Of a stretch of DNA of 64,000 nt, positions 1 to 64,000 are shown in pieces. The notes below the pieces were generated by a model that ran no database searches, was not told the DNA's origin, and was given only the letters and a program-made list of their open reading frames with translations. Source of the stretch: Microcoleus sp. AS-A8 (GTDB taxonomy: Bacteria; Cyanobacteriota; Cyanobacteriia; Cyanobacteriales; Coleofasciculaceae); NCBI GenBank assembly GCA_039962225.1, contig JAMPKV010000010.1, positions 124,001-188,000 of the forward strand. Reading direction: 5' to 3'. Made by a program: the position numbers and the translations under genes. Positions within the stretch are counted from its first letter, which is position 1; each line of letters opens with the position of its first letter.

Positions 1-1
1 T

Positions 2-190
2 TATACCGGATTTGATTTATTAGCTGCACTTCGCCGAGAACCCGACACAAAGAACCTGAAAGTGGTCATGGTGACAGCCCTGGCTATGGCCGGCGATCGC
101 GAACGTTGTTTAGAGGCCGGTGCGAATGAATACCTCAGTAAGCCCATTGGCATTGCACAATTAGAGGCGATTTTGATGCGCTTCCTTTAA
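2..190 (+). CDS. Response-regulator receiver domain, C-terminal fragment (cut by window edge)
   Basis: The reading frame is open from the window edge to a TAA and gives the last 62 residues of a CheY-like receiver domain. The conserved switch Thr lies in the VTALA segment (beta-4) and the invariant Lys in YLSKPI (beta-5). The phospho-acceptor Asp is upstream of the window. The protein stops just after the last receiver helix, so it is either a single-domain regulator or a hybrid histidine kinase ending in a receiver; the sequence cannot tell which. A HIP1 octamer lies inside the coding region. Confidence 0.85.
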   Translation, partial: YTGFDLLAALRREPDTKNLKVVMVTALAMAGDRERCLEAGANEYLSKPIGIAQLEAILMRFL

Positions 191-268
191 TTCTAGAACG
201 GATAAGTTTTGAGAATTTTGAGTAGCCTTAACAAAGTTTTGTCAAAATCAAACATCAGGAGTTAGCGT

Positions 269-1831
269 ATGGCGATAGAAGCCCTTGCAGAACACAATGC
301 AATTGAAGCCAATCTCAGGCAATTCCTGCTCGTGCTTTCCGTGTCCCTCAGCGTTGCCACGCTACCTCAAGTGATTAGCTGGTTTCGTCACATCCCCTAC
401 ACCTTGCTATTGGTGATTGTTGGTTTGGGTTTGGCCTTAGTCGATGTGCGGCTGGTGAACCTCTCCCCTGAACTCATTTTGTCAATTTTCTTACCCCCTC
501 TATTATTTGAAGCCGCATGGAACTTGAAATGGTCGGGTTTAAAGGAAAATTTAGTCCCCATTAGTCTATTTGCCATTTTTGGCGTGATGATTTCCGTGGT
601 GGGTGTAGCGTTTGGCATCAATCAATTGGTTGGCGTATCACTCCCAACGGCGTTGTTAGTCGGTGCAACACTCTCAGCAACCGACCCCGTTTCTGTCATT
701 GCCTTGTTCCGAGAACTCGGTGCACCCAAACGTCTCACGACTTTAATGGAAGGTGAGAGTCTGTTCAATGATGGTGTAGCAGTTGTTGCCTTTAGCTTGT
801 TGGTAGGGATTCCTTTGGGAATCGAACAATTCGATCTTCAAGTCAGCATTGTTCGGTTTTTTGTCTTTGTTGGCATTGGTTTGGGAGTCGGTGGGTTAAT
901 TGGTTTTGGCATCTCCTATCTCACCCAGCGCTTTGACTTGCCGTTAGTCGAACAGTCGTTAACTCTCGTTTCTGCCTATGGTGCCTATATTGTTACAGAG
1001 GAATTCGGCGGGTCAGGGGTCATTGGTGTCGTGACTTGCGGCTTAATATTAGGTAACTTTGGCTCTCGGATTGGCATGAACCCGCGAACACGGGTGATTG
1101 TCACGGAGTTTTGGGAATTCCTAGCTTTTTTTGTGAATTCAATTGTCTTTTTATTGATTGGCGATCAGATTCGCTTTGCCAGTTTGGCAGAGAATTTGGA
1201 TTCTATTGCTGTAACGATCGCAGCCGTCATTGTCACCAGAGCGATCGCGATTTATAGCTTAGGCAGCTTGAGTAACTGGCTAGTCAAATCTGAAATTGAT
1301 TGGCGAGAACAAACCGTCCTGTGGTGGGGTGGCTTAAGGGGTTCAGTGTCCATCGCCCTCGCGTTGAGTCTACCCACCGCGTTAAAGGGACGAGAAGAGA
1401 TTATTGCCACGGTGTTTGGTGTGGTGCTGTTTACCTTGCTCGTACAGGGTTTAACCACTAAGACGTTGCTCGAACGATTGAATCTTTTAGGGAATGAACC
1501 CCTACGCCAAAAGTATACCGAAGCGATCGCACGTCGAGCAGCTCTGTTGCGCGTCCTTGATCGTCTCAAGCAGGTAGACAAACGCCCAGAAATTGAGCCA
1601 GAGTTTTATCGCTATCAAACGGCTTTAGTGAAAGGGCAACTGGATAGCTTGCAAGCAGAAATTAACCAGTTAAAGCGAGAATATCCTCAAATGCAGGAGT
1701 ATGCCATTGAACAGTTACGAGACGAACTGCTCGCGATTGAAGCGGATACCTACGCCGAATTTGTTCGAGCCGGTCAATTAAACAACGAACTCTCACCCTT
1801 TTTGCAGAAAGTTCTCCAATCTGAGGAGTAG
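269..1831 (+). CDS. CPA1-family Na+(K+)/H+ antiporter (NhaP/NhaS type)
   Basis: This 520-residue protein is a monovalent cation/proton antiporter of the inner membrane, used in salt and pH homeostasis. About 12 hydrophobic segments cover residues 15-410. Hallmarks are PPLLFEAAW (about 76-84), the ATDPVS motif (138-142) and FNDG (166-169), whose Asn-Asp pair is the CPA1 ion-binding site. Residues 410-520 form a charged, helical cytoplasmic tail rich in Leu, Glu and Lys. An AGGAG ribosome-binding site lies 8 bases before the ATG. The gene stands alone, 78 bp after the receiver fragment, and is followed by a G-rich tract. The family is clear; the ion preferred (Na+ or K+) is not. Confidence 0.9.
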   Translation: MAIEALAEHNAIEANLRQFLLVLSVSLSVATLPQVISWFRHIPYTLLLVIVGLGLALVDVRLVNLSPELILSIFLPPLLFEAAWNLKWSGLKENLVPISLFAIFGVMISVVGVAFGINQLVGVSLPTALLVGATLSATDPVSVIALFRELGAPKRLTTLMEGESLFNDGVAVVAFSLLVGIPLGIEQFDLQVSIVRFFVFVGIGLGVGGLIGFGISYLTQRFDLPLVEQSLTLVSAYGAYIVTEEFGGSGVIGVVTCGLILGNFGSRIGMNPRTRVIVTEFWEFLAFFVNSIVFLLIGDQIRFASLAENLDSIAVTIAAVIVTRAIAIYSLGSLSNWLVKSEIDWREQTVLWWGGLRGSVSIALALSLPTALKGREEIIATVFGVVLFTLLVQGLTTKTLLERLNLLGNEPLRQKYTEAIARRAALLRVLDRLKQVDKRPEIEPEFYRYQTALVKGQLDSLQAEINQLKREYPQMQEYAIEQLRDELLAIEADTYAEFVRAGQLNNELSPFLQKVLQSEE

Positions 1832-2467
1832 TCTATTCTGGCAGAAGTGGAGGATTGGGGAAGTGGGGGAGTGGGGGAGTGGGGGAGGGAGAGACTACTA
1901 TGCTCGGTGCCCGTTTTCAATGGCGATCAACTCAGCGACTCAGACAGTGCTTCCTGTTATGCTTGGCATAGTAACGTTGATCTAGCAACCTCTCATTCCT
2001 AGTAATCGGCCACCCATTTAAATCCTGATGAATACCAACACCTGGTAAGAATAGAGGCAAATTTTGGCAGCATTCAGGGTGACGAACGATTTCAGGTTTT
2101 AATTCAGGGTGAGAATGATTAACCAAAGAGTTGTGCCGTATTTCTCGTAGAGGTGGCACAATAATAGTTTCTAGATCTTCCAAACCCTCACGCTTAGAGT
2201 GCGTTTGCTGTTGGGAGGAACTGACCGACAGGCCAGTTCCTAGTCTCAAGCCTTGTCAGGGTGAGCACACTCCCTGCTGGATGAAGCATTGGCAGTAGAG
2301 CCGTCTTTAAAGGTCAAGCGCAGCTTGTTGGCGCTTTGTGCTTGCAATGCTGCAAACCTCTCCAGTGTGGGATGATTTGACATTTCGGTCGTCAGGTGTA
2401 CATTGACCTAATCTGCGAAGCAACGCATCAACTAAGAAAACGATTAATTCAGCATCAACCCCCAACT
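1832..2467. other. Intergenic region with G-rich tandem octamers
   Basis: About 640 bp lie between the antiporter and the carboxypeptidase. It holds a G-rich tandem tract just after the antiporter stop and a weak hairpin (AAGCGC/GCGCTT) near 2316-2335. A 105-codon minus-strand frame at 1932-2249 resembles no family I recognise and has no convincing ribosome-binding site, so I do not call it a gene. Confidence 0.5.
1857..1889 (+). repeat. G-rich tandem octamers (AGTGGGGG), possible G-quadruplex
   Basis: Three copies of an AGTGGGGG-like octamer follow a GGGG run, 26 bases after the antiporter stop codon. There are at least four G-tracts of four or more separated by 3-4 bases on the plus strand, which suits a G-quadruplex in DNA or in the 3' end of the mRNA. 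Similar short tandem repeats are common between genes in filamentous cyanobacteria. Confidence 0.6.
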
Positions 2468-3991
2468 ATGCAGACTATCGAAAAGACTGAACCGAAACTC
2501 TTAGAACTTAAAACGCGCCTCGCTGAAATCCATGATATCGAAGCCGCGGCTTCCCTCCTTTACTGGGATCAGGCGACCTATATGCCTCCTGGAGGTGCCG
2601 CAGCTCGTGGACGCCAGCTAGCCACCCTGCAACAAATCTCTCACAGTAAATTTACCGAGTCGGCGGTGGGCGAACTGCTGGAAGATTTGCGCCCCTACGA
2701 AGAAAGTTTACCCTACGATTCCGATGAAGCTAGCCTGATCCGCGTTACTCGACGCAATTACGAAATAGCGGTGCGGGTGCCAGCGAAATTTATGGCACAA
2801 CTCTCGATGCATCGGACACAAACTTACGAAGCCTGGGTGGTAGCGCGACCGACCAACAGCTTTGCAACGGTAGAGCCTTACCTGGAAAAAACCCTGGACT
2901 TGAGCCGCGAATTGGCAAATTTTTTCCCGGGTTACGAACATATCGCCGATCCCCTGATTGACTTTGCTGACTACGGCATGAAGGCATCGTTTTTGCGCTC
3001 GCTATTTGCCGATTTGCGAAACGAACTCGTACCCATTGTGGAAGCGATTACGTCCCAACCCCCTATCAATGATAGCGGTTTACATCAGTTATACCCGGAA
3101 GCTCAGCAGTTAGATTTCACCCTCAAGATACTTGAACAGCTAGGTTATGACTTTCACCGGGGGCGTCAAGACAAAACGCACCATCCGTTTATGACCAATT
3201 TCTCCATCGGCGACGTGCGAATTACCACCCGCGTCTATGAGAACGACCTAGGCCAAGCTCTGTTTAGTACAATCCACGAGATGGGACACGCTCTGTACGA
3301 GCAAGGCATCAATTTGGAGTATGAAGGCACACCCCTGGCGGCGGGGACATCCTCCGGCGTCCACGAGAGCCAATCTCGACTCTGGGAAAATCTGGTGGGA
3401 CGGAGTCTAGGCTTCTGGAAATATTATTATCCCCAGTTACAGGCTTTCTTTCCTGCTCAGTTGGGAGAGATTTCTCTGGACACATTTTACCGGGCGATTA
3501 ATAAAGTGGGGCGATCACTGATTCGGACGGATGCCGATGAAGTCACGTACAATCTGCACGTCATGATTCGCTTCGACTTAGAACTACAAATGCTCGAAGG
3601 TAGTCTGGAAGTGAAAGACCTCCCCGAAGCTTGGAACGAACGTTATCGCTCCGATTTGGGCATTATCCCAGAAACGGATACCGACGGTGTATTACAGGAT
3701 GTTCATTGGTACACCGGTCAAATTGGCGGGATGTTCCAAGGTTACGCTTTGGGCAATTTACTGAGCGCTCAATTTTTTGAGGCCGCCATCCTTGACCATC
3801 CAGAAATCTTAACAGACATAGAGCAAGGACAGTGTATTACACTCCATAATTGGTTGAAAAATAAAATCTACCAACACGGTTGCAAATACACAGCAACGGA
3901 ACTGATCAGGAGTGTGACCGGTGCATCTTTACGCATCGAGCCATTTATTCGTTATATCCGGCGAAAGTATGGGCAACTTTACACTCTCTGA
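2468..3991 (+). CDS. Carboxypeptidase Taq (M32) metallopeptidase
   Basis: This cytoplasmic zinc carboxypeptidase of family M32 removes C-terminal residues from peptides. With the ATG at 2468 it has 507 residues, the usual M32 length of about 500; a GTG 72 bp upstream would add an atypical leader. The HEMGH zinc site is at residues 270-274. It is followed by the family blocks SGVHESQSRLWEN, with the third metal ligand, and IRTDADEVTYNLHV. The N-terminus has the typical LLYWDQATYMPP block. It stands alone, 108 bp before sucrose synthase on the same strand. Confidence 0.93.
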   Translation: MQTIEKTEPKLLELKTRLAEIHDIEAAASLLYWDQATYMPPGGAAARGRQLATLQQISHSKFTESAVGELLEDLRPYEESLPYDSDEASLIRVTRRNYEIAVRVPAKFMAQLSMHRTQTYEAWVVARPTNSFATVEPYLEKTLDLSRELANFFPGYEHIADPLIDFADYGMKASFLRSLFADLRNELVPIVEAITSQPPINDSGLHQLYPEAQQLDFTLKILEQLGYDFHRGRQDKTHHPFMTNFSIGDVRITTRVYENDLGQALFSTIHEMGHALYEQGINLEYEGTPLAAGTSSGVHESQSRLWENLVGRSLGFWKYYYPQLQAFFPAQLGEISLDTFYRAINKVGRSLIRTDADEVTYNLHVMIRFDLELQMLEGSLEVKDLPEAWNERYRSDLGIIPETDTDGVLQDVHWYTGQIGGMFQGYALGNLLSAQFFEAAILDHPEILTDIEQGQCITLHNWLKNKIYQHGCKYTATELIRSVTGASLRIEPFIRYIRRKYGQLYTL

Positions 3992-4099
3992 CCGTTGCCC
4001 TCTTGAATATGTGTTGATCTATCTCAGGGAATACGCTTTCTGGACAGCAATTTGTAAATTGTTGTTATCACTGTTCTATTTTGCGCTTTGGGAGTTGCA

Positions 4100-6520
4100 A
4101 TGATCAATCTGATCCAGGACGTTCTTGAAAGTGACGAGAGAAGCGATCTCCGGCAGTTCGCTAGCCAGTTACGTACCTCCGATAAAAAGTATTTACTGCG
4201 AAACGATATTCTTGCTGCTTTTAGTGAATACTGCGCCAGCCACAAAAAACCGGAAAATTTTTTTCAATCTTCCCACCTGGGGCAACTGGTGTATTATACC
4301 CAGGAAATCATTCTGGATAATGAGAGCCTCTACCTGATCATCCGACCCAAGATTGCCTCTCAAGATGTCTACCGGGTTTTAGAAGACTTGACCGTTGAGT
4401 CGATCACGGTGCAAGAACTGCTGGATCTGCGCGATCGCTTCGTCAATCACTTCCATCCCACAGAAGGGGACGTTCTGGAACTCGACTTCCAGTCTTTCTA
4501 TGACTACAGTCCGACAATTCGTGACCCCAAAAACATCGGCAAGGGCGTTCGCTTCCTCAACCGTTACCTGTCTAGTAAGCTGTTTCAAGACCCCCGGCAG
4601 TGGTTGGAGTCGTTGTATACCTTCCTGAGATTGCATCAGTTCCAGGGGACGCAACTACTGATTAACGGGCGAATTACAAACCAACAGCAACTCTCGGATC
4701 AGGTGAAGCGGGCGCTACAATTTGTGAGCGATCGCCCCGATGATGAGTCCTTTCAAGAATTTCGCTTTAAACTCCAAGAAATGGGCTTTGAAGCGGGATG
4801 GGGCAATACGGCCTCTCGTGTGCGGGAGACGCTAGAGATTCTCGATGAACTGCTGGACTCTCCCAATGATGAGGGACTCGAAAAGTTCATCTCCCGTATT
4901 CCGATGATCTTTCGCATCGTCCTTGTCTCTATCCACGGTTGGTTTGGGCAAGAAGGGGTTTTGGGGCGTCCTGATACCGGGGGTCAGGTGGTCTACGTCC
5001 TCGACCAAGCCAGGAGTTTAGAAAAGCAGTTACAAGAAGATATTAAACTCGCGGGATTAGAGGGATTGGGCGTTCAGCCCAAAGTCATCATCCTCAGCCG
5101 CCTAATTCAGAATAGTGATGGTACGCGGTGTAACGAACGCCTAGAAAAAGTCCACGGCACGGATAATGCTTGGATTTTACGGGTGCCGTTCCGGGAATTC
5201 AATCCCAAGGTGACCCAGAACTGGATTTCGCGGTTTGAAATTTGGCCTTATCTAGAAACTTATGCGATTGATGCAGAAAAAGAACTCCTGGCAGAGTTCC
5301 AAGGTCGTCCAGACCTGATTGTTGGTAACTATACCGATGGAAACTTGGTGGCGTTCCTGCTGGCCCGAAAGCTACAAGTAACTCAGTGCATCGTTGCCCA
5401 CGCCCTGGAAAAATCCAAATACTTGTTTAGCAACCTCTACTGGCAAGCGTTGGAGGAGAAGTATCACTTTTCATTGCAATTCACGGCTGACTTAATTGCC
5501 ATGAATGCCACCAATTTTGTCATTAGTAGTACTTACCAGGAGATTGTAGGGACACCGGATAGCATCGGTCAGTATGAATCCTATAAGTGCTTCACGATGC
5601 CCGATTTGTATCATGTTGTGAATGGGATTGAGCTATTTTCGCCTAAGTTCAACGTTGTGCCACCAGGGGTGAATGAGAATGTCTACTTCCCCTATACGCG
5701 CACAGAAGAGCGAGTTCCTAGTGCGATCGAACGGCTGGAAGAATTGCTGTTTACCCAAGAAGACCCCGCCCATATTTTTGGCAAACTGGATGACCCAACG
5801 AAGCGCCCCTTATTCTCGATGGCGCGCCTTGACCGGATTAAGAACATGACCGGTTTAGCGGAAATCTTTGGTAAGAACAAAGAGTTGCAAGAGCGGTGTA
5901 ACCTAATTTTGGTTGCCGGTAAGTTGCGCGTGGAGGAATCTGACGACAACGAAGAAAAAGATGAAATCGTCAAGCTCTACCGGACTATCGACGAGTACAA
6001 TTTACACGGTAAAATCCGCTGGCTAGGCGTGCGCCTGCCCAAGGGGGATTCGGGTGAGATTTATCGGGTAATTGCTGACCACCGAGGCGTTTTTGTGCAA
6101 CCCGCCTTGTTTGAAGCCTTCGGTTTGACGATTTTGGAATCGATGATTACGGGCTTACCCACCTTTGCGACTCAGTTCGGTGGGCCTTTGGAGATTATCC
6201 AAAATAAGGTTAATGGGTTTTTGATTAACCCCACTGACCATGAAGGAACGGCTCAAAAACTTCTCGATTTTGTCTCGAAGTGTGACCAAAATCCCAACTA
6301 TTGGGAGGAAATTTCCAATAAGGGCATGGAGCGAGTCTTTACCACTTATACCTGGAAAATCCATACCACACGACTGCTCTCATTGGCGCGGATTTATGGT
6401 TTCTGGAACTATACTTCTAAGGAAAATCGGGAGGATATGTTGCGTTACCTTGAGACGTTGTTTTATCTCATCTATAAGCCACGGGCGAAGCAGATTTTAG
6501 AGGAACATATGAGTCGTTAA
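4100..6520 (+). CDS. susA: Sucrose synthase
   Basis: Sucrose synthase reversibly cleaves sucrose with UDP or ADP to NDP-glucose and fructose, and in cyanobacteria it feeds carbon to polysaccharide and respiration. The 806-residue length matches known cyanobacterial and plant enzymes. Residues 1-260 are the regulatory N-terminal domain, followed by the GT-B fold of glycosyltransferase family 4. The block SIHGWFGQ with GRPDTGGQVVYVLDQ is at about 277-303, the nucleotide-binding block SMARLDRIKNMTGL at about 570, and the EX7E catalytic motif (EAFGLTILE) at about 671. The ATG at 4100 follows GGGAG; a TTG 12 bp upstream is less likely. No sucrose-phosphate synthase or phosphatase is nearby. Confidence 0.96.
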   Translation: MINLIQDVLESDERSDLRQFASQLRTSDKKYLLRNDILAAFSEYCASHKKPENFFQSSHLGQLVYYTQEIILDNESLYLIIRPKIASQDVYRVLEDLTVESITVQELLDLRDRFVNHFHPTEGDVLELDFQSFYDYSPTIRDPKNIGKGVRFLNRYLSSKLFQDPRQWLESLYTFLRLHQFQGTQLLINGRITNQQQLSDQVKRALQFVSDRPDDESFQEFRFKLQEMGFEAGWGNTASRVRETLEILDELLDSPNDEGLEKFISRIPMIFRIVLVSIHGWFGQEGVLGRPDTGGQVVYVLDQARSLEKQLQEDIKLAGLEGLGVQPKVIILSRLIQNSDGTRCNERLEKVHGTDNAWILRVPFREFNPKVTQNWISRFEIWPYLETYAIDAEKELLAEFQGRPDLIVGNYTDGNLVAFLLARKLQVTQCIVAHALEKSKYLFSNLYWQALEEKYHFSLQFTADLIAMNATNFVISSTYQEIVGTPDSIGQYESYKCFTMPDLYHVVNGIELFSPKFNVVPPGVNENVYFPYTRTEERVPSAIERLEELLFTQEDPAHIFGKLDDPTKRPLFSMARLDRIKNMTGLAEIFGKNKELQERCNLILVAGKLRVEESDDNEEKDEIVKLYRTIDEYNLHGKIRWLGVRLPKGDSGEIYRVIADHRGVFVQPALFEAFGLTILESMITGLPTFATQFGGPLEIIQNKVNGFLINPTDHEGTAQKLLDFVSKCDQNPNYWEEISNKGMERVFTTYTWKIHTTRLLSLARIYGFWNYTSKENREDMLRYLETLFYLIYKPRAKQILEEHMSR

Positions 6521-6634
6521 GCGGTGATTAGGTTAGGGGTTCTAGGAGTTGAGAAGGCGATCGCACCCGTTTTGTTGGTTGAGAGGCGATCGCTCTTTTT
6601 CTCGTTCCTGGTTGGGCGGAAATTTAACATAGTC

Positions 6635-6796
6635 CTATTCTCGTTGCTCTAAAGCGATGGGCGCTTCTGGCTGAACAACGGTTGCTTTCTCTGGCGCTCT
6701 ATCGGCTCTCGGACTAAAAACGACAGCTCCTGTGGCGAAAACGGCTCCAGCAATAACCCAAAATACTAGATTTAAAAAGCTATCTGATTTCTTCAT
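6635..6796 (-). CDS. Small single-pass membrane protein (53 aa), unknown function
   Basis: A short minus-strand frame starts at an ATG preceded by AGGTG seven bases upstream and ends at TAG. The product begins MKKSDSFLNL, has one hydrophobic segment (about residues 8-28, including VFWVIAGAVFATGAVVF), and ends in a Pro/Glu-rich tail. This layout, a ribosome-binding site plus one transmembrane helix plus a soluble tail, supports a real gene. It lies 80 bp downstream of another tiny membrane protein on the same strand, so the two may be co-transcribed. I recognise no family. Confidence 0.6.
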   Translation of the reverse strand: MKKSDSFLNLVFWVIAGAVFATGAVVFSPRADRAPEKATVVQPEAPIALEQRE

Positions 6797-6876
6797 CTTT
6801 TTTCACCTATTTTTATATAACGAAACTAAATTGGAATGAGCTACGGCTCTATCCACTCTTGTGCGATTTTTTTCTC

Positions 6877-7035
6877 TTATTCTCTTTGCAACGTCGCTAA
6901 ATTTGGATTAGGCGCGGCTCCATACAACTGACGAGCAAAGTATCCGACAGGTAATCCTACTGCTAAACCGAAAAATAAAGCCCCCATCAAAATAGAGGTA
7001 ACATGCACTCTCGCCTTATCTTTGCTATTCGACAT
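6877..7035 (-). CDS. Small single-pass membrane protein (52 aa), unknown function
   Basis: This minus-strand frame has an ATG preceded by AGAGGA eight bases upstream and ends at TAA. The product begins MSNSKDKARV, has one long hydrophobic helix (about residues 12-34, GALFFGLAVGLPVGYFA) and a short polar tail ending QRE. It is the upstream partner of the 53-residue membrane protein. The Gly-spaced helix suggests packing against another membrane protein, but that is inference. No family was recognised. Confidence 0.6.
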   Translation of the reverse strand: MSNSKDKARVHVTSILMGALFFGLAVGLPVGYFARQLYGAAPNPNLATLQRE

Positions 7036-7304
7036 GAAAAGCGTCCTCTTCAACTGTTCGTCCTATCTTTAATCAAACCAAAAAAGAAAAATAATTACGT
7101 CCCCCTACCTACTTATGTCATTGGTGACATTTTCCGAGAAAATAGACAAATTGAGCTGTCTCTTTTGAGGTAGTCATAGGTAAAAATACGAGGGGTTAAT
7201 AGTTAATGAGTAATAGGTAGTCAGGAATAGATATTGAGTAGGAAGGTATACTCAGTCCTCAGTTTCCAGTTCTCATCTTCTCAGTGAATCCCCACAATAT
7301 CCTT

Positions 7305-9047
7305 ATGAAAATTCTCTGGAACACCTTGCTCATTGCCATCGGTCTGTTATTACCAAATTCGACCGTCGTTGTTTTAGCAGAATCTCTGAACAAGACGATT
7401 GAGAAACAAGTGGCTCCATCATTCACAGATACCGTTGTAGCCGAACAGGTGCCGCCCACCGTTGTGGTTCCTGTGGGGGAAACCACACCGACAACTCGCC
7501 CCGCAGGAACAACAGGGGAGACTTCGGGCGAGAGTACAGAAACCATCGTTATTCCCAACACGGCTCCTAACTCAACACCCTCCGCACCAACTGCCGAGGA
7601 AACGCCAGCCTCTACCCAAACAGAGAGTTCCGAAGACAAAACCAGTACTGAAGAATCTGCCGATGCCCAAGCACCAGAACTCAGTCCGGAAGAACTCGCA
7701 CGCCAAGAAAAGCTAATCCAAGCGGATCAACTGTTTATGAGTGGGCAGTTGGCTGCCGCCCAGAAATTGTATCGCGCCGCGAAAGAACCTTTTCCCACAG
7801 GCGAACCCGCCGAGGAAACAACGCAATCCGAGCCAATTTACGACGCCGCCCAGTTGCCAGCCGCCGGTGCGGTGTACTGGCGCATGTCTGGAGAGGGGTT
7901 AGAACAAAAGCTGAAAACCAAGATTTTTGTGCCGCTGGAGTCTTTAGTTGAGCGGTTTCCGCAATTTATTCCTGGCCATTTGCGCTACGCTCAAGCACTC
8001 AAAGAGTATGAGCAGTCCGAAAAAGCGTTACAAGTCTTAGAGCGAGCCAGTTCTCTGTATCCCAAGGAACCGGAGTTACTCAAAGCGACAATTACCGCCA
8101 TGGGTGAACAGAAAAAGTGGCTGGAGGCATCCCTTAGTGCCAGACAATTTGCCTTACTCTATCCAGAGCATCCCCAAAGTAGCGAGTTTTCTCAGTTGGC
8201 GGATGAAAATCTAGAGCGCTATCGCAATTATATGCGTCGGGAATTACGCGGAAATGCGATCGCTAATGCAATCACGGGTGCCCTTGGCCTTGTGTTCACG
8301 GGTAATTTGTTTGGCCCCATTTCCGCGATTGACTCGACGGTAATGTTGCTGCGTGGAGAATCAGCGGTGGGAGAATCGGTTGCCAACCAAGCTAAACGGC
8401 AACTGCCGCTGATGGAAGACGAAGAAGTTCTCAACTACGTGCGTGAGGTAGGGAATAAACTCGCCCTGGTAGCAGGACGCAAGGATTTTGAATACGAGTT
8501 TTATGTGGTGATGGATGATCGGCTCAATGCTTTTGCTTTGCCGGGAGGTAAGGTATTTGTTAACGCGGGTACTATTTTGAAAACCCGCTCTGAGGCGGAA
8601 TTAGCGGGATTACTGGCTCACGAATTAGCTCATGCCGTGTTGTCTCATGGGTTTCAGTTGGTGACTCAAGGAAACCTGATTGCCAATATTACGCAATATA
8701 TCCCTTTAGGCGGCACGGCGGCGAATCTCATCGTCCTCGACTATAGCCGGGATATGGAACGTCAGGCGGATGCTCTCGGCACAAGGATTCTGGCGGCGAG
8801 TGGGTATGCTGCCGATGGATTGCACAACCTGATGGTAACGCTGGAGAAAGAGGAACGCGATCGCCCGTTGTTTGCATGGCTTTCCACTCACCCCGATACG
8901 GGGGAGAGAACTCGCAATATCGAAACGTTAATTCAGCGCAATGGCTATAACCGATATACCTACGAGGGAGTATCACGACACGTCGAAATTCAAAAACGAA
9001 TCGCACAACTTCTTAAAGAGTACAAAGAGCGTGAGAAGAAGGATTGA
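7305..9047 (+). CDS. Secreted M48-family metalloprotease with TPR-like repeats
   Basis: A 580-residue protein with an N-terminal signal peptide (hydrophobic ILWNTLLIAIGLLLPNS), so probably periplasmic. A Thr/Pro/Glu-rich linker follows (about 30-130), then TPR-like helices (about 135-290), then an M48 peptidase domain. The zinc motif HELAH is at 439-443, and the downstream DMERQADALG helix carries the third ligand Glu. This resembles the BepA/YfgC class of envelope quality-control proteases; family membership is clear, the role is inferred. The ATG at 7305 is preferred to a GTG 21 bp upstream because it starts directly at the signal peptide. Confidence 0.9.
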   Translation: MKILWNTLLIAIGLLLPNSTVVVLAESLNKTIEKQVAPSFTDTVVAEQVPPTVVVPVGETTPTTRPAGTTGETSGESTETIVIPNTAPNSTPSAPTAEETPASTQTESSEDKTSTEESADAQAPELSPEELARQEKLIQADQLFMSGQLAAAQKLYRAAKEPFPTGEPAEETTQSEPIYDAAQLPAAGAVYWRMSGEGLEQKLKTKIFVPLESLVERFPQFIPGHLRYAQALKEYEQSEKALQVLERASSLYPKEPELLKATITAMGEQKKWLEASLSARQFALLYPEHPQSSEFSQLADENLERYRNYMRRELRGNAIANAITGALGLVFTGNLFGPISAIDSTVMLLRGESAVGESVANQAKRQLPLMEDEEVLNYVREVGNKLALVAGRKDFEYEFYVVMDDRLNAFALPGGKVFVNAGTILKTRSEAELAGLLAHELAHAVLSHGFQLVTQGNLIANITQYIPLGGTAANLIVLDYSRDMERQADALGTRILAASGYAADGLHNLMVTLEKEERDRPLFAWLSTHPDTGERTRNIETLIQRNGYNRYTYEGVSRHVEIQKRIAQLLKEYKEREKKD

Positions 9048-9069
9048 CCTTTGATGCTATTTCAGGCTC

Positions 9070-9273
9070 TCATTGTCCCACAATGGCTTGTAGCGTAGAG
9101 TTGACTTCATTGATTGTGGGCAGTTCCAATCTAAGCTTCCACAGGAAGGGACAAATTCTCTGTTCTGTTACAGTCGCCTCTTCCCAAACGATGAGTTCCC
9201 ATCCTTGGGCGGTACGAGTCACGGTGTAATCGATGCCGATGATTGTGTCGAAAGTAGGTGCATTGGCTATCAT
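9070..9273 (-). CDS. Hypothetical protein (67 aa)
   Basis: A minus-strand frame from the ATG at 9273, with GGAG about 10 bases upstream, gives a 67-residue acidic protein beginning MIANAPTFDT and ending LQAIVGQ. The composition is protein-like, with alternating hydrophobic and polar residues such as GIDYTVTRTAQGWELIVWEE, suggesting a small beta-rich domain. The frame stays open a further 36 codons upstream, but that part lacks a good start. It converges on the M48 gene. No family was recognised. Confidence 0.45.
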   Translation of the reverse strand: MIANAPTFDTIIGIDYTVTRTAQGWELIVWEEATVTEQRICPFLWKLRLELPTINEVNSTLQAIVGQ

Positions 9274-9688
9274 TTTTGTTGGCTCCGGATTGGTATCAAT
9301 TGAGTAGGATTGCGCTGCTCGCACGGGTTCGCAAGCTAGTAGACGTACCTGATGTAGACGAGTGTTTCCATACACACCCATGGAAAATTTTCCCCTATCT
9401 ATTTAGAGATCTATATCTCTATCCCCATCACCCCTTATGCAATCAGCACGAAAGAATAAGTCATACCGAATCCGGGTTAACCATCCGCTTTTTAAGAAAG
9501 CAGGGAGAGCAGGGAAAGCAAGGGAAGCAGGGGGCTTATAAAAGCGGATTTGCTATCAACTAAGGTATTAAGTATTAAGTACGAAACCCTGTAATATTGG
9601 CAACTGAAAACCCCTTTAATTTCCCAACCATCGCGGCTCTACTCACCTGAAAATTTGTCCCGGTAACTTCGGTAGAATATAAATATCC
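9274..9688. other. Intergenic region upstream of the CsoR-type regulator
   Basis: No convincing gene lies here. It contains a purine-rich tract at 9503-9534 with GGG runs spaced by 6-7 bases, and AT-rich promoter-like DNA near 9560-9690. Confidence 0.5.
9503..9534 (+). repeat. G-run tract, possible weak G-quadruplex
   Basis: Four G-runs (GGG, GGG, GGG, GGGGG) are separated by 6-7 purine-rich bases of the AGAGCA/AAAGCA type. It is an imperfect tandem array of a GGGAAGCA-like unit in intergenic DNA. Confidence 0.45.
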
Positions 9689-9709
9689 ATATCCCCTAGG
9701 GGGGTATCT
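9689..9709 (+). promoter_or_regulatory. Probable CsoR-family operator overlapping the ribosome-binding site
   Basis: The dyad ATATCCCCTAGGGGGGTAT lies immediately before the ATG of the CsoR-family gene, with its G-run doubling as the ribosome-binding site. Operators of this family are G/C tracts flanked by AT and TA steps, so autoregulation is likely. Assignment is by pattern and position only. Confidence 0.7.
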
Positions 9710-9973
9710 ATGCCTCAAACTCAAACTCAGGATCTCCTCAGTCGTCTTGCCAAAATTGAGGGGCACATTCGAGCTATCCGTCAGATGGTTGAAACAAATC
9801 GGTCTTGCCCGGAAGTCCTATTGCAGATTGCTGCCGTTCGCTGTGCACTCAACAAAGTAGCCAAGATTCTGCTGAAGGAATACGCTCAACAAAATCTGGT
9901 CGATGCTGCTCAGGGGGGTAATTTAGAGAAAGAAATCGCTCATTTGCGATCGGCTCTGGATTCTTTAATCTGA
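9710..9973 (+). CDS. CsoR/RcnR/FrmR-family transcriptional repressor, atypical ligand set
   Basis: An 87-residue all-alpha repressor of the CsoR/RcnR/FrmR (DUF156) family, which forms tetramers on G/C-tract operators and leaves DNA when it binds a metal or is modified by formaldehyde or sulfane sulfur. The core LAKIEGHIRAIRQMVE and CPEVLLQIAAVRCALNKV is canonical. Cys33 matches the first ligand, but the positions 25 and 29 residues later, normally His and Cys in copper sensors, are Tyr58 and Asn62. An extra Cys45 is present. Copper or nickel sensing by the usual site is therefore unlikely. A methyltransferase gene follows after 64 bp. Confidence 0.9.
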   Translation: MPQTQTQDLLSRLAKIEGHIRAIRQMVETNRSCPEVLLQIAAVRCALNKVAKILLKEYAQQNLVDAAQGGNLEKEIAHLRSALDSLI

Positions 9974-10037
9974 ACAGGGGTAAAAACCCTATGGTATCTA
10001 ACTAAAGATCATGGTTGGCAATTGGAGGAGATGAGTA

Positions 10038-10697
10038 ATGGAGCGAGTTACTGAACCGGAAGTCATGGATAGCCCACAAGAGGCGATCGAGTATGATGCG
10101 ATGGACTTTTTGGAAGTTAATACGGCCTTTGCCGAACGAGCGATTGAACTTGGGCCACGAGAGGGGCTAATTCTCGATGCCGGTACTGGCCCTGCCCGAA
10201 TTCCAATTCTCATGAGCAAACAGTGTCCCCAGTGGCAAATTATTGGTATTGACCTGGCGCAATCCATGCTGGATGTGGGGCAAAAGAATGTTGAGCAATC
10301 CGGTTTGCAACAACAAATTCAACTGGAATGGGTGGATGCGAAGGAGCTACCTTATGCCAATGAACACTTTGATATGGTCGTCTCCAATAGCCTCATCCAC
10401 CATCTGCCAAACCCATTACCTTTTTTGTTGGAACTCAAGCGAGTTCTCAAGCCGAATGGTGCGATTCTTCTGCGGGATTTACTTCGACCGGATTCTCAGG
10501 AAAATCTAGATGCGATCGTTAATCGGGTTGCGGCTGATTGCAATACTCATCAAACGCAGTTATTTCGTGATTCTCTTTATGCGGCGTTCACTCTAGATGA
10601 AGTCAATCAAATGATGCAACAAGTGGGTCTGGAAGGCGTTAAAGTTTATCAATCTTCTGATCGCCATTGGACTGTAGAGAAAACAATGGGATTTTAG
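10038..10697 (+). CDS. Class I SAM-dependent methyltransferase
   Basis: A 219-residue soluble methyltransferase. Motif I, ILDAGTGPARIPILM (about residues 46-60), binds S-adenosylmethionine. The acidic end of beta-2 is in GIDLAQSMLD, motif IV is FDMVVSNSLIHHLPNP, and the post-motif LKPNGAILLRDLLRP is typical of Methyltransf_11/25 proteins. The start is set by GGAGGAG seven bases before the ATG. It lies 64 bp after the CsoR-family repressor on the same strand with no terminator between, so it may belong to that regulon. The substrate is unknown; the arrangement of cysteines expected of arsenite methyltransferases is absent. Confidence 0.88.
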   Translation: MERVTEPEVMDSPQEAIEYDAMDFLEVNTAFAERAIELGPREGLILDAGTGPARIPILMSKQCPQWQIIGIDLAQSMLDVGQKNVEQSGLQQQIQLEWVDAKELPYANEHFDMVVSNSLIHHLPNPLPFLLELKRVLKPNGAILLRDLLRPDSQENLDAIVNRVAADCNTHQTQLFRDSLYAAFTLDEVNQMMQQVGLEGVKVYQSSDRHWTVEKTMGF

Positions 10698-11012
10698 ATT
10701 TTAGAGGGGCGATTGACATTGACACGGAAAATCTTAGCCGATCGAATCGTGCTGGGAAAGCGAGTTGCTACACATTATCTCAAAAGACAGGTTCCCCATA
10801 TCACCACGTCAATTGATGTGAGCGTGAAACAACAAATCACCCGTAGATGTTAAGCCGATGGGTGCTTCTATATACCAATACCAAGTTTACTCGTTGCCCC
10901 TCAAGATTTTCTCCTCAATTAGTAATGGAGCTAGTCCTGTCTAAGGATAGAACATCGAGGAAAAACTAAACATTAGGATTGTGGAATAACATATTGCGAG
11001 AAAATGTAAATT
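10698..11012. other. Intergenic region, possible gene remnant
   Basis: No intact gene. A short plus-strand frame at about 10715-10853 could encode some 46 residues, but it has no start site or family match. Possibly a decayed remnant. Confidence 0.35.
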
Positions 11013-11252
11013 ATGACAGCTCATACTCCTCCAGACAATCGACAAGATGACGCTAAATATGCTCCTGAAGATAACCCTGGAACCGAAACCACTATACCAA
11101 CCACAGAAGACGGCAACACTCCGCTTGATGAGAGATATCGCATGACCGGTCAAGAAGCCGGTACTGATGTCCAGCCAGGTGCCGAACCGGAAGCACCTGG
11201 AGGTGAAGTCAAGGTGATTGGTGCTCCCAATCAAGGAACTGATTCTCGTTAA
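11013..11252 (+). CDS. Small acidic, probably disordered protein (79 aa)
   Basis: The 79-residue product is rich in Pro, Glu, Asp, Thr and Gly, contains no hydrophobic core, and is expected to be intrinsically disordered. It starts MTAHTPPDNR and has the short semi-ordered segment PLDERYRMTGQEAG. No clear ribosome-binding site precedes the ATG. It sits between the methyltransferase and the putA terminator and converges on putA. Proteins of this kind occur in cyanobacteria without assigned function; I recognise no named family. Confidence 0.5.
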   Translation: MTAHTPPDNRQDDAKYAPEDNPGTETTIPTTEDGNTPLDERYRMTGQEAGTDVQPGAEPEAPGGEVKVIGAPNQGTDSR

Positions 11253-11372
11253 AGAGATTCATGAACCAAGAAAGGTAGACCGGAGCTTCAGTGAGGACAG
11301 AATGCTCCTACGGCAAAGAGGGTAGTTAACCCGGATTGGGTATTACGACAATTTGCAACTTGAGGAAACATA

Positions 11373-11398
11373 AAGAAAGGGCGAACCGTTGTTCGCCC
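11373..11398 (-). terminator. Rho-independent terminator of putA
   Basis: A perfect 8-bp stem, GGGCGAAC with GTTCGCCC around a 4-base loop, is followed on the minus strand by TTTCTTT. It lies about 40 bases after the putA stop codon. Confidence 0.75.
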
Positions 11399-11437
11399 TG
11401 ACAATTATTTATTCTCACTTGACAAATCCCTTTACCT

Positions 11438-14410
11438 TTAATCCACTCCTTCAATGGGCGCAAAGCCTTGACGCTGAATGTTCTCCGTAATGGTGCGCGG
11501 TTCTATGAATTGCAACAAATAGTCAGGCCCGCCCGCTTTGGAACCGACGCCAGACATCTTAAAGCCGCCGAAGGGTTGTCGCGACACAATCGCACCTGTA
11601 ATAGTACGGTTGATGTAAAGGTTGCCCACTTCAAAATCCACTGAGGCTTGCTCAATATGGGACGGCGTGCGAGAGTACAATCCCCCCGTCAGCGCATAGT
11701 TGGTGCCATTGGCAATATCCAAGGCTTCTTGAAAATTCTTCGCCCGCATCACAGCCACAACGGGGCCAAAAATTTCTTCTTGGGCAATCTTGGCATTGGG
11801 TGAAACATCCTTAAAAATCACCGGGCCAATGAAGTAACCTGTATCGGGTGCAGACATTTCCAGAGCCACTTTGGCCTCTTGACGCCCCGTTTCAATATAC
11901 TCTCGGATACGGTCGCGTGCCGTGGCATCAATCACTGGGCCGACTTGAGTACTGGGGGCTTCTGCGGGGCCAATATTGAGCGATCGCGTCGCTTCCACGA
12001 ACCGTTCCACAAAAGCATCATACACCGGTTCCAATACCACGACCCGCGAACAGGCAGAACACTTCTGACCGCTATAGCCAAACGCCGACTGCACAGCACC
12101 CGCCACGGCTTGGTCAAGGTCTGCACTTTCATCGACAATCATGGCATTCTTGCCGCCCATCTCTGCAATGACACGCTTCAGGTGCTTTTGCCCAGGTTGT
12201 ACGGTAGCGGCATCGGAGAAGATGCGGCATCCCACTTCCTGGGAACCGGTAAAGGCAATCAGATCCACATCCGGATGATTCACCATGTAAGCACCCACCT
12301 TGGAACCCTTGCCGGGAACGTATTGAAAAACGCCCTTCGGTATGCCTGCGTCAACCAAAATCTCTGCCAATTTGGCAGCAATCACCGTAGAGACTTCAGC
12401 TGGTTTGAGTAAGGTGCAATTCCCCGCCACGAGTGCGGCAACCGTCATCCCCGTGGCAATGGCAAACGGGAAGTTCCACGGAGAAATCACTACGGCAATG
12501 CCTCTGGGTTGGTAAACATAGCGATTATTCTCTCCCGGAATGTCGTAGTTATGCCCTTGATCCAGACGTTCTACCTCGTCGGCATAGTAGCGGCAAAAAT
12601 CAATGGCTTCCGAAACTTCCGCATCCGCTTCCCGCAGGGGTTTGCCAACTTCCAACACCACCCACGCACAGAGTTCGTCCCGGCGCTGTTCCATCAAGTC
12701 CGCCGCTTTCCGCAACACCCCAGCCCGTTGTCTAACGGGGGTTTTCCGCCAACCTGGGAATGCTGCTTTCGCCGCTTGCAGGGCTTGTTCTGCTTGTTCT
12801 ACACTAATGAGTCCAATTTTCCCAATGACTTCACTGGGGTTGGAGGGATTGACAGAATCAACGATATCTGATGTAGTTTGATACTCCCCATTAATCAGAG
12901 GTAAGTACGTCTTACCCAGTCGTTGACGAACGCTCTTCAAAGCGGCTTGCGCCTTCTTGCGGGCATCTTCCTCGGCATAGTCGGTATCGGCTACATTGGG
13001 AAACCCCTTTCTCAGTTCAGGCGAGAGTTGGGGCGATTCCACCACAGGTGCTGCCAACAGTTCCTCAATCGGACGTTCTTCCAAGTTTTGCCGCAAGAAG
13101 GAACTATTAGCGGTATTTTCCAACAATCGCCGGATTAGGTAAGCCATCCCTGGCAGCAAGTCGCCATAAGGGGCATACACCCGCACCCGATGCCCCCGCT
13201 TGGCTAACGCTTTTGCCAGTTGATCCCCCATGCCGTAGAGCACTTGCATCTCGAAGCGGCGGCGGGGGATGTTGAGGGTTTCGGCTATGGCGATTGCTCG
13301 TGCTTGCGATCGCACGTTATGGCTACCAATGGCAGAATAAACATACTCGTGATTTTCCAACAGAAGTTGGGTAATCGTCTCATAATTGGCATCGGTTTCG
13401 GCTTTATCGTTATATACCGGCTGAGGCCAATCTTTTTGGGCGGCTTTAATCGTCTCCTGATCCCAATACGCGCCTTTAACTAAGCGCACGGTGATGGGAT
13501 ATCCCCGCTGTTTAGCCCAATTAATCAAAGCTTTGGCATCGTTCTCGCTATCCCGTAGATAAGCTTGCACCGTCATGCCGATATCGGTGCGAGTCCGGAA
13601 TTCTTCTTCCATCAACAAGTCTTTGAGGATGGCAAAGGTCATGTCTTTGTAGACATACTGTTCCATATCAAAGTGAACCGCCGCACCGAGTTCCTGGGCA
13701 CGACGCAGCAGGGTGCGGATGCGATCGCACACTCGTTCTCGGCTACCCTGAGGATCGAGAGGGTCAAACTGGGAGTAAAATGCCGTTAACTTAACGGACA
13801 CTTGAACTCGTGGTAGAGGTTCTCCATCCGCAAAATCAATCTCTTGCACCGGTGACCACTTTTGCGCTTCCTGCGTGAGTTGCTCCATCAAATCGAGATA
13901 GCTTTGCAGGTAAGATTGCGCCTCGGCTTCTGTAATTACCGCCTCTCCCAATAGGTCGAGGGTAAACCCCATCTTATCCTTGCGTAAGCGCTCAATTGTC
14001 TTGAGGGTTTGCTTGATATTTTCCCCAGCAATATATTTATGCGCTAATGTTTCAACGGCAGTTGCCACGGTTGTTGCCGCCACTTGCCCCGGCAGTGAAT
14101 CCGCTTGGGCAAAGTTGAGCATTCCTTTGAGGGCGGATGGCAGTTCAACGGATTCATCGCCTAGATATTCCTGCAAATGACGGGCAATTTCTGGTTTGCT
14201 CCGCAATGCGGGTAAAGTGTCAATGAAGCGAAATAGCTGCACCCGCAAACCAGGGTTACTCATCGCCCAATCGAGCAACTTATCATCCCAGCGGATTTGG
14301 TCGCGCACCTGGGCAAAAAAGGAGCGTTTTTCCCGTGTGGCTACCAAAAGTTGTTTAGCGATTTCTTGGGTTTTGGCTTCGTAGAGGCGCTCGGATACTT
14401 CTAAGACCAC
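11438..14410 (-). CDS. putA: Bifunctional proline dehydrogenase / L-glutamate gamma-semialdehyde dehydrogenase (PutA type)
   Basis: A 990-residue enzyme that oxidises proline to glutamate in two steps. Residues about 70-430 form the FAD-dependent proline dehydrogenase barrel (AVHFDMEQYVYKD, VRLVKGAYWDQE, SHNVRSQARAIA). Residues about 500-980 form the NAD-dependent aldehyde dehydrogenase, with the catalytic Glu in IAEMGGKNAMIVDE and the nucleophile Cys in GYSGQKCSACSR. The N-terminal ribbon-helix-helix DNA-binding domain of enterobacterial PutA is absent, so it should not act as its own repressor. The GTG at 14410 with AGGGAG upstream gives the family length; an open frame runs 69 codons further but that part looks non-coding. 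A terminator follows the stop. Confidence 0.94.
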   Translation of the reverse strand: MVLEVSERLYEAKTQEIAKQLLVATREKRSFFAQVRDQIRWDDKLLDWAMSNPGLRVQLFRFIDTLPALRSKPEIARHLQEYLGDESVELPSALKGMLNFAQADSLPGQVAATTVATAVETLAHKYIAGENIKQTLKTIERLRKDKMGFTLDLLGEAVITEAEAQSYLQSYLDLMEQLTQEAQKWSPVQEIDFADGEPLPRVQVSVKLTAFYSQFDPLDPQGSRERVCDRIRTLLRRAQELGAAVHFDMEQYVYKDMTFAILKDLLMEEEFRTRTDIGMTVQAYLRDSENDAKALINWAKQRGYPITVRLVKGAYWDQETIKAAQKDWPQPVYNDKAETDANYETITQLLLENHEYVYSAIGSHNVRSQARAIAIAETLNIPRRRFEMQVLYGMGDQLAKALAKRGHRVRVYAPYGDLLPGMAYLIRRLLENTANSSFLRQNLEERPIEELLAAPVVESPQLSPELRKGFPNVADTDYAEEDARKKAQAALKSVRQRLGKTYLPLINGEYQTTSDIVDSVNPSNPSEVIGKIGLISVEQAEQALQAAKAAFPGWRKTPVRQRAGVLRKAADLMEQRRDELCAWVVLEVGKPLREADAEVSEAIDFCRYYADEVERLDQGHNYDIPGENNRYVYQPRGIAVVISPWNFPFAIATGMTVAALVAGNCTLLKPAEVSTVIAAKLAEILVDAGIPKGVFQYVPGKGSKVGAYMVNHPDVDLIAFTGSQEVGCRIFSDAATVQPGQKHLKRVIAEMGGKNAMIVDESADLDQAVAGAVQSAFGYSGQKCSACSRVVVLEPVYDAFVERFVEATRSLNIGPAEAPSTQVGPVIDATARDRIREYIETGRQEAKVALEMSAPDTGYFIGPVIFKDVSPNAKIAQEEIFGPVVAVMRAKNFQEALDIANGTNYALTGGLYSRTPSHIEQASVDFEVGNLYINRTITGAIVSRQPFGGFKMSGVGSKAGGPDYLLQFIEPRTITENIQRQGFAPIEGVD

Positions 14411-14812
14411 AGCTAATATGACTCCCTGGATAAAACTGATGTGAAAGTTGGGGTTTCTCGTTGGTCTGTAGCACTGACGCCAACAACGGAATACCCCATT
14501 TTTTGGTGAATTAACCCAAACCTCCATTATACTTTTCCAGGAAGTTATAGGGTTTCTATATTCATGAACTATTAATGAAGTATTAATACTCTCTCTTATG
14601 CCTGATACCTTTTGCATCCAAGGATTTTGAATGCGCTGCGGTTAGGGAGTTTCAGTACTTTAAACATAGCTTGTTTTAACCCAAATTGTATCAATCAAGA
14701 TACAGACCTTCGCTGCCCTTAGGAGCATCTCAAAGGGGAAAAATTAAAGAAGGGTGAGGAGATCTCATCTCTAAATTTTCGTGTGTTCCCCTGCCCATCC
14801 CTAGTGAGATCG
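14411..14812. other. Upstream region of putA
   Basis: About 400 bp between the putA start and the end of the next minus-strand gene. It should hold the putA promoter. I see no gene, strong hairpin or repeat. Confidence 0.5.
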
Positions 14813-15607
14813 TTAATCTGGAAAAATTCCGTCAGGTTCAGGATGAAAAATATACTCGTAATCAAATCCTAAAAAGTTTGGGTCACGAATAATTGCAAAT
14901 CCCAAATCTATGACTATATCTGTTGTAAAAGTTGCCATAACTAACTGAATTAATTTTTTAGGGCTGAGCATGGGCTTTTTGACAAAATAATCTCGTTTAG
15001 AAAAGAATTCTTTTCGGTGTTCTGGTATAATTATTCCGTTAATTTGATGAGCCAATTGAATCGGTTTAATATAAAGCTTAATAAAATCTTCTTGATTTCT
15101 CTGAAGTTGATATAACCTCTCGTGCTGCAACCAACTCATTTGGAACATCAGCTTGAGGAGTTCAAAACCCAAAATATAATTCAAAATATTGTTTTGCTCC
15201 TCGGTACTAATCACCAAACGAAAGACGATTTTAAAATAAAATTCAGGTTGGTTACGTAGATCTTGAGCCGAATGAACATAAAATTGTTTAATATAACTCC
15301 GGAGTACCAATTCATTGAGTTCGGTTTCAACCTCAAATTTATCTAAATATTTTTTGACTGTATATTGAGTGTCTCTATCCTGAAGTTTTCTGGAAACCAA
15401 CCCATCCGCCGTATAATTATCTAAGAACTCAGCTTGTATCTCTGGAGAGGATACACAGATGAGATGACACAATAACAAAAGATGACGGCGTTGCTCCCAA
15501 GGCAAACTTTCAGCCCATTGTTTCGTGTCTGAAGGAAGTTCTTCAAAAAGAATTTCTGAGCTAGTTTGTTCAAAGATCGACCCTCCTCTATATTTTTCTT
15601 CACTCAT
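14813..15607 (-). CDS. Conserved cyanobacterial hypothetical protein (264 aa)
   Basis: A soluble, mostly helical 264-residue protein starting MSEEKYRGGS. Recognisable segments are PSDTKQWAESLPWEQRRHLL, EIQAEFLDNYTADGLVS and MFQMSWLQHERLYQLQRNQE. I recall similar proteins in many cyanobacteria, sometimes mislabelled cobyrinic acid a,c-diamide synthase; nothing here supports that activity, since no P-loop or amidotransferase Cys is visible. The start at 15607 is chosen because the family begins near here; a TTG ten codons upstream is possible. It stands alone downstream of nothing obviously related. Function unknown. Confidence 0.75.
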   Translation of the reverse strand: MSEEKYRGGSIFEQTSSEILFEELPSDTKQWAESLPWEQRRHLLLLCHLICVSSPEIQAEFLDNYTADGLVSRKLQDRDTQYTVKKYLDKFEVETELNELVLRSYIKQFYVHSAQDLRNQPEFYFKIVFRLVISTEEQNNILNYILGFELLKLMFQMSWLQHERLYQLQRNQEDFIKLYIKPIQLAHQINGIIIPEHRKEFFSKRDYFVKKPMLSPKKLIQLVMATFTTDIVIDLGFAIIRDPNFLGFDYEYIFHPEPDGIFPD

Positions 15608-15947
15608 AACTTGAAGGAGCGGTAAGAAGGCCAACAAAAATAAGCCGAAGATAGCTTCAAATAACTTACCACCTGTGAGGCTCGTCTAGGACTAAATATT
15701 GTAGTCGGTTTTGAGCGACCTTCTTCTCTGCCTTACGGATAAGTCTGGGAATCTTGACGACTCGTACTTGATTGTCAATTGAGACCTCTCAAACTTAGGC
15801 TCAAACAAGAGATTTTTCGGTTTTGTCTACCTGTGTTTTTTCGCTAGTGCACCCAGGCAGAAATCACTAACTCGCAAAAATCTGTGCCATCCTGAGCCTT
15901 ACTAAAGCTCCGGTTCCCCTGTGTTCAAAGGTAGTCACGAAATGGGC
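15608..15947. other. Intergenic region
   Basis: About 340 bp between two minus-strand genes. I see no gene, repeat or clear terminator. Confidence 0.4.
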
Positions 15948-17330
15948 TTAGGCAGAAGGATAGGGCACTCGGATTAGCTGATTCGCCTTCGGTGAGGAGA
16001 TTTTGGCAGTTGTTCCATCCGGCCAACGCACTTCAACTTGTTTAATAACCGGATGCTCAGCCAAACCGAAATGCGCGATCGGTTCCATTTGGCACAGATA
16101 ACCACTGCCCGCATCAATGACTCGGCGTTGGGTTTGTTTTTCCCCAATTAAGGTAACAATCGCTCCTCGTGCAGGTGCTCCTCGCTCTGTTAAGGGAAGT
16201 ACCCTAAGCCATGCATGACCATTGTCTGGTGGGGAATATAAGGTGATCGGTTGGACAGTGGTTTCTCCATGAGCGATGAAAAGTGTAAGTTGACCATCCT
16301 CATCTAAATCACCCACCGCCGCACCCGTACCGGCTCCGTCTGGTTCCCAAGCCTCCCCTGTATCGATGGCTTTCCAAGCCCCTGTCCGATAAGCAAACAG
16401 GCGATTGGGTTCACCTATATTGTTGAAAAACAACTCCTCATACCCATCATTATCGAAATCGGCGCTAATCACCGTGCGGATCGGAGAGGGAATTGCCATT
16501 TCGGGAGGGGCAACATCTTTAAAGTGCCCCGGTACTCCTTGTAAATACATCCGGTGGGGTCCTAGCCAGTTGCCGTAAACCAGATCGAATCGACCATCTC
16601 CATCAGCATCCAACGCCACTAAACCACGACCATTTTGATCCGGGTCATCAATACCTGCCATTTGGGCCATCTCTTTAAACGTGCCATCGCCTTGGTTGCA
16701 AAACAAAAAGTTTCGTCCATGTTCATTGACGGCGAAAATATCCATGTGATCGGAAACCAAGGGTAGGGAAATAACAGAACGCCCACCGGTGGTTAAGTCC
16801 AGCCCCACTTCTGGTGCAACATCAACCAAGTGACCCTTTTCATTAAGTTCATATAACCGCATTGGGACGCCGTAATTGGCAACAAAGAAGCCATATTGTC
16901 CAGTTCCCTTACGGTCTACACAAACTACGGAACGACCGGCAGTGAGATTGAGCAGGTTTTGATTTTCGGGTAAGGAAAATAGATCCACCCACTTGCCATC
17001 TCGGTAGTCAAATAAGCGATCGCCCCAAGGGGCACCGCCCACTCCTTTTCCCCCAGCAAACGTATCTATATTGAGGACATAGATTTCTTCCCGTCCATCC
17101 CCATCAATGTCACCCGCCGCAACACCAATGGCTTGGCGTCCAGCATCGGCTAGGATTTCATCTGCAATGTTGACCAATCCCTGCCCATTGTATTTCAGCA
17201 CTAGATTCGGGCCATTAAACCCCGCCACAAATAACTCGAAGGAGCCATCCCCATCGACATCCGTTATGGCAAGGCCGTAATTCATCTGAGTAGGGTTATC
17301 CCACAGGAATTTGCTCTTGTTAGTAAACAT
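15948..17330 (-). CDS. CRTAC1-like FG-GAP/VCBS repeat protein with ASPIC/UnbV domain
   Basis: A 460-residue protein made almost entirely of calcium-binding FG-GAP/VCBS blades. At least six carry DxDxDG-type loops, such as VDGDGSFELF, IDGDGREEIY, ADGDGRFDLVY, FDNDGYEELFF and LDEDGQLTLF, so it should form a beta-propeller. Residues about 390-458 match the ASPIC/UnbV domain (GSGYLCQMEP, HFGLAEH, VRWPDGT). Most relatives are secreted, yet this one starts MFTNKSKFLWDN without a signal peptide. It may be cytosolic, exported by another route, or mis-started, although no upstream in-frame signal is apparent. Role unknown; binding or adhesion is plausible. Confidence 0.85.
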   Translation of the reverse strand: MFTNKSKFLWDNPTQMNYGLAITDVDGDGSFELFVAGFNGPNLVLKYNGQGLVNIADEILADAGRQAIGVAAGDIDGDGREEIYVLNIDTFAGGKGVGGAPWGDRLFDYRDGKWVDLFSLPENQNLLNLTAGRSVVCVDRKGTGQYGFFVANYGVPMRLYELNEKGHLVDVAPEVGLDLTTGGRSVISLPLVSDHMDIFAVNEHGRNFLFCNQGDGTFKEMAQMAGIDDPDQNGRGLVALDADGDGRFDLVYGNWLGPHRMYLQGVPGHFKDVAPPEMAIPSPIRTVISADFDNDGYEELFFNNIGEPNRLFAYRTGAWKAIDTGEAWEPDGAGTGAAVGDLDEDGQLTLFIAHGETTVQPITLYSPPDNGHAWLRVLPLTERGAPARGAIVTLIGEKQTQRRVIDAGSGYLCQMEPIAHFGLAEHPVIKQVEVRWPDGTTAKISSPKANQLIRVPYPSA

Positions 17331-18157
17331 CTTGATGGCTGATTTGGGTTATTACTCCGATCTTGCACCATTCTCACTAGGCAAAAAAACTGGCCTGGAG
17401 TTAAAACTTCGAGTTCATAGATCGAGTAAGGAGTAGATTTCACAGGAAAAGGGCAAAATACGCTTGGTTCCTGACAGGATAAAATCCACTGATCTCATTG
17501 GATTAGGGATGGGAATTTTTGTAGCGTCAGCATGGATTCCGATATGATTAAACTTTCACGATTAGGCCGGGGCGGGACAAGAATTCTCATACGGGTAATT
17601 CAATTGTTACCCAATTTCAGTTATTACTAATACCTAAATTTAAGATTAATTCTATTTCTTGAGTCTTGACTCATTCACTATTGCCAATTTTCCTTTCAGT
17701 CCGGGGGCGAGTACCTGTAGTGATTCAAAATAGAAAAGGTAGTGTCAAAAGAAACTTTTCAAATTTGCTTCGCTGCACCTTGCATACTTGAAAATAAACT
17801 TTTTCCAAAATCTATATTATGAATTCTCAAGTATCAGCAGTGGTCAACAAGCTCTAGGTTGGCATATCTCTGGGTTCAAAAGTTTCTGTCCTCAGAAAGA
17901 TTTTCCATTTGGCAAACCTCTCCTAAACTATTGCTCATTGTGAGGGTGAGGGTTACTTTTGATGCAAGATGTAAAACCCTCGTTTTTTGTTCCCAGCCCA
18001 ACCGAAACACATCGGTGACCTTAAAAAAATTTCACAAACTATTACCGATTAAAATAACGGGTACCCAACTTTCAAAATTGATTGAGACTCACTAAATCTT
18101 GAGAAAAAGCAAGTAGGGTGAGCAATGCCCACCCTAGGAAGTTCTCATCCAATGACC
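17331..18157. other. Long intergenic region
   Basis: About 830 bp with no convincing gene; the plus-strand frame at 17859-18095 has no start site or family resemblance. A GTAGGGTG-type palindrome lies at its right end (18113-18136), just past the stop of the minus-strand gene at 18158. Confidence 0.5.
18113..18136. repeat. GTAGGGTG-type palindromic repeat
   Basis: TAGGGTGAGC faces GCCCACCCTA across a 3-base loop with one mismatch. The same family recurs near 35.4 kb, 35.5 kb and 44.9 kb. On the minus strand it follows the stop of the gene at 18158-18673 and may act as its terminator. Confidence 0.6.
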
Positions 18158-18673
18158 CTAACCCTTGTGTCGTTTTTTTTTCGTTCGACGCCGCAATGTT
18201 TGTGCTAGTAATTCAGCTTCCCGTTCCGCTTGGAATAAATCCACCCTTTGTGAGGTCATCACAAATGAACCAGAGGATTTTTGTTGAACGCGTGGGACAT
18301 GCACAGCCTGGTACTTACAAATATCCGCTATCGCACTCCTCGGTTCCTGCATGGCTTGAACGGCTTTCCAGTCTTGGTTCACTTCAGATGCGATCGCTTT
18401 AAACTCAAATACCGCCGCTTCTAACTCCGCTGAAAGCTGATTGAGCCGTTCTGCCTGATTCTTCAGGCGTCTCAACCCCTGAGTTGTTCGCTGCCGTATC
18501 CCTGCTGGAGGCGTCACCGGGAAAGACAAAAGCGATTTTTGGTAAACCTTAGCCTTTTGTGGCAACGATTCCACTGCTACGGGCGGCAATGCCTTCTTTT
18601 TAAACACAGGATATCGATTCAGTTGAATGCACTTACTCCGAACGAGTTGAATTCCGGCTTGTAGTTCTTTCAT
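18158..18673 (-). CDS. Hypothetical protein with coiled-coil segment (171 aa)
   Basis: A basic 171-residue protein, MKELQAGIQL at the N-terminus and a Lys/Arg-rich tail (RRRTKKKRHKG) at the C-terminus. Residues about 65-110 form an amphipathic helix likely to be a coiled coil (GLRRLKNQAERLNQLSAELE). No transmembrane segment or known catalytic motif is visible. The basic tail could contact nucleic acid or membrane phospholipid, but that is a guess. It is flanked by long intergenic regions and a palindromic repeat. Confidence 0.6.
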   Translation of the reverse strand: MKELQAGIQLVRSKCIQLNRYPVFKKKALPPVAVESLPQKAKVYQKSLLSFPVTPPAGIRQRTTQGLRRLKNQAERLNQLSAELEAAVFEFKAIASEVNQDWKAVQAMQEPRSAIADICKYQAVHVPRVQQKSSGSFVMTSQRVDLFQAEREAELLAQTLRRRTKKKRHKG

Positions 18674-18989
18674 CGTGAGAAAGCGGGTACGTGGCTAATG
18701 CTTGATAGTGCATTTGTACTATCAAGTACCCGAAATAGCAAAGGAGTTCTCAATTCCTCATCTCTCCCCCACTCCCCTCCTCTTAACAGTGGTCAAAAAC
18801 TTCTGCCAAGGTGGCCTAGTGTAGTGCGTCGGCCTCGACGCGATGGAAGCCTATGCTCCTCAAACGCTGCAAGGTGGTTCATTCACATCTGTGTTACAAT
18901 CCCGACAGAACATTAAATTCGGCTGCGTAGTTTGCACTTGAGTACAGACAAGCCACTCTCCGAATCTAGTTCTCTACACCACTGATTCT
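18674..18989. other. Upstream region and 5' leader of the RRM gene
   Basis: No gene. It separates two divergent genes and must hold the promoter and leader of the RRM protein; genes of this family often have long leaders important for cold induction. Confidence 0.45.
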
Positions 18990-19000
18990 GGAGAACCTCC
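18990..19000 (+). promoter_or_regulatory. Self-complementary ribosome-binding site (GGAG-AAC-CTCC)
   Basis: The GGAG Shine-Dalgarno sequence is followed by AAC and then CTCC, directly abutting the ATG. The SD can therefore pair with its own downstream bases in a 4-bp hairpin, which could make translation start structure- or temperature-dependent. Confidence 0.4.
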
Positions 19001-19315
19001 ATGTCAATTTATGTCGGCAATTTATCGTATGAGGTTACAGCAGAAGACCTCGGCGAAATCTTTAAAGAATATGGAACGGTCAGTAGAGTTCAATTGCCTA
19101 CCGACCGAGAAACCGGGAGACCCAGAGGGTTTGCTTTTGTAGAAATGGGAACAGAGGCAGAAGAAACTGCTGCGATTGAGGCTCTTGATGGTGCGGAGTG
19201 GATGGGCCGTGACCTGAAAGTGAATAAGGCTAAGCCTCGCGAAGACAGAAGATCCTCTGGTGGGGGGGGGAACTGGGGGAATTCAGGCAGATCTTCAAGA
19301 CGCAACTACAATTAA
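19001..19315 (+). CDS. RRM-type RNA-binding protein (Rbp family)
   Basis: A 104-residue cyanobacterial glycine-rich-type RNA-binding protein with one RRM. RNP2 is IYVGNLSYE (residues 3-11) and RNP1 is RGFAFVEM (about 43-50). The C-terminal tail is Ser/Gly/Asn-rich (SSGGGGNWGNSGRSS). Family members are cold-induced, and some bind photosynthesis mRNAs near the thylakoid. A Rho-independent terminator follows 35 bp after the stop, and rpsU lies downstream on the same strand, the classic rbp-rpsU neighbourhood of cyanobacteria. Expression is probably controlled through the leader. Confidence 0.95.
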   Translation: MSIYVGNLSYEVTAEDLGEIFKEYGTVSRVQLPTDRETGRPRGFAFVEMGTEAEETAAIEALDGAEWMGRDLKVNKAKPREDRRSSGGGGNWGNSGRSSRRNYN

Positions 19316-19350
19316 GCTTCAAGATTCAAAATTTAACTCTGAGGTCTTAA

Positions 19351-19377
19351 GGGTAGACAAAGAATCTACCCTTTTTT
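19351..19377 (+). terminator. Rho-independent terminator of the RRM gene
   Basis: GGGTAGA pairs with TCTACCC around a 7-base loop and is followed by six T residues. It separates the RRM gene from rpsU, so rpsU transcription needs readthrough or its own promoter. Confidence 0.85.
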
Positions 19378-19743
19378 AAACTCAGGCTTACTGGATGGTT
19401 TATAGCAGGTGTTTCAGGAGCGCGAACTCTTCTCCAGTGAGAAAAAGAGTCGATTTCTTGCCATCTTCCTACCCTAAGTGTTCAGTGAAACGGATTTTGG
19501 ATGGATCACACCTTTGGAGTGGCTCAGTTTTCGCTCAAAACTTTAGTATGACCCTAAGGCTCCGCTAGCTTCAAAGGTCTGAATGGACGTTATACTTAGC
19601 ACGCCCCATGACGCGATCGCTGGCTAGACCAAAGGGTGACTCCCTCGCCGCGTTATCCAACGTAGCTCCGCTAATGCTATGAGTAAAGCCTCCGGGGGGT
19701 TAGGCTTAAAAATTTTAGATTGTCAATGACACAAGGAGAGAAG
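19378..19743. other. Intergenic region before rpsU
   Basis: About 365 bp without a gene. It contains a HIP1 site near 19614 and presumably the rpsU promoter and leader. Confidence 0.45.
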
Positions 19744-19935
19744 ATGACCCAAGTCATTCTTGGCGAAAACGAAGGGATTGAATCAGCCCTCCGTCGATTT
19801 AAGCGACAAGTTTCCAAAGCCGGAATATTCCCAGATATGAGGAAGAATCGTCACTTTGAAACACCTCTTCAAAAGCGTAAGCGTAAAGAAATTGCCAGAC
19901 ATAAGCAGAGTAAGAGACAGTATCGATTCAAATGA
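19744..19935 (+). CDS. rpsU: 30S ribosomal protein S21
   Basis: This 63-residue basic protein of the small ribosomal subunit helps mRNA binding during initiation. [20 protein letters not shown] and the Arg/Lys-rich C-terminus ([18 protein letters not shown]) are diagnostic. The start at 19744 fits the family N-terminus and is preceded by AAGGAG; an in-frame ATG eight codons upstream would put that site inside the gene. It lies downstream of the RRM gene as in other cyanobacteria, where the pair responds to cold. Confidence 0.96.
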
Positions 19936-20025
19936 AATCCGTCTTCAATAAAACTAGGTGAATGAATCTGTTTTTTAGAAACTCAAAACAGAGCGATTGA
20001 GGCGATATTTCTCAAAGGTTTAACT

Positions 20026-20550
20026 ATGACTCCAGAAGCAATACGTGTGATTTCTCAGCTTAGACGGGAGTTCTACTCTGGCTTCGCCGCAGCGATGAAT
20101 ATGTCCGTGAGTATTACAACTAGTCATCCATCTACGGGTAATCCCCCCATCGCATTTTGGATAGATGACCGACAACGGTTCAATTATTTACGTGTTTTTG
20201 CTTATAAAGCCCCAGATGAATTACTCCCTGAACGCCCATTTATTCTGCGGGTGTCTGTGAACAAGGGAGGCGGTATAGCAACAGCCGCCAAGTGGAGAAG
20301 AGGTTGTCGAGGAATGAATCAGGGTTGGGACTTCGAGTTAACTCTACTACCCGAAGAAATTTTGGACTTTTTACCTTGGTTAGTTAGCTTGGTGAAGTCC
20401 CAGGAAAATGGTTCTGCTTCCTATTCCTCTGAGCCACCCCATCCGTTTTATTTCAAACCGTCCAATGTTTCTTCCAACAAGGAAATTTGGACTCAGAAAG
20501 CTTGGCAAGAGAGCAAACCTTCTCCTATTCCCGTCGGTGTAGGGCTATAG
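20026..20550 (+). CDS. Conserved hypothetical protein (174 aa)
   Basis: A soluble 174-residue protein starting MTPEAIRVISQLRREFYSGF. The core looks alpha/beta, with strands such as RFNYLRVFAYKAP and RPFILRVSVNKGG and a helical segment EEILDFLPWLVSLV. A Ser/Pro-rich C-terminal tail follows (about 125-174). I recognise no domain name. It converges on crtB, 71 bp away, with no obvious terminator between them. Confidence 0.65.
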   Translation: MTPEAIRVISQLRREFYSGFAAAMNMSVSITTSHPSTGNPPIAFWIDDRQRFNYLRVFAYKAPDELLPERPFILRVSVNKGGGIATAAKWRRGCRGMNQGWDFELTLLPEEILDFLPWLVSLVKSQENGSASYSSEPPHPFYFKPSNVSSNKEIWTQKAWQESKPSPIPVGVGL

Positions 20551-20621
20551 AATCTGCTGCCGAGTGCCAAGTCTTTCTAGTCAAGTTTTCCTGAGATTCG
20601 TGCAAGCCGCTTTAACCCAGT

Positions 20622-21551
20622 CTAAAGGGCTTGGGCTCTGAGCCATGCAACAGGCAAGGTCAGCAGCTTCTGGGGTTTGGGAACGTAAGCTCTTGTACTA
20701 AAGACATCGTATTGGTTGTGTTCAATCACATCGAGAATGCCTTGATAGAGCATCAATGCCGCCCAAACAGGCCAACGGGAGTCAGGAGTGAGTGATCGGA
20801 TGCCTTTTTCTGACTCGTTGAAGAACTTACGTGCCCGTTGAATTTGGAAGCGCATGAGTTCGCGCCAACGGTCATCAACAACACCATTAAGTAAGTCTTC
20901 TTCGGTGTAGTCAAACAGCGCCAGTTCTTCCAAAGGAAGATAAATCCGACCCCGCTGAGCATCTTCTCCCACATCCCGCAGAATGTTAGTGAGCTGATTG
21001 GCAATGCCTAAGGCGATCGCTTCTTCTGCTGGATTATAATCGGCTTGCTGCCAATCCCAGGGCGCTCTGCCAACTGAGCTGTCCACACCCAACACAGGGC
21101 TGGTCATTAAACCCACTGTTCCTGCTACGCGGTAACAGTAGAGCTTGAGTTCCTCAAACGTCTCATAGCGACTGCGGTACAGATCCATCCGCTGACCCGC
21201 AATCATATCCCGAAACGGCTGAATATCCAGTGGGAAGCGTTGCAATGTATCGACCAAAGCCACATCGGGGTCGTCTATTGCCTGTCCCGCGAAAACGGAT
21301 TCTAGCTGTTGTTCCCAGCGATCAAGTGTCTCAGGTGTCGTTAAGCCAGCTTGGGGACCATCCACCAGTTCGTCAGTCCGACGACACCAGACGTATATCG
21401 CCCAAATCGCGCGACGTTTTTCCTCTGGCATCAGCAGCGTGCCCAGGTAAAACGTCTTGGAGTATTTTGCCGTAATTTGGCGGCAATATTCGTAAGCTTC
21501 CGACTGGGAGGCCAGCGTTCTCATGCGTGGAGAGTAAGACAGTTGGAGCAT
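20622..21551 (-). CDS. crtB: Phytoene synthase
   Basis: CrtB condenses two geranylgeranyl diphosphates to 15-cis-phytoene, the first committed step of carotenoid synthesis. The 309-residue length is normal. The two Asp-rich Mg2+-diphosphate motifs are DELVD (residues 60-64) and DVGED (193-197, within [18 protein letters not shown]). The N-terminal motif [13 protein letters not shown] is typical. It lies 38 bp downstream of pds on the same strand; the pds-crtB operon is standard in cyanobacteria. Confidence 0.97.
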
Positions 21552-21589
21552 TCGTAGCAGACGGCGAGCTAAGGGCTAAGGTTGAGGGA

Positions 21590-23029
<1,440 letters not shown>

Positions 23030-23188
23030 TTAGTTAGGTGCTGATAAGTGTTCTCTGGGTCTCATTATAGTTTGCATTCTGTTACATTTCGCCAACTTGA
23101 GCCAAGGATTCTTCCGAATTCCACATTCTTATCTTTTCTATGATCGGCTTGGAGGATTTAGCACCCCGCCCAACTGGTAAGAAAAGTC

Positions 23189-23542
23189 ATGAGTCAAGAC
23201 AACCTCGATCAACCGTCTCCGCTTTCACCAGAAGATTTGGCTCTAGCCAGAGAGCTAACAGCTGTCAGAGAGCAGCGACAAGACCTCTATGAAAAGCTAG
23301 ACAGTTCTCTCAAAGCCCTATTTAGCCATTGTGAATGGAGAATCACCAGCCACAACAACGGCTTAACCGAACTGGTAGTAATTTGCCCCAACCTAGCAAT
23401 ATACAAGCGACTGTATAAACGATCCGAAACAATTCACAATCGGTTTCAAGAGGGTGTGGAGGCCAAACACACCCGATTTCAACTTTCCTGCCCCAAATCC
23501 TTCAAAGCCTTTTACGAGCATGAAATTCAGTGGGGGGATTGA
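23189..23542 (+). CDS. Conserved hypothetical protein next to pds (117 aa)
   Basis: A 117-residue soluble protein beginning MSQDNLDQPS. Residues 18-50 form an acidic helix (LARELTAVREQRQDLYEKLD), followed by an alpha/beta domain with CEWRITSHNNGLTELVVICP and a basic segment RLYKRSETIHNRFQEG. No catalytic motif is visible. Divergent placement from pds suggests shared control, but nothing in the sequence proves a link to carotenoids. A weak terminator hairpin follows the stop. Confidence 0.7.
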   Translation: MSQDNLDQPSPLSPEDLALARELTAVREQRQDLYEKLDSSLKALFSHCEWRITSHNNGLTELVVICPNLAIYKRLYKRSETIHNRFQEGVEAKHTRFQLSCPKSFKAFYEHEIQWGD

Positions 23543-23550
23543 AACCGAAT

Positions 23551-23575
23551 AGAAAAAGGGCGCTACCGCTCTTTC
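23551..23575 (+). terminator. Probable terminator
   Basis: AAAGGGCG pairs with CGCTCTTT around CTAC (one G-U pair), with an A-run before and T residues after, so it could work in both directions between the convergent genes. Confidence 0.5.
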
Positions 23576-23662
23576 TAACGTTAACGCCTCTACAAAATCT
23601 GGGTTTTGGGAATATTCTCTAGCAAGAGCGATGAAGTCGGTTAGTCAAACCGAGTCTGCTAG

Positions 23663-24730
23663 TTATCCGGATACGGTCTTCAACAAGAAAGGAGCAATTT
23701 TGTCAATAGTCATCACCTGCTGCACAGCATTTAAGCTCATCGCCTCTTTAACCATGCCAAACGATCCACCGGCTTTCTCGTCTTGGGCGACTGTGATGCC
23801 ACCTGCTTGAGCAATGGCCTGCAAGCCTTCTGCACCGTCACGACCCAGCCCGGTTAATAACACCGCCGCAGTTGCCTTGCCATAGACCCTGGCGATGGAT
23901 TTGAACGTGGCTGTGATCGAGGGACAATGCTTGTTTGTTTCTGGACAGTCTGTATAAATGAACTTGCCCCAAGCGTCTAATTCTAGATCGTTTTTCTCTG
24001 GCGCAAAATAAACGGTTCCTGGTGCGGGAGTCTCGCCGACTTCAGCAATTTTCACCTTCAACGGACATTCACTCGACAGCCAATTGACCAATCCTGACAA
24101 AACACCTGTACTGACGTGTACCGTACAAATGATCGGCAATGGGAAGTTTGCTGGCAGTTGGCAAACAATTTTCTGGATGGCGGGCAGAGCGCCTGTGGAA
24201 GCACCGATCGCAATCGCCTTGACACGAGAGCTGACATTCGTCATCAGCGGTTGATTTCCAGAGTATCCCCCGGATGTCATCGGCTTGGCGCTCATTGACT
24301 GTCCTGGTCGTTTAGCGGTCACTTTCATACTAGAAAGGACTTTGATCTTGGTAACCAGAGCGCTTTTGAGTTGCTCGTAATCGGTAGGCGAATCGGTGGA
24401 AGGTTTGGGGAAAACATCAGCCGCCCCAGCTTGCAGCAGGCGAAAGACATTATCAACATCTTTCTTTTGCACAAAATTGCTGATGACCAAAATGGGTCGG
24501 GGGTCTTCAGCCATGACGCGCTGGGTCAATTCCAGACCGTCCATGTTTTCCATGAGAAAGTCTGTACAAATCACATCCGGCTGTGTCCTGTTAATGACCT
24601 CTAAGCCCTCAATACCATCGCGTGCTGTACCGACCACATCAACATCGGGTGAAGAATTGAGTAATCGTTGCAGAATTTCCAAAGCAACGGGAGAATCTTC
24701 AACCAGAACTACTTTTTTGGATGTTGTCAT
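23663..24730 (-). CDS. cheB: CheB: chemotaxis response regulator / protein-glutamate methylesterase
   Basis: A 355-residue CheB. The N-terminal receiver has acidic EDS (11-13), phospho-acceptor Asp57 (VICTDFLM) and Lys109. A variable linker spans about 130-165. The methylesterase domain carries the catalytic triad Ser178 (GASTG), His205 (TVHVS) and Asp298 (GLGRDGA). It removes methyl groups from, or deamidates, chemoreceptor glutamines. Its start abuts the cheA stop codon with no gap, so the two are translationally linked. No CheR methyltransferase gene is in the window, which leaves its counterpart unknown. Confidence 0.95.
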   Translation of the reverse strand: MTTSKKVVLVEDSPVALEILQRLLNSSPDVDVVGTARDGIEGLEVINRTQPDVICTDFLMENMDGLELTQRVMAEDPRPILVISNFVQKKDVDNVFRLLQAGAADVFPKPSTDSPTDYEQLKSALVTKIKVLSSMKVTAKRPGQSMSAKPMTSGGYSGNQPLMTNVSSRVKAIAIGASTGALPAIQKIVCQLPANFPLPIICTVHVSTGVLSGLVNWLSSECPLKVKIAEVGETPAPGTVYFAPEKNDLELDAWGKFIYTDCPETNKHCPSITATFKSIARVYGKATAAVLLTGLGRDGAEGLQAIAQAGGITVAQDEKAGGSFGMVKEAMSLNAVQQVMTIDKIAPFLLKTVSG

Positions 24731-27031
24731 TTAAATCAATGTCCTCAATGTATCTAACAAAACACCTTGATCAAAATCACCTTTAGTGATATAAGCATTT
24801 GCCCCTGCTTGTTGCCCCTGGCGTTTATCCTCAGAGGAGGCAAGAGTTGTCACCAGAATTACAGGCAAATCTTTGTACTCCTGGAATTGGCGAATCTTCG
24901 CGGTGAGTTCCAGCCCATCCAGGTTCGGCATTTGCACATCCGAGACAACCGCATGAAAGCTACCGACTCTCAGCTTGTTGAAGCCATCTTCACCGTCTAC
25001 CGCGGCTGTGACGGCGTAACCAGCACCTTCCAAAATCCGCTTCATCTGAGTCCGAATGGGAATGGAGTCTTCCACCAGGAGAATCTTGGGTTTGACCTGG
25101 GCTTGTTCCGTTAACTCCTTAACCGTGACGGAGGCGATCGCCTTTCTCGCCGACTTGAACAAGTCTGGCGGATTGATCACCATGCAAACTTCTCCAGTCC
25201 CCAGGATGGTGGCACCGGAAATATTGCGAATCCGTTTGAGCAACTGACTGTGCGGCTTCAAAACAATGTTTTGTTGCTCCAAAATTACATCGACCAGCAG
25301 TGCCAACCGTTCCGAACCAATCCGTAAAATAATGCAGGGGATGGTTTTTGAGGCCGCGCGTAGTGCTTTGGTTGATGTAGGCGTTTTTACGGGTAAGCCT
25401 AATAAATCCGCTAGCCAAGTAACCGTGACGGACTCTCCTTGGAACGGGAGCGTCTGACTGCCTTCCCTGGCAAAGACTTCCTGAGGAGACACCAGCTGCA
25501 TCGCTTCCACAAATCCCACAGGGATGGCATAGGGATGTTCGCTGACTCGCACGATCAACGCATCTGTGGTGGAAAGACTGCTATTCATCGTGATGCGGAA
25601 CAAACATCCCTTGTTGGGCGTGAATTCCACCTGGATGTTTCCCTTGAGCCGATCAACATTGGCACGCACGACATCTAAACCCACTCCCCGACCGGAAATC
25701 TCCGTGACAGCCGTGCGGGTAGAAAATCCGGGGGCAAAGATTAATGCCTGAATTTCAGCCGTAGACATTTGGGCCAGTTCTTGGCGCGATCGCACATTAC
25801 GACTGATCGCCGCCCGTTTAATGGCTTCGACATCCAAACCGCGCCCATCGTCAATAACTTCAATGCTAACGGTGCTGCCAACCTGATAACCCCGCAGACG
25901 AATCGTGGCTGTGGTCGGTTTGCCCAAACTCTGACGTTCTTGGGGCGTTTCGATGCCATGATCGATCGCATTGCGTAGCAGATGCAACAGCGGGTCTTTC
26001 ATTTCTTCGAGAATCCGCTTGTCTACGCTGTTGTCTCCCCCTTCCAGCACCAGATTGACTTCTTTGCCTTGCTGCTTGGCTAAATCCCGCACGGTACGGG
26101 GAAACAAATTAAAAATCGTAGAAAATGGCAGTAGTCTCAGGGCGTGAATGCCCGACTCTAGTTCATTGGCTACGGTTTCCAGTTTGGCGTTGTCTTCATA
26201 CGTTGTCGATCGCAGCCGATTGAGTACAACTCCTAACTGCTCCAAACGGCTTTCAACCAGATTGTAGAAATTTTGCAGGGGTTGCAGTTCGCTCGTCTGC
26301 AAGCGCCTCTCCAACTCGTCAAAGGTCAGACGGCTGACAAAGGCTTCCCGGTTCCACTCTGCCCACTGGGCTAGGATTTGGTCAATTTCAGCCAGTCGGT
26401 CTCCCATCTGACCTTTAGTCACCACCAGTTCGCTGGCTTGAGTCAATAACTTATCCAGCTTTTGGGATTCAACGCGGATGGTGTCAATCTGGTAATTGCT
26501 GACCTGTGCCAGACCCTCTGCGGTGGGTTCCACGGGTTCCTTGGTCTGGACTGCATCCTGGAACGTCAAGGGTGGCTCGCCCATAGACTGGGCAGAGGCC
26601 GCACCATTCGATTCGGCAACGGTTTCCTGAGTTTCGGGCAATTCATCACTGGAGTCAGCCCCCATCAGTTGAGCTAAGACATGGAAGACACTGATTCCTG
26701 CCGATTGTCCGGTGATGGCTTCGTGGGCAATTTTACGAATAGCATCCAGCCCCAAATAGAGGCACTCAAATGTTTGGGGCGTGAACACTCGCTCACTCCG
26801 CTTAACCGCTCCTAGAATGTCTTCTAGTTGGTGGGTCAGGGTTTCCACATCTTTGACCCCCAACATCCGGGAATCGCCTTTGAGGGAGTGAGTTTCTCGG
26901 AGTAATAGCTCCAGTTTGGCTTGGTCTAGAGGATTTTTTTCGAGATGGAGCAGTCCGGCTTCAATTTTCTGGATATGGTCAGCACTGGCTTCTTTATAAA
27001 GAGTGCGTAGTTCTTCGTCTTCTATCATCAT
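24731..27031 (-). CDS. cheA: CheA-type hybrid histidine kinase with C-terminal receiver
   Basis: A 766-residue cytoplasmic chemotaxis kinase. Domains in order are Hpt (1-105, phospho-His48 in RETHSLKGDSRMLG), dimerisation region, HATPase (N-box HLLRNAIDHGIETP, G-box IDDGRGLD), CheW-like regulatory domain (about 475-615), and receiver (about 640-766, VVSDVQMPNLDG). This CheA-CheY fusion is the form used in cyanobacterial phototaxis and pilus operons (Pix/Tax/Pil). The start is the first ATG of MMIEDEELRTLY; no strong ribosome-binding site is visible. It lies between mcp and cheB. A 13-bp hairpin stands just upstream. Confidence 0.94.
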   Translation of the reverse strand: MMIEDEELRTLYKEASADHIQKIEAGLLHLEKNPLDQAKLELLLRETHSLKGDSRMLGVKDVETLTHQLEDILGAVKRSERVFTPQTFECLYLGLDAIRKIAHEAITGQSAGISVFHVLAQLMGADSSDELPETQETVAESNGAASAQSMGEPPLTFQDAVQTKEPVEPTAEGLAQVSNYQIDTIRVESQKLDKLLTQASELVVTKGQMGDRLAEIDQILAQWAEWNREAFVSRLTFDELERRLQTSELQPLQNFYNLVESRLEQLGVVLNRLRSTTYEDNAKLETVANELESGIHALRLLPFSTIFNLFPRTVRDLAKQQGKEVNLVLEGGDNSVDKRILEEMKDPLLHLLRNAIDHGIETPQERQSLGKPTTATIRLRGYQVGSTVSIEVIDDGRGLDVEAIKRAAISRNVRSRQELAQMSTAEIQALIFAPGFSTRTAVTEISGRGVGLDVVRANVDRLKGNIQVEFTPNKGCLFRITMNSSLSTTDALIVRVSEHPYAIPVGFVEAMQLVSPQEVFAREGSQTLPFQGESVTVTWLADLLGLPVKTPTSTKALRAASKTIPCIILRIGSERLALLVDVILEQQNIVLKPHSQLLKRIRNISGATILGTGEVCMVINPPDLFKSARKAIASVTVKELTEQAQVKPKILLVEDSIPIRTQMKRILEGAGYAVTAAVDGEDGFNKLRVGSFHAVVSDVQMPNLDGLELTAKIRQFQEYKDLPVILVTTLASSEDKRQGQQAGANAYITKGDFDQGVLLDTLRTLI

Positions 27032-27050
27032 GACTGTGTTGGAATTCAAA

Positions 27051-27088
27051 ATTATCAATTCAAAATTCAAAACGCTTGAATTGATAAT
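27051..27088. repeat. Intercistronic AT-rich hairpin between mcp and cheA
   Basis: ATTATCAATTCAA and TTGAATTGATAAT form a perfect 13-bp stem around a 12-base loop in the mcp-cheA gap. There is no clear T-run after it, so it may be an mRNA processing or stability element rather than a full terminator. Confidence 0.55.
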
Positions 27089-27155
27089 TCTGAATTTTGA
27101 ATGGGAGCATTAGTGCAGTGGACGCAGGGAAGCGAGTAAGCAATATTCTGCTGGT

Positions 27156-28673
27156 TTAAACCACAGCCTCCAGGTTCTGGGCCGCTTTGTTCAGGTCTTT
27201 GGTCGCGTCTTTGACTTGGACAATGCCCGTGGCTGTTTCTTTGGCTCCTAAGTTGATGACGTTCATGGCAGCTACGACCTGCTGCACGGTAACAGCCTGG
27301 TGTTTAGCACTCTGGGCAATCTGTTGGGTGTTGACGAACACCTGGTTAATGGAATCGGCAATACCTGCAAACACTTCGCCTGTTTCTTCAGCCAGTTCGA
27401 TACCTGCGGTTGCTTTCTTAGTACCTTCATCAGTCACCATAACGGTGGAGTTAATCGCCGCTTGCACTTCGTGAACCAGCGAGTTAATGCGGTCGGCTGA
27501 CTTCTTACTTTGGTCTGCCAGTTTGCGAATTTCACCCGCAACTACCGCAAAACCTTTACCATGTTCGCCTGCACGGGCTGCTTCTACCCCAGCGTTGAGC
27601 GCTAGCATGTTGGTTTGGTTCGCCAAATCTGCCACCAGGTCGGACACTGAAGAAATTTGACCCGTTTGTTCACTTAAGCGGATAATTTGGTTGGCGATCG
27701 CAGTTACCTGGTCTCTCAAACCTGTAATACCTTCGATCGTTCGACCTACGGTTTGAGTTCCTCCCTCCGCCAGTAATAAGGCTTGCTGGGCACCACCTGC
27801 CGCACCGTCTGCTTGTCCGGCAGATTGCAGCGCGTACCCTCCCAGTTCCTCGATGATGGTCGTGGTTTCATGCACCGAGTGCGTCTGATCCAAGACGCTG
27901 CGTTCCTGCTTGTCTACGGTGTCAGCAATACCTGCTGAAGACGAGGCTACCGCCTTGGCGGCGTCAGTAATCGGTCCAATAATCAGACGGGTGATGTAAT
28001 TCGCCACATAATAGGAGACGAAAAGACCCGCTCCTATACCAACAATCAATCCACCCCAAGCAATCATGGATGACACTTGCTGAACTTGTTCGGATGCTTT
28101 TTGTCTTTGTTCTACAATCTTGTCCTGTTCCTGAGACATTTCCGCAAGCTTGGCTCTGATGTCATCCATAATCTGCTTACCCTTGTTGGACAGCACCAGG
28201 GTAACGGCTTCTTTATCTTTGCCAGCTTTTTTCAGAGTAATCGTTTCTTGCAACTCAGCCAATTTCTGTTGAACCAATGGTTCTATTTTGTCAGCCCTCT
28301 GGCGCTGGTTTGGGTCAACGATTGTCTTTTTCAAGGTCGTAATATGCTCTTGTGATGATTTTCGCCCACTATCATAGGGTTCCAGATAGTTACTCACACC
28401 CGTGACAAGATATCCACGTTGTCCCGTCTCTGCATCGACTAGATCCTTTTCCACCAGTCTCAGCAGTTCCTTTACTTTAAAACCTTGTTCTACCGTTGCC
28501 TGAGTTTCTTTCAAGTTAGCCTTAGAAATTTCGGTAATCGTTGTACTAATACCTACGATTGCCAGCAGCGCACCAAAGCCAATGGGTACGATTTGAGCCA
28601 CTGTCATGCGGCGTTGCTTTTTCTCTTTCTCTGGCATCACTTGCTGTTGCACGAATGGCATTACTTGCGTCAT
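27156..28673 (-). CDS. Methyl-accepting chemotaxis protein with CHASE3 sensor
   Basis: A 505-residue chemoreceptor. After a basic N-terminus comes TM1 (about 24-44), a helical CHASE3-type periplasmic domain (about 45-195, with VEKDLVDAETGQRGYLVTG), TM2 (about 205-230), and a cytoplasmic coiled-coil signalling domain. The hairpin tip is LANQTNMLALNAGVEAARAG, continuing EHGKGFAVVAGEIRKLADQS. The ATG at 28673 follows GGAG; a TTG five codons upstream is possible. The receptor lies between the CheW protein and CheA, as in cyanobacterial taxis operons. CHASE3 rarely reveals its ligand. Confidence 0.93.
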   Translation of the reverse strand: MTQVMPFVQQQVMPEKEKKQRRMTVAQIVPIGFGALLAIVGISTTITEISKANLKETQATVEQGFKVKELLRLVEKDLVDAETGQRGYLVTGVSNYLEPYDSGRKSSQEHITTLKKTIVDPNQRQRADKIEPLVQQKLAELQETITLKKAGKDKEAVTLVLSNKGKQIMDDIRAKLAEMSQEQDKIVEQRQKASEQVQQVSSMIAWGGLIVGIGAGLFVSYYVANYITRLIIGPITDAAKAVASSSAGIADTVDKQERSVLDQTHSVHETTTIIEELGGYALQSAGQADGAAGGAQQALLLAEGGTQTVGRTIEGITGLRDQVTAIANQIIRLSEQTGQISSVSDLVADLANQTNMLALNAGVEAARAGEHGKGFAVVAGEIRKLADQSKKSADRINSLVHEVQAAINSTVMVTDEGTKKATAGIELAEETGEVFAGIADSINQVFVNTQQIAQSAKHQAVTVQQVVAAMNVINLGAKETATGIVQVKDATKDLNKAAQNLEAVV

Positions 28674-28857
28674 TTTTGGGTTCTCCAAAGTTACTCAAAC
28701 TTACGATTTACGAGAGTCCATCTTGGTACGCGAGTACCCCCAGATGGCATAGACGCCGCCCTTTTACATTGCTATCTAGCAAAGGATGAAGTGTGAAACA
28801 GAACCTGTGAAGTGTACAGTTGTATCCTTCATCCTTTATCCTTGATACTTTCTGGGG

Positions 28858-29982
28858 TTAAGCTTCTTCATTCACTACTAAGCCCCCCTGTGTAAAAATT
28901 TTGGGTAAGTCTAAAACTTTCAGCTTTTTTTCTTGAAAGAAAGCACTTCCCCGCATGTACTGCTCAGCCAAATCGGGCAGGATTCCGGATAAGGGTGTTA
29001 TGTCAGCCGAGTTTAGATAGGCCATTTCTAACACTTGATCGACGGGCAATCCGGCAACAATATCGTTAACCTCAACCACCACTGTTGGAGAACCAACGCG
29101 AACTGGGGCGGTGGGGAGATTCAAAACATTCCGAATATCGACTAATGTGATAATTTCTCCTCGCAAATTCATGTTGCCGATGATGTGGTTTGGGCAGCAG
29201 GGAATGGGTGTCAAGTTACCAATATCAGTGAATTCCCGTATCAGTTCTAAGTCCAATCCAAAGTATTCATCACCCAAATTAATCACCGCTAGGGTTGTCA
29301 GCTCGTTGGTAAGGGTTGAACTTTCAATTTGCGGCTTCAGATTCTCAGCCCTAGCCCGAAAAGTTTCCCTTTCTTGGGGCGTAGCCCTAGGGCAGTACAA
29401 ATCGTAGAAGCTCAGGTAATTCTTAGGAGTTAGGAATTCTTCAGCCTGCTGTGCACCGTCTGGTTCTAGCTGCTTTTCGACATCACTCGTTAGAGATTCT
29501 GTCATTAAATCCAACTGACTTTGTGCATCCCAAATTAAGGGGAGGATAGTATCCGGCTGGGGCATTAAGGTCTTAGGTTCGAGCAGTAAAATCTGCTCTT
29601 CATTCACTGTAGCAAATCCTGCGATACCTGGAGCATTTATATTGTTAAGTATTCCCTCCGGGGGTTGTTTTTGGATCAGTTCAGCATCTATCTCTAGCAG
29701 CTCATGGGTTTGGTGAGCCACCAGGCCAAATTGCAACTCCTCCCACTGCCCCATGATGAGATAATCGCTAATTTTACATTCTTTAAGCGAAGGCTCTTGG
29801 AGTAAATCTAGATGCATAATTGGCACAATTTGCCCCCGTAAATTCAGCATCCCGATAATATTGTTGGAAGCTTCAGTTAGGGGTATAAGTTCTGGAAGCG
29901 ATAAAATTTCATGAACCAATTCTGCCTCAATTCCATACTGCACATCATGCAGGCGAAATATTAAGTATTGCTTAGTTTCCAT
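28858..29982 (-). CDS. Tandem CheW-domain coupling protein
   Basis: A 374-residue protein with two CheW domains, about residues 4-165 and 220-365, joined by a linker with the basic/acidic stretch PRATPQERETFRARAE. Each domain has the CheW signature GMLNLRGQIVPIMHLDLL (first) and GNMNLRGEIITLVDIRNVL (second). CheW proteins couple receptors to CheA; a double-CheW form may bridge neighbouring signalling units. It is placed between the PATAN regulator and the MCP on the same strand, 184 bp before the MCP. Confidence 0.9.
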   Translation of the reverse strand: METKQYLIFRLHDVQYGIEAELVHEILSLPELIPLTEASNNIIGMLNLRGQIVPIMHLDLLQEPSLKECKISDYLIMGQWEELQFGLVAHQTHELLEIDAELIQKQPPEGILNNINAPGIAGFATVNEEQILLLEPKTLMPQPDTILPLIWDAQSQLDLMTESLTSDVEKQLEPDGAQQAEEFLTPKNYLSFYDLYCPRATPQERETFRARAENLKPQIESSTLTNELTTLAVINLGDEYFGLDLELIREFTDIGNLTPIPCCPNHIIGNMNLRGEIITLVDIRNVLNLPTAPVRVGSPTVVVEVNDIVAGLPVDQVLEMAYLNSADITPLSGILPDLAEQYMRGSAFFQEKKLKVLDLPKIFTQGGLVVNEEA

Positions 29983-30836
29983 AGTGGTGTTTGAGGAGTT
30001 CAGGAGTTGAGGCGTGTTGAAGGAAAAGTTGGGAATTGCATAGACCCTCTAATAACTAGGTTACTGAATTTTTCAACTTTAAACATCAAGAAATCCGTCG
30101 AAAGGATGAAGACATCCTGAAGATATTTTTTATTCAAGCAAAAGAAATAATATTACTGGGATTAACACATCTGTCTACAATTTCAAGTAATTGAGTGGGG
30201 GAATTTTCAATTGTATCTATATAAATAGAGCCACTGGTACCCTCAGTTTGTAAATCCAGAAGCAAAGTACTGAAATACCCAGCTTGATACAGTAATCTTT
30301 CTAGCATTCTTAGAACTCTCTATATAACATTTTGCGAATGCTTCTGCTGAGGATACTAATGTTAGCTAGTGCCGCTTCGCAGAAATAACTCATCAGTTGA
30401 CAGTAAGGAAACTCTCGGAGCGCACTTCTACTGCAATTCTGAGAACTGATGGGAAACTTTCGCCGCTCTGCACTCTCTGAAAAAGGGCGTATATAAGTAG
30501 CAGTATCACTAGCGATTAAGGGTTGGAAAGCCTTTGGTTTTATTACAGCTTTTGTTGATGACTACGACTGTAATCTCGCCTCTATTCAATCTATTTGAAT
30601 TAACTAGAATCGGCAATCAATTTAATATAGCTTAATCATTGTGTTAGGATTCAGCCATAGAAAAATAGCCAACTTGATAGAAATTCCACACGGACTGATG
30701 CTCTCGATACGGAGTTAATTTTTCAGGGGTATAGGTTTTCCAATTCCCCCTTTCCTAGAGATTTTTTTTATTGTTACTGTTGATACAAATTCCGGCAAAT
30801 ATGCAAGCGGAGAGTGAGATTGAGCTGGAGGAAGCC
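29983..30836. other. Region holding a collapsed response-regulator copy
   Basis: About 850 bp between the PATAN regulator and the double CheW gene. It contains the 57-codon remnant at 30134-30307 and a leader segment copied from upstream of the PATAN gene (about 30337-30353 matches 32032-32048 apart from one base). The remainder (30380-30836) shows nothing recognisable. Confidence 0.6.
30134..30307 (-). pseudogene. 57-codon in-frame remnant of a duplicated PATAN response regulator
   Basis: This open frame (ATG to TGA) starts MLERLLYQAG. Residues 7-36 align without gaps to residues 7-36 of the PATAN regulator at 30837-32003 (16 of 30 identical, for example YQAG, LYIxTIxNS-like positions). Residues 37-48 (PTQLLEIVDRCV) match the regulator's C-terminus (PSQLLQIVNGCV, residues 366-377; 8 of 12 identical). 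About 330 residues between are gone, with the frame preserved. The upstream leaders are similar too. It is a tandem duplicate that lost its middle; whether the small peptide is expressed is unknown. Confidence 0.75.
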
Positions 30837-32003
30837 TCACCTGGAAAGGGCGGGTTCTAATGTCGTCTTTTCAACACATCCGTTCACAATTTGGAGTAAC
30901 TGACTGGGTTCAACGGGCTTGGTTAAATAATGAGTGGCACCCGCAAATTGACCTCGGAGTTTATCAGAGAATTTATCTCTGGCTGTCAGCATAATAATGG
31001 GCAAATTTTTAAATTTGCTAATGCTGCGTACTGTGCGGCAAAATTCTAAGCCATCAATATCTGGCATTGTCACATCTAGCAACAGCAGCGCAATCGGATT
31101 GGTATTGATTACCTTGAGGGCATCTACGGCATTACTTGCCAACAACACTTGATAGCGATCGCTCAAAGCTCGCTTAATTGTGGTTTGCACAATCAGAGAG
31201 TCATCAACACTCAGAACAATTGGACGTGTTTTTTGGCTGGCAGCAACTTCTTGGGTTGCAGGTGCATCTCCGTTGAAGCTAATCCACCCTGATACTGCCC
31301 ATGCCATATAAGACCGCCCTAACTCCAGAGGGTCTTCGCCTAATGGGTCGGCAATATCAATGAGCGATCGCACCCCATCCACCCACTCCTCTAGATGCTG
31401 CTGTGCCTTACGGTCTGTAACGGCTGGCAAACCGCTGGGTGAAAGCTGGGGAACAGCATCCATTGAGGGGACAACAGGAGCAAGTGCAGCCCATTCCTGT
31501 TGGCGCATTGTGACATCTTGCATGAGCTTAGACCAGTCTAGACCGTGACCATCTTCGCCATGACTCAGGTCAAACTCTACGGTGGAATCTAACTCTAATT
31601 GTCCGGAATGAGGCAATATTTGTTCTAGAACTTGAACAACTTGAGCATGGACAATGTTTTCTATCTCCTCCCATTTGAACACTCGTATCCGGACGATTTG
31701 TTCAAAAAATTCTCGAAAGGATGATGAATTGTTTAATTTCTGCGTTGCATATTTGATCGCAGGGTCTGCCATTTTATAATTGCACTTCTTGCCAATCGCC
31801 CTGGCCAATTCTTGCTTGTTATCTGGAACGGTTACGCCAGCGTAAGTAATCTGCCCGTTTTTGAAAATTAGAACACGAGACCTTGGCTTTTGCTCGGAAT
31901 TTACAATTGTTTTGATATAAACAGCGCTACTGACACGCTCACGGTGTAAATCCCAAAGCAAATCCTGTAATTGCCCAGCTTGATACTGTGATACTTTTGA
32001 CAT
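30837..32003 (-). CDS. PATAN-domain response regulator (PatA/PixG/TaxP type)
   Basis: A 388-residue regulator with an N-terminal PATAN/DUF4388-type domain (about 5-240, YQAGQLQDLLWDLH and SRVLIFKNGQITYAG) and a C-terminal receiver (about 262-380). Receiver residues are Asp267-Asp268, phospho-acceptor Asp310 (LLLLDVTMPD), Thr340 and Lys362 (YLTKPV). PATAN regulators act in phototaxis (PixG, TaxP1), probably on pilus motors, and in heterocyst patterning (PatA). It is the first gene of the minus-strand taxis cluster and so a likely output of the CheA downstream. A collapsed duplicate lies 530 bp downstream. Confidence 0.93.
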   Translation of the reverse strand: MSKVSQYQAGQLQDLLWDLHRERVSSAVYIKTIVNSEQKPRSRVLIFKNGQITYAGVTVPDNKQELARAIGKKCNYKMADPAIKYATQKLNNSSSFREFFEQIVRIRVFKWEEIENIVHAQVVQVLEQILPHSGQLELDSTVEFDLSHGEDGHGLDWSKLMQDVTMRQQEWAALAPVVPSMDAVPQLSPSGLPAVTDRKAQQHLEEWVDGVRSLIDIADPLGEDPLELGRSYMAWAVSGWISFNGDAPATQEVAASQKTRPIVLSVDDSLIVQTTIKRALSDRYQVLLASNAVDALKVINTNPIALLLLDVTMPDIDGLEFCRTVRSISKFKNLPIIMLTARDKFSDKLRGQFAGATHYLTKPVEPSQLLQIVNGCVEKTTLEPALSR

Positions 32004-32721
32004 GCTTATAACTTTCTAGGTGATTTTTGCAAATGCTTCTGCTCAGGAGACTGCTAGTCCCTAGATTAAAAATCGCTCTTTTTCAGCAGCATGATTTAGT
32101 GCAGCCGCTAGGAAGCTTGTGAGTATTGGGTTTTCCCATTGTGAATGCGTGAATTTTGCATGGCTTAATCGGTCGAATTCAGCCTCGAAAAGTCCGCTTA
32201 TCAAAGCCCTACGCTAGATTTCCTATCTTTATTTAGGAGGGCTTATAGAAGAGGTAAGCGGAGTTGACAACTGATGAGATGAGCTTGGTAGTGAAAAATA
32301 GATAGTCCTGCTATACCTGCTATATCTGACCCTGAGTATTCTTACTTAAGATGAATGGGTCACCCTATCCCTGATTTCATCCCTCAGAACTTTACACTTC
32401 GCAGTACTATTACATGAAATTAATGCACTTATTTGATGTTATTTCAGTTGTTTAAAACCGACAATAAACTAAAGCAAATTAAATTAATTCTTTATAGTCC
32501 CTACAAAGAAAAATAGCACTTTACAAAGGATTATTTACTAAAGGTTAAAGGATATAAAATGATGTTTTACGTAATACTAAACTTCATATTTGTCATACAT
32601 GTAATACGATAAAGAACTCCTAAAAATAGGGCTTTTTATAGCAGTTATCAGTAGCGTGAAGTACATCAGGAGAATCAAAAGACATCTTGCAAAAATACGA
32701 AGAACCCCTCCCCAATCCTCT

Positions 32722-32762
32722 CCGTTTCGGGGAGGGAGTAAGATTTCCTCCCCCCGAAACGG
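32722..32762. repeat. CCGTTTCGGGGAGG-type palindromic repeat
   Basis: CCGTTTCGGGGAGG faces CCTCCCCCCGAAACGG across about 11 bases. The arms match apart from a 2-base length difference. This is a GC-rich intergenic palindrome of the sort spread through cyanobacterial genomes. Confidence 0.65.
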
Positions 32763-32919
32763 GGGAATGAGCCGGAGCTCATACGAGGAGGTCAATTCGA
32801 CTTTGGCAAGAGGTCTAAAGGCTCACTCAGAGAGTAGGAGGAGGTTTGGAGAGAGGGCAGAGTGTACCGCATCGAATTGAGCAGGACTATCAGTCATTCT
32901 TGACCAGAGGCGATAAAGG

Positions 32920-32959
32920 AAAAGGGTAAAGATGAGTTTTAAGTCACCTTTACCCTTTT
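32920..32959 (-). terminator. Strong hairpin, possible bidirectional terminator
   Basis: AAAAGGGTAAAGATGA pairs with TCACCTTTACCCTTTT (15 of 16) around an 8-base loop. Terminal A/T runs on both sides allow termination from either direction; the DUF4870 gene (minus strand) lies about 220 bp upstream of it. Confidence 0.5.
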
Positions 32960-33177
32960 CCCCTACGATTGCTCTCCTTAACAGGAGATTTCAACATCCA
33001 CCGACTGAACTCTCACCAACCTTGAGTGGGAGCATCTCTCTCAAACTAAAGTGTTAATCCGGCAAAGCAGGCGCGACAGTGGGTAGCCTTGTTGTAAGCT
33101 AGCGAAGCTACCCGAAGGGAACGTTAATACGCTTCATACCTTGAGGTCAGCGATCGCAAATTTCTTTCTGGACAAAT

Positions 33178-33525
33178 TTACACGATGTGGAAGATAAACG
33201 GATAGCGGTAAGCCTGATTGGGATTGTTCAGAGCTTGGATGATGGCAAAAATGGGGGGTACCCAATGGAACAGAAAGAATATCGGTCCCAGGATTAATCC
33301 CAGCAATCCCAAAGTCAGAAATATTAATGCCCCAATAATCGCTCCATAAACCCACACATTCAGGTGGAAATTAATGGCTTCTTTGGCGTTATCCTTAACA
33401 ACTGGATCTTCGGATACAAACAAGATTGCAATTGGAACCGCCACTGACACAACCACCGAACTAAAAAAGATGGAGCCATGACAGAGTGCTGATAAAAGCT
33501 TGCGTTTGTCCGGGTCAAATTCCAT
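33178..33525 (-). CDS. DUF4870-family small membrane protein
   Basis: A 115-residue inner-membrane protein of the DUF4870 family. It starts MEFDPDKRKLLSALCHGSIF; three hydrophobic segments lie at about 15-37, 57-80 and 78-98, and the family core KEAINFHLNVWVYGAIIGAL is clear. Function of the family is unknown. It is divergent from prfC; the 186-bp gap holds both promoters. Confidence 0.85.
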   Translation of the reverse strand: MEFDPDKRKLLSALCHGSIFFSSVVVSVAVPIAILFVSEDPVVKDNAKEAINFHLNVWVYGAIIGALIFLTLGLLGLILGPIFFLFHWVPPIFAIIQALNNPNQAYRYPFIFHIV

Positions 33526-33711
33526 AAAACCGATTCCCTAATTCCATCAAAGCTGGCTGACTTCTAACCACGACTTTATCACGCACCTTTATACAAAGAG
33601 GTGGTAAATCCCGTCCTGCCTGGGGGAGGGAATCCTCCGGGAGTTTTAAGGACTGGCTTGGCGACGGACTTCTATAATATGTGTTGGTAGTTCCTTCATT
33701 GTGCTTTTCGG

Positions 33712-35340
33712 ATGTCCACTGAAATTCAGGCTGAACTGCAAGCTGCTGTTGAACGTCGGCGCAACTTTGCAATTATTTCCCACCCGGACGCGGGTAAAAC
33801 AACGCTGACCGAAAAACTGTTGCTCTACGGAGGTGCAATTCACGAAGCGGGTGCAGTGAAGGCACGTCGATCACAGCGTAAGGCAACTTCTGACTGGATG
33901 GAAATGGAGCAACAACGGGGAATTTCCATTACCTCGACAGTGTTGCAGTTCGAGTATCAGAATTGCCAGATTAATTTACTCGATACGCCCGGTCACCAAG
34001 ATTTTAGTGAAGATACCTATCGCACGCTAGCGGCAGCCGATAATGCGGTGATGCTGATTGACGCGGCTAAAGGTTTGGAACCCCAAACCCGGAAGCTGTT
34101 TGAAGTCTGCCGGATGCGGAAACTGCCCATCTTCACCTTTGTCAACAAACTCGACCGTCCAGGGCGTGAACCGTTGGAACTGCTGGACGAAATTGAGCAG
34201 GAACTGGGATTGCAGACTTACGCAGTCAACTGGCCGATTGGCATGGGCGATCGCTTCAAGGGTGTCTTTGACCGCTGCCATCAGCAAATTCACCTGTTTG
34301 AACGCAGTGCTCACGGGGCGCGGGAAGCGAAAGATACCGTCGTCAATTTAGGTGACCCCCGGATCGAAGCGCTGCTGGAGCAAGACCTATATTACCAACT
34401 CAAAGAAGAATTAGAACTGATTGAAGGCATTGGCCCAGAACTGGATTTAGAGCAAGTTCATCAAGGTCAGATGACGCCGGTGTTCTTTGGCAGTGCGATG
34501 ACCAACTTTGGCGTCCAACTGTTTTTGGATTCCTTTTTGGATTATGCTCTGAAACCCTATGCCCGCAACTCCTCAGAAGGCACAATTCCCCTAGAATACC
34601 CAGAGTTTACCGGTTTTGTGTTCAAATTACAAGCGAACATGGACTCGAAGCACCGAGATAGAGTGGCGTTTGTGCGCGTTTGCACGGGGAAGTTTGAAAA
34701 AGACATGACCGTGAATCATGCCCGGACGGGTAAGATTGTGCGCTTATCCAGACCGCAAAAACTGTTTGCCCAAGACCGAGAATCCATTGATGTGGCTTAT
34801 CCGGGAGATGTGATTGGTCTGAATAATCCGGGCGTTTTTGCGATCGGCGATACCATCTACAACGGCAAGAAATTAGAGTACGAAGGAATTCCCTGCTTTT
34901 CCCCAGAACTGTTTGCCTATCTGAGAAATCCCAACCCGTCTAAGTTCAAGCAATTCCACAAAGGGGTTACGGAGTTGCGGGAAGAAGGGGCAGTGCAAAT
35001 TATGTACTCCGTGGATGAAGCCAAGCGTGACCCGATTTTGGCTGCCGTGGGACAACTGCAATTTGAAGTGGTGCAGTTCCGGATGCAGAATGAGTATGGC
35101 GTCGAGACTCGCTTAGAGGCATTACCTTACAGTGTCGCCCGTTGGGTCACTGGGGGCTGGGATGCCTTGGATAAAGTGGGGCGTTTGTTCAATACCGTGA
35201 TTGTCAAAGACAACTGGGGACGGCCGGTGCTGTTATTTAAGAATGAATGGAATTTGAACCAAGTGATGGAAGACCATCCAGAGTTAAAGCTGAGTGCGAT
35301 CGCACCCGTGGCTTCCGGTCACGAACCTGTGGCGTTGTAA
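33712..35340 (+). CDS. prfC: Peptide chain release factor 3 (RF3)
   Basis: A 542-residue translational GTPase that recycles RF1/RF2 after termination. G1 is [15 protein letters not shown] (about 23-37), G2 the RGISITSTV segment, G3 [12 protein letters not shown] and G4 NKLDRPGR. The RF3-specific [15 protein letters not shown] block and the C-terminal [15 protein letters not shown] block support prfC over fusA or typA. It stands alone and converges on the M48 gene across a cluster of palindromic repeats. Confidence 0.97.
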
Positions 35341-35363
35341 TCTCTCTAAGCACAACCTGTGAG

Positions 35364-35542
35364 TAGGGTGGGTTACGCATTCGCTAACCCACCTGATATC
35401 AGTTAGACCAAATTCTTAAAATAGCGTTACTGACATCTTGCATCATTCTCAAGAACCCCACGTAGGGTGTGTTAGCGTCAGCCGCAGAGCACCGTTAAGC
35501 TTGGAGAAAGGTGGGTTACGAGTAGAGCTAACCCACCCTACA
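35364..35542. repeat. Two GTAGGGTG-type palindromes between prfC and the M48 gene
   Basis: The first (35367-35393) is GGTGGGTTA / TAACCCACC with a 9-base loop. The second (35462-35542) has outer arms GTAGGGTG / CACCCTAC and an inner copy of GGTGGGTTA / TAACCCACC. They sit between convergent genes and may stop transcription from both sides. Confidence 0.7.
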
Positions 35543-35607
35543 AATTGCTATTTTCAAGTCAGCGTCAGAAACTCCCACAAAAGCGATCGCCAATCGCAGT
35601 TGTTACT

Positions 35608-37623
35608 CTATCCAGGTAAACTCATTACCAGTAAAACCACAGCCACTAGAATCGCCGCCCCCCCAAAGATGAACGACCAGAGACGGTGGAAACTATTGAC
35701 AATTGTCCCACTTTCTGTAGTAAACTGAGTCAAATCGACCCAAGGGCCAACACCGCGCCGAAACCAACCCGTGACGCCAACTTGCGCCCCTAATAGATTT
35801 TTCACGCGCTTCATGCCAAACCAGAAATTCCCCAGAGGGCCAAATCGAGAGGCATAATGCAGAAAAATCATACCCGTGCGGTCTTGGAGTTTCAAGTCAG
35901 ACCCAAACTGATACCCGGCATCGCCACGCCCCATCAACTCACCTTGCAGCTTGACCGGCTTACCCCGCAACGGACTCGCATAAGGGTCAGACATTAACTT
36001 CAGCACATCCGATTCCGGTGCCGCCTTGAAGTTGGGGAACATCACAAATGTTCGGATTAAGGTTCCTAATCCCAATCCCATGATGGGGAAAGCCACCAGC
36101 GCCATAGGCATCGTTCCCGCTACCGCAATCCCCAGCGCGAAACCCACAAACAACCCAATCGGCATCGCTGAGAAGATCAGCAAATCGAGGACAAAGCTAC
36201 CATAGAGCTTTTTCTTACTCAGGCTTTTCCCCTCTCCCACAACGCGCCCCATGTCAAACTCGGTGGGTAAACCCAACTGTTCTGCATAGGTACTCAACGC
36301 ACGTACCCGCTTGCCCGTTAAGGGGTGAGTCGAATTCAACTCCATCCACCAAGCCCAAGGGTTAAACAAATCCCACAAAAAGACTCGACCCAGTTGGTAG
36401 GGTTTGGCGGCAACGCGATAAGCGGTACCCGTGCTAGCGGCGGCTTTGTGGTCATAAATTCCTAAAGCGCGAGTGCCTTCAATCAGACGGCTGGGTTCTG
36501 AGGAGTGTTTGCTTTCTTCTAAAATCCCGTAAGCAATCTTCACCAAGGCACGGGAAAGGGCGTTAGGATTACCCGTGGTTTCTGCTGCAAAGTGGTCGGC
36601 AAAGTACTCTCGTGTCCGGGACAGGTAGAGAACTAAGTAAGTCCCAATGATATAAAACAGATAGGCAACCAAGGCAGCCGTCCCCGCCGCATCTTTCAGC
36701 TTATCGTTGCCGCCGCGACCGAAGCGTCTCGCAAAGTTGTAAATCAGGTAGGTGATTTGCACCAATGTAGAGGCTAACGTCATCACCGCAAAGTCCCAGT
36801 GGACGATGTGTCCTAGTTCGTGGGCGTAGACGGTGGCAATTTCATCATCATCCAGGTACGTAAATAATCCCTGACTGACGACTAAACGAGCGCTGTTGGG
36901 CAATGCGCCATAGGTAAAGGCTGTAGGGTTCTGGTCGTCGATGATTCCCAGTCGGGGGGTTTTGAGTTTTTTCTGTTGACAAACCCGCCCAATGACTCGC
37001 GCCGCTTCCGGACTTTGACGCGCCACCTCGTCTATGGAAACCCAACGGGTGTTGTAAAGCCATCTCTGGGTTAAGTCCATGAGGAAGGGAGAGAGGAAAA
37101 AACCCGCAATGTTAAAGATGACGGTAATAGCTAAGGCGATCGCTAATCCTGTGGTGGGGTTGTGACTATCCAGGATAAACACAAGCGCTAACGATAACAC
37201 CAACACCATGCCGACTAGCAAGGAAATGGTCACGCCAGAAGCCAAGGCGAGATTCCCTGCTACACTCGCCATTGTTAGCTTCACACCCACTTGAGCGGCG
37301 CGGCTTGCTGTTTGGATGGGATTGGACGGTTTCGGCATTGGGGCGGGAGCCGATTTGGGTGTTTGAGTCCCACTGAGGGAATTGAGAGCATTAATCGCCC
37401 AACTACTGACTTGGGGGTTGTCATTTGTACTCAAATCTTTGGCGAGGGCGATCGCTTGTTCGGTATCGCCCAGGCGGTGATAGGCTTTCACCAGCCCTAC
37501 CTGAGCTTGGATATACCCTTTAGAGCCTCGTTGGCTGTAATACTGACAGAAATCTTTCAGCATTTGAACGGCATCTCGATAACGTCCTTCATTCAAGGCA
37601 TTTAATCCAGCTTGGAGTGACAT
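35608..37623 (-). CDS. TPR-containing membrane M48 (HtpX-like) metalloprotease
   Basis: A 671-residue integral membrane protease. N-terminal TPR-like helices (about 1-85) precede a Pro-rich linker, two transmembrane segments (about 115-180), and the M48 catalytic domain with HELGH at 268-272 and the third ligand in TREYFADHFAAE. Two or more further membrane segments lie at about 465-515, then a soluble beta-rich tail of about 140 residues. A HtpX-like role in removing damaged membrane proteins is likely. GGAG lies 6 bases before the second ATG (37623), which I take as the start; the ATG at 37629 touches that site and would be too close. Confidence 0.88.
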   Translation of the reverse strand: MSLQAGLNALNEGRYRDAVQMLKDFCQYYSQRGSKGYIQAQVGLVKAYHRLGDTEQAIALAKDLSTNDNPQVSSWAINALNSLSGTQTPKSAPAPMPKPSNPIQTASRAAQVGVKLTMASVAGNLALASGVTISLLVGMVLVLSLALVFILDSHNPTTGLAIALAITVIFNIAGFFLSPFLMDLTQRWLYNTRWVSIDEVARQSPEAARVIGRVCQQKKLKTPRLGIIDDQNPTAFTYGALPNSARLVVSQGLFTYLDDDEIATVYAHELGHIVHWDFAVMTLASTLVQITYLIYNFARRFGRGGNDKLKDAAGTAALVAYLFYIIGTYLVLYLSRTREYFADHFAAETTGNPNALSRALVKIAYGILEESKHSSEPSRLIEGTRALGIYDHKAAASTGTAYRVAAKPYQLGRVFLWDLFNPWAWWMELNSTHPLTGKRVRALSTYAEQLGLPTEFDMGRVVGEGKSLSKKKLYGSFVLDLLIFSAMPIGLFVGFALGIAVAGTMPMALVAFPIMGLGLGTLIRTFVMFPNFKAAPESDVLKLMSDPYASPLRGKPVKLQGELMGRGDAGYQFGSDLKLQDRTGMIFLHYASRFGPLGNFWFGMKRVKNLLGAQVGVTGWFRRGVGPWVDLTQFTTESGTIVNSFHRLWSFIFGGAAILVAVVLLVMSLPG

Positions 37624-38030
37624 AGACATCTCCGTTCAAAAAAGAATGGGTATTGAATCAATCAATACTTAGTAATACAAGCATCGTCACGGAGAATTCG
37701 CAAAAGTTAAAAAATATGTTGAGGCTCCAGCGGCTTAATTTTTAGATGAATGGCTTTTGTTCCGGATTATTGAGTTTTTAACCGCAAGAAATTACCAAGA
37801 GTCTGCAAAAAAACTTAAGCAAAATTACTTATTTATTGACCTGATTTTAGGCCAATTCCTTATCAGAATTCTGAGTGGATTTCGGGCAAATATTTCAAAT
37901 TTTTCCTAAAAATTAAAAGGAACAGGCTAAAAAAGCATTTCAGTGAAAATCGTTACAATTATCCTTAATCAAGAAAGGGTCAACATAGTGCTAAAATTGT
38001 GGGTTACACATCGGTATCTGCTCCAAAGCC
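37624..38030. other. Divergent promoter region between the M48 gene and proA
   Basis: About 400 bp of AT-rich DNA without a gene; it holds the promoters of the two divergent genes. No clear repeat or hairpin was seen. Confidence 0.5.
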
Positions 38031-39335
38031 ATGACCGCTTCCCCTGTTGCTTCTCTTCCCCTAACTGCGATCGCTAAAGCTACCCGTCAAGCTGCACGGC
38101 AGTTGGCGGTACTCCCTACCGAGGCGAGGAATCAAGCTGTGGAAGCGATCGCGCAAGCCTTAGAAGCCGCGACTCCGGAAATTTTGGCGGCAAACGCGGC
38201 TGATTGCCAAGCCGCTGAGGCGGAGGGAATTGCTAAGCCTCTGTATAATCGGCTGAAGCTGGATGAGACGAAGCTGAAAGCGGCGATTGACGGTGTGCGC
38301 GATGTGGGGAAGTTGGCTGATCCCGTTGGTACGGTGCAAATGCAGCGGGAACTGGATGAAGGATTAATCCTGAAGCGGATTACCTGTCCCGTGGGGGTTC
38401 TGGGCATTATCTTTGAAGCACGTCCGGATGCTTTGATTCAAATTACTTCCCTCGCGATTAAATCGGGGAATGGGGTGATTCTCAAAGGGGGCAAAGAAGC
38501 GATTCGTTCTTGTGAAACCCTGGTTAAAGCGATTCATCTAGGATTATCGACAACGGCGGTAGACGCGGCGGCGGTTCAATTGCTGACAACGAGAGAAGAA
38601 ATCCGCGCTTTGTTGCAATTGGATGAGTATGTGGATTTAATTATTCCCAGAGGGTCTAATGAATTTGTCAGGTATGTGCAGGAAAATACGCGCATTCCGG
38701 TTTTAGGTCATGCGGATGGAATTTGTCATTTATATATAGATAGGGCGGCGGAACTTCAGAAGGCCGTCGAGATTACGGTGGATGCGAAAACACAATATCC
38801 TGCGGTTTGTAATGCGATTGAAACGCTGCTGGTGCATTCTGCGATCGCGCCAACTTTCCTACCGTTAGCTGCGGCGGCTTTACAAAAACGTCATGTGGAA
38901 TTGCGAGGGGATGAGGCAACTTGCAAAATTCTGGAGATTGCCGCCGCAACAGAAGAAGATTGGTCTACGGAGTACAACGATTTAATTTTGTCGATTAAGG
39001 TTGTAGACTCTCTGGATGAGGCGATCGCGCATATCAATACTTACGGTTCTCGGCATACGGATGCGATTGTCACCGAAGATTCAAATATTGCGGATACCTT
39101 CTTGGATCAAGTAGATTCGGCGAATGTGTTTCACAACTGTTCCACCCGTTTTGCCGATGGTTTCCGCTATGGCTTTGGTGCAGAAGTGGGAATTAGTACC
39201 CAAAAGATGCCGCCGCGTGGGCCGGTGGGGTTAGAAGGGTTGATTACTTATAAGTATAAGGTGACAGGGAATGGTCATATTGTCGCACCTTACGCGGGTA
39301 AGGATGCTAAGCCGTTCACTCATCGGGATTTTTAG
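38031..39335 (+). CDS. proA: Glutamate-5-semialdehyde dehydrogenase (gamma-glutamyl phosphate reductase)
   Basis: A 434-residue NADPH enzyme that reduces gamma-glutamyl phosphate to glutamate-5-semialdehyde, the second step of proline synthesis. Family blocks are [42 protein letters not shown] and the nucleophile Cys in [16 protein letters not shown]. The C-terminal [18 protein letters not shown] is diagnostic of ProA. No clear ribosome-binding site is seen before the ATG. proB and proC are not in the window. Confidence 0.97.
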
Positions 39336-39613
39336 GTTTTTGGGTGGGGTGGAGGCTGTTTTGGTGACAACCAGTAGGTGTTTTTTTGAGGGAGTCAAAA
39401 ATTGGGGCTGTATCCCTTATCCCACGGGGGTTTTAAGCTTTTTTCTGAAAAATGGGGTTGTCGGAAGTCTTGAAAGCTTTACGGAAATTGAGTTTTAGGC
39501 GTTTTTCTGTTAGCGGTTATTTTTTTATCGATGGCTGTAATGGTATATTGAGGTCAGGTTGTCAGAATCTGCACCTTGAAAACTAAATACAGTATGGGGT
39601 CTAGGCACCAGCG
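39336..39613 (+). promoter_or_regulatory. Probable CRISPR leader
   Basis: The 278 bp between proA and the first repeat are AT-rich toward the array (39500-39613) and contain no gene. The CTTGAAAACTAAATAC segment just before the array resembles leaders of other cyanobacterial arrays. Perfect repeats start here while degenerate ones lie at the other end, so transcription and spacer gain should run from this side. Confidence 0.65.
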
Positions 39614-41328
39614 GTTGAAATCGACTTAAATCCCTATCAGGGATTGAAACCTGTGTTTGCTGGTCCGGGAACCACAACCCTTGTGTTGAAATCGACTTAA
39701 ATCCCTATCAGGGATTGAAACCTACATCGAGGTTAGTGAAGCCCAGGTGAGGGAAGTTGAAATCGACTTAAATCCCTATCAGGGATTGAAACAATAGCGA
39801 AAAGCTCTCTAGCGAGGTCGTCAGGTTGAAATCGACTTAAATCCCTATCAGGGATTGAAACACGCCCACGGCGACCAAGGTCAGCCCGAACAATTGTTGA
39901 AATCGACTTAAATCCCTATCAGGGATTGAAACTCAGTGGGGCGTTCCCGTTTGAGCGTCTCAGCAATGCGTTGAAATCGACTTAAATCCCTATCAGGGAT
40001 TGAAACATACTGCCAGCGGCGACTAAGTCGGCGTAACGCTTAGGTTGAAATCGACTTAAATCCCTATCAGGGATTGAAACAAAATCATTGAATCCCAACA
40101 AACCCACAAAGTCATTTGGGTTGAGTTGAAATCGACTTAAATCCCTATCAGGGATTGAAACAGGGGCTGGGGAGCCGTCCCAATTCCGTGCATCGTTGAA
40201 ATCGACTTAAATCCCTATCAGGGATTGAAACTTGGCGTCTGAAACCAAAATGCAGTTAGCCTTGTAGTTGAAATCGACTTAAATCCCTATCAGGGATTGA
40301 AACAGATCCGTACCCTTCCATACTTAGAAAATTCAGCCGCGTTGAAATCGACTTAAATCCCTATCAGGGATTGAAACCCCGGACAAGTAAACGTCAGTAC
40401 TTCATCCAGTGGGGTTGAAATCGACTTAAATCCCTATCAGGGATTGAAACCTCACATTTCCTCGTGGGCTGACAAATTCTGTAGGCACGTTGAAATCGAC
40501 TTAAATCCCTATCAGGGATTGAAACCCGTTGACGGAGACACTGCCCACTCTCAAGGCAGCGTTGAAATCGACTTAAATCCCTATCAGGGATTGAAACCAG
40601 GAATGCTGTCCACCTGTTCCTTAGTAATCTGTTGAAATCGACTTAAATCCCTATCAGGGATTGAAACCCTCAATCCGGATTAATTCGGATTGGCAGAAAA
40701 CGGGCAAGGTTGAAATCGACTTAAATCCCTATCAGGGATTGAAACCCGTGGTGTACCGACACAAGCTAAAAATCAATTTGTTGAAATCGACTTAAATCCC
40801 TATCAGGGATTGAAACATATCGAATATCGGCCCATCCCTGATATTAGCCGGTTGAAATCGACTTAAATCCCTATCAGGGATTGAAACCGGTTGGAACAAT
40901 GATTCTCTGACCAGCCCCACGTTTAGGTTGAAATCGACTTAAATCCCTATCAGGGATTGAAACGAACACATAAGCCGCAGCGCCGCAGTGTACCAGTTGA
41001 AATCGACTTAAATCCCTATCAGGGATTGAAACCCATATAAAACGAACGAGCTAATATCATCATCAAGTTGAAATCGACTTAAATCCCTATCAGGGATTGA
41101 AACAAAGACCAAGCTAGTATTTCCGGAATTATTGTTAGTTGAAATCGACTTAAATCCCTATCAGGGATTGAAACATCGGATCGCCCCTCGCTAAAAGCGG
41201 CTACAACCCGCTCTAGGTTGAAATCGACTTAAATCCCTATCAGGGATTGAAATTCCAACTCGTGTTGTCGCCCATACTTTGGCAAAAGAAAGTTTAAATT
41301 CCACTTAATTCCTATCAGGGATTGAAAC
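39614..41328 (+). CRISPR. CRISPR array, 24 repeats of 37 bp and 23 spacers
   Basis: The 37-bp repeat begins GTTGAAATCGAC, has the internal dyad AATCCCTATCAGGGATT and ends ATTGAAAC, the 8-base handle typical of cyanobacterial type I/III arrays. Repeats 1-22 (first at 39614, last ending 41174) read as identical. Repeat 23 (41217-41253) differs in its final base, and repeat 24 (41292-41328) has several changes in its 5' half. Spacers are 32-44 bp (mostly 34), the longest being spacer 7 (44 bp, 40081-40124) and spacer 22 (42 bp). The degenerate end marks the old, leader-distal side. No cas gene is present anywhere in the window, 39 kb to the left and 22 kb to the right. Confidence 0.98.
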
Positions 41329-41365
41329 ATTTTAAACTGACAAGATTTTGCATTAATTGTAACAA

Positions 41366-41482
41366 CCGCCAGTGGTTAAAACCACTGTCTCATAGCTAAA
41401 GTCGTCTAAAGACGACTGGATGAGCATTTTAGTCCACTTAAGTGGACTTGAGCTATGAGCCGTGAACTTAAGTTCACGGCGG
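41366..41482. repeat. Nested palindrome: four perfect hairpins inside a larger inverted repeat
   Basis: Four perfect hairpins follow each other: CAGTGGTT/AACCACTG (41370-41387), AGTCGTCT/AGACGACT (41400-41417), AGTCCACT/AGTGGACT (41431-41448) and GCCGTGAACT/AGTTCACGGC (41459-41480), each around AA or TA. A longer pair, CTCATAGCTAAAGTC (41389-41403) and GACTTGAGCTATGAG (41445-41459), encloses the inner two, and CCGCC/GGCGG closes the ends. It resembles a non-autonomous palindromic element. The rest of the 41329-41649 gap shows nothing more. Confidence 0.75.
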
Positions 41483-41649
41483 ACTGTCGGGTTTAGAGAG
41501 AAGAGAATGAAGCAAGATCGTAACTTACTCATTTAGCAAAAAATATCAGCCCTAAATTATCTCAGGCCCAGAAGATTGGCGTTCATGTTGTAGAAACGTT
41601 TGAAAAATGATAAGCTATGTTAGCTTAATTAGCTGTAAGTTGTCGTTTA

Positions 41650-42006
41650 ATGGACTGTATTCAATTAACTGGAATTCGTTGCTACGGGTACACCGGCTAC
41701 TTAGCAGAGGAGCAAGTACTCGGACAATGGTTTGAGCTTGACCTAACCTTGTGGATAGATTTAGCACCCGCTGGAGAGAGTGACGACATTACCGAGACGC
41801 TGGACTATCGCCATGCGATCGAGAAAGTCAAGCAGCTAGTGAAAACCTCAAAGTTTGCCTTGGTGGAAAAATTGGCAAGCGTGATCGCCACTACCCTATT
41901 AGAATTACAGCCAGTGCAGCAAGTTCGAGTGCAGTTAACCAAACCGGCTGCCCCTATCCCCGACTTTGGCGGTAAAATTACGATTGACATCACCCGAACA
42001 CGTTAG
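41650..42006 (+). CDS. folB: Dihydroneopterin aldolase
   Basis: A 118-residue FolB, which converts 7,8-dihydroneopterin to 6-hydroxymethyldihydropterin in folate synthesis; it forms octamers. Diagnostic blocks are the N-terminal LTGIRCYGYTGYLAEEQVLG, DDITETLDYRHAIEKVK and the C-terminal KPAAPIPDFGGKITIDITR, with the catalytic Lys near its start. The length is normal. It stands alone after the CRISPR array. Confidence 0.95.
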   Translation: MDCIQLTGIRCYGYTGYLAEEQVLGQWFELDLTLWIDLAPAGESDDITETLDYRHAIEKVKQLVKTSKFALVEKLASVIATTLLELQPVQQVRVQLTKPAAPIPDFGGKITIDITRTR

Positions 42007-42156
42007 CGGTGCGTTAGCTTAGACAACTCAAGATAGAGATTTCTTGCATAAGGGGCAGAGTTCTGAGAGATAAAGATTAGTGCAGCGTGGGGGAGGTTTC
42101 TCAGCCATTGCTGCTCAGGACTGTCGTCGCCCAAATTAACTTTTGCCGGAGCTCCA

Positions 42157-44385
42157 ATGATTAATAAGCGATTTTTTTCGGGAATCTTATTAACAAGCTA
42201 TATCTTGGGAGTAGGCAGTGTCTCCCCATTACTGTTATCCGCTCCTAGCTCAGCCCAAACCCAAGCCTCGGATGAGCTATATTACACCTTTTTTGAGCAA
42301 AAAATTCCTCTAACTCTGCGCTCAGATGCGATCGCCGTCGCCTTCAAACCGGTCGGTAGGACGCGAGGCACCCGAAGTAATAAACCCCTACATTTACAAT
42401 TACAGCAAGACTTACAAAAAGGTGCCGGAACTCGTGGAAGCACCCGTGCAGGAACACTCAAAGTAGAAGTGAGTCCCCTGGGAGAGAACTATGCGCTAGT
42501 CAATTTGCCCTCCGGAACTCGCAGTTCCCCAACCGCCGTTCAACAGCAAATTCAGCAGCAACCCTATGTAGAAACAACGCTCCCCGTTCTCAGTCGCACC
42601 GCTGCTCATTCCCCGTCACAGCACAAACGCCCTCAACTGATTGTCCTGCCGAATGAAATTCTGCTCAACTTTAAGCCCGGAGTTTCTGAAAGCGAGAAAC
42701 AATCCATCCTTGCGGCGAACAATCTAGAGATGATTCGACCCCTACGATTTAGTGAAAATCGCTACTTAGTTCGCTCAAAAACGCTTACCGGAACCGCTGT
42801 TCTCGGAGTCGCGAATCGGCTCAATAGCCAAGCTAAAGTGCAATCCGCCACACCTAATTTTATTCAATCTCTCACCAATCAAAGTCATTCATCCCTTTCA
42901 ATCCCAGCGGCTACTTTAAAACCCCCCAAGGCCACTTGGAAATTAAAAAATCCCCTGGTGAGTTTTTTTAAAGCCGATAACCCGCCCATCAAAACGGCTC
43001 TACTTCCGGTGCAATGGCATCTCAATAGCACCCCTTTAGCAACGTGCTTAAATCAGCGTCGCGAGGACAAGAAGGGCTTGATGGAATATTTGACAACGTG
43101 CTTTAGTAATCGCACACTTCAAGCCGCGAAAACCTCCTTACCCCGCACTGATATGCGCGTTATAGATGCCTGGAAAAATAGTAATCAAGGGAATGGGGTG
43201 GTTGTCGCTGTACTCGACACTTTAATTCAGTGGAACCATCCTGACTTAGCCGAAAATCTCTACAACGTTGGTGATATTCCTGATCGATTACCGGGTGAAG
43301 TCAGCGGCTGGGATTTTGTCGAAAATGACCCCGACACTCGCATGAGCCAAAATGAGCTAACGAGCCTCAAAGGCAAATTTCGAGATGCATTTCTAGCCAC
43401 CGCTGATGAGTTACGGCAAAAGTATCCCGATACCTTCCAAGAGGTGGAACAGGAAAATCCGGAAGAGTCGGTGGAAGAGATCGCCAACATTGTCCGTTAC
43501 ATCCTGTTGAATAGTGAAGTCGCCGGTGAGTTTCACGGCACTATGGTGGCTGGAGTTGTCACCGCACGTCCCCAGGACGAGTCAGGCGTGGTTGGTGTGG
43601 CACCCAAAGCCAAGCTTTTGCCGGTGCGGGTGTTGGGTTTAAATGGTAGTTTTTCGGTCACCGCCTACTTAGAAGGGATTGGCTACGCCGCTTCTAGGGG
43701 TGCGGATGTGATCAATCTTAGTTTGGGTGGGCGTCTCCCAACCCAAGGTGAAGCTGAACTGATTTCTGAAGTTCTGCAAGCCAATCCTAAGTTAGTCATG
43801 GTGGCTTCAGCAGGCAATCAAAATTTGGATGAAATTGGCTTTCCTGCTGCCTTGCCGGGTGTCGTTGCCGTTGGCGCAACCAACCTTGCCGGTAATCGTG
43901 CTCCTTATAGCAACTATGGAGCCACACATCCTTTGGGGCAAGGAGTGACCCTAGTAGCTCCCGGAGGAGATATGTCCTCGCCTGGGTTGATTGGCGGCAT
44001 TCTGACAACCGGAGGGACTTGGTTAGATGAGTTCTGGCAAGATCTGCCTACGCCTGGTAATTGGGGGCCAAACCAGGACACGAAAGGGAAATATCGCTGG
44101 ACACAAGGAACTTCGTTTTCATCGCCTGCGGTAGCGGGAGCGATCGCTTTAATGAAAGGAGAAGACTCAACTCGTCGCCTGACTCGCGAACAACTGGTTA
44201 GTATCTTGAAGCAAACGGCTAGTTATGATGGACTTGCTGTGAATGAGGACGATGGTAAGGTATATCGTTCGCAACTTGCAGAAAAAGCGCTTCCTCGCTC
44301 CATTTCTCAACAGCAATATTTCTTTGGCAGTGGATTGGTGAATGCGGATGCGGCGGTAAAGGTTGTGAAGCAAAAATTGCGATAG
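42157..44385 (+). CDS. Secreted S8 (subtilisin-like) serine protease
   Basis: A 742-residue exported protease. A signal peptide (about 1-33, ending near APSSAQA-like residues) is followed by a long N-terminal prodomain (about 40-260), which contains an inhibitor-I9-like segment (EILLNFKPGVSESEKQ). The catalytic domain carries Asp354 (VVAVLDT), His460 (FHGTMVAG) and Ser653 (GTSFSSPAVAG), with the oxyanion Asn in VASAGNQN. The usual HGTHVAG reads HGTMVAG. An insertion of about 80 mostly charged residues lies between the Asp and His blocks. Likely function is extracellular or periplasmic proteolysis. Confidence 0.93.
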   Translation: MINKRFFSGILLTSYILGVGSVSPLLLSAPSSAQTQASDELYYTFFEQKIPLTLRSDAIAVAFKPVGRTRGTRSNKPLHLQLQQDLQKGAGTRGSTRAGTLKVEVSPLGENYALVNLPSGTRSSPTAVQQQIQQQPYVETTLPVLSRTAAHSPSQHKRPQLIVLPNEILLNFKPGVSESEKQSILAANNLEMIRPLRFSENRYLVRSKTLTGTAVLGVANRLNSQAKVQSATPNFIQSLTNQSHSSLSIPAATLKPPKATWKLKNPLVSFFKADNPPIKTALLPVQWHLNSTPLATCLNQRREDKKGLMEYLTTCFSNRTLQAAKTSLPRTDMRVIDAWKNSNQGNGVVVAVLDTLIQWNHPDLAENLYNVGDIPDRLPGEVSGWDFVENDPDTRMSQNELTSLKGKFRDAFLATADELRQKYPDTFQEVEQENPEESVEEIANIVRYILLNSEVAGEFHGTMVAGVVTARPQDESGVVGVAPKAKLLPVRVLGLNGSFSVTAYLEGIGYAASRGADVINLSLGGRLPTQGEAELISEVLQANPKLVMVASAGNQNLDEIGFPAALPGVVAVGATNLAGNRAPYSNYGATHPLGQGVTLVAPGGDMSSPGLIGGILTTGGTWLDEFWQDLPTPGNWGPNQDTKGKYRWTQGTSFSSPAVAGAIALMKGEDSTRRLTREQLVSILKQTASYDGLAVNEDDGKVYRSQLAEKALPRSISQQQYFFGSGLVNADAAVKVVKQKLR

Positions 44386-44396
44386 GGTAATGGGTA

Positions 44397-44416
44397 ATGG
44401 GTATTTTTTTACCCAT
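44397..44416 (+). terminator. Possible terminator after the S8 protease
   Basis: ATGGGTA and TACCCAT form a 7-bp stem around six T residues, preceded by tandem GGGTAAT heptamers. The T-run is in the loop rather than after the stem, so terminator function is uncertain. Confidence 0.3.
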
Positions 44417-44445
44417 GCCATTTCTCAATTCCCCATCCTATCGGA

Positions 44446-44934
44446 CTATATATAGTCTAAAAATCCCTCAGGGACGATACGCACATTACCGGATTTGCAT
44501 TTTGGAATATCCAGCCAAAAGGCTGTGTGTTTACCCTCTGCTTCCGTAAATTCAAGTTGGTCGCATTGATAAAATTTGGGGTCAGCAAAATCACACTGAT
44601 ACAATTGGATAATTTCGTGACCGGGTTGACCATTGAAGGTAAACAAATTTTCGATACAGCCCAAATACTTGATATTAATTAATTCAGCCTGGAGTTCTTC
44701 GTAGAACTCTCGTTTCAAGGCATCGTAACTGGTTTCACCAAACTCAACGCTACCCCCCAACGCCCGATAAAACGTTTGTTGCTTGACCGGGTCGTAACCT
44801 TGTGCAAGCAAAGTACGAACGGGACGGCTTTGCTCACTAGCCTTATCATCATCCCGAATTAAACCCAATACCTTGAGGCGAATTTTATTAGGGTGCATTT
44901 TGGGGAAAAATGTTGATCTACCTGTGATTGCCAT
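44446..44934 (-). CDS. Nudix hydrolase
   Basis: A 162-residue Nudix protein that hydrolyses nucleoside-diphosphate-linked substrates. The Nudix box GGSVEFGETSYDALKREFYEEL fits GX5EX7REUXEE exactly and binds Mg2+; it is followed by a beta-rich core. The specific substrate cannot be read from the sequence. An internal ATG at residue 13 (MHPNKIRLKVLGL) could be the true start, as no strong ribosome-binding site precedes either. A palindromic repeat separates it from the upstream gene on the same strand. Confidence 0.9.
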   Translation of the reverse strand: MAITGRSTFFPKMHPNKIRLKVLGLIRDDDKASEQSRPVRTLLAQGYDPVKQQTFYRALGGSVEFGETSYDALKREFYEELQAELINIKYLGCIENLFTFNGQPGHEIIQLYQCDFADPKFYQCDQLEFTEAEGKHTAFWLDIPKCKSGNVRIVPEGFLDYI

Positions 44935-44943
44935 GAATTAACT

Positions 44944-44969
44944 GTAGGGTGCATCGCGACGCACCCTAC
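44944..44969. repeat. GTAGGGTG-type palindromic repeat
   Basis: GTAGGGTGC and GCACCCTAC form a perfect 9-bp stem around an 8-base loop, in the short gap between the DUF3531 and Nudix genes. Same family as the copies at 18.1, 35.4 and 35.5 kb. Confidence 0.7.
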
Positions 44970-44984
44970 GATTGTGAATAAACT

Positions 44985-45440
44985 TTAGTTTTGATGAGCC
45001 TCATAGAACATGGAGCGACTGTCCCGGCCTACTGACCAATCTTTATTTTCACCACCAATAATTAATTGTTCAATCGCCACATATTCCTTAGCTAGTTGCC
45101 TCAATGCATTAATCAACACATCGATCGCGAGCGCATCACTCGTCCCCAAATCAAACCAGCAACGTCCCCAAGTCCCTTGATATTCAAACTCACTCTTATT
45201 ATGCATGAGTGCCATCATGCTGTTGTCTGCTATCTGCTCGTCATAGTCCATATAGCTGATATCCAGACCAACATCCTGAACTTGAAGATTTTCCGCATCA
45301 AATCCTCCCAATTTACCTAATAAAAACCAGGAATTGAAAACCTCTTCTACATATTCTTTTTCCATTTGGGAGGGAACGGTGCTGAACTTCAGCCAAATCC
45401 ACAAATCGAAGGGGTTAAACTCGCGAAACTGTACCTGCAT
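44985..45440 (-). CDS. DUF3531-family protein
   Basis: A 151-residue protein of the DUF3531 family, found in cyanobacteria and plastids, function unknown. MQVQFREFNPFDLWIWLKF starts the conserved region, and WGRCWFDLGTSDALAIDVLI is the most conserved block. I use the ATG at 45440; a GTG three codons upstream is equally open, and GAAGG lies just before the ATG. No membrane segment is visible. It lies upstream of the Nudix gene on the same strand, with a palindrome between them. Confidence 0.85.
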   Translation of the reverse strand: MQVQFREFNPFDLWIWLKFSTVPSQMEKEYVEEVFNSWFLLGKLGGFDAENLQVQDVGLDISYMDYDEQIADNSMMALMHNKSEFEYQGTWGRCWFDLGTSDALAIDVLINALRQLAKEYVAIEQLIIGGENKDWSVGRDSRSMFYEAHQN

Positions 45441-45654
45441 GACCTTCACGCTTTACTTAATTGCGACCTGCTGTAAGCAGCAGCGCTTCGCTATCATTGT
45501 AACGAAAAGCTCTCCAGAGCCTCTTCAGTCTTAATCAAAAATACGCCCTTTCGGTTGAGGTAAGTCGAATTTCTCATGTCGCTAACGCTAACATTTAGCC
45601 GCGAAATTTCGGAAAAATCCTCCGCCAGAGGTAACTTTACAGGAAGATAAGCCT

Positions 45655-46200
45655 ATGTCTGCAATCTCCTCAGGAGAATCTGTTATGTTATGTTATGCCA
45701 GTGAAAGCGAAAATACTACAACAGGCATTCGCGAAGTGGTGACAGCGGCGTTCGGTCAAACTAGCGAAGCCAATCTCATAGACACTATTCGCCACTCTCC
45801 GAATTTTATCCCCGAACTCTCAATCGTGGCCGTAGAGGCAGGGGGAGTGCTAGGCCACATTCTGTTTAGCCCCATCGTTATTGAAACACAACAACACAGT
45901 GTTCCTGCCCTAGCACTGGCACCGTTAGCCGTGACTCCTGCGCGTCAGCGTGAAGGAATTGGGCGTCAATTGGTACAGGTTGGTTTATCCAAGTGCCGCG
46001 AGTTAGGGCATCAGATCGTCGTGGTTCTGGGTCACTCGGACTATTATCCGAGCTTTGGGTTCCAAAAAGCGAGTCAATTTGGCGTGCAGGCACCCTTTTC
46101 AGTTCCCGATGAGGCGTTTATGGTACTAGAACTCCAACCCGGTGCGCTAATGGGTGTGAGTGGTATTGTGCGGTATCCCGCCTATTTTGACGAAGTTTGA
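45655..46200 (+). CDS. GNAT-family N-acetyltransferase
   Basis: A 181-residue acetyltransferase. The acetyl-CoA site is LAPLAVTPARQREGIGRQLVQ (motif A, RxxGxG-type), followed by LGHSDYYPSFGFQKAS typical of the YhbS-like branch. The N-terminal ten residues before MLCYASESEN are likely a small extension; AGGAAG eight bases before 45655 supports the longer start. The substrate is unknown. Divergent or isolated; converges on the porin gene. Confidence 0.88.
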   Translation: MSAISSGESVMLCYASESENTTTGIREVVTAAFGQTSEANLIDTIRHSPNFIPELSIVAVEAGGVLGHILFSPIVIETQQHSVPALALAPLAVTPARQREGIGRQLVQVGLSKCRELGHQIVVVLGHSDYYPSFGFQKASQFGVQAPFSVPDEAFMVLELQPGALMGVSGIVRYPAYFDEV

Positions 46201-46293
46201 GATGTTGAGTTAATTTCAGGACACGATTTAGCACCTCTTTCAGATGGAATGTATCCAGCATTTCGGGAAATAGTACAACCCGTAAATGAGCAA

Positions 46294-48426
46294 TTAAAAA
46301 CTAAATTGAGCGCGTAAATTACCTACGTAAATGGTCGGATTGCTGTCGAAGTTGTTCGCGTTCCCAATTAGATAAAACGCTGGAACGAGGGCAATATTAT
46401 TGGTTATGGGGTAGTGGTAAGTAAGCTCAAACTCGTATTGAGTACCACCATCCCCACCACCAGCGACCAAGAACCTACGACCACTTAAAACATCAAAGGG
46501 CACTAAAAATGATAGAGTTGCCAGTGCCCCCTGCTTACCTAAATCAGGGAAGCCTAACCCAAATTGGATCGATTGAGAATTAATGTTACCTCCCGATCGC
46601 CCAGGTGTGGATGGAGCGATCTCTGTGCTGGCATAGGAATAACGCCCGAAGATACCAAATTTGGAAGTAATTAGCCAGTCAAAGTTGAGTCCAAAAGCAT
46701 TCACCGTGGCTGGTTTAATTCGACCCCCTTGACCATCATCCGCCACCCCATATATGGGTTCTGCGCTCACCACACCTCCATTGTTATCGAGGGTGTTATG
46801 AGAATAGATCAGTCTGATATTCGCTGTTGAACTCGGTTTGTAAGTTAACTCAGCCGTGATAGTGTTGGTACCACTAAACAAACCCTTGCTTGGATTAGAT
46901 GAAGTGTTAAATCCAAAAGCAGCCGGTAAAAATTCATTATTCTCACCCAGATAGCCTACGTGCAAATCGAACTGCTTGCTGAGATTAATTAGGGCAACCA
47001 CTCCAGAACCACGATCGATCGGGTCATGAACAGTAGTGCCATTAGAGTTGAAAGTGCTACCCCCTGTGAGGAAGAAGGTAAAGGCATTGTTATCAAAAAA
47101 ACGATGCCAGTTCACGCGGGGGCCAACAACCAACTGCACCTTATTACTAATAGGAAACTGGTAGAACAAGTCATGGATAACCACCTCAGCAAACCCGTTA
47201 TTGGGTCCAGCCGTCTGATCGAGAAACGGAGTACCAAAGGTATTGAAAAGCCCTGCCGAAGCGAACTGGTTAGCGGGAGATAGGCCATTACCCGCCGCCA
47301 ACTGAGTTACCAAGAGATCTTTGCCCGTAAAGGAAGTGTTGAAGGTCAACCAGGCTAGACCACTCATGGTAATGTTTGGGTTCTCCACCTCCTGAACCAA
47401 GGGTCTACCATCTGCTCCTCGTCCAGCGAATCTAACATCAGGAGAGGCTGCATTGATTGCCTCCACTTTGACATTACGACCAGCAGTGGCTCCAGTCATG
47501 TCAAACCACGCTAGACCACTCAGCTTAGTCGTCGCAGAAAACTGATGGTCTTCTAAAAAGGCCACACGACCGTCTAACTTATCAACCCGTGTCCCCAAGC
47601 TAGCCAGTTCAGTTTTAAAATCCTCTGTCAGTCGTTGCAAGGTTTCTAAATCCTGGCGAGTCACGAACCCGTCTCCACCAGTTGTAATGATGCGCTCAAT
47701 TTGTTGAAGACAGGCGTTTAAACCTGCTGCAAATTCATAACGGCTGCTTGAACGATTACCCCGGAAGGTGCCGTCTGGGTAGCCAGCAATACAACCATAG
47801 CGTTCAACCAGCGATCGCAACGCCTCAAATGCCCAGTCTCCGGGAGAAACATCCCTTAGTTGCGTCACGTTGGTGACTTGTGACATAGGAGCGTTCGGAT
47901 CGCCGTCTCCCTCCCCTGAAGAGATCTCAGCTACAGACGGAACCTCTAACGTCGGTATATCAGCTAATGATTCGACAGGATTTGCCGGAGATATGGTCGG
48001 AGGAGGTGTTGAGACTGTGCCTTGAACTGGATTGGGATTAATTTCTATTTTGTCCGATGTCAACTCAGCTATCGAGGTGACTTGAGCAACAGGTACATTG
48101 AACGCATGAGGGAGAGACTGTAACTCTTGAGACAAGGGAGCGAGGTGATTTCCTCTTTGGTCGATGACGTTGAGCCCAGAGTCCTCCTTGTCTCCCTTTT
48201 CCTCCAACTGTTGGATACGCCCTTGGCTAACTGTAGACACTTCCACTGGAGTCTCGACCGAAGCTGGTGACGGGGGTATTTTTGCGATCGCTTCCTTGCC
48301 GGGAACCTCATCAGCCCTCGCCTGCAAGGCTAAACTGTGAACCATCACACTCGAAACTAACAAAGACATCCAGAACGTTGCTGAAGCAGAAAGCCAAGCT
48401 TTCTGGGTATTTGCATCCTTAATCAT
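46294..48426 (-). CDS. SLH-OprB outer-membrane porin (cyanobacterial Som/iron-uptake porin type)
   Basis: A 710-residue exported protein. It has a signal peptide, then a long Pro/Glu/Val-rich linker, then an S-layer homology domain (about 190-245, LRDVSPGDWAFEALRSLVER and GYPDGTFRGNR). A short coiled coil follows (TRVDKLDGRVAFLEDHQFSA), and then an OprB-type 16-strand beta-barrel ending in Phe (LRAQFSF), as barrel proteins do. The SLH domain anchors such porins to peptidoglycan. Relatives are major cyanobacterial outer-membrane channels, some linked to inorganic ion or iron uptake. Confidence 0.93.
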   Translation of the reverse strand: MIKDANTQKAWLSASATFWMSLLVSSVMVHSLALQARADEVPGKEAIAKIPPSPASVETPVEVSTVSQGRIQQLEEKGDKEDSGLNVIDQRGNHLAPLSQELQSLPHAFNVPVAQVTSIAELTSDKIEINPNPVQGTVSTPPPTISPANPVESLADIPTLEVPSVAEISSGEGDGDPNAPMSQVTNVTQLRDVSPGDWAFEALRSLVERYGCIAGYPDGTFRGNRSSSRYEFAAGLNACLQQIERIITTGGDGFVTRQDLETLQRLTEDFKTELASLGTRVDKLDGRVAFLEDHQFSATTKLSGLAWFDMTGATAGRNVKVEAINAASPDVRFAGRGADGRPLVQEVENPNITMSGLAWLTFNTSFTGKDLLVTQLAAGNGLSPANQFASAGLFNTFGTPFLDQTAGPNNGFAEVVIHDLFYQFPISNKVQLVVGPRVNWHRFFDNNAFTFFLTGGSTFNSNGTTVHDPIDRGSGVVALINLSKQFDLHVGYLGENNEFLPAAFGFNTSSNPSKGLFSGTNTITAELTYKPSSTANIRLIYSHNTLDNNGGVVSAEPIYGVADDGQGGRIKPATVNAFGLNFDWLITSKFGIFGRYSYASTEIAPSTPGRSGGNINSQSIQFGLGFPDLGKQGALATLSFLVPFDVLSGRRFLVAGGGDGGTQYEFELTYHYPITNNIALVPAFYLIGNANNFDSNPTIYVGNLRAQFSF

Positions 48427-48576
48427 TATTCCTCACACCTATTTTTTGAAAACAAAGACAGGATGCTAACAAACCTGCCTTAAGGTAGATGTAATGTTAG
48501 CAACACTCTTCATTCGCACCCCTCTGTTTGTCATCATTGAATGACAGGCTCTAAGAGCAAACGTTTGGGATAAAGC

Positions 48577-49254
48577 CTAAGACTTCCACTTTTCCAGCGC
48601 TTGGAGAACGTTTGCCGTTGATGCCGTCCAACCCACAATGCCGGCTTGAGCAACAATCATGTCTAGCGTGGATTGTTTAAATTCTGGAAAGTAACTTTCG
48701 GTGGCATCTTCAACTAATAGACATTCAAATCCTCGGTCGTTTGCCTCTCGCATAGTGGTTTGAACGCAAACTTCAGTCGTTACCCCCGTAACCAGCAGGT
48801 GAGTAATTCCCTGTTCGTGCAGAAGAGACTCCAGGTTGGTGTTGTAGAATGCACCCTTTCCGGGTTTGGTAATCACTGTCTCACTAGGGAGGGGTTGCAG
48901 TTCAGGAATAATCGCATTTCCCGATTCACCGAGGACTAAAATCCGTCCCATCGGGCCAACATCACCAATTTTTAACTCACCCCGTCCCCGATGCCGCTTC
49001 GATGGCGGACAATCGGATAAGTCCGGTTGATGTCCTTCAATGGTGTGAAAAATTGGAAGTTTATCAGCTCGAAAGGCTTCCAACAACTGCTTGAGAGTCG
49101 GGACAATCGCTCTAAGTCGCGTCACATCATTACCCAAAGCATCACCAAAGCCCCCTGCTTCTAAAAAGTCTCGCTGCATATCGATAATCAGCAGCGCTAA
49201 CCCTCCATTAGCAGGAAGTTCGTAATCGTAAGGTTGAGCAGAGATTAAAACCAT
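48577..49254 (-). CDS. Isochorismatase-like cysteine hydrolase (second copy of the operon)
   Basis: A 225-residue alpha/beta amidohydrolase of the isochorismatase-like fold. The catalytic triad is Asp25 ([10 protein letters not shown]), Lys133 (TKPGKGAF) and Cys163 ([16 protein letters not shown]). It shares [15 protein letters not shown] and KPGKG blocks with the BiuH-like paralogue at 51514 and is probably an ancient duplicate. Amide hydrolysis of a small ureide is inferred from the paralogue. It is the last gene of the operon, beyond a MITE-like element. The start follows the family N-terminus; the ribosome-binding site is weak. Confidence 0.88.
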
Positions 49255-49331
49255 TGGAGAAAATAGGTAGGAGTCAGGAGTAGGGGCGGTGCCCCTGTGC
49301 CCGCCCAGAATTCAGTTGTAGGTTGGGTTGG

Positions 49332-49469
49332 AGTTATCCCAATTTCCTTTTCAGACGCTACACTTCGACCTCCTCACCCCCCTAATTCCCCTTACTCAGG
49401 GGGGACGTTAGAAACGCGGGGGGAGCAAGAAAAGTATCTGTAGTCAGCATTGAGGAAATTGGTATTACT
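49332..49469. mobile_element. MITE-like element, copy 1
   Basis: A 138-bp non-coding element between the cupin and the last hydrolase. Its ends, AGTTATCCCAATTTCC and GGAAATTGGTATTACT, are inverted repeats (14 of 16). The interior has C-rich and G-rich tracts and a GGGGGGAGCAAGAAAAGTATC-like segment that matches the copy at 53733. No transposase is encoded. Confidence 0.6.
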
Positions 49470-49493
49470 GAACCCAACATTGATTGATCGATA

Positions 49494-49847
49494 TCAACTC
49501 TTGTTCCGAAGCAAGACAGGTTTTTCCCAAATGGCAAGAACGATACAGCCTGCTTGACTAATCACGTTATGGTGAGTGTTCGGTGGGTTAATCACCAGAG
49601 TTCCAGCTTGGTGTTCGCCATTTTCATCGGTTTGTGAACCCGACAGGACAAAGATGTGTTCAAAACCCGTATGAACGTGCATCGGAACACTTGCCCCTGG
49701 CTTGTAGCGAAGTAGCGCGGCTGCCCCTCCCTCGCCATCTTTATAAAGTCGGTAGATATCGACTCCAGGATGAAACGGTTCCCAAGACAGCTCATCCTGT
49801 CGTGTAGCGATGTCGAGTAAGTCTTTGAGGATTAAAACTCGTTGCAT
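49494..49847 (-). CDS. Cupin-domain protein (ChrR-like)
   Basis: A 117-residue single-cupin protein. GASVPMHVHTGFEHIFVLSG supplies the first cupin motif with its histidines and glutamate, and GTLVINPPNTHHNVIS the second, so a divalent metal site is likely. The sequence resembles the anti-sigma ChrR cupins and the small sugar/ureide-binding cupins. It overlaps the stop of the ABC ATPase gene by one base (TAATG), so the two are translationally coupled and it belongs to the operon. Role: enzyme or sensor for the transported compound, inferred. Confidence 0.85.
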   Translation of the reverse strand: MQRVLILKDLLDIATRQDELSWEPFHPGVDIYRLYKDGEGGAAALLRYKPGASVPMHVHTGFEHIFVLSGSQTDENGEHQAGTLVINPPNTHHNVISQAGCIVLAIWEKPVLLRNKS

Positions 49848-51394
49848 TAGTGTCCTGCCATGCGTTGACCAATCGTGGCAAAGTCAGCATCTGCGATCGC
49901 ACTTTCGTAAACAAAGCGCCCTTCACTCATCACCAAAATCCGGTCAGCCAGTTTTAAGAGTTCATCCAAGTCTTCACTCACCAGCAGTACCGCTACGCCT
50001 CGGTTGCGTGACTCAACGATAGACCCATGAATATACTCCACAGCCGCAAAATCCAAACCAAAGCAGGGATTCGCCGCAATCAGGAGATTAATGCGATCGC
50101 CCGATAATTCCCGCGCCAACACCGCACGTTGCACATTTCCCCCAGAAAGATTGCCGATGGGTGTGTCGGGTGAGGGCGTTTTAATCTTGAACGTGTTAAT
50201 CAAACCTTGAGCCATCTGTCGCATCGCCTTGAAGACGAGTAACACGCCCCCTTTCGCTTGGGGAGGACGGTCAAACGTCCGCAAGGCAAGGTTTTCTGCC
50301 ACACTCATGTGAGGTACGCAGGCATTGCGGAGGGGTTCTTCCGGTAGCGAGAAAACTTGATGCCGATACATCTCGGCTCGTGTTGCGGTATAAACTTCTC
50401 CATTAACCCACACTTGCCCAGACGTAGCAGGACGCTGTCCGGCTAAGACTTCCACCAGTTCCCGCTGTCCATTGCCGGAAATCCCAGCAATTCCAACAAT
50501 TTCGCCACTGTTTACCGTCAAATTTATATCCTTAATCGCTTCAACGCCATTCTCTTTGTCAGCATGGAGGTTCTGCACCTGAAGCACCGGTTTGGGGTTG
50601 AGATGTGGTGTTTTTTCCACCTGTTGCGGTTCCCGCCTCTCACCCATCATCATCTCAGACATGTCTGAGACAGTGAGATTTTTTACCAATCCGTGACCTG
50701 CAAACTTGCCCTTACGCAATACAGTAATTTCATCGCAAAATGCCATCACTTCGCGGAATTTGTGGCTAATGATTAATACACTTAACTTTCCCGCCGTAAC
50801 TTCCTCACGCAGTAATCCTAAGACTTCATCCGCTTCTTGAGGAGTTAGCACAGATGTAGGTTCATCTAATATTAAGATACGAACCTTGAGGTAGATCTGC
50901 TTGAGAATTTCCAGCTTCTGCTTCTGTCCAGCCGCTAATTGAGAAATAGGGATATCTAAGGGAACTTGGAAAGGCGCAGTTTGCATGAAGGCTCGTAAAC
51001 GAACGTACTCCTCTTTCCAGTTAATTAAATTAGGACTGTCAAACTGTGACAGAACAAGGTTTTCAGCAACAGTCATGGCAGGCACAGACGTAAAGTGCTG
51101 ATAAACCATACCAATCCCGTACTTGTGAGCATCACGAGGGCTCTCAATACTACGGCTTTGCTTATCAATCAACACTTCGCCAGAGGTAGGAGTGTGAAAC
51201 CCCATAATGCACTTAACCAGAGTACTTTTACCCGCCCCATTTTCACCCAATAAAGCATGAAACGTTCCCGGTTTCAGATGCAGTGAAACATTATCCAGAG
51301 CCGTAAAAGTACCAAATTGCTTAGTCATCTTCACCACCTCAAGCTCTGGTGGCTTCGTTAGCTCGACAGTTGTTCTTGCTGTTGCAGTACTCAT
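49847..51394 (-). CDS. ABC transporter ATPase, double NBD (BMP/nucleoside type)
   Basis: A 515-residue protein with two fused nucleotide-binding domains, the usual form in BMP (basic membrane protein)-type importers. Domain 1 has Walker A GENGAGKSTLVK, a variant signature LAAGQKQKLEI and Walker B LILDEPTSVLT. Domain 2 has the degenerate Walker A GISGNGQREL, signature LSGGNVQRAV and a degenerate Walker B (LLIAANPCFGLD), which is typical for the second half. It powers the two permeases upstream and overlaps the cupin gene by one base. Confidence 0.95.
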   Translation of the reverse strand: MSTATARTTVELTKPPELEVVKMTKQFGTFTALDNVSLHLKPGTFHALLGENGAGKSTLVKCIMGFHTPTSGEVLIDKQSRSIESPRDAHKYGIGMVYQHFTSVPAMTVAENLVLSQFDSPNLINWKEEYVRLRAFMQTAPFQVPLDIPISQLAAGQKQKLEILKQIYLKVRILILDEPTSVLTPQEADEVLGLLREEVTAGKLSVLIISHKFREVMAFCDEITVLRKGKFAGHGLVKNLTVSDMSEMMMGERREPQQVEKTPHLNPKPVLQVQNLHADKENGVEAIKDINLTVNSGEIVGIAGISGNGQRELVEVLAGQRPATSGQVWVNGEVYTATRAEMYRHQVFSLPEEPLRNACVPHMSVAENLALRTFDRPPQAKGGVLLVFKAMRQMAQGLINTFKIKTPSPDTPIGNLSGGNVQRAVLARELSGDRINLLIAANPCFGLDFAAVEYIHGSIVESRNRGVAVLLVSEDLDELLKLADRILVMSEGRFVYESAIADADFATIGQRMAGH

Positions 51395-51513
51395 AAACTA
51401 AGACCTACTAATCAATAGTCAACTCAAAAACTTTGCGTTCCTCTGCGTAAACCTCAGCGTTCCTTGCGTTAAAAAAACTTGCATTTTCTGTAAAATTGTG
51501 CAGCCTACCAAAA

Positions 51514-52251
51514 TCAGTTACTTTGCACAACAGAATACTCTGATATTTGAAGGTCGGCGGCTGCATTTTCCCCTTGAATCGCTTCAATAAACGCTGCTGA
51601 ATCAGCAACAGCGCCAAAAACGCCCCCTTGCATTTTGATCATCTTCAGTGCCGCCAAATAATTGCCATAATCCGTTGCCGCCGTGCAATCAGATAGCATC
51701 AAACACTCATACCCTCGGTCATTCGCATCCCGCATGGTCGTATGAACGCAGACATCCGTAGTCACCCCAGTCAGGATGATGTTCTGAATACCCTTGCGTT
51801 TGAGCAACAAATCGAGGTCTGTAGCATAAAATGACCCTTTTCCGGGCTTATCGATAATGGCTTCTCCAGGTAGGGGAGCGAGTTCCGGGATAATTTCCCA
51901 CCCTGGCTCACCTCGTACCAAAATCTTGCCACAAGGGCCGGGGTCGCCAATCCCTGCTCCAAGCTGACGCGATCGCCACTGCTTATTTTCTGGTAAATCA
52001 GATAGATCGGGGCGATGTCCTTCACGGGTATGTATCACATGGAATCCCTTCTCCCGTGCTGCTGCCAGGACTTTGCGAATGGGTTCAATCGGAGCACGAG
52101 TTAAAGATAAGTCATATCCCATCTTGTCCACATAGCCACCAATACCACAGAAATCGGTTTGCATATCGATAATCAGCAGCACCGTATTTTCTGGACGCAA
52201 ATCCCCGTTATAAGGATAAGGATAGGGGTCAGCATCAACAAAACGTCCCAT
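51514..52251 (-). CDS. Isochorismatase-like amidohydrolase, close to biuret amidohydrolase (BiuH)
   Basis: A 245-residue cysteine hydrolase. Catalytic triad Asp29 ([10 protein letters not shown]), Lys138 (DKPGKGS) and Cys168 ([12 protein letters not shown]). The blocks [44 protein letters not shown] and [10 protein letters not shown] agree closely with my memory of rhizobial BiuH, which hydrolyses biuret to allophanate and ammonia. The start at 52251 has GGGAGG six bases upstream; an upstream frame continuation is not used. It lies 11 bp after the AtzF-like gene. Annotation as biuret hydrolase is likely, but substrate remains to be tested. Confidence 0.8.
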
Positions 52252-52262
52252 GTTTAACCTCC

Positions 52263-52667
52263 CTAAGTACTGGATACGCGGTTGCTCAGCGCTTCCATGT
52301 AGGCACGCCAACCGCCCCATTGAGTAATTTCGGACTTGTTTTCGCAGCAAATTGGTTCGCCTAAAACTCCCAGAACGACTTCACCATCACTAAGACGGAC
52401 TTTACCGATGCACAATCCGGCTGGTTCTTGTAGCAAAATTGTGCCAAGACTCGCGGTAGGGACTGCCCAAACTTCAACGGCGATCGCAACTCCCCCTTCT
52501 CGAACTCGCAACATGGCTGGATAGCGGTCATTAATCGACCACAAGCGATAGACGGGTTCTGTCGTCGCTTCTCGTACAAATGTTGCTCCAACTGTTAAGA
52601 GATTGCCGTTTAGTTCCAAGCCTCGCATCAACGTCCCATTCACTGCAATATTTAAAGTTTCTGGCAT
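52263..52667 (-). CDS. Allophanate-hydrolase C-terminal-domain-like protein
   Basis: A 134-residue stand-alone protein whose sequence matches the C-terminal domain of allophanate hydrolase AtzF ([59 protein letters not shown]), the gamma-glutamylcyclotransferase-like domain that decarboxylates N-carboxycarbamate in AtzF. The amidase half with its Ser-Ser-Lys triad is missing here and elsewhere in the window. Cyanobacterial copies are often called glutamyl-tRNA amidotransferase, which is misleading. It lies 11 bp before the BiuH-like gene, so a role in ureide breakdown is likely. Confidence 0.82.
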
Positions 52668-52743
52668 CGAAATTGTTAATTTTTAGTAGTACACCACTGT
52701 GAATTCAAAAGCCAAAATTCAAAATTCAAACAAAATTTTGAAT

Positions 52744-53670
52744 TTAATTACTAGCCCCCAAAGCCCCTGGTGCGCCGCTTACAGTGCGTTTAGGAGAGCA
52801 GGTAATAATCATGATTAACAGTGTTAAAACATAGGGCGCAGCATTAAATAGGTAATAACCCTGAGTGATACCCACAGATTGCAACGCGGGGCCAAGTGAT
52901 TGTGCTCCACCAAATAGTAAGGACGCATACAGACACTGTATCGGTTGCCAGTGGGCGAAAATCACGAGTGCAACAGCCATAAGTCCTTGACCACTGGAGA
53001 TACGTTCGCTCCAGATACCGGGATAGTAGAGAGATAGGGAAGCACCGCCAATTCCAGCTAAAAAGCTCCCGCCAACAATGCACAACATCCGCACTTTTTT
53101 GATAGAAACTCCCATTGCTCTAGCCGCATCGGGACTATCACCAACCGCACGGATAAATAAACCCCAGCGAGTTGATTTGAAAAACCACATCATGAGAGGT
53201 GCAAGTGCAACACCGAGTAGGAACAGTGGACTAATTTTCAACGCCGATTGCAGTGCTGGCATACTGCTCCAATTTCCCAAATCCAATGTCGGTAGTTGTG
53301 GGGCTTTAGGTTGAATAAAAGGCTTCCCTAAGAAGAAAGCCAAACCACTCCCAAAGATAATCATGGCAATACCAACAGCAACATCGTTAACTCTAGGTTG
53401 CTGAGTGAGCCAAGCATGAATGAAACCCAAAATCATCCCAGATAACCCAGCCGCGATAACTCCCAACCAAGGCGAACCCGTCAGGTAAGAAACCCCATAG
53501 GCCGTCATGGCTCCCATGAGTAATGTGCCTTCCAATCCCAGATTGATTTTGCCGCTTTTTTCCGTCAGGCATTCTCCCAAGCTGACAAACAGAAACGGCG
53601 TACCCCCTCGCATAGTTCCTGCGGCGATCGCTAAAGGAACTCCCAACCAGCCCAATGCTTCTGTGGCCAT
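52744..53670 (-). CDS. ABC transporter permease (BMP/nucleoside type), second permease
   Basis: A 308-residue integral membrane permease of the BPD_transp_2 superfamily (branched-chain/ribose/BMP-type). About eight to nine hydrophobic segments are spread through the chain, with the family EAA-like region RAVGDSPDAARAMGVSIKKVR (about 170-190). AGGAGG sits seven bases before the ATG. It partners the 361-residue permease upstream on the same strand; a MITE-like element lies in the 214-bp gap. It forms the channel with that permease. Confidence 0.92.
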   Translation of the reverse strand: MATEALGWLGVPLAIAAGTMRGGTPFLFVSLGECLTEKSGKINLGLEGTLLMGAMTAYGVSYLTGSPWLGVIAAGLSGMILGFIHAWLTQQPRVNDVAVGIAMIIFGSGLAFFLGKPFIQPKAPQLPTLDLGNWSSMPALQSALKISPLFLLGVALAPLMMWFFKSTRWGLFIRAVGDSPDAARAMGVSIKKVRMLCIVGGSFLAGIGGASLSLYYPGIWSERISSGQGLMAVALVIFAHWQPIQCLYASLLFGGAQSLGPALQSVGITQGYYLFNAAPYVLTLLIMIITCSPKRTVSGAPGALGASN

Positions 53671-53732
53671 TAATTTCCTCCTTTTTGTCTGTGAATATAG
53701 TTGCAGGTTTGCAGGTTGAAGGTTAGCAAGCT

Positions 53733-53837
53733 ATACCAATTGGCTTTTCCAATGTCACATTTGGAACCCCCCCAGCCCCCCGATGTTTTGGGGGGAGCAA
53801 TTAGAAAATAAGTATCGAACTCAAACCCAATTGGTAT
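53733..53837. mobile_element. MITE-like element, copy 2
   Basis: A 105-bp non-coding element between the two permease genes. Ends are ATACCAATTGG and CCAATTGGTAT (11-bp perfect inverted repeat). The interior has a CCCCCC/GGGGGG hairpin and a GGGGGGAGCAATTAGAAAA segment shared with copy 1. It contains no transposase. Confidence 0.65.
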
Positions 53838-53884
53838 TACTAGTTAGAACTTTTCAACGTTCAACATTCCAACTTTCAACCCAT

Positions 53885-54970
53885 TTAGACGGTTGCTGTT
53901 GCTGGAGAGCCAATAACTTCTGACCGCTCTTTGAAGATTGGCAGCCGTCCGTAGAGCGATTCACTGTACATAACCACTAAGAAAACCAACCCTTGAAATA
54001 CGAGAACAGTGGCATCCGGTAAATTATGCACCCGCTGCAAGATACCACCACTCGCAAGGATACCGCCGACTAAAACCGCAACTAGGGTGGCAGCAAGCGG
54101 GTTATGTCGGGCAATAAACGCGACTAAAATACCGCTGTAGCCATAGTTAGCATTGAGAGATTCATTGGCTCGACCCTGCACGGCGGCAACTTCCACCATG
54201 CCTGCTAATCCCGCACAAGAGCCAGCCAGGAAACAAATTGCCATGGTTAGCTTACCGACTGGGAGTCCAGCAATTCGAGCGGCTCGAATATTGCCCCCGG
54301 CGGTACGTGCGGCGAAGCCAAAGGTTGTGCGCTGGATCAGGAAATAGGCAATAACACAGGCAATCAACCCATAAATCAAACCGTAGTGAACGCGGGTACC
54401 GGGAATTTTGCCCAGCATATCGGCATCGGGAATGGGGTAGGTGGAGGGCTTATTGAGAGAAGTGGGGTCTTTCATTGGCCCACTCACCAGATGGTTCAGC
54501 AGTGCGATCGCAATATAATTCAACAACAAACTACTAATGGTTTCATTCACGCCCCGGTAGTGACGTAACGCTCCTACTGAGCCAATCCACAAACCCCCGC
54601 AGATGAGTCCTGCCAGTGCCATCCCGATTTGCACGAGGGTGGGGGGTGCACCTTGCAGTGCTAATCCTGCCGCTACAGCCCCGATTCCACCCATCACCAA
54701 TGCGCCCTCATTACCAATGATGATCAAACCCAAGCGGGCAGGGAGTGCTGTACATAAAGCCGTTAACATCAAGGGAGCTGCCCGAATCAGCGTGTTCTGA
54801 AACGATCGCCAATTCCCAAATGCGGCCTTATAAATCGAAGCATAAACCGCAAAGGGATTTGCCCCCGCCAAAGCACAGAAAATTCCAAAGAGTACCAAGG
54901 AAAAAAGGAGAGCGGCGATCGGGATGCAAATCGCTTCTAGTGTTGTACGCCACCGAGAATGATTGAGCAT
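53885..54970 (-). CDS. ABC transporter permease (BMP/nucleoside type), first permease
   Basis: A 361-residue integral membrane permease with about eight to ten hydrophobic segments. Its family signature block is RTAGGNIRAARIAGLPVGKLTM (about 230-252), followed by EVAAVQGRANESLNANYGYSG, as in YufP-type subunits. It pairs with the 308-residue permease, and together they form the heterodimeric pore. It lies 196 bp downstream of the substrate-binding protein gene. No strong ribosome-binding site is visible. Confidence 0.92.
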   Translation of the reverse strand: MLNHSRWRTTLEAICIPIAALLFSLVLFGIFCALAGANPFAVYASIYKAAFGNWRSFQNTLIRAAPLMLTALCTALPARLGLIIIGNEGALVMGGIGAVAAGLALQGAPPTLVQIGMALAGLICGGLWIGSVGALRHYRGVNETISSLLLNYIAIALLNHLVSGPMKDPTSLNKPSTYPIPDADMLGKIPGTRVHYGLIYGLIACVIAYFLIQRTTFGFAARTAGGNIRAARIAGLPVGKLTMAICFLAGSCAGLAGMVEVAAVQGRANESLNANYGYSGILVAFIARHNPLAATLVAVLVGGILASGGILQRVHNLPDATVLVFQGLVFLVVMYSESLYGRLPIFKERSEVIGSPATATV

Positions 54971-55166
54971 GATTAACGGTTGATTTGATTATTGCTCCCC
55001 GGAGGGATTGTTTTTGTGGGTATTACTAGGATGTGTTTTTTTAACGCAGAGGATGTCGCTGAGGGTCGCAGAGGAGTTAGAGGAGTTGATTCTTGCGTTT
55101 TTATGGAGGTTTGCCGATAGGCTTTAGTCATTGGTAATGAGTAATTAAGGAGTAAATGAATAGGGA

Positions 55167-56348
55167 TTAACTGCCGACTTTGCCAACGACGCCTGCAACC
55201 AGCCAATTCATCTTTTCTAGTTCGCCGTCTTGCTGTTTTAAATCCTTACCCGCTGGAATGACGATTTTGCCTGTGTTATCTTGCAGTCCGCCTTTGTAAA
55301 CCACCATGCTGCCGTCTATAAACTTGGCTTTAGCGGCATCAGCATCTTTTTTGGCATCAGCGCTGACAGCAGAACCGTAGGCCGATAGCTTTAAAAATCC
55401 TTCCTTAAAACCCCCACGAACTAAGTGTGGAATGCCTCCATTCATCAAGGTTTTGCCAGCGCGAATCATTTCCGCATATTTGGAATAAACATTTGTCCAA
55501 TCCCACTCTGCACCCGTGAGATATCCTTTAGGTGCTAGCACAGCTTGATTGGCGTGGTAGCCAGTCGTGAAAATGCCGCGTTTTTCAGCGGTTTCTACAA
55601 TCACTTTGGGACTGTCTACATGGCAGGTGATTACATCAACCCCTTGGTCAGCCATACTGTTAGCCGCTTCTGCTTCTTTAACAGGTAACGACCAATCTCC
55701 TGTGAAGATGACCTGAGTAGAAACTTTTGGGTTAACGCTACGTGCGCCCAAGGTAAAGCTGTTGATATTCCGCAGTACTTGGGGAATTGGTTTAGCCGCA
55801 ATGAACCCTAATTTGCCAGTCTTGGAAGCTTTGGCGGCAACAATGCCTGCTAGATACTCAGCCTCATCAATGAAACCAAAGTAACTACCAACATTTTTCG
55901 GGTGTTTCCCTTCTTGATACAGTCCGCCACAGTGTAAAAATTGAACCTCTGGGTACTCTTGGGCAAGTTTTAGGACATGGGGGTCAAAGTAACCGAAAGA
56001 GGTGGGAAATATAACCGTAGCTCCATCTTGTTCGATCATGTTCCGCATCGCTTCCTGGACATCGGTAGTTTCCGGAACATTAGCTTGCTCTACGCTTTTG
56101 ACCCAGGTTAATTTGGAAACCCCAGCTTTCCCCTCGGCGTGGGCTTGGTTATAGCCATAATCATCTTTGGGTCCCACGTAAATGAATCCCATTGTTATGG
56201 GCTTACTTGCGCCACCCGAACTGGATTGACTTCCGGTTGATGAACTGCAACCCGTCCCAAATTTCGAGGTCACCCCAAAGGCTGTGGTCGCTAAAAGTCC
56301 ACGAACAACTTGACGACGGGATAAGTGAAAAGACCTACTAATACTCAC
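55167..56348 (-). CDS. BMP-family substrate-binding lipoprotein with Tat-type signal
   Basis: A 393-residue periplasmic binding protein of the BMP/Med family, the receptor of this importer. The N-terminus LSRRQVVRGLLATTAFG contains a twin-arginine motif, followed by a lipobox-like TGC at about residue 33-35 and a Ser/Gly-rich linker, so it is probably a lipoprotein exported by Tat. BMP-fold blocks are MGFIYVGPKDDYGYNQAH and the substrate-pocket DQGVDVITCHVDSP. The start is GTG, preceded by GGGGAG nine bases upstream. BMP proteins usually bind nucleosides or purines; this genetic context suggests a ureide instead (inference). Confidence 0.92.
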   Translation of the reverse strand: MSISRSFHLSRRQVVRGLLATTAFGVTSKFGTGCSSSTGSQSSSGGASKPITMGFIYVGPKDDYGYNQAHAEGKAGVSKLTWVKSVEQANVPETTDVQEAMRNMIEQDGATVIFPTSFGYFDPHVLKLAQEYPEVQFLHCGGLYQEGKHPKNVGSYFGFIDEAEYLAGIVAAKASKTGKLGFIAAKPIPQVLRNINSFTLGARSVNPKVSTQVIFTGDWSLPVKEAEAANSMADQGVDVITCHVDSPKVIVETAEKRGIFTTGYHANQAVLAPKGYLTGAEWDWTNVYSKYAEMIRAGKTLMNGGIPHLVRGGFKEGFLKLSAYGSAVSADAKKDADAAKAKFIDGSMVVYKGGLQDNTGKIVIPAGKDLKQQDGELEKMNWLVAGVVGKVGS

Positions 56349-56702
56349 TCGTTATGACTCCCCTTGCGAAAGGATGTAGAGGTGTAGCGGCATCGCCGTT
56401 TTTGCCCTCCTCGCTAACGCTTGACTGTGGTTTGTGTCAGCTCTTGCGTTAAGCAGAGATTAACAGGATGAATGCAGTTCTAGGGTTCTAAAAGGTGCGA
56501 AAAAGGTGCGAGGAAAGTTCGCAGAATGTCACTAAATTGACAGTGGACAAATTTAGAAAACTGTAGTATCCAATTCTACCCATTACAGAAACCCTTCCAG
56601 CATAGGGTTTTGGCTTGTGTTTGTTGGTGTTGGGGAGTGAGTGAATCGGAATCGTGATGTGTGTATCTGCTGCCAGATCGTTTAACTGGGCTTTTTTGAG
56701 CC
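56349..56702. other. Divergent promoter region
   Basis: About 350 bp between the BMP operon and the NB-ARC gene, which point away from each other. It should hold both promoters. No gene or clear repeat was recognised; a 111-codon minus-strand frame overlapping the NB-ARC start is a shadow. Confidence 0.5.
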
Positions 56703-59700
56703 ATGAATCCTGAAGAAGCACTGACAATTGTTGAGCAAGCTTTAAGTGAAGACCGTTTAAGTAAGCTGCAAGTAACGGTATTTCGTCATGCTTGGGAAGA
56801 GCAGTCGTATCAAGCGATCGCAAAAACTTCCGGTTATGAGCTGGGTTATGTCAAGCAGACGGGTTCCCAGCTATGGCAGTTACTCTCCAAAGCCTTTGGA
56901 GAAAAGGTTACTAAAAGTAACGTTCAATTGGTATTGAAGCGAAAAGCGCGGGAAAAAAGTCAGGAGTTAGGAGTCGTAGGGGCGAGTCATGACTCGCCCT
57001 TACAGGAGTCAGGAATAACCAAAAACCAGCAACACCTAATCCAAAATCCAAAACCCGCCCGCAGGACGCAGTCCGATAGCGAAGCGGGCGAGCGTACCCG
57101 CTCGACGGACGGCAAAATCCAAAATCGCAGGGATTGGGGAGATGCTCCAGATGCATCCGTGTTTTACGGACGGAATGAAGAACTGGTAACTTTGGAACAG
57201 TGGATTGTTCAGGATGGTTGCCGACTGATTGGTTTGTTTGGTATGGGTGGCATCGGCAAAACCTCTTTATCCGTGAAGTTAGCCAAACAAATTCAGGATG
57301 AGTTTGAGTGTGTCATTTGGCGCAGTCTTCGCAATGCGCCACCCCTTCAGGAACTCCTAGCAGATTTAATTCAATCCTTAGCCATTCAACAGAATGCGAC
57401 ACTGCCCGATACTCTCAATGGTCGTATTTTGTATCTGTTGGACTGCTTACGTCAACATCGTTGTTTGATTGTCTTTGATAATGTCGAGACTATCATGCAA
57501 CCTGGCGATCGCAGTGGAAGTTATCTAGCTGGGTATGAAGGCTATGGTCAGTTATTGAAATGTTTGGGGGAAACTGACCATCAAAGTACTCTGATGCTGA
57601 CCAGTCGAGAAAAACCCAAAGAAATTGCTGCGATCGAAGGGAATTATTTACCCATTCGCTCCATGCGATTAACTGGATTGTGCAAGAGTGCCGTACAGAA
57701 TATTTTCAGCGTTAAGGGCGATTTTGCAGGTTCATCTGAAGAATGGAGGGTATTAGTTGAACATTATGCAGGTAACCCTCTGGCTTTAAAAATGGTCGCT
57801 TGTGCGATCAAGGATTTCTTTGAGGGTAGTATCGCCAATTTCCTCGAATGCTTACAACAGGGTGCTTTAGTTTTTGGAGATGTTCGAGATTTATTAGCCC
57901 ACCAAATTGAGCGCTTGTCGAATTTAGAGCAACAGGTGATGTATTGGTTGGCAATTAACCGAGAACCTGTAACGCTGTCAGAATTACGATCAGATTTTGT
58001 CCCTCAAGTATCCCTCGCCGATTTACTCGAAGCGTTATCGTCTTTAGAAAGGCGATGTTTGCTCGATAAGGCTACACCGACCCTAATTGAACAGAACCGA
58101 AATTTTTTCACTCTACAACCTGTCGTCATGGAATACATGACTGACCGATTGATTGAACGGGTTTGTATAGAACTTATGAGATTCGTAGGGGCGACGCCTG
58201 GGTTGTCCCTACAGGGGTTGGGGCTTTGCCTGTTCAAGACTCATGCTCTGATAAAAGCTTCAGCTAAAGACTATATTCGAGAAACCCAAATTCGCCTCAT
58301 CCTCAAACCCGTTGCAGACAAGTTACTCCATGCTAGTAGTAAGGAACAACTGGAACACCAATTCAGGCAAATTCTATCAGAACTGCGGGGCAAATCGTCC
58401 CAAGAAACAGGCTATATTGGCGGGAATGTTTTGAACCTTCTTTACCAACTTTCCTCCGATCTAAGCGGTTGGGATTTTTCCCATCTTACGGTTTGGCAAG
58501 CTTACCTGGAACGGGTCAATCTTCATGAGGTTAATTTTGCTCACACGAATCTAGCGAAGTCAGTATTTACAGATACGTTCAGTCAAATCTTATCGGTTGC
58601 CTTCAGTCCCGATGGTCAGCTATTGGCGACTGGGGATGTGAATCATGAAATTCATGTGTGGCAAGTTGAGACGGGCAAACAACTGTTAAATTGCAAAGTA
58701 GATGAAGGCTGGGTTTGGTGTGTTGCGTTTAGTCCTGATGGTCGTTTTCTGGCTAGCAGTGCTAACCGAACAGTTAACCTTTGGGATGTGCAAACTGGGA
58801 AATGCATTAAGCAGTTTCAAGGATATAGCGATCGCGTATTTTCCCTAGCCTTTAGTCCCGATGGTCGTCTCCTCGCTACTGGTAGCGAAGACCGTTGGGT
58901 AAGGATTTGGGATGTTAGAACAGGCCAACTTTTAAAGATTTTATCAGGACACACTGACGAAGTTCGCTCTGTTACCTTTGCTCCACAATATTCTGGAAGA
59001 AGAACACAGAACACTTCAAGGCACAGGGAGAACCCATTACCCATTACCCATTACCCATTACCCATTAACTCTACCCCCCTAACCTCGGAATATCTCCTTG
59101 CCAGTGGTAGTTACGACGGTACGGTGCGATTGTGGGATATTAATCAGGGTGAATGTTTAAGAATTCTAGAGGAACACAGCGACCGAGTTTGGTCAGTCGC
59201 CTTCAGTCCGGATGGGAAAACCCTCGCCAGTAGCAGCAGCGATCGTACCGTAAAATTGTGGGAGGCTAGCAGTGGGAAATGCCTCAAATCTTTACGCGGA
59301 CACTCCCAGCAAATCCGAACCGTTGCCTTTAGTCCGGATGGAAAAACCCTCGCCAGTGGTAGTGATGACCATTCTATCCGTCTCTGGCATCAGCATACGG
59401 GTGAATGCCTGAGAGTGCTTCAAGGGCACACGAGTTGGGTTTCGTCTGTCGCCTTTAGTCCTGTGAGCAAAGCGGTAGCGACTTTAGGCGCGTCTGATTG
59501 TTTATTAGCCAGTGGCAGTGAAGACCAATCTGTGCGGTTATGGGAGACGCGCACCAACCTCTGTCTAAAAACCATACAAGGACATAGTAATGGAGTGTGG
59601 TCGGTCGCGTTCAGTCCTCAAGGGACTACTCTCGCGAGTGGGAGTCAAGATGGTGTAATTAGGTTTTGGAATAGCAATACAGGGAAATGTATTAGAGAAT

Positions 59701-60779
59701 TCTCAGCACACAGCAGTTGGATTTGGTCTGTAACATTTAGTCCCAATAGTCAAATTCTTGCCAGTGGCAGTGAAGACCGAACGATTCAATTATGGGATAT
59801 CCTCAGCGGGCAACGTCTGAAAACGCTGACAGGACATAAGGACGCGGTTTTTTCCGTCCTCTTTAGTCCTGATGGGCAAACCCTTTTGAGTGGGAGTCTC
59901 GACGGCACGATCAAAGTTTGGGATATTCGTACAGGTGAATGCCGCAAAACTTTGCAAGGACATCGGGGTGGCATCTGGTCGATAAGCTTGAGTTCGGATG
60001 GGAAACTCCTCGCCAGTGGTAGCCAAGACCAAACGCTCAAGCTATGGGATGTGGACACAGGTTACTGTATCAACACCTTGCAGGGGCATAGGAGTTGGAT
60101 ACGCGCTTGTGCCATTAGTCCCGATCGACAAATTCTGGTCAGTGGTAGTGCAGATGGCACGATTAAGCTTTGGCAGGCCAACACCGGAGAATGTTACCAA
60201 ACATTACAGGCACACACAGGGCCAGTGTTGTCAGTTGCTTTCGACCCAGATGAGCAAACCTTTGCCAGTAGCGGTGTGGATGGGTTAGTAAAACTCTGGA
60301 ATATCTCGTCTTTGCCAAGCTGCCAAATTTTGCAAGGGCATGATAAATGGGTGCGGTTCCTCGCTTACAGTCCTGATGCCCAAATTCTGGCAAGCTGTAG
60401 TCAAGATGAAACGATTAAGCTATGGAAGGTCAAGCCGGACTCTTCTGGGATATCCTTGTCTCACTCCTCGACCTTGGTTACACCTAGGGAGTACAACACC
60501 ACTTGGATGAGTACGTCTATCTCTTCGGCAAAGGTAACCCTTGCACTTCCTCTGGGGATGACGCCCATAGAGGGTGAGTATCAGCTTGGGTTGACACCGC
60601 GCAAAGGGACGATTAACACAAGACAAACTCAAAATTCTCAAGACAGTTTCAGTGCGCGTATCAAAACGCTCCGAATTCCTAGACCCTATGAGGGAATGAA
60701 TATCACGGATATTACGGGTTTGACAGCCGCTCAGAAATCCACACTGAAAATGCTAGGGGCTGTTGATGACAGGGATTGA
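56703..60779 (+). CDS. STAND NTPase: vMAP-type HTH, NB-ARC and 14 WD40 repeats
   Basis: A 1358-residue protein. Residues 1-85 match the winged-HTH N-terminal domain of vWA-MoxR-associated proteins (LSKLQVTVFRHAWEEQSYQA, GEKVTKSNVQLVLKRK). After a linker, the NB-ARC NTPase has a P-loop GMGGIGKT (180-187, Lys186) and Walker B CLIVFDNVE. Residues about 620-1250 form 14 WD40 repeats, so two seven-bladed propellers, with typical VAFSPDG and LASGSxDxTIKLWD blocks. The C-terminal tail ends PYEGMNITDITGLTAAQKST. Such proteins act as signalling switches, and relatives in bacteria serve in phage defence; that role is inferred. Three palindromic or tandem repeats are translated inside it. Confidence 0.92.
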   Translation: MNPEEALTIVEQALSEDRLSKLQVTVFRHAWEEQSYQAIAKTSGYELGYVKQTGSQLWQLLSKAFGEKVTKSNVQLVLKRKAREKSQELGVVGASHDSPLQESGITKNQQHLIQNPKPARRTQSDSEAGERTRSTDGKIQNRRDWGDAPDASVFYGRNEELVTLEQWIVQDGCRLIGLFGMGGIGKTSLSVKLAKQIQDEFECVIWRSLRNAPPLQELLADLIQSLAIQQNATLPDTLNGRILYLLDCLRQHRCLIVFDNVETIMQPGDRSGSYLAGYEGYGQLLKCLGETDHQSTLMLTSREKPKEIAAIEGNYLPIRSMRLTGLCKSAVQNIFSVKGDFAGSSEEWRVLVEHYAGNPLALKMVACAIKDFFEGSIANFLECLQQGALVFGDVRDLLAHQIERLSNLEQQVMYWLAINREPVTLSELRSDFVPQVSLADLLEALSSLERRCLLDKATPTLIEQNRNFFTLQPVVMEYMTDRLIERVCIELMRFVGATPGLSLQGLGLCLFKTHALIKASAKDYIRETQIRLILKPVADKLLHASSKEQLEHQFRQILSELRGKSSQETGYIGGNVLNLLYQLSSDLSGWDFSHLTVWQAYLERVNLHEVNFAHTNLAKSVFTDTFSQILSVAFSPDGQLLATGDVNHEIHVWQVETGKQLLNCKVDEGWVWCVAFSPDGRFLASSANRTVNLWDVQTGKCIKQFQGYSDRVFSLAFSPDGRLLATGSEDRWVRIWDVRTGQLLKILSGHTDEVRSVTFAPQYSGRRTQNTSRHRENPLPITHYPLPINSTPLTSEYLLASGSYDGTVRLWDINQGECLRILEEHSDRVWSVAFSPDGKTLASSSSDRTVKLWEASSGKCLKSLRGHSQQIRTVAFSPDGKTLASGSDDHSIRLWHQHTGECLRVLQGHTSWVSSVAFSPVSKAVATLGASDCLLASGSEDQSVRLWETRTNLCLKTIQGHSNGVWSVAFSPQGTTLASGSQDGVIRFWNSNTGKCIREFSAHSSWIWSVTFSPNSQILASGSEDRTIQLWDILSGQRLKTLTGHKDAVFSVLFSPDGQTLLSGSLDGTIKVWDIRTGECRKTLQGHRGGIWSISLSSDGKLLASGSQDQTLKLWDVDTGYCINTLQGHRSWIRACAISPDRQILVSGSADGTIKLWQANTGECYQTLQAHTGPVLSVAFDPDEQTFASSGVDGLVKLWNISSLPSCQILQGHDKWVRFLAYSPDAQILASCSQDETIKLWKVKPDSSGISLSHSSTLVTPREYNTTWMSTSISSAKVTLALPLGMTPIEGEYQLGLTPRKGTINTRQTQNSQDSFSARIKTLRIPRPYEGMNITDITGLTAAQKSTLKMLGAVDDRD
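56976..57003. repeat. GTAGGGGCGA-type palindrome inside the coding region (linker)
   Basis: A nearly perfect 28-bp palindrome (GTAGGGGCGAGTCATG half) lies in frame in the linker before the NTPase. Direct repeats of AATCCAAAA flank a further insertion at about 57041-57128, so the linker appears built from intergenic repeats. Confidence 0.65.
58185..58212. repeat. GTAGGGGCGA-type palindrome inside the coding region (after NB-ARC)
   Basis: GTAGGGGCGAC and GTTGTCCCTAC form an 11-bp stem (two G-U-type pairs) around six bases. It is translated in frame as FVGATPGLSLQGL. It shares its first ten bases with the palindrome at 56976. Confidence 0.6.
59033..59067 (+). repeat. Five tandem CCCATTA heptamers inside WD40 blade 4
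   Basis: Five exact copies of CCCATTA (35 bp) are translated within a roughly 35-residue insertion in the fourth WD40 repeat (PITHYPLPIN-type). Heptamers of this class are typical intergenic repeats of cyanobacteria; the reverse complement unit also occurs at 44385-44403. Confidence 0.8.
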
Positions 60780-60877
60780 GATCAAATCCTAGATAAGGGC
60801 AAATTTTGGGGTAAGACGAGTGGGCTATCCGACAACGCCGAGATAAAATTTTCGCTCCTTGTACACCGGATTAAAGC

Positions 60878-61912
60878 CTAAAATCTTTGAACCGTCTCAT
60901 GCTCAACAGAAGCATCTGTTCTTGTCAGCGACCATCGAGACGGTTGTAGCTTGTTCACGTACTCCATATACTGAACCAATGGCGTATCAATGCCCAAGAG
61001 AACTTTTGGATTAAATCGAATATTGTCATAAATCTCGCCGTCTTCATCTCTGAGCATGTAGTAAGCCAACCGGGTACACAACAGCAAGAATTGACTGAGC
61101 AGCCATCCCACGATTCCTCTGCGCTTTTCGGTCACATAAATCGGTTGAATTTGCGTTCTTCCAGGTGCGATCGGGGTGTAGGCAAAAATCATGTGCAGCG
61201 AGGGAAAAAGCCGTACATTTTTCATCATCGTTAACAAGCCAATGCAGCCATGTGCATACCGCATTGAATATTCATAGGTAGAACCTAGAAATCGCTGCCC
61301 TAATCGTTCGCGAAAGGTTGTTTGGGGAAACTGTCCCCGCATAGTGAAATCGAGCTGTGTCCCTGATTCATCTCGATCCAGCGACAGTTCCATTTTGATG
61401 TCAAGATGATGAATCGTCTTCAAATGTTGAGCATCAATCCCATTCATCATGCAGATGTGGTGATGGCAACTCCGCTCAAAAGCTCGGTCGTATTGAATCG
61501 CGATCGCTTTGCCCTTCAGTTCATCAAAATTAGCAACTCTCTCTGGCGCTGATGCGTCAGGATAAATCCAAATAAACCCATACTTTTCCTCTGTTGCGTA
61601 AGCTTGTAATTTGGCTGTGGCAGGAATTTCTGGCTGACAGGGAATGTTCTGGCAACGCCCTGTTTCATCAAATGCCCAATGATGAAACGCACAGCGAATC
61701 CAATTGCCATCAACCTGTCCAATTCCTAAATCTGTCCCAAGATGAGGGCAGTAAGCATCCATTGCCCGTACTTGCCCATCTTCACCCCGAAATATCACAA
61801 TTCTTTGTCCGCAAACCTCTACAGACTTCGCTTTTTCCTTCGGTAATTCATGACTGGGACAGGCAATATACCAACCCTTAGCAACGACATTCCAGTTGTT
61901 GAAGATTTGCAT
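60878..61912 (-). CDS. Rieske non-heme iron oxygenase
   Basis: A 344-residue Rieske-type oxygenase subunit (pheophorbide/aromatic oxygenase branch). The [2Fe-2S] Rieske site is Cys55-X-His57 (YCPHLGTDLG) and Cys74-X2-His77 (CAFHH). The mononuclear iron ligands are likely in NGIDAQHLKTIHHLD (about 155-169). It uses NADH-derived electrons, via a reductase not seen here, to hydroxylate or open a substrate. It is the last gene of a minus-strand cluster: amidohydrolase, DUF962/Mpo1-like, then this one after 54 bp. The substrate is unknown. Confidence 0.92.
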   Translation of the reverse strand: MQIFNNWNVVAKGWYIACPSHELPKEKAKSVEVCGQRIVIFRGEDGQVRAMDAYCPHLGTDLGIGQVDGNWIRCAFHHWAFDETGRCQNIPCQPEIPATAKLQAYATEEKYGFIWIYPDASAPERVANFDELKGKAIAIQYDRAFERSCHHHICMMNGIDAQHLKTIHHLDIKMELSLDRDESGTQLDFTMRGQFPQTTFRERLGQRFLGSTYEYSMRYAHGCIGLLTMMKNVRLFPSLHMIFAYTPIAPGRTQIQPIYVTEKRRGIVGWLLSQFLLLCTRLAYYMLRDEDGEIYDNIRFNPKVLLGIDTPLVQYMEYVNKLQPSRWSLTRTDASVEHETVQRF

Positions 61913-61966
61913 GGTTGAAAACCTAGTATTTTTTCTCTCTCTGATTTGCCTTATTAAGGATATCGT

Positions 61967-62389
61967 TCAGCAGTTGGTAGAATCTCCTTTTAACTGATAC
62001 TGCTGTAACACCTCTTGCCGTTGGCAGATATCCTCTCCATATTTGCCTAACATAATCCTTAATAGCATTCGACCTAAACAGAAAGAAGCTCGCCAAGAAA
62101 ACACAGCATCCTGTCGATCAATATGACTGTGTTCAAACAGAAAATGTCCGGTCAATCCTATTAACTGAGTTAGCGGTAAGCCCAACAGTAACCAGAAGTT
62201 TTGCAACTTCCAAGTCAAAAAGAGCAAGCCGTAAAAAAAGAGGATTCCCACAACATGGAGAGCGACATTAATTGGGTGCTGGTGTTTGAGGACAAAAATA
62301 TCCCAGTAGTCTGTAAACGGATGATCCAAAATTTGGTCGTTAATCCGATTTCTCAATTTCTGCTGGAGAGTAGGATTGAGGTTACTCAT
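61967..62389 (-). CDS. DUF962/Mpo1-like membrane protein
   Basis: A 140-residue membrane protein of the DUF962 family, with HPFTDYWDIFVLKHQHPINVALHVVG near the N-terminus and a conserved GHFLFEHSHIDRQDA block; two to three hydrophobic segments span about 48-90. Yeast Mpo1 in this family is an Fe2+-dependent dioxygenase for 2-hydroxy fatty acids. The His and Glu/Asp residues that could bind iron are present. It is 13 bp after the amidohydrolase stop, so it is very probably co-translated. Confidence 0.85.
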   Translation of the reverse strand: MSNLNPTLQQKLRNRINDQILDHPFTDYWDIFVLKHQHPINVALHVVGILFFYGLLFLTWKLQNFWLLLGLPLTQLIGLTGHFLFEHSHIDRQDAVFSWRASFCLGRMLLRIMLGKYGEDICQRQEVLQQYQLKGDSTNC

Positions 62390-62402
62390 AGGGTATCTTC
62401 AG

Positions 62403-64000
62403 TTAAAGTATGGGAGACAAAACGGTTCCCAGTTGTTCGCGCCCCAGTCGTTCACTGACTTGACCCCGATGAACAACCTGAATCCCATTAATATAAACAG
62501 TTTGCACGATATCATCTGACCCACGCTTGACCCTACGAGGTTCCCCATCCAAGACTGGATCTGATATTTCCACTTGTGGGCTGATTGGCTGGTTCAAGGC
62601 TTGCGGATTGAGTAAAACCAAATCGGCTTTAGCCCCAATTTTGAGGACTCCGGTATCGAGACGAAACCAGTTAGCAGGTTCTCCGGTGACGCGGTAGATA
62701 GCCGTTTCAGGGGGCAGGAAATGAGTAGTAACAGCTTGTTTGAGCAAAGATAAGGCTCCATCATAGTAGCCGAGGTTACGGACATGGGCACCCGCATCCG
62801 TAAAACCGGGCAAGATATAGGGGTGCTGCATCAGAGCTAGACGGGGTTCTAAGCGATCGTTGGCTCCCGTAGCAACCCAGCCGATATCCGTGTCGTAGTG
62901 ATGCAACGCCTGGATGAAGAAATCCACCGGATCTTGTTGCTTTTGGCGGGCAACTTCGGCAAAGCTCAACCCCTGCCAGTGGGTTTCAGGACAGCGGACA
63001 ATTTCCATCAATTCCAACTGACGATGGAATGACTTACGCCACGGATTGCTCCATTCCTGTCGAAACTGGCGACGGAAACGTTTAGATTGCCACAGTTGTT
63101 GCCGTTCTTGTCGAGATTCACAGCTATTGAGTTGTGCGCCGGTGGAAAATTCTTCAAATAATGGCGTGACTGGGCCATCGGAGTAAATCGTGAAGGGTTC
63201 GGTGAGCGTTTGAAAGCGCACATTGCCCCTGAGAATCCGGTTCCAGATGAACAGGAGAGGGGAAAATATTCGCCATAGTTTGCGATCGTGTACGGCATCT
63301 AAAGCTGAGAGGACAGTTAGGCGCAGGGGTCGTTGCCCAATGCCTGAACCCATGCGGATAATATCAAAAAAGGAAGCCAGTCGCTGTAAATTAGGGGTGA
63401 CTTGAAAAACTAAATCCCGTTGCCGACAAAGATTGGCTAGCATGGCGTATTCACCTAGTTTGGCGTGTTGCGAGGGAATGGTGCAGCCCCGCCATTCTCC
63501 GCTCATCCGATGCCAAGGAAACATATCAATTGAAATGCCAACAAATCCCGCATCTAAAGCATCTGCGGCTATTTGTTGCATGATTTTTCGTTCAGTTCTT
63601 GAGGGCTGAACCGTCAGACTGCGTTCTAATCCCATGACATGGGCGCGTAAGGCACTATGCCCAAACAAAGGGGCAACATTGGGGCCAAGTGGCAAGTGTT
63701 GCAAATGGTTCAAATATTCGGCTGGTGTATGCCAAGAAAGCGACTGTTTCAGCCATTTCTCAATCAGCCGATGGGAAAGCGTCTCCACCCTCTGAAAAAT
63801 ATCTGCCAGCATTTGGGGTTTCCCAACGGCAACAGACAAGCTACAGTTGCCAATGACAACGCTGGTAACGCCATGACGAACGGATTCACTCAGCCCCGGT
63901 GCAATCTCTAACTCTAGATCGTAGTGGGTGTGGATATCGATAAATCCTGGCGTTACCCACAGTCCGGAAGCATCTACTACTTCACGGGCATTGTTAGGTA
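62403..64000 (-). CDS. Metal-dependent amidohydrolase (N-acyl-D-amino-acid deacylase family), 5' end outside window
   Basis: The frame stays open to the window edge, giving 531 visible residues; the start lies beyond 64000. VTPGFIDIHTHYDLEL contains the HxH metal site at the barrel's first strand. GISIDMFPWHRMSGEWRGCT and MQHPYILPGFTDAGAHVRNL are typical D-aminoacylase/amidohydrolase blocks, and the C-terminus GVLKIGAKADLVLLNPQAL returns to the composite beta-sandwich. Family members hydrolyse N-acyl-D-amino acids or related amides. A TTG at 63839 is internal, not the start. First visible gene of the Mpo1-Rieske operon. Confidence 0.9.
   Translation of the reverse strand, partial: PNNAREVVDASGLWVTPGFIDIHTHYDLELEIAPGLSESVRHGVTSVVIGNCSLSVAVGKPQMLADIFQRVETLSHRLIEKWLKQSLSWHTPAEYLNHLQHLPLGPNVAPLFGHSALRAHVMGLERSLTVQPSRTERKIMQQIAADALDAGFVGISIDMFPWHRMSGEWRGCTIPSQHAKLGEYAMLANLCRQRDLVFQVTPNLQRLASFFDIIRMGSGIGQRPLRLTVLSALDAVHDRKLWRIFSPLLFIWNRILRGNVRFQTLTEPFTIYSDGPVTPLFEEFSTGAQLNSCESRQERQQLWQSKRFRRQFRQEWSNPWRKSFHRQLELMEIVRCPETHWQGLSFAEVARQKQQDPVDFFIQALHHYDTDIGWVATGANDRLEPRLALMQHPYILPGFTDAGAHVRNLGYYDGALSLLKQAVTTHFLPPETAIYRVTGEPANWFRLDTGVLKIGAKADLVLLNPQALNQPISPQVEISDPVLDGEPRRVKRGSDDIVQTVYINGIQVVHRGQVSERLGREQLGTVLSPIL

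Follow-up and report, generated by a model that had tools for sequence, protein, structure and literature searches.

Gene content of the locus

The window, i.e. the whole stretch of 64,000 nucleotides analysed here, contains eight open reading frames on the minus strand from 48577 to 56348, and their Pfam families (E-values from 3.6e-49 to 7e-21) agree with those given in the first-pass annotation. In the direction of reading, they encode a BMP/PnrA-type substrate-binding protein of 393 aa (55167 to 56348; Bmp, 1.5e-40), two importer permeases of 361 aa (53885 to 54970; BPD_transp_2, 3.2e-30) and 308 aa (52744 to 53670; BPD_transp_2, 1.5e-41) whose gene order is conserved across related loci, a standalone AH_C protein of 134 aa (52263 to 52667; AH_C, 2e-41), a 245-aa biuret hydrolase of BiuH type (51514 to 52251), an importer double ATPase of 515 aa with two ABC_tran stretches (49847 to 51394; 3.6e-49), a ChrR-type cupin of 117 aa (49494 to 49847; Cupin_7, 7e-21) and a 225-aa hydrolase of the Isochorismatase family (48577 to 49254). 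The cupin and ATPase genes have one base in common, an overlap noted previously and borne out by these coordinates. The start of biuH was placed at 52251, 11 bases past the AH_C stop and directly behind a GGGAGG that we read as its ribosome-binding site. An alternative biuH frame of 278 aa, with a TTG start, overlaps the AH_C gene; the Pfam and NCBIfam scores of BiuH were computed with this longer frame.

The same-strand block probably extends to an OprB-type porin with an SLH domain (46294 to 48426, minus strand; Pfam OprB 6.9e-20), which lies 150 bases downstream of the operon and is a possible outer-membrane entry. Relatives of the porin are encoded in the sequence retrieved around 7 other loci. 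On the upstream side, a divergent WD40-repeat protein is encoded on the plus strand (56703 to 60779; WD40 1.5e-166), which we read as a STAND-type signalling protein and a possible regulator. Among 20 other loci, 9 have an N-terminal relative of it encoded divergently from the gene of the binding protein, and the operon-adjacent copy was the best match in all three other genomes tested (G005, G011 and G060). The motif scan of the divergent region found GTA-N8-TAC, presumably the NtcA site consensus, at 56566 to 56579. This motif precedes 9 of 21 operons (the window and 8 of 20 others) against 2.06 expected, a count to be read with its frequency across the window (16 sites against 6.55 expected). 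The site has no good -10 box, judged by eye, and a simple promoter and terminator scan gave no excess over shuffles. Control of the operon by nitrogen may be proposed from this arrangement.

Hydrolases, cupin and importer

Aligned with BiuH and TrtA, as the first-pass annotation had advised, the two hydrolases have all six specificity residues of their respective types, the residues separating TrtA from BiuH being taken from PMC7948467. The 225-aa protein is identical to Herbaspirillum TrtA at 133 of 214 residues, and its closest solved relative is 6xix (282.3 bits), the TrtA structure (PMC7948467). Its D25, K130 and C163 correspond to Asp24, Lys129 and Cys162 of TrtA, the six TrtA-type residues (F35, N41, A134, E160, Y187 and I205) are all present, and 15 of 15 tested positions are the same as in the Herbaspirillum enzyme. 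The 245-aa protein contains the BiuH-type residues Y, Y, S, D, T and V at the six specificity positions and shares 171 of 226 residues with R. leguminosarum BiuH. Its frame scores 417.1 bits on NCBIfam NF050097 (BiuH; cut-off of 370 bits), and the TrtA-type protein falls below that cut-off with 246.7 bits. At the level of sequence, the 48577 to 49254 product is shown to be TrtA-type, a predicted triuret hydrolase that would hardly act on biuret, and the 51514 to 52251 product BiuH-type. The 245-aa protein had been described as BiuH-like, which stands, and the 225-aa one, described as isochorismatase-like and left unnamed, can be refined to TrtA type. Since this second hydrolase bears the TrtA signature, triuret is the most likely starting substrate. 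The earlier idea of nitrogen scavenging by a full importer coupled to hydrolases of the biuret type is retained with this shift in substrate.

Within the phylum, 13 of 386 genomes have a hydrolase above the BiuH cut-off, and all 13 also contain the second hydrolase (239 to 257 bits). In 11 of these genomes no more than about 3 kb separates the two, and in 9, counting the window, a single strand carries BiuH and TrtA together with the ATPase, both permeases and the binding protein. The recurrence of the paired hydrolases and of the same-strand order indicates that the grouping of these genes is not due to chance. A lack of synteny in related genomes had been named beforehand as an argument against the proposal; the gene order is found in relatives.

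The cupin has His57, His59, Glu63 and His93, which are invariant in the ten aligned sequences. It had been counted among the potentially new traits, but it is not peculiar to this organism: of 76 TrtA loci that were scored, 34 have the cupin adjoining trtA, proteobacterial ones among them. In 5 of the 13 BiuH-positive genomes, the sequence retrieved around the operon contained no cupin. Judged solely by its gene neighbourhood, it is probably the carboxybiuret decarboxylase TrtB. TrtB co-occurs with TrtA and AtzD (PMC7948467), and our literature search, which covered papers other than the original TrtB description, returned no statement on its protein family.

Nucleosides and purines are the known cargo of BMP-type importers. 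The best solved relative of the binding protein is AtzT (6pi5, 228.7 bits), which holds guanine (PMC6834077). We compared the guanine contacts of AtzT (Tyr45, Ser97, Glu165, Trp194, Asn218 and Asn220), and three of the six differ in the window protein, where Glu165, Asn218 and Asn220 are replaced by Q, H and D. Of 53 binding proteins from such operons, 52, the one in the window among them, have His for Asn218 and Asp for Asn220; Gln additionally replaces Glu165 in 44, and Ser97 and Trp194 are retained in all 53. With such uniform changes in the guanine pocket, the importer agrees with a triuret pathway, and the compounds transported would be triuret and biuret.

The standalone AH_C protein and the absence of AtzF

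The first-pass annotation found the last step unexplained, with neither the amidase half of allophanate hydrolase nor urease in the window. For AtzF the gap extends to the whole genome: no frame exceeds the TIGR02713 cut-off of 511 bits (best amidase 212.3 bits), and a copy hidden elsewhere was rejected at this cut-off. Urease, on the other hand, is present outside the window (G000:C8:202923-204653, 991 bits).

The 134-aa protein shares the AH_C domain family with allophanate hydrolase, although the amidase half is absent. In the tree, the standalone sequences, here called class A, form their own clade apart from the AtzF C-domains, with moderate support (93/79) and a long-branch warning from the tree tool, and they have NGTLM where AtzF has GAHL. 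A solved relative is 5c5z. Class A was found in 12 of 13 BiuH-positive genomes and in none of 65 BiuH-less controls (Fisher p 3e-13, uncorrected for kinship); the sole exception, G060, has AtzF. Among 27 further cyanobacterial genomes with TrtA, 25 contain class A, truncated to a fragment by a contig end in one of them, and two contain AtzF, fused in one and as two genes in the other. Taken together, BiuH or TrtA is present in 40 cyanobacterial genomes, of which 37 have class A (one fragment) and 3 have AtzF, and none was seen with both. In the culturable Pseudanabaena biceps PCC 7429, biuH, the ATPase, the cupin and trtA are at locus L096, and class A is encoded elsewhere. Likewise, AtzF was observed in 23 of 80 named loci (in 3 as an amidase frame without the C-domain) and a standalone AH_C in 14, including L136, masked at first by an overlapping frame; again the two never occur together. 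These sequence distributions show class A replacing AtzF in cyanobacteria with the pathway.

Sorting the classes on Pfam score alone is unsafe, since the AH_C of G416 scores like class A (132.7 bits) and yet is AtzF-like by class profile. The 15 remaining class A members of the second genome set were therefore checked with a class A profile built without them, and all 15 gave 204 to 223 bits against 93 to 106 on the AtzF profile. A further standalone type, class B (97 to 116 bits), occurs with and without BiuH and was rejected as the same thing; in the seven places examined, it is often beside genes read as purine breakdown. One TrtA-positive genome (G428) has no AH_C at all. A formamidase-like gene, present in 18 of 76 loci, was rejected as a substitute for AtzF, as it accompanies AtzF at some of them and AH_C at others.

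Proposed pathway and alternatives

We suggest, with a probability of roughly 0.58, that this is an operon for the uptake and breakdown of triuret and biuret, two small compounds related to urea and rich in nitrogen, in which the standalone AH_C protein and urease replace AtzF at the end. The porin and the AtzT-like ABC importer would take up triuret and biuret, TrtA would convert triuret to carboxybiuret with release of one ammonia, carboxybiuret would become biuret through the cupin (probably TrtB) or by spontaneous loss of CO2, and BiuH would produce allophanate and a second ammonia. The AH_C protein, a candidate allophanate decarboxylase, would then strip CO2 from allophanate to give urea, from which the organism's own urease would free the last two ammonias. 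Unlike the hydrolase assignments, the AH_C and cupin reactions are ones that we infer. The C-domain of AtzF has a decarboxylase role, described for the yeast enzyme. In AtzF it is dispensable for the amidase step (PMC3944691), and allophanate converts to urea and CO2 unaided, as stated in PMC6219798 and PMC5806882.

Urease alpha is above the cut-off in all 13 BiuH-positive genomes and also in 77 of 80 sampled cyanobacteria; being nearly universal there, it was rejected as a discriminating marker and cannot serve as a test of the urea route. Only pieces of urease were found in two class A genomes (G387 and G412). One Verrucomicrobiales locus combines BiuH, TrtA, the cupin and class A, and has urease alpha at a distance of about 6.5 kb from the gene for the binding protein.

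It seems unlikely that the AH_C protein is instead the carboxybiuret decarboxylase, with allophanate going to urea non-enzymatically and the cupin serving another role, e.g. sensing. In its favour, carboxybiuret is an N-carboxylated urea just as allophanate is, the AtzF C-domain decarboxylates such a compound, and the report of TrtB alongside TrtA and AtzD names no family for it (PMC7948467). However, class A takes the place of AtzF and not that of a TrtB-type gene, and the cupin and AH_C are not alternatives, because both occur on one strand in single loci (the window, L035, L037, L043, L076, L077, L079 and L101). Moreover, three of four AtzD loci contain the cupin and none a standalone AH_C (the fourth, L117, is incomplete), comammox contigs without trtB have an 'atzF' (PMC12625717), and no cupin was found in two Nitrospira loci with a standalone AH_C, one of which (L118) ends inside that gene. 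We consider it rather improbable that the AH_C protein and an amidase encoded elsewhere form a two-piece allophanate hydrolase. Two-piece enzymes are real in cyanobacteria, where amidase and AH_C adjoin in G060, G338 and G403, but the AH_C of G060, G185 and G338 belongs to the AtzF clade and that of G403 scores AtzF-type, none being class A. The best amidases of the Microcoleus genome reach 212 and 210 bits against 584 to 776 for real AtzF, amidases of equal scores occur in BiuH-less genomes, and G346 has just two amidase matches in total. Least probable is an operon for another natural ureide or purine breakdown product, with hydrolases that merely resemble TrtA and BiuH: the usual cargo of BMP-kind importers, the guanine held by AtzT and a deaminase-like gene adjoining the operon in G215 would fit it, but the complete sets of TrtA-type and BiuH-type residues and the uniformly altered guanine contacts speak against it.

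Herbaspirillum and rhizobia have a triuret pathway (TrtA, TrtB, BiuH and AtzF; PMC7948467) with the same types of TrtA and BiuH clustered, and the plasmid clusters of R. leguminosarum WSM1325 and Agrobacterium MA01 have the same importer and cupin. Our case differs in the cyanobacterial host and in the standalone AH_C clade in place of AtzF. The cyanuric acid pathway of R. leguminosarum with AtzD and BiuH (PMC5806882) has the same type of BiuH, and the related WSM1325 cluster shares the importer, the TrtA-type hydrolase and the cupin; its AtzD was found in none of the 30 cyanobacterial loci scored. In R. leguminosarum, whose BiuH has no neighbouring atzF, both PMC5806882 and PMC6219798 describe the fate of allophanate as open. 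The AH_C protein, co-inherited with BiuH and TrtA in AtzF's place, makes this fate directly testable. If our reading is true, it would provide a function for proteins that current annotation labels as a detached part of allophanate hydrolase or as glutamyl-tRNA amidotransferase, and triuret and biuret would be a cyanobacterial nitrogen source with urease at the pathway end.

Floodplain nitrifiers have clusters with adjoining biuH, trtA and a bmpA-nupABC importer, in which atzF or a GatA-like amidase, in many cases accompanied by allFGHK, was taken to perform the last steps (PMC12625717); the Microcoleus genome, in contrast, has no AtzF above the cut-off, and AllG (PF06545) was not found in it. 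AllG was found in none of the 13 BiuH-positive genomes of the first set and occurs in 4 of 48 second-set genomes (G418, G423, G426 and G432), none cyanobacterial, a distribution on which AllFGHK was rejected as part of the cyanobacterial pathway. Two Nitrospira loci and one Rokubacteria locus do combine class A with AllG and carbamate kinase, and on an E. coli ColV plasmid the neighbours of class A are genes for AllG, carbamate kinase and a cytosine permease. At such loci a carbamoyl-transfer route could stand in place of urease, and AH_C may act on another N-carboxylated ureide. More tentatively, and at somewhat less than even odds, the free-standing AH_C family would constitute a second pathway ending, decarboxylating allophanate to urea for urease in cyanobacteria and, where it is paired with AllFGH and carbamate kinase in Nitrospira and on E. 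coli plasmids, closing a related pathway through carbamoyl transfer. Plasmids related to the ColV plasmid carry a TrtA-like hydrolase.

Gene content and predicted substrate

The first-pass annotation placed eight minus-strand genes at 48577-56348, and all are present as claimed: from upstream to downstream, a binding protein (55167-56348), two permeases, a standalone relative of the C-terminal domain of allophanate hydrolase (AH_C protein, 52263-52667, 134 aa), a hydrolase (51514-52251), a double ATPase, a cupin (49494-49847) and a second hydrolase (48577-49254). The first hydrolase starts at 52251, 11 bases past the AH_C stop and directly after GGGAGG. Downstream, an OprB-type porin (OprB/SLH, 46294-48426, minus strand) follows the last gene after 150 bases; relatives of this porin were found within the stretches read around 7 other loci, in one of them (L079) about 30 bases behind the second hydrolase gene.

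The top solved relative of the second hydrolase is 6xix (282.3 bits), the triuret hydrolase TrtA of Herbaspirillum (PMC7948467), with 133 of 214 aligned residues identical. At the positions separating triuret from biuret hydrolases, taken from the same paper, it has the TrtA residue in 6 of 6, while the neighbouring hydrolase has the biuret hydrolase (BiuH) residue in 6 of 6. The latter scored 417.1 bits against a curated cut-off of 370 and is identical to BiuH of Rhizobium leguminosarum at 171 of 226 residues. Judged by sequence, the second hydrolase is TrtA and, given its TrtA-type residues and the identity of its neighbour, the pathway most likely starts with triuret.

The nearest relative of the binding protein is AtzT, which contacts guanine through Tyr45, Ser97, Glu165, Trp194, Asn218 and Asn220 (PMC6834077). 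We compared this pocket across the binding proteins of TrtA loci, 53 with that of the window, L035 and L089 being a single locus that entered twice. All 53 retain Trp194 and Ser97, and 44 retain Tyr45. Asn218 is replaced by His and Asn220 by Asp in the same 52 proteins, the exception being L138, and Glu165 by Gln in 45, with all three changes in 44. We read these changes as adapting the pocket to a predicted ligand, a flat oligomer of urea.

Three His and one Glu of the cupin, the Glu standing between the second and third His, are conserved in 10 of 10 sequences and can be read as a predicted metal site. It accompanies TrtA, being also present in 3 of 4 loci with AtzD among the best 80 TrtA loci, and was not found in two Nitrospira loci. 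If these Nitrospira are comammox, this agrees with the comammox contigs without trtB described in PMC12625717. From this company and this absence, we infer that the cupin is probably the carboxybiuret decarboxylase TrtB.

Conservation of the operon

BiuH passed the cut-off in 13 of the 386 genomes of the phylum initially surveyed. All 13 contain a TrtA-scored paralogue, within about 3 kb of BiuH in 11, and 8 have the cupin. The search for the same gene order in other cyanobacteria was successful, with the six core genes (binding protein, both permeases, BiuH, ATPase, TrtA) on one strand in 9 of the 13, the window among them. Among the exceptions, G133 is interrupted by contig ends, in G170 the genes are dispersed through the genome, and the importer was not found in the stretch read of G193 and G346.

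Named genomes were also scanned with a TrtA alignment, and the best 80 loci came from cyanobacteria, proteobacteria, Nitrospira, Verrucomicrobiales and others. Among the 76 with a called TrtA frame, many cut by contig ends, the cupin adjoins trtA in 34 and the core genes are one-stranded in 29. Plasmids of R. leguminosarum WSM1325 and Agrobacterium MA01 carry the importer of the window together with BiuH, a TrtA-type hydrolase and the cupin; the former additionally has AtzD and a formamidase, the latter allophanate hydrolase (AtzF). A decayed operon copy was found in G215 (L050), with trtA and the ATPase gene open but biuH and AH_C genes disrupted.

The standalone AH_C protein and the proposed end of the pathway

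In known triuret clusters, the final enzyme is AtzF, whose amidase part is followed by an AH_C domain at the C-terminus. The last step had been left unexplained in the first-pass annotation, as the amidase half of allophanate hydrolase, urea carboxylase and urease were missing from the window; the absence of AtzF extends to the whole genome, where none passed the cut-off, but urease is present there.

We searched for AH_C in 80 genomes: the 13 with BiuH, G215, G177 (a TrtA-like gene only) and, as controls, 65 genomes of the same family, order and class with no BiuH over the cut-off. The groups that emerged are an AtzF-type, class A at 133-141 bits and class B at 97-116 bits. Of the 13 BiuH genomes, 12 have class A, all inside one clade of the tree, against none of the 65 controls, two of which (G203, G336) have short fragments scored as AtzF-type. 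The remaining BiuH genome (G060) carries AtzF, the AH_C of G215 is broken, like its biuH, and G177 has no AH_C. In G011, G346, G170 and G193 class A is distant from the operon, so its link with the operon exceeds neighbourhood.

A second set comprised 48 of 79 further TrtA-positive genomes, 27 of them cyanobacterial by title. These 27 include 25 with class A, one with a fused AtzF (G389) and one with a two-gene AtzF (G403). Of the 25 class A cases, 9 were read within their loci and 15 more were retrieved as a check; every one of these 15 has a class A score, as does the last (G417), a fragment at the end of a contig. The 21 non-cyanobacterial genomes include 13 with fused AtzF, one with a fragment at contig edges (G425), 4 with class A (G408, G418, partial, G423, G426), 2 with AtzF-like AH_C proteins (G415, G416) and one with no AH_C found (G428). 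Such AtzF-like proteins (L170, L176 of G415 and L173 of G416) lack the amidase and adjoin peptide-type ABC transporter genes. Over both sets, class A is present in 37 of 40 cyanobacterial genomes with BiuH or TrtA (one a fragment), and was seen in none of the 40 together with AtzF, which in the second set was sought through its AH_C domain, so that an amidase without the domain would escape.

In a tree of 59 AH_C sequences, the class A clade has moderate support (93/79), with a program warning of long branches elsewhere in the tree. Support is 99/90 for the AtzF C-domain clade, in which the cyanobacterial two-piece AtzF also falls, and 100/99 for class B. Class A joins sequences from cyanobacteria, Nitrospira, Rokubacteria, Verrucomicrobiales and an E. 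coli ColV plasmid, and has the motif NGTLM where AtzF has GAHL. Standalone class B proteins occur at L156-L160, L166 and L167, several beside an M20 amidohydrolase, an OHCU decarboxylase and a polysaccharide-deacetylase-fold protein read as allantoinase; we read these neighbours, some by eye, as purine or allantoin breakdown genes.

The C-terminal domain of AtzF is a decarboxylase of N-carboxycarbamate, a relative of allophanate. Allophanate itself is N-carboxylated urea, and class A AH_C would decarboxylate it, leaving urease to finish the route; the first of these reactions also proceeds unaided, to urea and CO2 (PMC6219798). Urease was found in 13 of 13 BiuH genomes, but also in 77 of the first 80, so its presence fits the urea route but is no test of it. 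In the second set its alpha subunit passed the cut-off in 42 of 48 genomes, with only pieces in the class A cyanobacteria G387 and G412; in a Verrucomicrobiales locus, roughly 6.5 kb separate its gene from that of the binding protein. Class A accompanies AllG and carbamate kinase on the E. coli ColV plasmid, in two Nitrospira loci and in one Rokubacteria locus, which suggests a second ending via carbamoyl transfer and, more than any other finding, calls for care in naming the precise AH_C substrate.

On E. coli and Klebsiella plasmids (L057, H97-H104) a TrtA-like hydrolase stands beside a DUF2877 gene. On pAPEC-O2-ColV it is in two pieces, with AllG (DUF1116), carbamate kinase, class A AH_C and a cytosine permease nearby, which we read as a ureide-type gene set. 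The Nitrospira loci L131 and L118 combine AllG, carbamate kinase, importer, BiuH, TrtA and a standalone AH_C, and the published 'atzF' of similar comammox clusters may be a short protein of this kind.

Literature searches on triuret, biuret, allophanate hydrolase and cyanobacteria returned no account of the operon in cyanobacteria, a weak absence since subscription papers were mostly outside their scope and PMC7948467 mentions in passing triuret genes in some phytoplankton. The triuret/biuret pathway is already known; what would be new is the role proposed, from sequence comparison, for one enzyme, which is clear and testable.

Possible control of the operon

GTA-N8-TAC is the NtcA consensus. 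Of 21 cyanobacterial operons, 9, the window's among them, have it in the 350 bases upstream, against 2.06 expected; 0 of 500 single-base shuffles gave as many, and the background was 55 of 908 tiles. Weighing against this, the motif is in excess over the whole window too (16 against 6.55 expected), and the window site has no good -10 box by eye. Divergent from the operon and upstream of it, a WD40-repeat protein (56703-60779, plus strand), read as a STAND-type signalling ATPase, is a possible regulator. Of 20 other cyanobacterial loci, 9 have a relative of its N-terminal part in the corresponding divergent position, and the operon-adjacent relative is the best copy genome-wide in all 3 other genomes tested (G005, G011, G060).
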